This document shows, one piece after another, positions 1 through 13,533 of a stretch of 13,533 bases of DNA. The stretch covers positions 1 to 13,533 of the forward strand of contig JAATVK010000049.1 in NCBI GenBank assembly GCA_014523485.1. Reading direction: 5' to 3'. Numbering within the stretch: position 1 is the first letter of the stretch; each line of letters starts with the position of its first letter. The position numbers and the translations under genes were made by a program. This stretch comes from Nitrososphaerales archaeon TH5894 (GTDB lineage Archaea; Thermoproteota; Nitrososphaeria; Nitrososphaerales; Nitrososphaeraceae). The notes under the pieces are model-generated. The model was not told the origin of the DNA. It saw only the letters and a program-made list of their open reading frames with translations, and ran no database searches.

Positions 1-30
1 AATTAATCTTAAAATACTCAATTTTATCAT

Positions 31-438
31 CTAAAATTTAGAACCAATAAGGTTATCTTTACATAATTCACAAACTTGTTCATCAATATTGGCCTCAATT
101 TTATGATGGACATCGCAAATAATAAATGAATATCTCATATAATTGCATAATTCTACAAACTTCGCCATAGTACTAGGAGTATATACTCTATTTGCTACAA
201 GATCTTGAGCAATGTCGTCGATTTTACGCATGATCTCGAAAATTGATGAAAGCTTGTTAATGAGTTCGATATCCCCTCTGGTTCCTCGAATATAATTGCT
301 AATAGCTGCTTGAGTGACGCCGAGAACTTTGGCAACAAATTCTTCCTTCATCTTGTATTCAACCGTTAATTTTTTTGCCAAAATAGCTCGAATAGCAGGA
401 ATTAAGGATTTAGCTTCTATTTCTGAAGGGAGTAACAT
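31..438 (-). CDS. HTH (XRE-type) transcriptional regulator with C-terminal Cys/His motif
   Basis: A 135-residue protein. Residues about 8-52 form a helix-turn-helix: the wording EEFVAKVLGVTQAAISNYIRG (about 32-52) is the classic recognition unit of XRE-like archaeal regulators, followed by RGD. This N-terminal pattern (M-LP-EI, P-IR--LAK-L) fits the archaeal COG2522 group of predicted regulators. The C-terminal part has C108-x2-H111 and C123-x2-C126, a possible metal-binding site, though the spacing is not one I can assign to a named zinc finger. Start: the ATG at 438 has no Shine-Dalgarno sequence, but a TATA-like box (461-469 on the plus strand) lies about 23-31 nt upstream, as expected for a leaderless archaeal mRNA. 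It is divergent from the oxidoreductase gene, so that gene and itself are possible targets; this is inference. The ligand and regulon are unknown. Confidence 0.85.
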   Translation of the reverse strand: MLLPSEIEAKSLIPAIRAILAKKLTVEYKMKEEFVAKVLGVTQAAISNYIRGTRGDIELINKLSSIFEIMRKIDDIAQDLVANRVYTPSTMAKFVELCNYMRYSFIICDVHHKIEANIDEQVCELCKDNLIGSKF

Positions 439-460
439 CTAATTCTAATAGAAAGAAAAA

Positions 461-469
461 TTATATAAG
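461..469 (-). promoter_or_regulatory. TATA-like box for the HTH regulator
   Basis: On the minus strand this reads CTTATATAA, 23-31 nt before the ATG at 438. That is the expected TATA-to-start distance for a leaderless archaeal transcript. It is one of the clearer promoter matches in the window, but no transcription start is known. Confidence 0.5.
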
Positions 470-585
470 TTTTCTTGAATTCTAATTTATAAACCAAAGA
501 GGTATATAGTTCTAATTTCAGAAAATGCATAAATACAACGTTTTTTTTTTTACATTATATGGTTATGAATAAGTTGTCCACATCA

Positions 586-597
586 TTTAACATATTT
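586..597 (+). promoter_or_regulatory. Possible TATA element for the LLM oxidoreductase
   Basis: TTTAACATATTT lies about 27-38 nt before the ATG at 624. A second candidate, TACATTATAT (551-560), would give a leader of about 40 nt that includes the GGAGG at 608. I cannot choose between them from sequence alone. An 11-T run (541-551) lies just upstream. Confidence 0.3.
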
Positions 598-623
598 ACC
601 ATAAAATGGAGGATGATGTGTTA

Positions 624-1706
624 ATGAAAACAAAATTCGGGTTTACACAGGGTCTGAATGTTGCGAGACTAGGTTTGGATGAGAATCAGGTAATTACTGC
701 TTGCCAAATGGCTGATAGGCTAGATTTTGACTCTATTTGGGCAATGGATCACACGAATGTTCCTCAATGGAAAAATGCTATCGTGAATGATGCTTGGTTA
801 ATGCTAGCCGCAATCGGAGCTCTCACAACTAAAGTAGAATTAGGTACATGTGTTACAGATGCAATAAGACGTCATCCATCAACAATTGCCCTTACTACTG
901 TGACATTGGATAGATTAACGAATGGAAGGGGTATGTTGGGCATTGGTGCAGGTGAAGCCCAAAATGTAGTAGATTTTGGAATAGAATTCACTAAACCTGT
1001 CACTAAATTAAAGGAACAACTTGAGGTCATAGTAAAACTTTTTCAATCTGATCCCGAGAATAGAGTAGATTATAGTGGACAATATTATAAATTAACTAAT
1101 GCGTGTTTACAGGCCAAAAGCATAAGAAAACCACGACCTCCAATTTATATAGCTGCTGGTGCTCCAAAAACCTTGGAATTATGTGCTAAATATGGTGATG
1201 GTTGGATTCCCATAGGATATACTCCTGAATTATTCAAGTCACATGCTAATGTAATTCAAGAACATGCCAAGAATAATGGTAGAGATCTTTCATCTTTTCA
1301 ATTCGCAAATGATGTAGATGTCTATTTCACTGAAGATGGTGAAGAGGCATGGAACAAGATGAAAAACGCAGTTAAAGTCAGTCTTTATAAACCGGAATTA
1401 TTAAAAGTTCATAATATTTCTCAGGATTCTGAATTTGATTTTAGAAAATATTTTACCGAATATACAATGGATAAACCAGAAATGATGGAACAAATGAAAA
1501 AAGCAGCATTAAAAATTCCTGATAGTGTTGCCAGGACTGCTATAGGAGTTGGAAAGCCAGATGAAGTTATAGAAATGCTGGAACGCTTTATAAATGCTGG
1601 AACCAATCATTTTATAATAAGATTCTGGGGAGATGGATATTTTAAAAATATAGAATTATTTGGAAAGAAGGTTATTCCCTATTTTAGAGAACAGGAACAA
1701 AAATAA
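624..1706 (+). CDS. LLM-class (luciferase-like, F420/flavin-dependent) oxidoreductase
   Basis: A 360-residue TIM-barrel protein of the bacterial luciferase-like family (COG2141), whose archaeal members commonly use coenzyme F420 and include methylene-H4MPT reductase. Visible family marks: the opening strand KFGFTQGLN, AMDHTN (40-45), RRHPS (82-86), the glycine-rich GRGMLGIGAGEAQN (101-114) and RPPIYIAAGAPKTLELCAKY (171-190) followed by GDGWIPIG. The substrate cannot be read from the sequence; F420 rather than FMN is inferred from the archaeal context. Start choice: the ATG at 606 is also in frame and adds six residues (MEDDVL). I prefer 624 because homologous proteins start close to the KFGF strand, GGAGG (608-612) sits 11 nt before it, and an AT-rich TTTAACATATTT (586-597) lies at TATA distance. 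It is convergent with the nuclease gene downstream. Confidence 0.9.
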   Translation: MKTKFGFTQGLNVARLGLDENQVITACQMADRLDFDSIWAMDHTNVPQWKNAIVNDAWLMLAAIGALTTKVELGTCVTDAIRRHPSTIALTTVTLDRLTNGRGMLGIGAGEAQNVVDFGIEFTKPVTKLKEQLEVIVKLFQSDPENRVDYSGQYYKLTNACLQAKSIRKPRPPIYIAAGAPKTLELCAKYGDGWIPIGYTPELFKSHANVIQEHAKNNGRDLSSFQFANDVDVYFTEDGEEAWNKMKNAVKVSLYKPELLKVHNISQDSEFDFRKYFTEYTMDKPEMMEQMKKAALKIPDSVARTAIGVGKPDEVIEMLERFINAGTNHFIIRFWGDGYFKNIELFGKKVIPYFREQEQK

Positions 1707-1710
1707 TCCC

Positions 1711-1735
1711 ATTATTATTTTTTTCAATCTTCTTG
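1711..1735 (+). terminator. T-rich terminator-like tract after the LLM oxidoreductase
   Basis: Five bases past the stop codon comes ATTATTATTTTTTTC, including seven consecutive T (1718-1724), then a pyrimidine-rich stretch. Archaeal RNA polymerase commonly stops at such T-runs without a hairpin. The 49-nt gap separates two convergent genes. Confidence 0.4.
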
Positions 1736-1755
1736 TACCCATTGAATTCTAACGA

Positions 1756-2820
1756 CTATTTAATAAAATAGTCTAATATTTGGATGTCATTTTTTCTTCT
1801 AATATTATGTTTTTTATCTATTTGTTTTGTTTTATTTAGTTTATGAGAAATAGGAATAGCATTATATCCAAAATTGTTAAGTGTCCTTGCAAATTCTACT
1901 GCAAAACCATGGATTGTATATATTTTTTTAGGATTGCATTTTTTTACTACCTCAATTAATTCATTAAAATCACAGTGATCACTCAATGGAAGTGCATGAT
2001 CTATTCCCATCATGAATCTATATCGCGGACTACAAGCCCATCCACTAAACCCTATAGTTATTGTATTATATTTTTCTTTCATATATTTTAAAAATCTTGA
2101 ATTTCCATTCATTAATGGAGCTAACATTATCCAAGGATACTTCGTCTCTAATAGTCTATCTTTTTCTGCTTCTGTAAAGCAAGTTGTATTTCTTAGCGAT
2201 ATCCCCATATTTCGATATACAGTATTAATCACTTCTATGCTATCGTAAGAAAAAAAAGGATCCCAATGACCAAACAAATTAGTTAATAATTGAGCTTTTC
2301 CTAATGGATAGCCCATGAGAATAACAGGATGACCTTTATCATAAGCATCAGCAATAATTTTATTTGCTTGATGAATTATTTCTCTATGATTGGGAAAGAT
2401 GTAGTCCTGTAACCCAAATGTAGATTCAATTATTAAAGTATCTACCTGAGGTATTTTTTTAGGCAGCTTAAGGAATGCTCGTTTTCTTATTGAGATGTCT
2501 CCAGTATAAAATGTGTCGTTGAAAGCGAGTAATCCTTTAGATCCTAATATGTGACCAGAATCTATCAATTCTAAATCTTTTCCTTCATATATTGCATTTG
2601 TGATTTCATAACCTCTTGCATTTGCTATTGCTTCTGTCTCTACAGAAGTAATGGTTGTAATTTTTGATTTATTTCGAGGTTTACGATAAACATGATCTGA
2701 ATGAGCATGCGAAATAAAAACAAAATCATTACTCTCAACCTTGGAAGGATCTAGTAAAATTCGTGTTTCATTTTTCTCCAATAATAAACCATAATTTGTT
2801 GATCTTAAATGAGAGGGCAT
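1756..2820 (-). CDS. Beta-CASP metallo-beta-lactamase nuclease (COG1236-like)
   Basis: A 354-residue predicted nuclease of the metallo-beta-lactamase/beta-CASP group, which acts on DNA or RNA with two zinc ions. The expected motifs are present in order: HAHSDH (38-43, motif II), H90 in SGHILGS (motif III), D108 in TGD (motif IV), then beta-CASP motif A at E132 (IEST), motif B at H282 (LSDHCDF) and motif C at H304 (TIHG). It has no KH domains and is far shorter than archaeal aCPSF1. It most resembles the short exonucleases related to mRNA 3'-end processing factors and the bacterial ligase-associated exonuclease. DNA versus RNA substrate cannot be decided here. The ATG at 2820 has an AT-rich TATA-like stretch (2839-2850) 19-30 nt upstream. 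It is divergent from purN. Confidence 0.88.
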   Translation of the reverse strand: MPSHLRSTNYGLLLEKNETRILLDPSKVESNDFVFISHAHSDHVYRKPRNKSKITTITSVETEAIANARGYEITNAIYEGKDLELIDSGHILGSKGLLAFNDTFYTGDISIRKRAFLKLPKKIPQVDTLIIESTFGLQDYIFPNHREIIHQANKIIADAYDKGHPVILMGYPLGKAQLLTNLFGHWDPFFSYDSIEVINTVYRNMGISLRNTTCFTEAEKDRLLETKYPWIMLAPLMNGNSRFLKYMKEKYNTITIGFSGWACSPRYRFMMGIDHALPLSDHCDFNELIEVVKKCNPKKIYTIHGFAVEFARTLNNFGYNAIPISHKLNKTKQIDKKHNIRRKNDIQILDYFIK

Positions 2821-2838
2821 GACAACCTATTTTCTATC

Positions 2839-2850
2839 ATATATTTTAAT
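2839..2850 (-). promoter_or_regulatory. TATA-like stretch for the beta-CASP nuclease
   Basis: On the minus strand it reads ATTAAAATATATG, 19-30 nt before the ATG at 2820, fitting a leaderless start. It is within the 138-nt gap shared with divergent purN, for which I see no convincing TATA box. Confidence 0.35.
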
Positions 2851-2958
2851 TAAGTGTTTAGGTCATTTCCGGAGTACACTATCAGATATTTTGTCATGAT
2901 GTCCATAAACACAAACTTCAAAAGAGATGTTGAGTAAGTATTAGCAAGTAAAATTCTC

Positions 2959-3576
2959 ATGCTTAATATGGCTATATTAATTTCTGGAAGAGGCAGTAAT
3001 ATGCATGCCATCTTATCCTCACATGCACAATCAAAATTAAGATATATAAAGCCATGTGTGGTTATATCAAATAATAAAGATGCTCCCGGATTAAAAATTG
3101 CTAAGGAACAATTTGGTATAGCAACCGAGGTGATTTTAAGTAATGGAAAAAAAGGTTGGGAATATGATCGAGAGATTGATTCAGTATTAAAGAAATATGG
3201 CGTGTATCCTTCAAATGGTATTATCTGTCTTGCTGGCTATATGCGAATCTTGAGTGCCCAATTCGTAAAAAAATACAAACTTAGAATACTTAATGTACAT
3301 CCATCATTGTTGCCATCATTTAAGGGTCTCAATGCGCAAAAGCAGGCATTTGATTATGGAGTAAAAATTTCCGGATGCACCGTTCACTTTATAGATGATA
3401 ATATTGATACTGGGCCTATTATCATACAAGAGAGTGTTCCTATTTATGATACCGATACAGAAGAAGATATCTCTAAACGTATATTAAAAATAGAACATAA
3501 GTTATATCCTCTAGCAATAAAACTTTTTTCTGATGGGAAATTAAGGTTAGAAGGACGCAAAGTACATCTTTTATAG
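2959..3576 (+). CDS. purN: Phosphoribosylglycinamide formyltransferase (GAR transformylase)
   Basis: Transfers the formyl group of 10-formyl-tetrahydrofolate to glycinamide ribonucleotide (GAR), the third step of purine synthesis. At 205 residues it is the normal PurN length. The N-terminal phosphate-binding loop ILISGRGSNMHAIL (6-19) and the catalytic block ILNVHPSLLPSFKGLNA are intact. The catalytic triad is N112, H114 and D150 (in DDNIDTGPII), corresponding to the E. coli Asn/His/Asp triad with the same spacing. The ATG at 2959 puts the family's first beta strand at residue 4; a second ATG at 2968 is also possible. The SWIM gene follows after 36 nt on the same strand. purD, which makes its substrate, lies downstream beyond the decayed insertion sequence, and the folate genes that supply its cofactor are nearby. 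Confidence 0.95.
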   Translation: MLNMAILISGRGSNMHAILSSHAQSKLRYIKPCVVISNNKDAPGLKIAKEQFGIATEVILSNGKKGWEYDREIDSVLKKYGVYPSNGIICLAGYMRILSAQFVKKYKLRILNVHPSLLPSFKGLNAQKQAFDYGVKISGCTVHFIDDNIDTGPIIIQESVPIYDTDTEEDISKRILKIEHKLYPLAIKLFSDGKLRLEGRKVHLL

Positions 3577-3580
3577 TATT

Positions 3581-3588
3581 ATTTAATT
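3581..3588 (+). promoter_or_regulatory. TATA-like box for the SWIM protein gene
   Basis: ATTTAATT lies 25-32 nt before the ATG at 3613, just past the purN stop. It suggests the SWIM gene can be transcribed on its own as a leaderless mRNA instead of only by read-through from purN. Confidence 0.4.
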
Positions 3589-3612
3589 TATCTAAATAAT
3601 TAACATATTAAA

Positions 3613-3921
3613 ATGTCTAATTCTCTTGTTCCAAATGATTTAGAAAGTAACCATATACTTAAGCTTCATTATTTTGTTCCGAGTGAAAGAAAATTATGGA
3701 CTATTATTGGAAAAAATAATGAATATTGGTTAGATCCTGAATTAGATTATTGCTCATGCAAGCATTATTACTATAAAACACTATCTGGAAAAGAGAAATG
3801 TCAACATTTAAAGATCTTCAACGAATTTCTAAAAAAAAATAATTATGATAAAATAAAATTCTCGGATGAAGAATATTCTGGTTTTCTTATTACTCTTATA
3901 AAAGATATTCTTAGAATTTAA
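3613..3921 (+). CDS. Small SWIM-type zinc-finger protein
   Basis: A 102-residue protein with a SWIM zinc-finger signature C-x-C-x(n)-C-x-H: C47, C49, C63 and H65, with a 13-residue spacer. The region before it (W29-TIIGKNNEYWLDPE) is the typical beta-hairpin that leads into SWIM fingers. SWIM domains bind nucleic acid or protein partners and occur in transposases, helicases and recombination mediators of the Sws1 kind. There is no other domain, so this may be a small adaptor, but the partner is unknown. The C-terminal 35 residues look helical (LIKDILRI). It follows purN by 36 nt and precedes the IS6-like remnant. It does not appear to be part of that transposase, which has its own separate reading frames. 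Confidence 0.8.
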   Translation: MSNSLVPNDLESNHILKLHYFVPSERKLWTIIGKNNEYWLDPELDYCSCKHYYYKTLSGKEKCQHLKIFNEFLKKNNYDKIKFSDEEYSGFLITLIKDILRI

Positions 3922-3972
3922 AATAAAATAATAAAATGTGTCGTTATATCCAAAAAAACATTAACTTATTAT

Positions 3973-4703
3973 GGCTATGTCAATTTAAGAAAAAAGATTT
4001 AGCTGTTAAATAAATGTCCTATTTCTAATCTCTGTGTATAAGATTTTTTGATGAGAAATATAAAATATTGTAATGTATTGTACTCGTTGTATTTGTATTT
4101 GCTTGGTCTCAGTTTATGTAATACGTCCAAGGCTTTGAATATCTTAAGAGACAAGAAAAGAAGTATTGTTTCGGTATGAAGTAGATTCAGATTTATGATT
4201 CATATCAAGTCTACAAACAAAAAGTATTTACTTTTCTAATAGATGAATTTGTTATTCAGATAAGTAATGAATATTTCTGGTTGTGGATTCGTATAGAACC
4301 GGTATACAGTTTTGTGCTTGGAAATCATATCTCAGAACAGAGATACATGTTTGTTACTGAATGATTCATATCGTTAAATGAGAAATATGGGAAATACAGT
4401 TTAAACTGATGGTGGAAGGTGGTTTCAAGAAAAATGAAATGTCCTAGATTTGAAACATGATCTACATTTACCATTAGAAAAAAGTTTGAATGAAAGAGCC
4501 AATCAGTATTTGAATGTTGAATGGAGAGTTTTGACGACTACCATACCTGTATTCAAAAAGAAGAAAATGCATGTAATCTATTTCATGTAAATTACTGGTT
4601 ACAATTCTTTGTTTTCATGTATAATGATATGATATCTAATAAGAATAATTATTTTATTATCCGGCTAAAAAGGAGCAAAATTTACCATAAGTTAACATAG
4701 TCC
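3973..4703 (+). mobile_element. Decayed IS6-like insertion sequence with recognisable terminal inverted repeats
   Basis: About 731 bp, the size of an IS6-family element. The left end GGCTATGTCAATTTAAG (3973-3989) and the reverse complement of the right end GGACTATGTTAACTTATG (4686-4703) match after one gap at most positions (shared CTATGTyAAyTTA), and both begin with GG as IS6 ends usually do. CTTATT occurs at 3965-3970 and again at 4703-4708, which may be the remains of a target duplication, although the spacing to the ends is not exact. The interior carries a broken transposase reading frame. The family assignment rests on the translated fragments and the size, not on a database match. Confidence 0.7.
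4012..4640 (+). pseudogene. IS6-like DDE transposase, multiply frameshifted
   Basis: Fragments in two alternating frames give one collinear transposase. 4012-4176: a CPISN start, then MRNIKYCNVLYSLYLYLLG, LSLCNTSKALNILRD and KKRSIVSV, ended by TGA where a Trp codon is likely. 4227-4400: FLIDEF (first catalytic Asp, codon 4242-4244), EYFWLWIRIEP, HISEQRYMFV, a stop at 4362, then FISLNEKYGKYS. 4405-4562: TDGGRWF (second Asp, codon 4408-4410), a stop, then LKHDLHLPLEKSLNERANQY with the C-terminal Glu region. 4569-4640: ACNLFHVNYWLQFFVF. At least three frameshifts and several stops mean it cannot make an active transposase. It resembles the IS6-like transposases common in thaumarchaeal genomes. 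Confidence 0.8.
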
Positions 4704-4733
4704 TTATTGGTGTTAAATTTAAAAATTACATAG

Positions 4734-4741
4734 AAATATAG
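4734..4741 (+). promoter_or_regulatory. TATA-like box for purD
   Basis: AAATATAG lies 23-30 nt before the TTG start at 4764, fitting a leaderless mRNA. It lies 31 nt outside the right end of the insertion-sequence remnant, so the purD promoter region is close to, but not inside, the element. Confidence 0.35.
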
Positions 4742-4763
4742 CATATTTAATATTAACTGTTAC

Positions 4764-6038
4764 TTGAAACAAAATATACTTATTGTAGGGTCTGGAGGAA
4801 GAGAACATGCATTAGGATGGAAATTATCGGAAAGCCAATCTGTAAGTATGATATATTATTGTCCTGGAAATGGAGGAACAATAAATAACCTTTCTTTTTC
4901 TATAACTGATTTTTATGATATAAAATCATTTGCAAAAAAAAATAATTGTATTGTGGTGGTTGGTCCAGAAGAACCATTAACAAAGGGAATAGTTAACGAA
5001 TTATCAGATAGTATAACTGTGTTCGGACCAACTAGAGAAGCTGCTCAATTAGAATCCAGTAAATCTTTTGCAAAACAATTTATGAAAGAAAATAATATTC
5101 CGACAGCTGACTATAATAGTTTTTCAGATCCTGAAAAAGCCAAAGATTATGTGTACAATACACATAAGTCTTTAGTTATAAAAGCTGATGGTCTTGCTGC
5201 AGGAAAAGGAGTCGTTGTGTGCGATAATAAAGAAGATGCCCTGAATGCAATTGATTCTATAATGATAAGAAAGAGTTTTGGAAATTCTGGAAATGTTATA
5301 GTAATAGAGGAGCGTCTTTTTGGTGAAGAGGTTTCATTTATCGGACTATCTGACGGTAATACTATTATACCTATGGTTACAGCCCAAGATTATAAACGAA
5401 TTTATGATAGTGATAAGGGCCCAAATACTGGTGGTATGGGAAGTTTTTCTCCATCCAGAATCGTATCTACTGATCTTTTTAATGATATATTAAATAAAAT
5501 TATGAAAAAAACTATAACGGCTATGAAAAAAAATAGTAATCCATTTAGAGGATTTCTATATGCTGGTTTGATGATTGAGAAAGATACTCAAAAAATACAT
5601 GTTTTAGAATATAATGTAAGAATGGGTGACCCAGAATGTCAATCTATAATGATGAGAATGAATTCGGATTTATTCGATTATATTAAAGGGTCAATATCTG
5701 GAACTTTGGATACTTTACCTCCTATTAGATGGTCTGAAAATCCAGCAATTTGTATAGTCATGGCAGAAAAAGGATATCCATTAAACTATAAAACAGGAAA
5801 CGTTATTCATGGATTGAATTCTTCTTTTGGGCACAATATTAAGATTTTTCATGCTGGTACAATACGAGATAATGATAATAAGAAAATCCTTACCTCAGGA
5901 GGAAGAGTCTTAGGAGTTACAGCAATTGGAAGAGATTTTTATAAGGCCAGATCAAACGCCTACGACGCAGTAAAAAAAATATACTGGGGAAAAGCAAATC
6001 AATATTATCGCAAAGATATAGGCTTGAAAGCTATTTAG
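4764..6038 (+). CDS. purD: Phosphoribosylamine-glycine ligase (GAR synthetase)
   Basis: Joins phosphoribosylamine and glycine with ATP to give GAR, the second step of purine synthesis and the source of the PurN substrate. At 424 residues it is full length. In order: the N-terminal Rossmann-like motif ILIVGSGGREHALGW (5-19), GPEEPLTKGI (67-76), the ATP-grasp lysine loop VIKADGLAAGKGVVV (138-152), GEEVSFI (187-193), GPNTGGMGSFSP (219-230), GFLYAGLMI (263-271) and the metal-binding block LEYNVRMGDPECQ (281-293). The start is TTG at 4764; no ATG lies in frame near it, and the family's first strand begins at residue 5, so the TTG is well placed. The stop codon overlaps the stop codon of the convergent cyclo-ligase gene by four bases. 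Confidence 0.95.
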   Translation: MKQNILIVGSGGREHALGWKLSESQSVSMIYYCPGNGGTINNLSFSITDFYDIKSFAKKNNCIVVVGPEEPLTKGIVNELSDSITVFGPTREAAQLESSKSFAKQFMKENNIPTADYNSFSDPEKAKDYVYNTHKSLVIKADGLAAGKGVVVCDNKEDALNAIDSIMIRKSFGNSGNVIVIEERLFGEEVSFIGLSDGNTIIPMVTAQDYKRIYDSDKGPNTGGMGSFSPSRIVSTDLFNDILNKIMKKTITAMKKNSNPFRGFLYAGLMIEKDTQKIHVLEYNVRMGDPECQSIMMRMNSDLFDYIKGSISGTLDTLPPIRWSENPAICIVMAEKGYPLNYKTGNVIHGLNSSFGHNIKIFHAGTIRDNDNKKILTSGGRVLGVTAIGRDFYKARSNAYDAVKKIYWGKANQYYRKDIGLKAI

Positions 6039-6601
6039 AAATAAATAATTCTTTTTTCAGTAAATAATGCATTTACAGGAAGATCGTTTTCTGTTTTTGG
6101 TATTTTATTTATTATCTGTTTTTCAAATGCTAGTCCTATAATGTAGGAAGCTTTTCCTTTAGAAAGAAATCTATCATAGTATCCTTTTCCATAACCTATT
6201 CGATTTCCTTGCAAATCAAATGCAATACCAGGTACAATTAGTAAATCCATTTCTTCAATTATAGAATCAGATGTTGAATTCTCTAATATTCCGTATTTTC
6301 CTTTTGTCATTTTAATAACTTCAAACGAATTCTCAATAATTTTAAAGAATACAATCCTATTTGCGTCAATTATTCTTGGTAAACCAATAGTTTTTTTTGT
6401 GGATAATGAATGTTTAATTATTTCAAAGGTATTTACTTCCGATCCAATTGGGAAGTATATTCCTATTGATAGAGATTTTTTAAATTCTTTTGTAGAAATT
6501 ACCCTTTTACTGATAATATTACTACAAGTTACAATTTCGTTTTGCGTAAGAGAATTCCGTATCCTTAAAATTTCTTGACGTATCTGATCTTTTGATAACA
6601 T
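6035..6601 (-). CDS. 5-formyltetrahydrofolate cyclo-ligase
   Basis: Converts 5-formyl-THF to 5,10-methenyl-THF using ATP, returning this storage form to the active one-carbon pool. At 188 residues it is typical for the family. Motifs: SKDQIRQEILRIR (3-15, the N-terminal Lys/Arg region near ATP), YFPIGSEVNT (49-58, folate-binding Glu55), KYGILEN (102-108), DLLIVPGIAFDLQGNRIGYG (119-138) continuing into KGYYDRFL, the nucleotide-binding hallmark, and DLPVNALFTE near the end. It lies 16 nt after folD on the same strand with no promoter visible between them, so the two are very probably one operon. I see no Shine-Dalgarno sequence before its ATG. Its end overlaps the purD stop in the opposite direction. 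Confidence 0.92.
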   Translation of the reverse strand: MLSKDQIRQEILRIRNSLTQNEIVTCSNIISKRVISTKEFKKSLSIGIYFPIGSEVNTFEIIKHSLSTKKTIGLPRIIDANRIVFFKIIENSFEVIKMTKGKYGILENSTSDSIIEEMDLLIVPGIAFDLQGNRIGYGKGYYDRFLSKGKASYIIGLAFEKQIINKIPKTENDLPVNALFTEKRIIYF

Positions 6602-6617
6602 ATTTTTTGGTATATTC

Positions 6618-7466
6618 TTATTGGATTAATATTCTCCTGGCTGCATAGACAGTATTTTTTAAAAGCATAGCTATCGTCATAGGTCCTACACCACCAGGTA
6701 CAGGAGTTATCAATGAAGCTTTTTTTGAAACGTTTTCATAATCTACGTCCCCCATTACTTTCCCATTTTCACGAGATATTCCTATATCAATTACTACTGC
6801 ATTATCTTTCACTAAATCATCTGTGAGTTTGAATAATTTTCTATTCCCTACTGCAGTGATGACTATGTCTGAAGTTATAATTTTGTCCTTAAGATTCTTC
6901 GTCTTCGAATGACATATCATAACGGTTGCATCTTTATCGAGTAAAAGTAATGATAGAGGCTTCCCTACAAGAATACTTCTATTTACTATAATGGCATCTT
7001 TTCCCTTTAATTCAACTTTGTAGTATTTGAGTAATTCCATAACTCCTAATGGAGTACACGGAATAAATGATGGTTGTTTGTTTAGTAATAAACCTGCATT
7101 ATAATATGTTAATCCATCTATGTCTTTCAGAGGTCTAATTGCATTAATAACATTAAATTGATTTATATGTTCAGGAAGAGGTAGTTGCAATAAGATCCCG
7201 TGAACTGATTGATCTTCATTCAATCTCTTTATTAATTCAATCAACTTTTTTTCTTCGATTGATGGACTAATTGTATTATCTTTTGTTTCAATACCAACTT
7301 CAGAACATGCTCTATGTTTATTTCTTACATAAATAGCTGAAGCAGGATCATCTCCTACCAAAATGGTTGACAAGCATGGATAAATTCCTTTTTTCTTTAA
7401 CTGCTGAATTTCTATAATTAATTCCGCTTTTATCTTTGATGAAACTTCAAGCCCACTAATTATCAA
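6618..7466 (-). CDS. folD: Bifunctional methylene-THF dehydrogenase / methenyl-THF cyclohydrolase
   Basis: Interconverts 5,10-methylene-THF, 5,10-methenyl-THF and 10-formyl-THF with NADP, supplying the formyl donor for PurN. At 282 residues it is standard length. The catalytic Tyr46/Lys50 pair sits in YVRNKHRACSEVGI, Gln94 in LLQLPLPEHI, Asp117 in KDIDGLTYYNAG. The C-terminal nucleotide-binding half shows FIPCTPLGVMELL, VNRSILVGKPL, CHSKT, DIVITAVG, VIDIGI, GDVDYE and ITPVPGGVGPMTIAML. One small oddity: the usual GRS turn is NRS here. The start is TTG at 7466, with no ATG in frame; the family's N-terminal I-x-G strand begins at once. A TATA-like box lies 25-32 nt upstream. It is the first gene of an operon with the cyclo-ligase. 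Confidence 0.95.
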   Translation of the reverse strand: MIISGLEVSSKIKAELIIEIQQLKKKGIYPCLSTILVGDDPASAIYVRNKHRACSEVGIETKDNTISPSIEEKKLIELIKRLNEDQSVHGILLQLPLPEHINQFNVINAIRPLKDIDGLTYYNAGLLLNKQPSFIPCTPLGVMELLKYYKVELKGKDAIIVNRSILVGKPLSLLLLDKDATVMICHSKTKNLKDKIITSDIVITAVGNRKLFKLTDDLVKDNAVVIDIGISRENGKVMGDVDYENVSKKASLITPVPGGVGPMTIAMLLKNTVYAARRILIQ

Positions 7467-7490
7467 CTTAATTTATACGAAATTAACTTA

Positions 7491-7498
7491 TTTATAAA
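7491..7498 (-). promoter_or_regulatory. TATA-like box for the folD operon
   Basis: TTTATAAA, a palindrome, centred about 28 nt upstream of the TTG start at 7466. Its position supports the TTG as a leaderless start. The rest of the 155-nt gap to the phosphoesterase gene shows no further feature that I can recognise. Confidence 0.5.
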
Positions 7499-7590
7499 AT
7501 CTATCAAGGTAGGAAAATATAAGATTTGGAGTAAAATCGGGTTATTTTTGTAAAAAATCAAAAGTTAATACAAGGATTAGAAAGTGAAAA

Positions 7591-7600
7591 ATAATAAATA
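7591..7600 (+). promoter_or_regulatory. TATA-like box for the phosphoesterase gene
   Basis: ATAATAAATA lies 22-31 nt before the GTG start at 7622. It supports that start as leaderless; there is no Shine-Dalgarno match just upstream of the GTG. Confidence 0.35.
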
Positions 7601-7621
7601 GACTACAAAAGTGATAGTGAT

Positions 7622-8401
7622 GTGACTAAAGCTACCCCTATCAATTTTCATGCAGCTCTATCATTAGAATATGTTGATAATGGAGGTGAAAAAAAAAAAT
7701 TCTTAGTAATTTCTGATCTTCACCTAGGATCCGAAACAGATCTAATAAAAAAGGGTATAACAATTGATTCACAGAGTGTCTCAAGAGATTTACTAAAAGA
7801 AATTGATGCATTAAAAGCATTACATTCCTTTAATGCCATTATTATTTTGGGAGATTTAAAAAGCTCCATCACCCATATTACAAAAAATGAATGGGAAACA
7901 ATACCTATTTTTCTTAAAGAATTATCTTTAGATATGGATATATTTTTAATTCCAGGAAACCATGATGCGAATATAAATTTATTGGTACCAGATTCGGTAA
8001 TAGTATGTAATCCTAGTGGATTAATTATTGATGATATATTATTAATTCATGGACACACAATCCCTCAAAAAACTCAATTTAATATAAACAAAATTATTAT
8101 GGGTCATATTCATCCTATTTTTATTAATTCCAATAGCGTTCTTCATGGTAAAAGATTATGGATATATCTAAAGGTAAAAAAAGAATCTATTTTTGGATTA
8201 AAAACGAAAGGTATAATTGAAATAATAATTATTCCTACTTTTAATAAATATTTTTATTCTTTAGGGTATCATAAAGAGTCTAGATCTATATCACCACTAA
8301 TTAGACAAATAATCAAAAATGATGCGATCCTTTCAGGATCCTTGTTCACGTTAGAGGGATCCCTTATAGGAGAAACTCAAGAAATAAAAAATTTATTCTA
8401 A
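7622..8401 (+). CDS. Calcineurin-like metallophosphoesterase (COG1407-like)
   Basis: A 259-residue predicted two-metal phosphoesterase. The five metal-binding blocks are present in order: SDLHLG (31-36, Asp32 and His34), GDLKSS (77-82, Asp78), GNHD (112-115, Asn113 and His114), HGHT (143-146) and GHIHP (161-165). This order, and the GDLK wording, match the archaeal ICC-like COG1407 family; its usual GDxKH is GDLKS here. Members have been found near Lhr-type helicases and are suspected of a role in nucleic-acid metabolism, but the substrate is unknown. The start is GTG at 7622. An internal GGAGGTGA at 7683-7690 is not followed by a start codon and simply encodes Gly-Gly-Glu. The last nine bases overlap the end of carB on the opposite strand. 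Confidence 0.87.
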   Translation: MTKATPINFHAALSLEYVDNGGEKKKFLVISDLHLGSETDLIKKGITIDSQSVSRDLLKEIDALKALHSFNAIIILGDLKSSITHITKNEWETIPIFLKELSLDMDIFLIPGNHDANINLLVPDSVIVCNPSGLIIDDILLIHGHTIPQKTQFNINKIIMGHIHPIFINSNSVLHGKRLWIYLKVKKESIFGLKTKGIIEIIIIPTFNKYFYSLGYHKESRSISPLIRQIIKNDAILSGSLFTLEGSLIGETQEIKNLF

Positions 8402-11400
8402 GTTGGTTATTGAATCATTTATTTTTAAATATTTTTTAAGCGGTTCAATAGTAGGGGAATTTGTCTGTAGCCATTGGAGAGTTTTTATAAATGCCGAAGA
8501 GGCCTCCAATGTGGTCATTACAGGAATACCCATTTCTACAGCTTTTCTTCTTATATAGTATTCATCATTTAACATATTCAGGTATTTTTCCATCGTGGAA
8601 GTAGACGGAATATTGATAATAAAATCTATTTTATGTTGATACAAAAGATCAATAATATTTGGCTTTCTTTCGGGTTCGTTTATTTTATAAACTCTTTGAA
8701 TATCTTTAATTCCATTCATTTCTAAGAAATCAGCAGTGTGTTCGGTAGCCATGATTTTATAATCCATTGATGTCATGAGAGATATAACTGGTAGTAATTT
8801 TTCCTTATTTATCTGTCCTCCTATTGTAATTAATGAAGTTCCTTTTTTTGGTAAAGAATAACCTGCAGCTATGTAAGATTTACTTAGTGCGTCGTAAAAA
8901 CTAGTTCCAAAACAAGCTACTTCCCCCGTAGAATGCATTTCAACACCAAGAACTATATCCGCACCTTCTAATTGCATGAATGAAAATTGAGGAACTTTTA
9001 TAGCGAATCCAGTTGTTTTCAGCCATAGTTCTTCATGGATATTAGGTAAAGGTTTATTCAACATTGCTCTTGCGGATAAGTCGATAAGATTTATGCGTAC
9101 AAATTTTGAAACAAAAGGCATAGATCTCGATGCTCTTATATTGGCTTCTATCACCAACACTTCCTCATTTTTAACTATGAATTGAATATTAAAAGGTCCT
9201 GATACATTCAATGCTCTTACGATCTTATTAGAATAATCTGTTATAGTATCCATTATATTTCTTGTTAATCCCCATGGAGGTAAAGACATCATTGCATCTC
9301 CTGAATGAATACCAGCATTATCTATATGTTCTATTATAGCGCCAATAATTACCTTATCTTTGGACCCTACACCATCTACTTCCACTTCAGATGCATCTTG
9401 GAAAAATTTACTGATTACTATTGGATGATCTGGACTTACCACAGTTGCATTCTCTATAAATTTTTCTAACTGCTTATCATCCCACACAACTTTCATAGCC
9501 GCCCCACTCAGAACATAAGAAGGTCTTACCAATACTGGATACTGTACTGATTCAGAAAACATCTTTGCCTCATTAAGATTCGAAAATTTTTTCCAGGGAG
9601 GTTGAGCAATATTTAAAGAATCTAAAAGTTTGGAAAACTTTTCTCGATCTTCTGCTCTATCAACATCATAACTAGAGGTTCCTATTATCTTTGCACCATT
9701 CTTTGCCAAATTCTGTGTCAAATTGTTAGCAGTTTGACCACCTACACATGTGATTATACCATCTGATTTCTCTTTTTCATAGATATCCAGAACCCTTTCT
9801 AATGTAATCTCTTCAAAGTATAAACGATCTGAAATATCAAAATCTGTCGAAACGGTTTCTGGATTACAATTTATTACTGAGACAGAGTTGATGTCATTAT
9901 TTTTTAAACCCATAACCATATTTACTGTTCCCCAATCAAATTCAACACTACTTCCAATTCGATATGGACCTGCACCCAATACTATTGCATTTTTACCTTT
10001 GTTCTTAATTTTGACATCGTCGTACTGTCCACCATATGTAAGATATAGATAATTTGTCTGTGCTGGCCATTCAGCAGCAAGGGTATCAATTTGTTTTATT
10101 ACTGGTTCAATTCCAAATGTCTTCCTAATATGTCTCACCTGATATTCATCTAGATTGAAATAATAAGCTAATTGTTTATCGGAAAATCCCAAGCTTTTTG
10201 CTTCTCTTATCATCTTTTTATGAAAATTATTTGACGAATTTTTTAATTTTTGTTCCATTTCTATGATATTTTTTATTTTGTTTAAAAACCATGGATCGAT
10301 ACTAGATAATTCATTTATTCTTTCAATTGTCATTCCAAAATCAATTGCTTTAACTACATCCGTCAAAATGTTGTCATTAGGATTTAAAAGAGAATATTCT
10401 ATATTTTCTAATTCTAGTATCACTTTTTCTTCTGATCTATTATTGCCTACAATTCCAATTTTCCCAATATCGCACATTCTAACTGCTTTTTGTATTGCCT
10501 CCTCAAATGTTCGTCCTATAGCCATTACTTCACCGACAGATTTCATAGTAGTTCCAAGTCTAGTATTCACTTTTTCAAATTTATTAAAGTCCCATCGTGG
10601 CATTTTCACTACAATATAATCTAAAGATGGTTCAAACAAAGCTGTAGTTTTTTTTGTCACTTTGTTTATTAATTCATCTAAGGTATAACCAAGTCCCAAT
10701 TTGGCAGCCATGTAAGCTAAAGGATAACCAGTTGCTTTACTGGCTAAAGCAGATGATCTTGATAGTCTAGCATTGATTTCTATTGCGCAATATTTTTCAG
10801 AAGAAGGTTCCAGACCAAATTGAATATTACATTCACCTATTATACCACATTCATTTGTCGCCCACATAGCCGCTGAACGGAGCATATGATATTCATAATT
10901 ATTAAGTGTCTGTGACGGAGCTACTACTATATTATCACCAGTATGCACTTTCATACCAAGTACATTTTCCATATTACAAACTATTATATTATTTCCTTTG
11001 TGATCTCGCATAACCTCATATTCTATTTGTTTCCAATGACCAACATATTTTTCAATAAGTACTTGTTCACTCATACTTAGAGCAATACCACGATGTACAA
11101 TTTCTTGAAGCTCGTATTCATTGTGTGCTACTCCTCCTCCTTTTCCTCCCAATGTATATGCAACTCTTACAATAACTGGATAACCAATATTTTTGGCAAC
11201 TCTTATTGCTTCTTCTACAGAATAGGCTGGTGCGCTAGATAATACAGGAACATTACATTTCTGCATTGCTTCTTTAAAAAGCTGTCTATTTTCTGTTCTC
11301 TCTATACCTTCGATAGGTGTACCCAGAACTTGAGTCCCATATTTATTTAGTATCCCTTCTTTGAATAAAGCCATTCCACAATTAAGTGCAGTTTGTCCAC

Positions 11401-11701
11401 CAAATGATAACATTATAGAATCAGGTCTTTCTATTTCCAATATTCTGGATACATATTCTTTAGTAATAGGCAATAGATATACGACATCAGAAAATCTAGT
11501 ATCTGTTTGAATAGTAGCAATATTAGGATTAATTAGAACAGTCTTTACCTCATCTTCTTTTAGAGCTTTTAGACATTGAGAACCAGAGTAGTCAAATTAG
11601 CGGCTAGAATCCTAACTTTCGCCTGCTTCTCCGATTTTGATTGCACCACTACCCAATACCACAACTTTTTTTATAGTTTCTCTTCTTGGAATTTTTTTCA
11701 C
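8393..11701 (-). CDS. carB: Carbamoyl-phosphate synthase large subunit, interrupted by a 21-nt putative intron
   Basis: Makes carbamoyl phosphate from bicarbonate, ammonia (from CarA) and two ATP, for pyrimidine and arginine synthesis. Two exons, 11701-11618 (28 codons from GTG) and 11596-8393, give 1095 residues, the usual length. Exon 1 reads KKVVVLGSGAIKIGEAGE and exon 2 continues FDYSGSQCLKAL; the 21 nt between them carry TAG and TAA in frame. Downstream are FGGQTALN (93-100), ATP-grasp TLGGKGGG (176-183), EINARLSRSS, the second-half GAGPYRIGSSVEFDW (569-583), CVGGQTANN (645-653), PSYVLSGAAM (720-729), EANIRASRSMPF (845-856) and an MGS-like regulatory domain from about 945. The GTG at 11701 lies 16 nt past the carA stop, with AAAGGT five nt before it as a possible ribosome site. 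A start inside exon 2 (for example TTG at 11473) would remove the first pre-ATP-grasp strand, so I reject it. Confidence 0.93.
11597..11617 (-). other. Putative 21-nt BHB (tRNA-type) intron in the carB mRNA
   Basis: Minus-strand insert between the Glu28 and Phe29 codons (phase 0). From 5' to 3': A (11617), GUUAG (11616-11612), loop GAUU (11611-11608), CUAGC (11607-11603), CGCU (11602-11599), AA (11598-11597). GUUAG/CUAGC forms a 5-bp inner stem (one G-U). Exon GGCG (11623-11620) pairs with CGCU as the 4-bp central helix (one G-U). The 5' bulge is AA^A and the 3' bulge AA^U, so both boundaries fall after the second bulge base, as for archaeal tRNA-splicing endonuclease. The outer helix is imperfect: AGCA/UGACU with a bulged A, then GGAG/CUCU. 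Removal restores the conserved GEAGEFDYSGSQ. Two in-frame stops make read-through unlikely. Confidence 0.85.
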
Positions 11702-11717
11702 CCCTTACCTTTGATAT

Positions 11718-12949
11718 TTAAGTTTCTTTATTAGATAATTTTTCTCTCTTATTTAAATTAACGATTTCTTTAAATTTATCAAATACATAATTACAATCAT
11801 TAGGTCCTGGAGATGCTTCAGGATGAAATTGGACAGCAAGAATTGGTTTGTTATTATGAATTATACCTTCTATGGTATTATCGTCTGGATTATAAAACCA
11901 CGGTCGAAAATCTGTAGAAGTAAGAGTTCCAGGATCTATCCCATATCCATGATTCTGACTTGTTATATAAGATAAACTATTTTCTTTATTAATACATGAT
12001 TTATTTTGTCCTCTATGTCCGTATTTTAGTTTATAGGTATCTGCACCAGCAGACAATGCAAGTATTTGATTTCCTAAACATATTCCCAGAGTGGGTACAG
12101 ATGTATCTATAAGCTTTTTAGCTGTGTCTATTGTAGGTTTACATATTTTTGGATCCCCTGGTCCATTACTTATTATAACTCCTACAGGATTATAAGATAA
12201 GATTTTTTCATAAGTGGAATCCCATGGAACCTGAACAACTCGAAAGCCAATCTTTAATAAGTGTCTAATGATACTGAATTTAGTTCCCGTATCCAATAAA
12301 ACTAAAACATCCTTATCATTCTCACCATATATTTTTACATTATTAGAACTGACTAATGACATAAAATTTTTGGTATTATAATTTTCAACATTTATTATTT
12401 TCCTATAATCAATTTTATTTATTGGTTCATCAGATACTGTCAAAACTCCCATCATAACTCCTTTTTGACGAATTATTTTTGTTAGCTCTCTTGTGTCAAC
12501 ACCATATATCCCAGGTATTTTTTCTTCATACAACCATTCATCTAATGTCTTAACACAGTTCCAATGACTAGCCACATTCGATAAAGAATGAATAACGAGT
12601 CCTTTAGGTTGTATTTTTTCAGATTCAAAATATTTCGGTATTCCAAATTCATCTAAGATATTCTTGTCTGGTACACCATAATTTCCAATTAATGGATATG
12701 TCATACTCAATATTTGACCGCTATAGGAGGGATCTGTTAGGCTTTCTGTATATCCGACCATCCCTGTGTTAAATACGATTTCTCCTGCGGTTTGACTAGG
12801 ATAACCAAACCCAATTCCTGAAAAGGATTTGCCATTTTCTAGTAATAACTTTGCATAGAAACCAGTATATTTAGAATATAGTATTGGAATTTTTTATCTA
12901 GAATATTACTATAATAACAAAATTTAAGTTTTGCTAATGGTGTGTTCAT
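11718..12949 (-). CDS. carA: Carbamoyl-phosphate synthase small subunit; N-terminus split between frames
   Basis: Glutamine amidotransferase subunit that supplies ammonia to CarB. The conserved body reads AKLLLENGKSFSGIGFGYPS, then GEIVFNTGMVGYTESLTDPS, IGNYGVP, GVDTREL, and a class I amidotransferase domain: SNGPGDP, nucleophile Cys in LGICLGNQ (residue 228 counted from the Met at 12761), SQNHGYGID and QFHPEA with His313 and Glu315. The problem is the start. The body frame is open from 12893, but there is no ATG, GTG or TTG before the Met at 12761, which lies inside conserved sequence. The ATG at 12949, 11 nt past the upstream stop, encodes MNTPLAKL in another frame. Joining 12949-12925 to 12844-11718 gives MNTPLAKLILENGKSF and 383 residues, the expected length. 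The coordinates used here follow that reading; a non-standard ATT start at 12890 is the alternative. Confidence 0.75.
12845..12924 (-). other. Candidate second intron in carA (weaker than carB)
   Basis: An 80-nt, very AT-rich segment whose removal would join MNTPLAKL to ILENGKSF in frame. Exon AACU (12930-12927) can pair with AGUU (12850-12847) in a 4-bp central helix, all Watson-Crick, and the implied cuts fall in 3-nt bulges UA^A and AU^U. UUAG (12937-12934) and CUAG (12942 side of exon 2, 12842-12839) can add an outer helix, but across an internal loop. The inner helix is poor. This is therefore only a partial BHB-like structure, reported because the reading frame needs an explanation here. 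Confidence 0.3.
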
Positions 12950-12960
12950 AATTTGTTGAT

Positions 12961-13533
12961 TTAATTTTCATTTTCTTCGTCGTTTTCATCATTTATTAAA
13001 AAATTTACTGTGTCTGTATCAATCTGACCTTTTTCATCCATCACAATTAACTTAAATCCTAATGAGTTTTCTTCTAGACCTTCTGGGATTGGAAATGAAT
13101 AGATCATTGAATTACTTGTATTTGTTTTACTTTCTGAATTTTCTGTTTGTTTCCATAAATAACTACTTATTTTACCTTCAGCATCAAAACTAGCTGAGGC
13201 ATCCAACACAATGTTCTGATCACTCGTGATTACTTGGTCTAGTCCAGCATTAGCTATTGGTTTTCTATCTTTGGATTTTGAATTGGGATCATCAGCCTGC
13301 ATTTGTAGATTTGGCATAACTGAAGAATTTAATTCAGAAACTTGCGAAATTAATTTATCATTTTCATTGTCAATTGAATTTCCTATTGTTTTATTGCCAA
13401 TTAATTCATTAGTTGATACGAGATTTGATTTCTTATAATATAATTCTCTTATAATTGGTTCATTATTATTTCTACTGCTTTCGTCATCCTCTTCTTCATC
13501 GCTAGCATTTCTACTGCTTTCGTCATCCTCTTC
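12961..13533 (-). CDS. PKD-like domain protein with acidic repeats (5' end outside window)
   Basis: Partial; the frame stays open to the right edge, leaving 190 residues. A beta-rich domain near the C-terminus has the PKD/Ig-like signature: PIANAGLDQVITSDQNIVLD, ASASFDAEGKISSYLWKQT, then a strand ending GFKLIVMDEKGQIDTDTVNF. Such domains are usually found in secreted or surface proteins. The tail is acidic (NDENDEENEN). Upstream lies a Ser/Asn-rich linker and, at the edge, a 13-residue acidic repeat starting EEDDESSRN. The Met at 13317 is internal, not the start, because coding continues upstream of it. The N-terminus, where a signal peptide would be, is not visible. The gene ends 11 nt before the ATG proposed for carA, so co-transcription is possible. 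No specific function can be assigned. Confidence 0.7.
   Translation of the reverse strand, partial: EEDDESSRNASDEEEDDESSRNNNEPIIRELYYKKSNLVSTNELIGNKTIGNSIDNENDKLISQVSELNSSVMPNLQMQADDPNSKSKDRKPIANAGLDQVITSDQNIVLDASASFDAEGKISSYLWKQTENSESKTNTSNSMIYSFPIPEGLEENSLGFKLIVMDEKGQIDTDTVNFLINDENDEENEN
13468..13533 (-). repeat. 39-nt tandem repeat coding for an acidic 13-residue unit
   Basis: A 27-bp block is present twice, identically, at 13507-13533 and 13468-13494, with a 39-bp period. Each copy encodes EEDDESSRN on the minus strand. The second copy is followed by diverged sequence (NNEP), and the array may continue past the window edge. It keeps the reading frame, as expected of a linker that grows or shrinks in whole units. 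Confidence 0.8.

Follow-up and report, generated by a model that had tools for sequence, protein, structure and literature searches.

In the stretch of DNA analysed here (the window, 13,533 nucleotides from Nitrososphaerales archaeon TH5894), the gene carB, for an enzyme at the start of pyrimidine and arginine synthesis, has its coding sequence broken by 21 nucleotides (11617-11597, minus strand; AGTTAGGATTCTAGCCGCTAA) that very probably constitute a bulge-helix-bulge (BHB) intron of its mRNA, cut by the splicing endonuclease EndA and sealed by the ligase RtcB so that CarB is restored. This reading had been put forward in an earlier note on the same DNA, and as an account of splicing drawn from genome sequences it is supported by the occurrence of the insert in relatives, by compensatory changes in its predicted structure, by constraint on the flanking exon codons, and by the presence of EndA and RtcB genes. 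Comparison of related genomes also gives it a wider scope than it first had: the predicted intron is conserved across several families within one order.

The interrupted carB gene and its predicted fold

Between a GTG at 11701 and a stop at 8393, carB is open apart from the 21 nucleotides, which contain an in-frame TAG and TAA and fall between the Glu and Phe codons of the conserved GEAGE/FDYSG (Table 1). The reading frame confirmed this description, first made in the earlier note, and likewise its observation that the homologous second half of the protein (GSSVEFDW) is contiguous. Exon 2 alone matches the profile TIGR01369 over positions 25-1051 with 1376.9 bits; exon 1 supplies the first 24 positions, and the gene read across the insert covers positions 1-1051 with 1404 bits. 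The earlier note had allowed for a second intact carB elsewhere in the genome (2,356,306 bases in 281 contigs, 87.5% complete), where a profile search found one full-length copy and four other CarB-family matches of at most 51.8 bits each. ARAGORN found no tRNA in the window, and no Rfam family reached its gathering score there. A group I or II self-splicing intron was rejected on this absence of an Rfam match and on size, the 21 nt comparing with a catalytic core of some hundred nucleotides; an intein was rejected because the inserts, only 20-34 nt long among relatives, bring stops or frameshifts rather than an open, translated insertion.

Table 1. Features of the interrupted carB gene and of the predicted BHB structure in the window
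Feature	Position	Strand	Remarks
carB exon 1	11618..11701	-	28 codons, GTG...GGC GAA, ends GEAGE; predicted GTG start
Predicted BHB intron	11597..11617	-	21 nt, TAG and TAA in frame; same site in relatives
carB exon 2	8393..11596	-	TTT GAC TAC...; 1067 codons and stop; TIGR01369
Outer helix, 5' strand (exon 1)	11625..11633	-	columns 3-11 of alignment A2; 99.2% of cells paired
Central helix, 5' strand GGCG (exon 1)	11620..11623	-	central helix 95.6% of cells paired
5' bulge AA^A	11617..11619	-	5' cut predicted at 11618/11617
Inner stem, 5' strand GUUAG	11612..11616	-	3 of 4 counted pairs changed on both sides
Loop GAUU	11608..11611	-	from fold
Inner stem, 3' strand CUAGC	11603..11607	-	from fold and alignment count
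Central helix, 3' strand CGCU (intron)	11599..11602	-	from fold and alignment count
3' bulge AA^U	11596..11598	-	3' cut predicted at 11597/11596
Outer helix, 3' strand (exon 2)	11584..11593	-	columns 56-65 of alignment A2; interrupted by mismatches and bulges

Folding of the site returned most of the structure that the earlier note had drawn, namely the inner stem GUUAG/CUAGC with its loop GAUU, the central helix GGCG/CGCU and an imperfect outer helix, but not the 3' bulge of three nucleotides: at minimum energy four bases (AAUU) stay unpaired on that side, and a bulge of three requires the A that precedes GGCG to pair with the second exon-2 U, a pair that is not conserved. The folding energy does not stand out (z -1.61; an equal or better fold is reached by 9 of 200 shuffles) and is by itself weak evidence, so the case is carried by the comparison of genomes.

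Distribution among relatives and history of the predicted intron

A search of 400 genomes of the class with the TIGR01369 profile revealed stops inside many carB genes. When the letters of the site were read, 119 loci could be classified, 82 carrying the insert and 37 lacking it; beside these, one locus is cut by the end of its contig (L044), one was placed by hand (L120) and one that repeats the window was dropped (L036). A covariance model of the site matched 318 of the 400 genomes and divided them by E-value into 204 taken as carriers (at most 2.7e-18) and 114 taken as intronless (at least 2.9e-12), with a gap between the two groups and with agreement from the directly read sites, which are a subset of the 318; about half of the 400 genomes thus carry the insert. 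The window's own family has carriers in 57 of 62 genomes, one intronless locus (L018) and four genomes without a match. In the phylum, 134 of 398 genomes were matched, and outside the class the insert is absent, under strict filters, from all 60 matched genomes, where the site spans 47-48 nt; a diverged site could be missed among the 264 without a match. The best 80 of 229 related loci in named genomes, a set biased towards close relatives by the use of the window's own protein as query, comprise 73 carriers, 6 loci without the insert and 1 that is cut. Carriers occur among records named Nitrososphaera, Nitrosotenuis, Nitrosotalea, Nitrosarchaeum, Nitrosopumilus and Cenarchaeum, from which we take the class to be Nitrososphaeria. 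The insert has 21 nt in Candidatus Nitrosotenuis chungbukensis MY2 (L186) and 33 nt in L089 (genome G132). The earlier note had proposed looking for the insert in related genomes, and there it lies at a constant site, the codon boundary between GAR and TTY, with lengths of 20-34 nt. The loci of separate searches overlap in genomes, and distinct sequences were therefore used for the counts of structure and length given below.

This recurrence bears directly on whether the interruption is an assembly error or marks a pseudogene. The window does come from an incomplete draft in many contigs, yet interruptions at this site recur across many genera, in single-contig as well as named genomes, which rules out the assembly error that the earlier note had kept in view, and the rest of carB is open over its whole length; the probability left to either is close to nil. 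Two relatives have stops in carB away from the insert site, with two further TAA codons at exon-2 residues 45 and 53 in one (L015, genome G269) and a single TAG at exon-2 residue 981 in the other (L080, genome G327).

On a quick CarB tree of 159 rows the intron state changes 11 times, compared with a mean of 28 when states are shuffled, and at least 7 changes are forced by well-supported branches. With the root not fixed, the history is probably one old gain in the lineage followed by repeated losses, and independent gains at the same site may be the alternative. No residue of the insert was seen in the 43 loci of intronless genes that were read, and such exact loss is, we infer, what back-copying of spliced mRNA into the genome would leave. 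One gene placed among carriers in the tree, L214, lacks the insert and keeps all of the BHB codons; together with L225 and L237, intronless genes that keep some of them, it looks as if the loss were recent. A 23-nt carB intron was also seen in a genome from another order of the class (G029, locus L252). We considered this as possible evidence of a more ancient origin and discounted it, its CarB standing on a long branch among carriers of family f4; the carrier state of this genome would fit gene transfer or a binning error.

Reading frame, pairing and exon codons at the predicted splice site

The 84 distinct introns, of 20-34 nt, represent all three length classes modulo 3. Forty-nine are not multiples of 3, each of the 35 that are contains an in-frame stop, and none is both frame-neutral and free of stops, so that in the window and its relatives alike the insert disrupts the coding sequence, and the conserved protein is recovered once it is taken out. 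If continuity of the protein is the only criterion, 12 of 100 distinct contexts have a single possible cut, 81 have three and 7 have four. In all 100 the BHB position is the unique best among these protein-keeping cuts, which bears out the earlier proposal that the register fitting the BHB rule also restores the protein.

These properties weigh against the insert being retained, with translation of CarB beginning within exon 2, or further upstream in another frame that stays open across the insert. Public gene calls do exactly this (P0058 and P0018, for example, read a 22-nt insert from another frame), and exon 2 without exon 1 still has its high profile score. Exon 1, however, keeps its frame in the carriers, with no stop in its last 20 codons in any of 121 distinct carrier exons, and its motif GSG.[IL]K[IV]GEAGE is intact in 120 of the 121 while third positions vary, a pattern hard to explain unless the exon is translated and joined; the presence of all three length classes and the in-frame stops of 21-nt inserts argue in the same direction, and we hold retention to be very unlikely. 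Somewhat less probable again is programmed translational bypassing, in which ribosomes would hop the insert with the aid of the hairpin. Phage T4 gene 60 is bypassed in this way between matched take-off and landing codons. A hairpin does sit in the carB gap, and hopping would yield an identical protein, but the last three bases of the insert equal the take-off codon in none of the 84 introns, and bypassing has no need of exon-intron pairing with 3-nt bulges at both borders.

Such pairing is a central part of the BHB structure, which was drawn from the fold in the window and the consensus, with an outer helix between the exons, a central helix between exon GGCG and the intron, and an inner stem within the intron, and was counted on two alignments, A1 (66 distinct sequences) and A2 (96). 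In A2, 98.2% of 1536 pair cells form standard pairs, and pairing drops to 16-54% when the partner is slid by 1-3 columns. Cells changed on both sides number 80 in A2 and 48 in A1, counts that are not independent events, the sequences being related, and that were reached by none of 500 shuffles in either case. Four pairs of A2 show double-sided change, a number reached by 11 of 500 shuffles; three lie in the inner stem, and most of the covariation is accordingly within the intron. The fourth is the only exon-intron double change, in L251, where GGC becomes GGT, silently, and its intron partner changes from G to A, and it provides one case of the compensating change in GGCG/CGCU that the earlier note had proposed looking for. 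The structure is thus kept by compensatory change, and its 3-nt bulges, 4-bp helix and cut after the second bulge base are present with some relaxation: G.A stands at the outermost central pair in 17 of the 96 sequences, the 3' bulge has 3-4 nt, and three distal outer pairs are lost in L073 and L078. Unconventional BHB motifs are reported, in the available text of PMC2738675, for most of the newly studied introns of cbf5.

A further trace of the helix is found in the exon codons, whose paired silent sites show almost no variation in carriers and vary freely in intronless genes. Among 81 carriers and 37 intronless genes, respectively, ATC is found in 77 and 6, GGA in 79 and 8, GGC in 80 and 6, TCC or TCT in 79 and 15, GAC in 74 and 16, and TAC in 75 and 11, whereas codons whose silent base is outside the counted pairs (GCN, the last GAR, TTY and GGN) vary in both groups alike. 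In the tree set, all four main codons are kept by 121 of 129 carriers compared with 1 of 30 intronless genes. Phylogenetically independent pairs never reverse the effect; they are few, and the result is not significant (median p 0.125, range 0.03-0.25).

Splicing machinery, precedents and gene calls

The genome encodes one RtcB and two EndA proteins, of 184 and 130 residues, that pass the TIGR00324 cut-off, the smaller one barely (61.5 versus 59.6). The PDB chains nearest to the larger EndA (2cv8, 3p1z and 3ajv) are named tRNA-splicing endonuclease, and we take them to be crenarchaeal, two-subunit enzymes. EndA leaves a 2',3'-cyclic phosphate and a 5'-hydroxyl, ends that RtcB can join. The carB transcript would be expected to fold into the BHB at the insert, an EndA of the two-subunit type would cut after the second base of each bulge, and RtcB would join GGCGAA to UUUGAC; the spliced mRNA would then give a CarB of 1095 residues and the unspliced mRNA a stub of 29. 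Cutting by EndA without joining, the BHB acting as a switch that destroys carB mRNA, is a further reading to be weighed, for the sequence evidence speaks to the BHB and not to ligation. The sole full-length carB found would in that case never be expressed intact, conservation extends to exon 1 and to the precise frame on both sides of the gap, and the genome has RtcB, all of which makes such a switch exceedingly improbable.

If carB is indeed spliced, its expression could be subject to a further dependence. Because unspliced mRNA cannot give CarB and the intron has long been conserved, CarB synthesis in much of the lineage might be gated by mRNA splicing, with the carbamoyl phosphate that feeds pyrimidine and arginine synthesis depending on EndA and RtcB, the enzymes of tRNA maturation, and with the intron retained for regulatory coupling of nucleotide synthesis to tRNA splicing. 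We consider this extended proposal doubtful, and a regulatory role for the intron is speculation.

The BHB introns of archaeal tRNA and rRNA have the same motif and the same predicted enzymes as the proposed carB intron, whose host RNA is an mRNA instead. According to the available text of the reports concerned, cbf5 was as of 2020 the only additional BHB intron reported in archaeal mRNA besides that in the 5'-UTR of HVO_1309 (PMC7714728), and introns in other archaeal protein genes were as of 2009 predicted and unconfirmed (PMC2738675). The cbf5 pre-mRNA introns, of Sulfolobales and Desulfurococcales, belong to another gene and another lineage, carB encoding a metabolic enzyme; the carB site is early in the coding sequence, unlike that of cbf5, and cbf5 splicing has cDNA proof whereas the carB intron is predicted from sequence (PMC2738675, available text). 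The HVO_1309 mRNA of Haloferax volcanii is likewise processed by the splicing endonuclease at BHB sites, but its intron, of 46 nt, is in the untranslated leader, and its removal, unlike that of the carB intron, joins no coding sequence (PMC7714728, available text). The earlier note knew of no described case in carB; we too found no paper on one among the matches listed in searches of the open literature, although an earlier mention is possible, and the available portions of PMC12397907 and PMC13149111 make no mention of it.

The carB intron would then be that of a second coding gene with a BHB intron, in a lineage that includes ammonia-oxidizing archaea and in 84 distinct versions, and splicing of a metabolic mRNA would be a stable trait of a large group. 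The introns would form a natural series of near-minimal BHB substrates, with recent losses beside carriers and with intronless relatives as controls, which would make it possible to test how archaeal mRNA introns are gained, lost and used.

The intron would also explain a wrong or shortened N-terminus in some public gene calls of the enzyme. Five such calls (P0058, P0018, P0019, P0011 and P0030) run through the intron and take the last part of exon 1 in an incorrect frame; P0058 bears the NCBI name carbamoyl-phosphate synthase large subunit, from a Nitrososphaeraceae archaeon. Others among the best 120 of 6709 matching database proteins (for example P0002, P0069 and P0080) bear the junction and were considered as products of spliced RNA, a use we set aside since intronless genes explain them equally well.

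A separate observation concerns carA (11718-12890, minus strand), which lies just upstream of carB and whose frame lacks ATG, GTG and TTG ahead of the conserved N-terminal part. At 12890 stands an ATT, and many relatives have ATT or ATA at this place behind a GAGGGT motif, which suggests a conserved non-canonical AUU/AUA start codon as a candidate for initiation of carA; one relative (L235) has ATG at the place of the ATT, and in some others a TTG or ATG occurs a few codons upstream.
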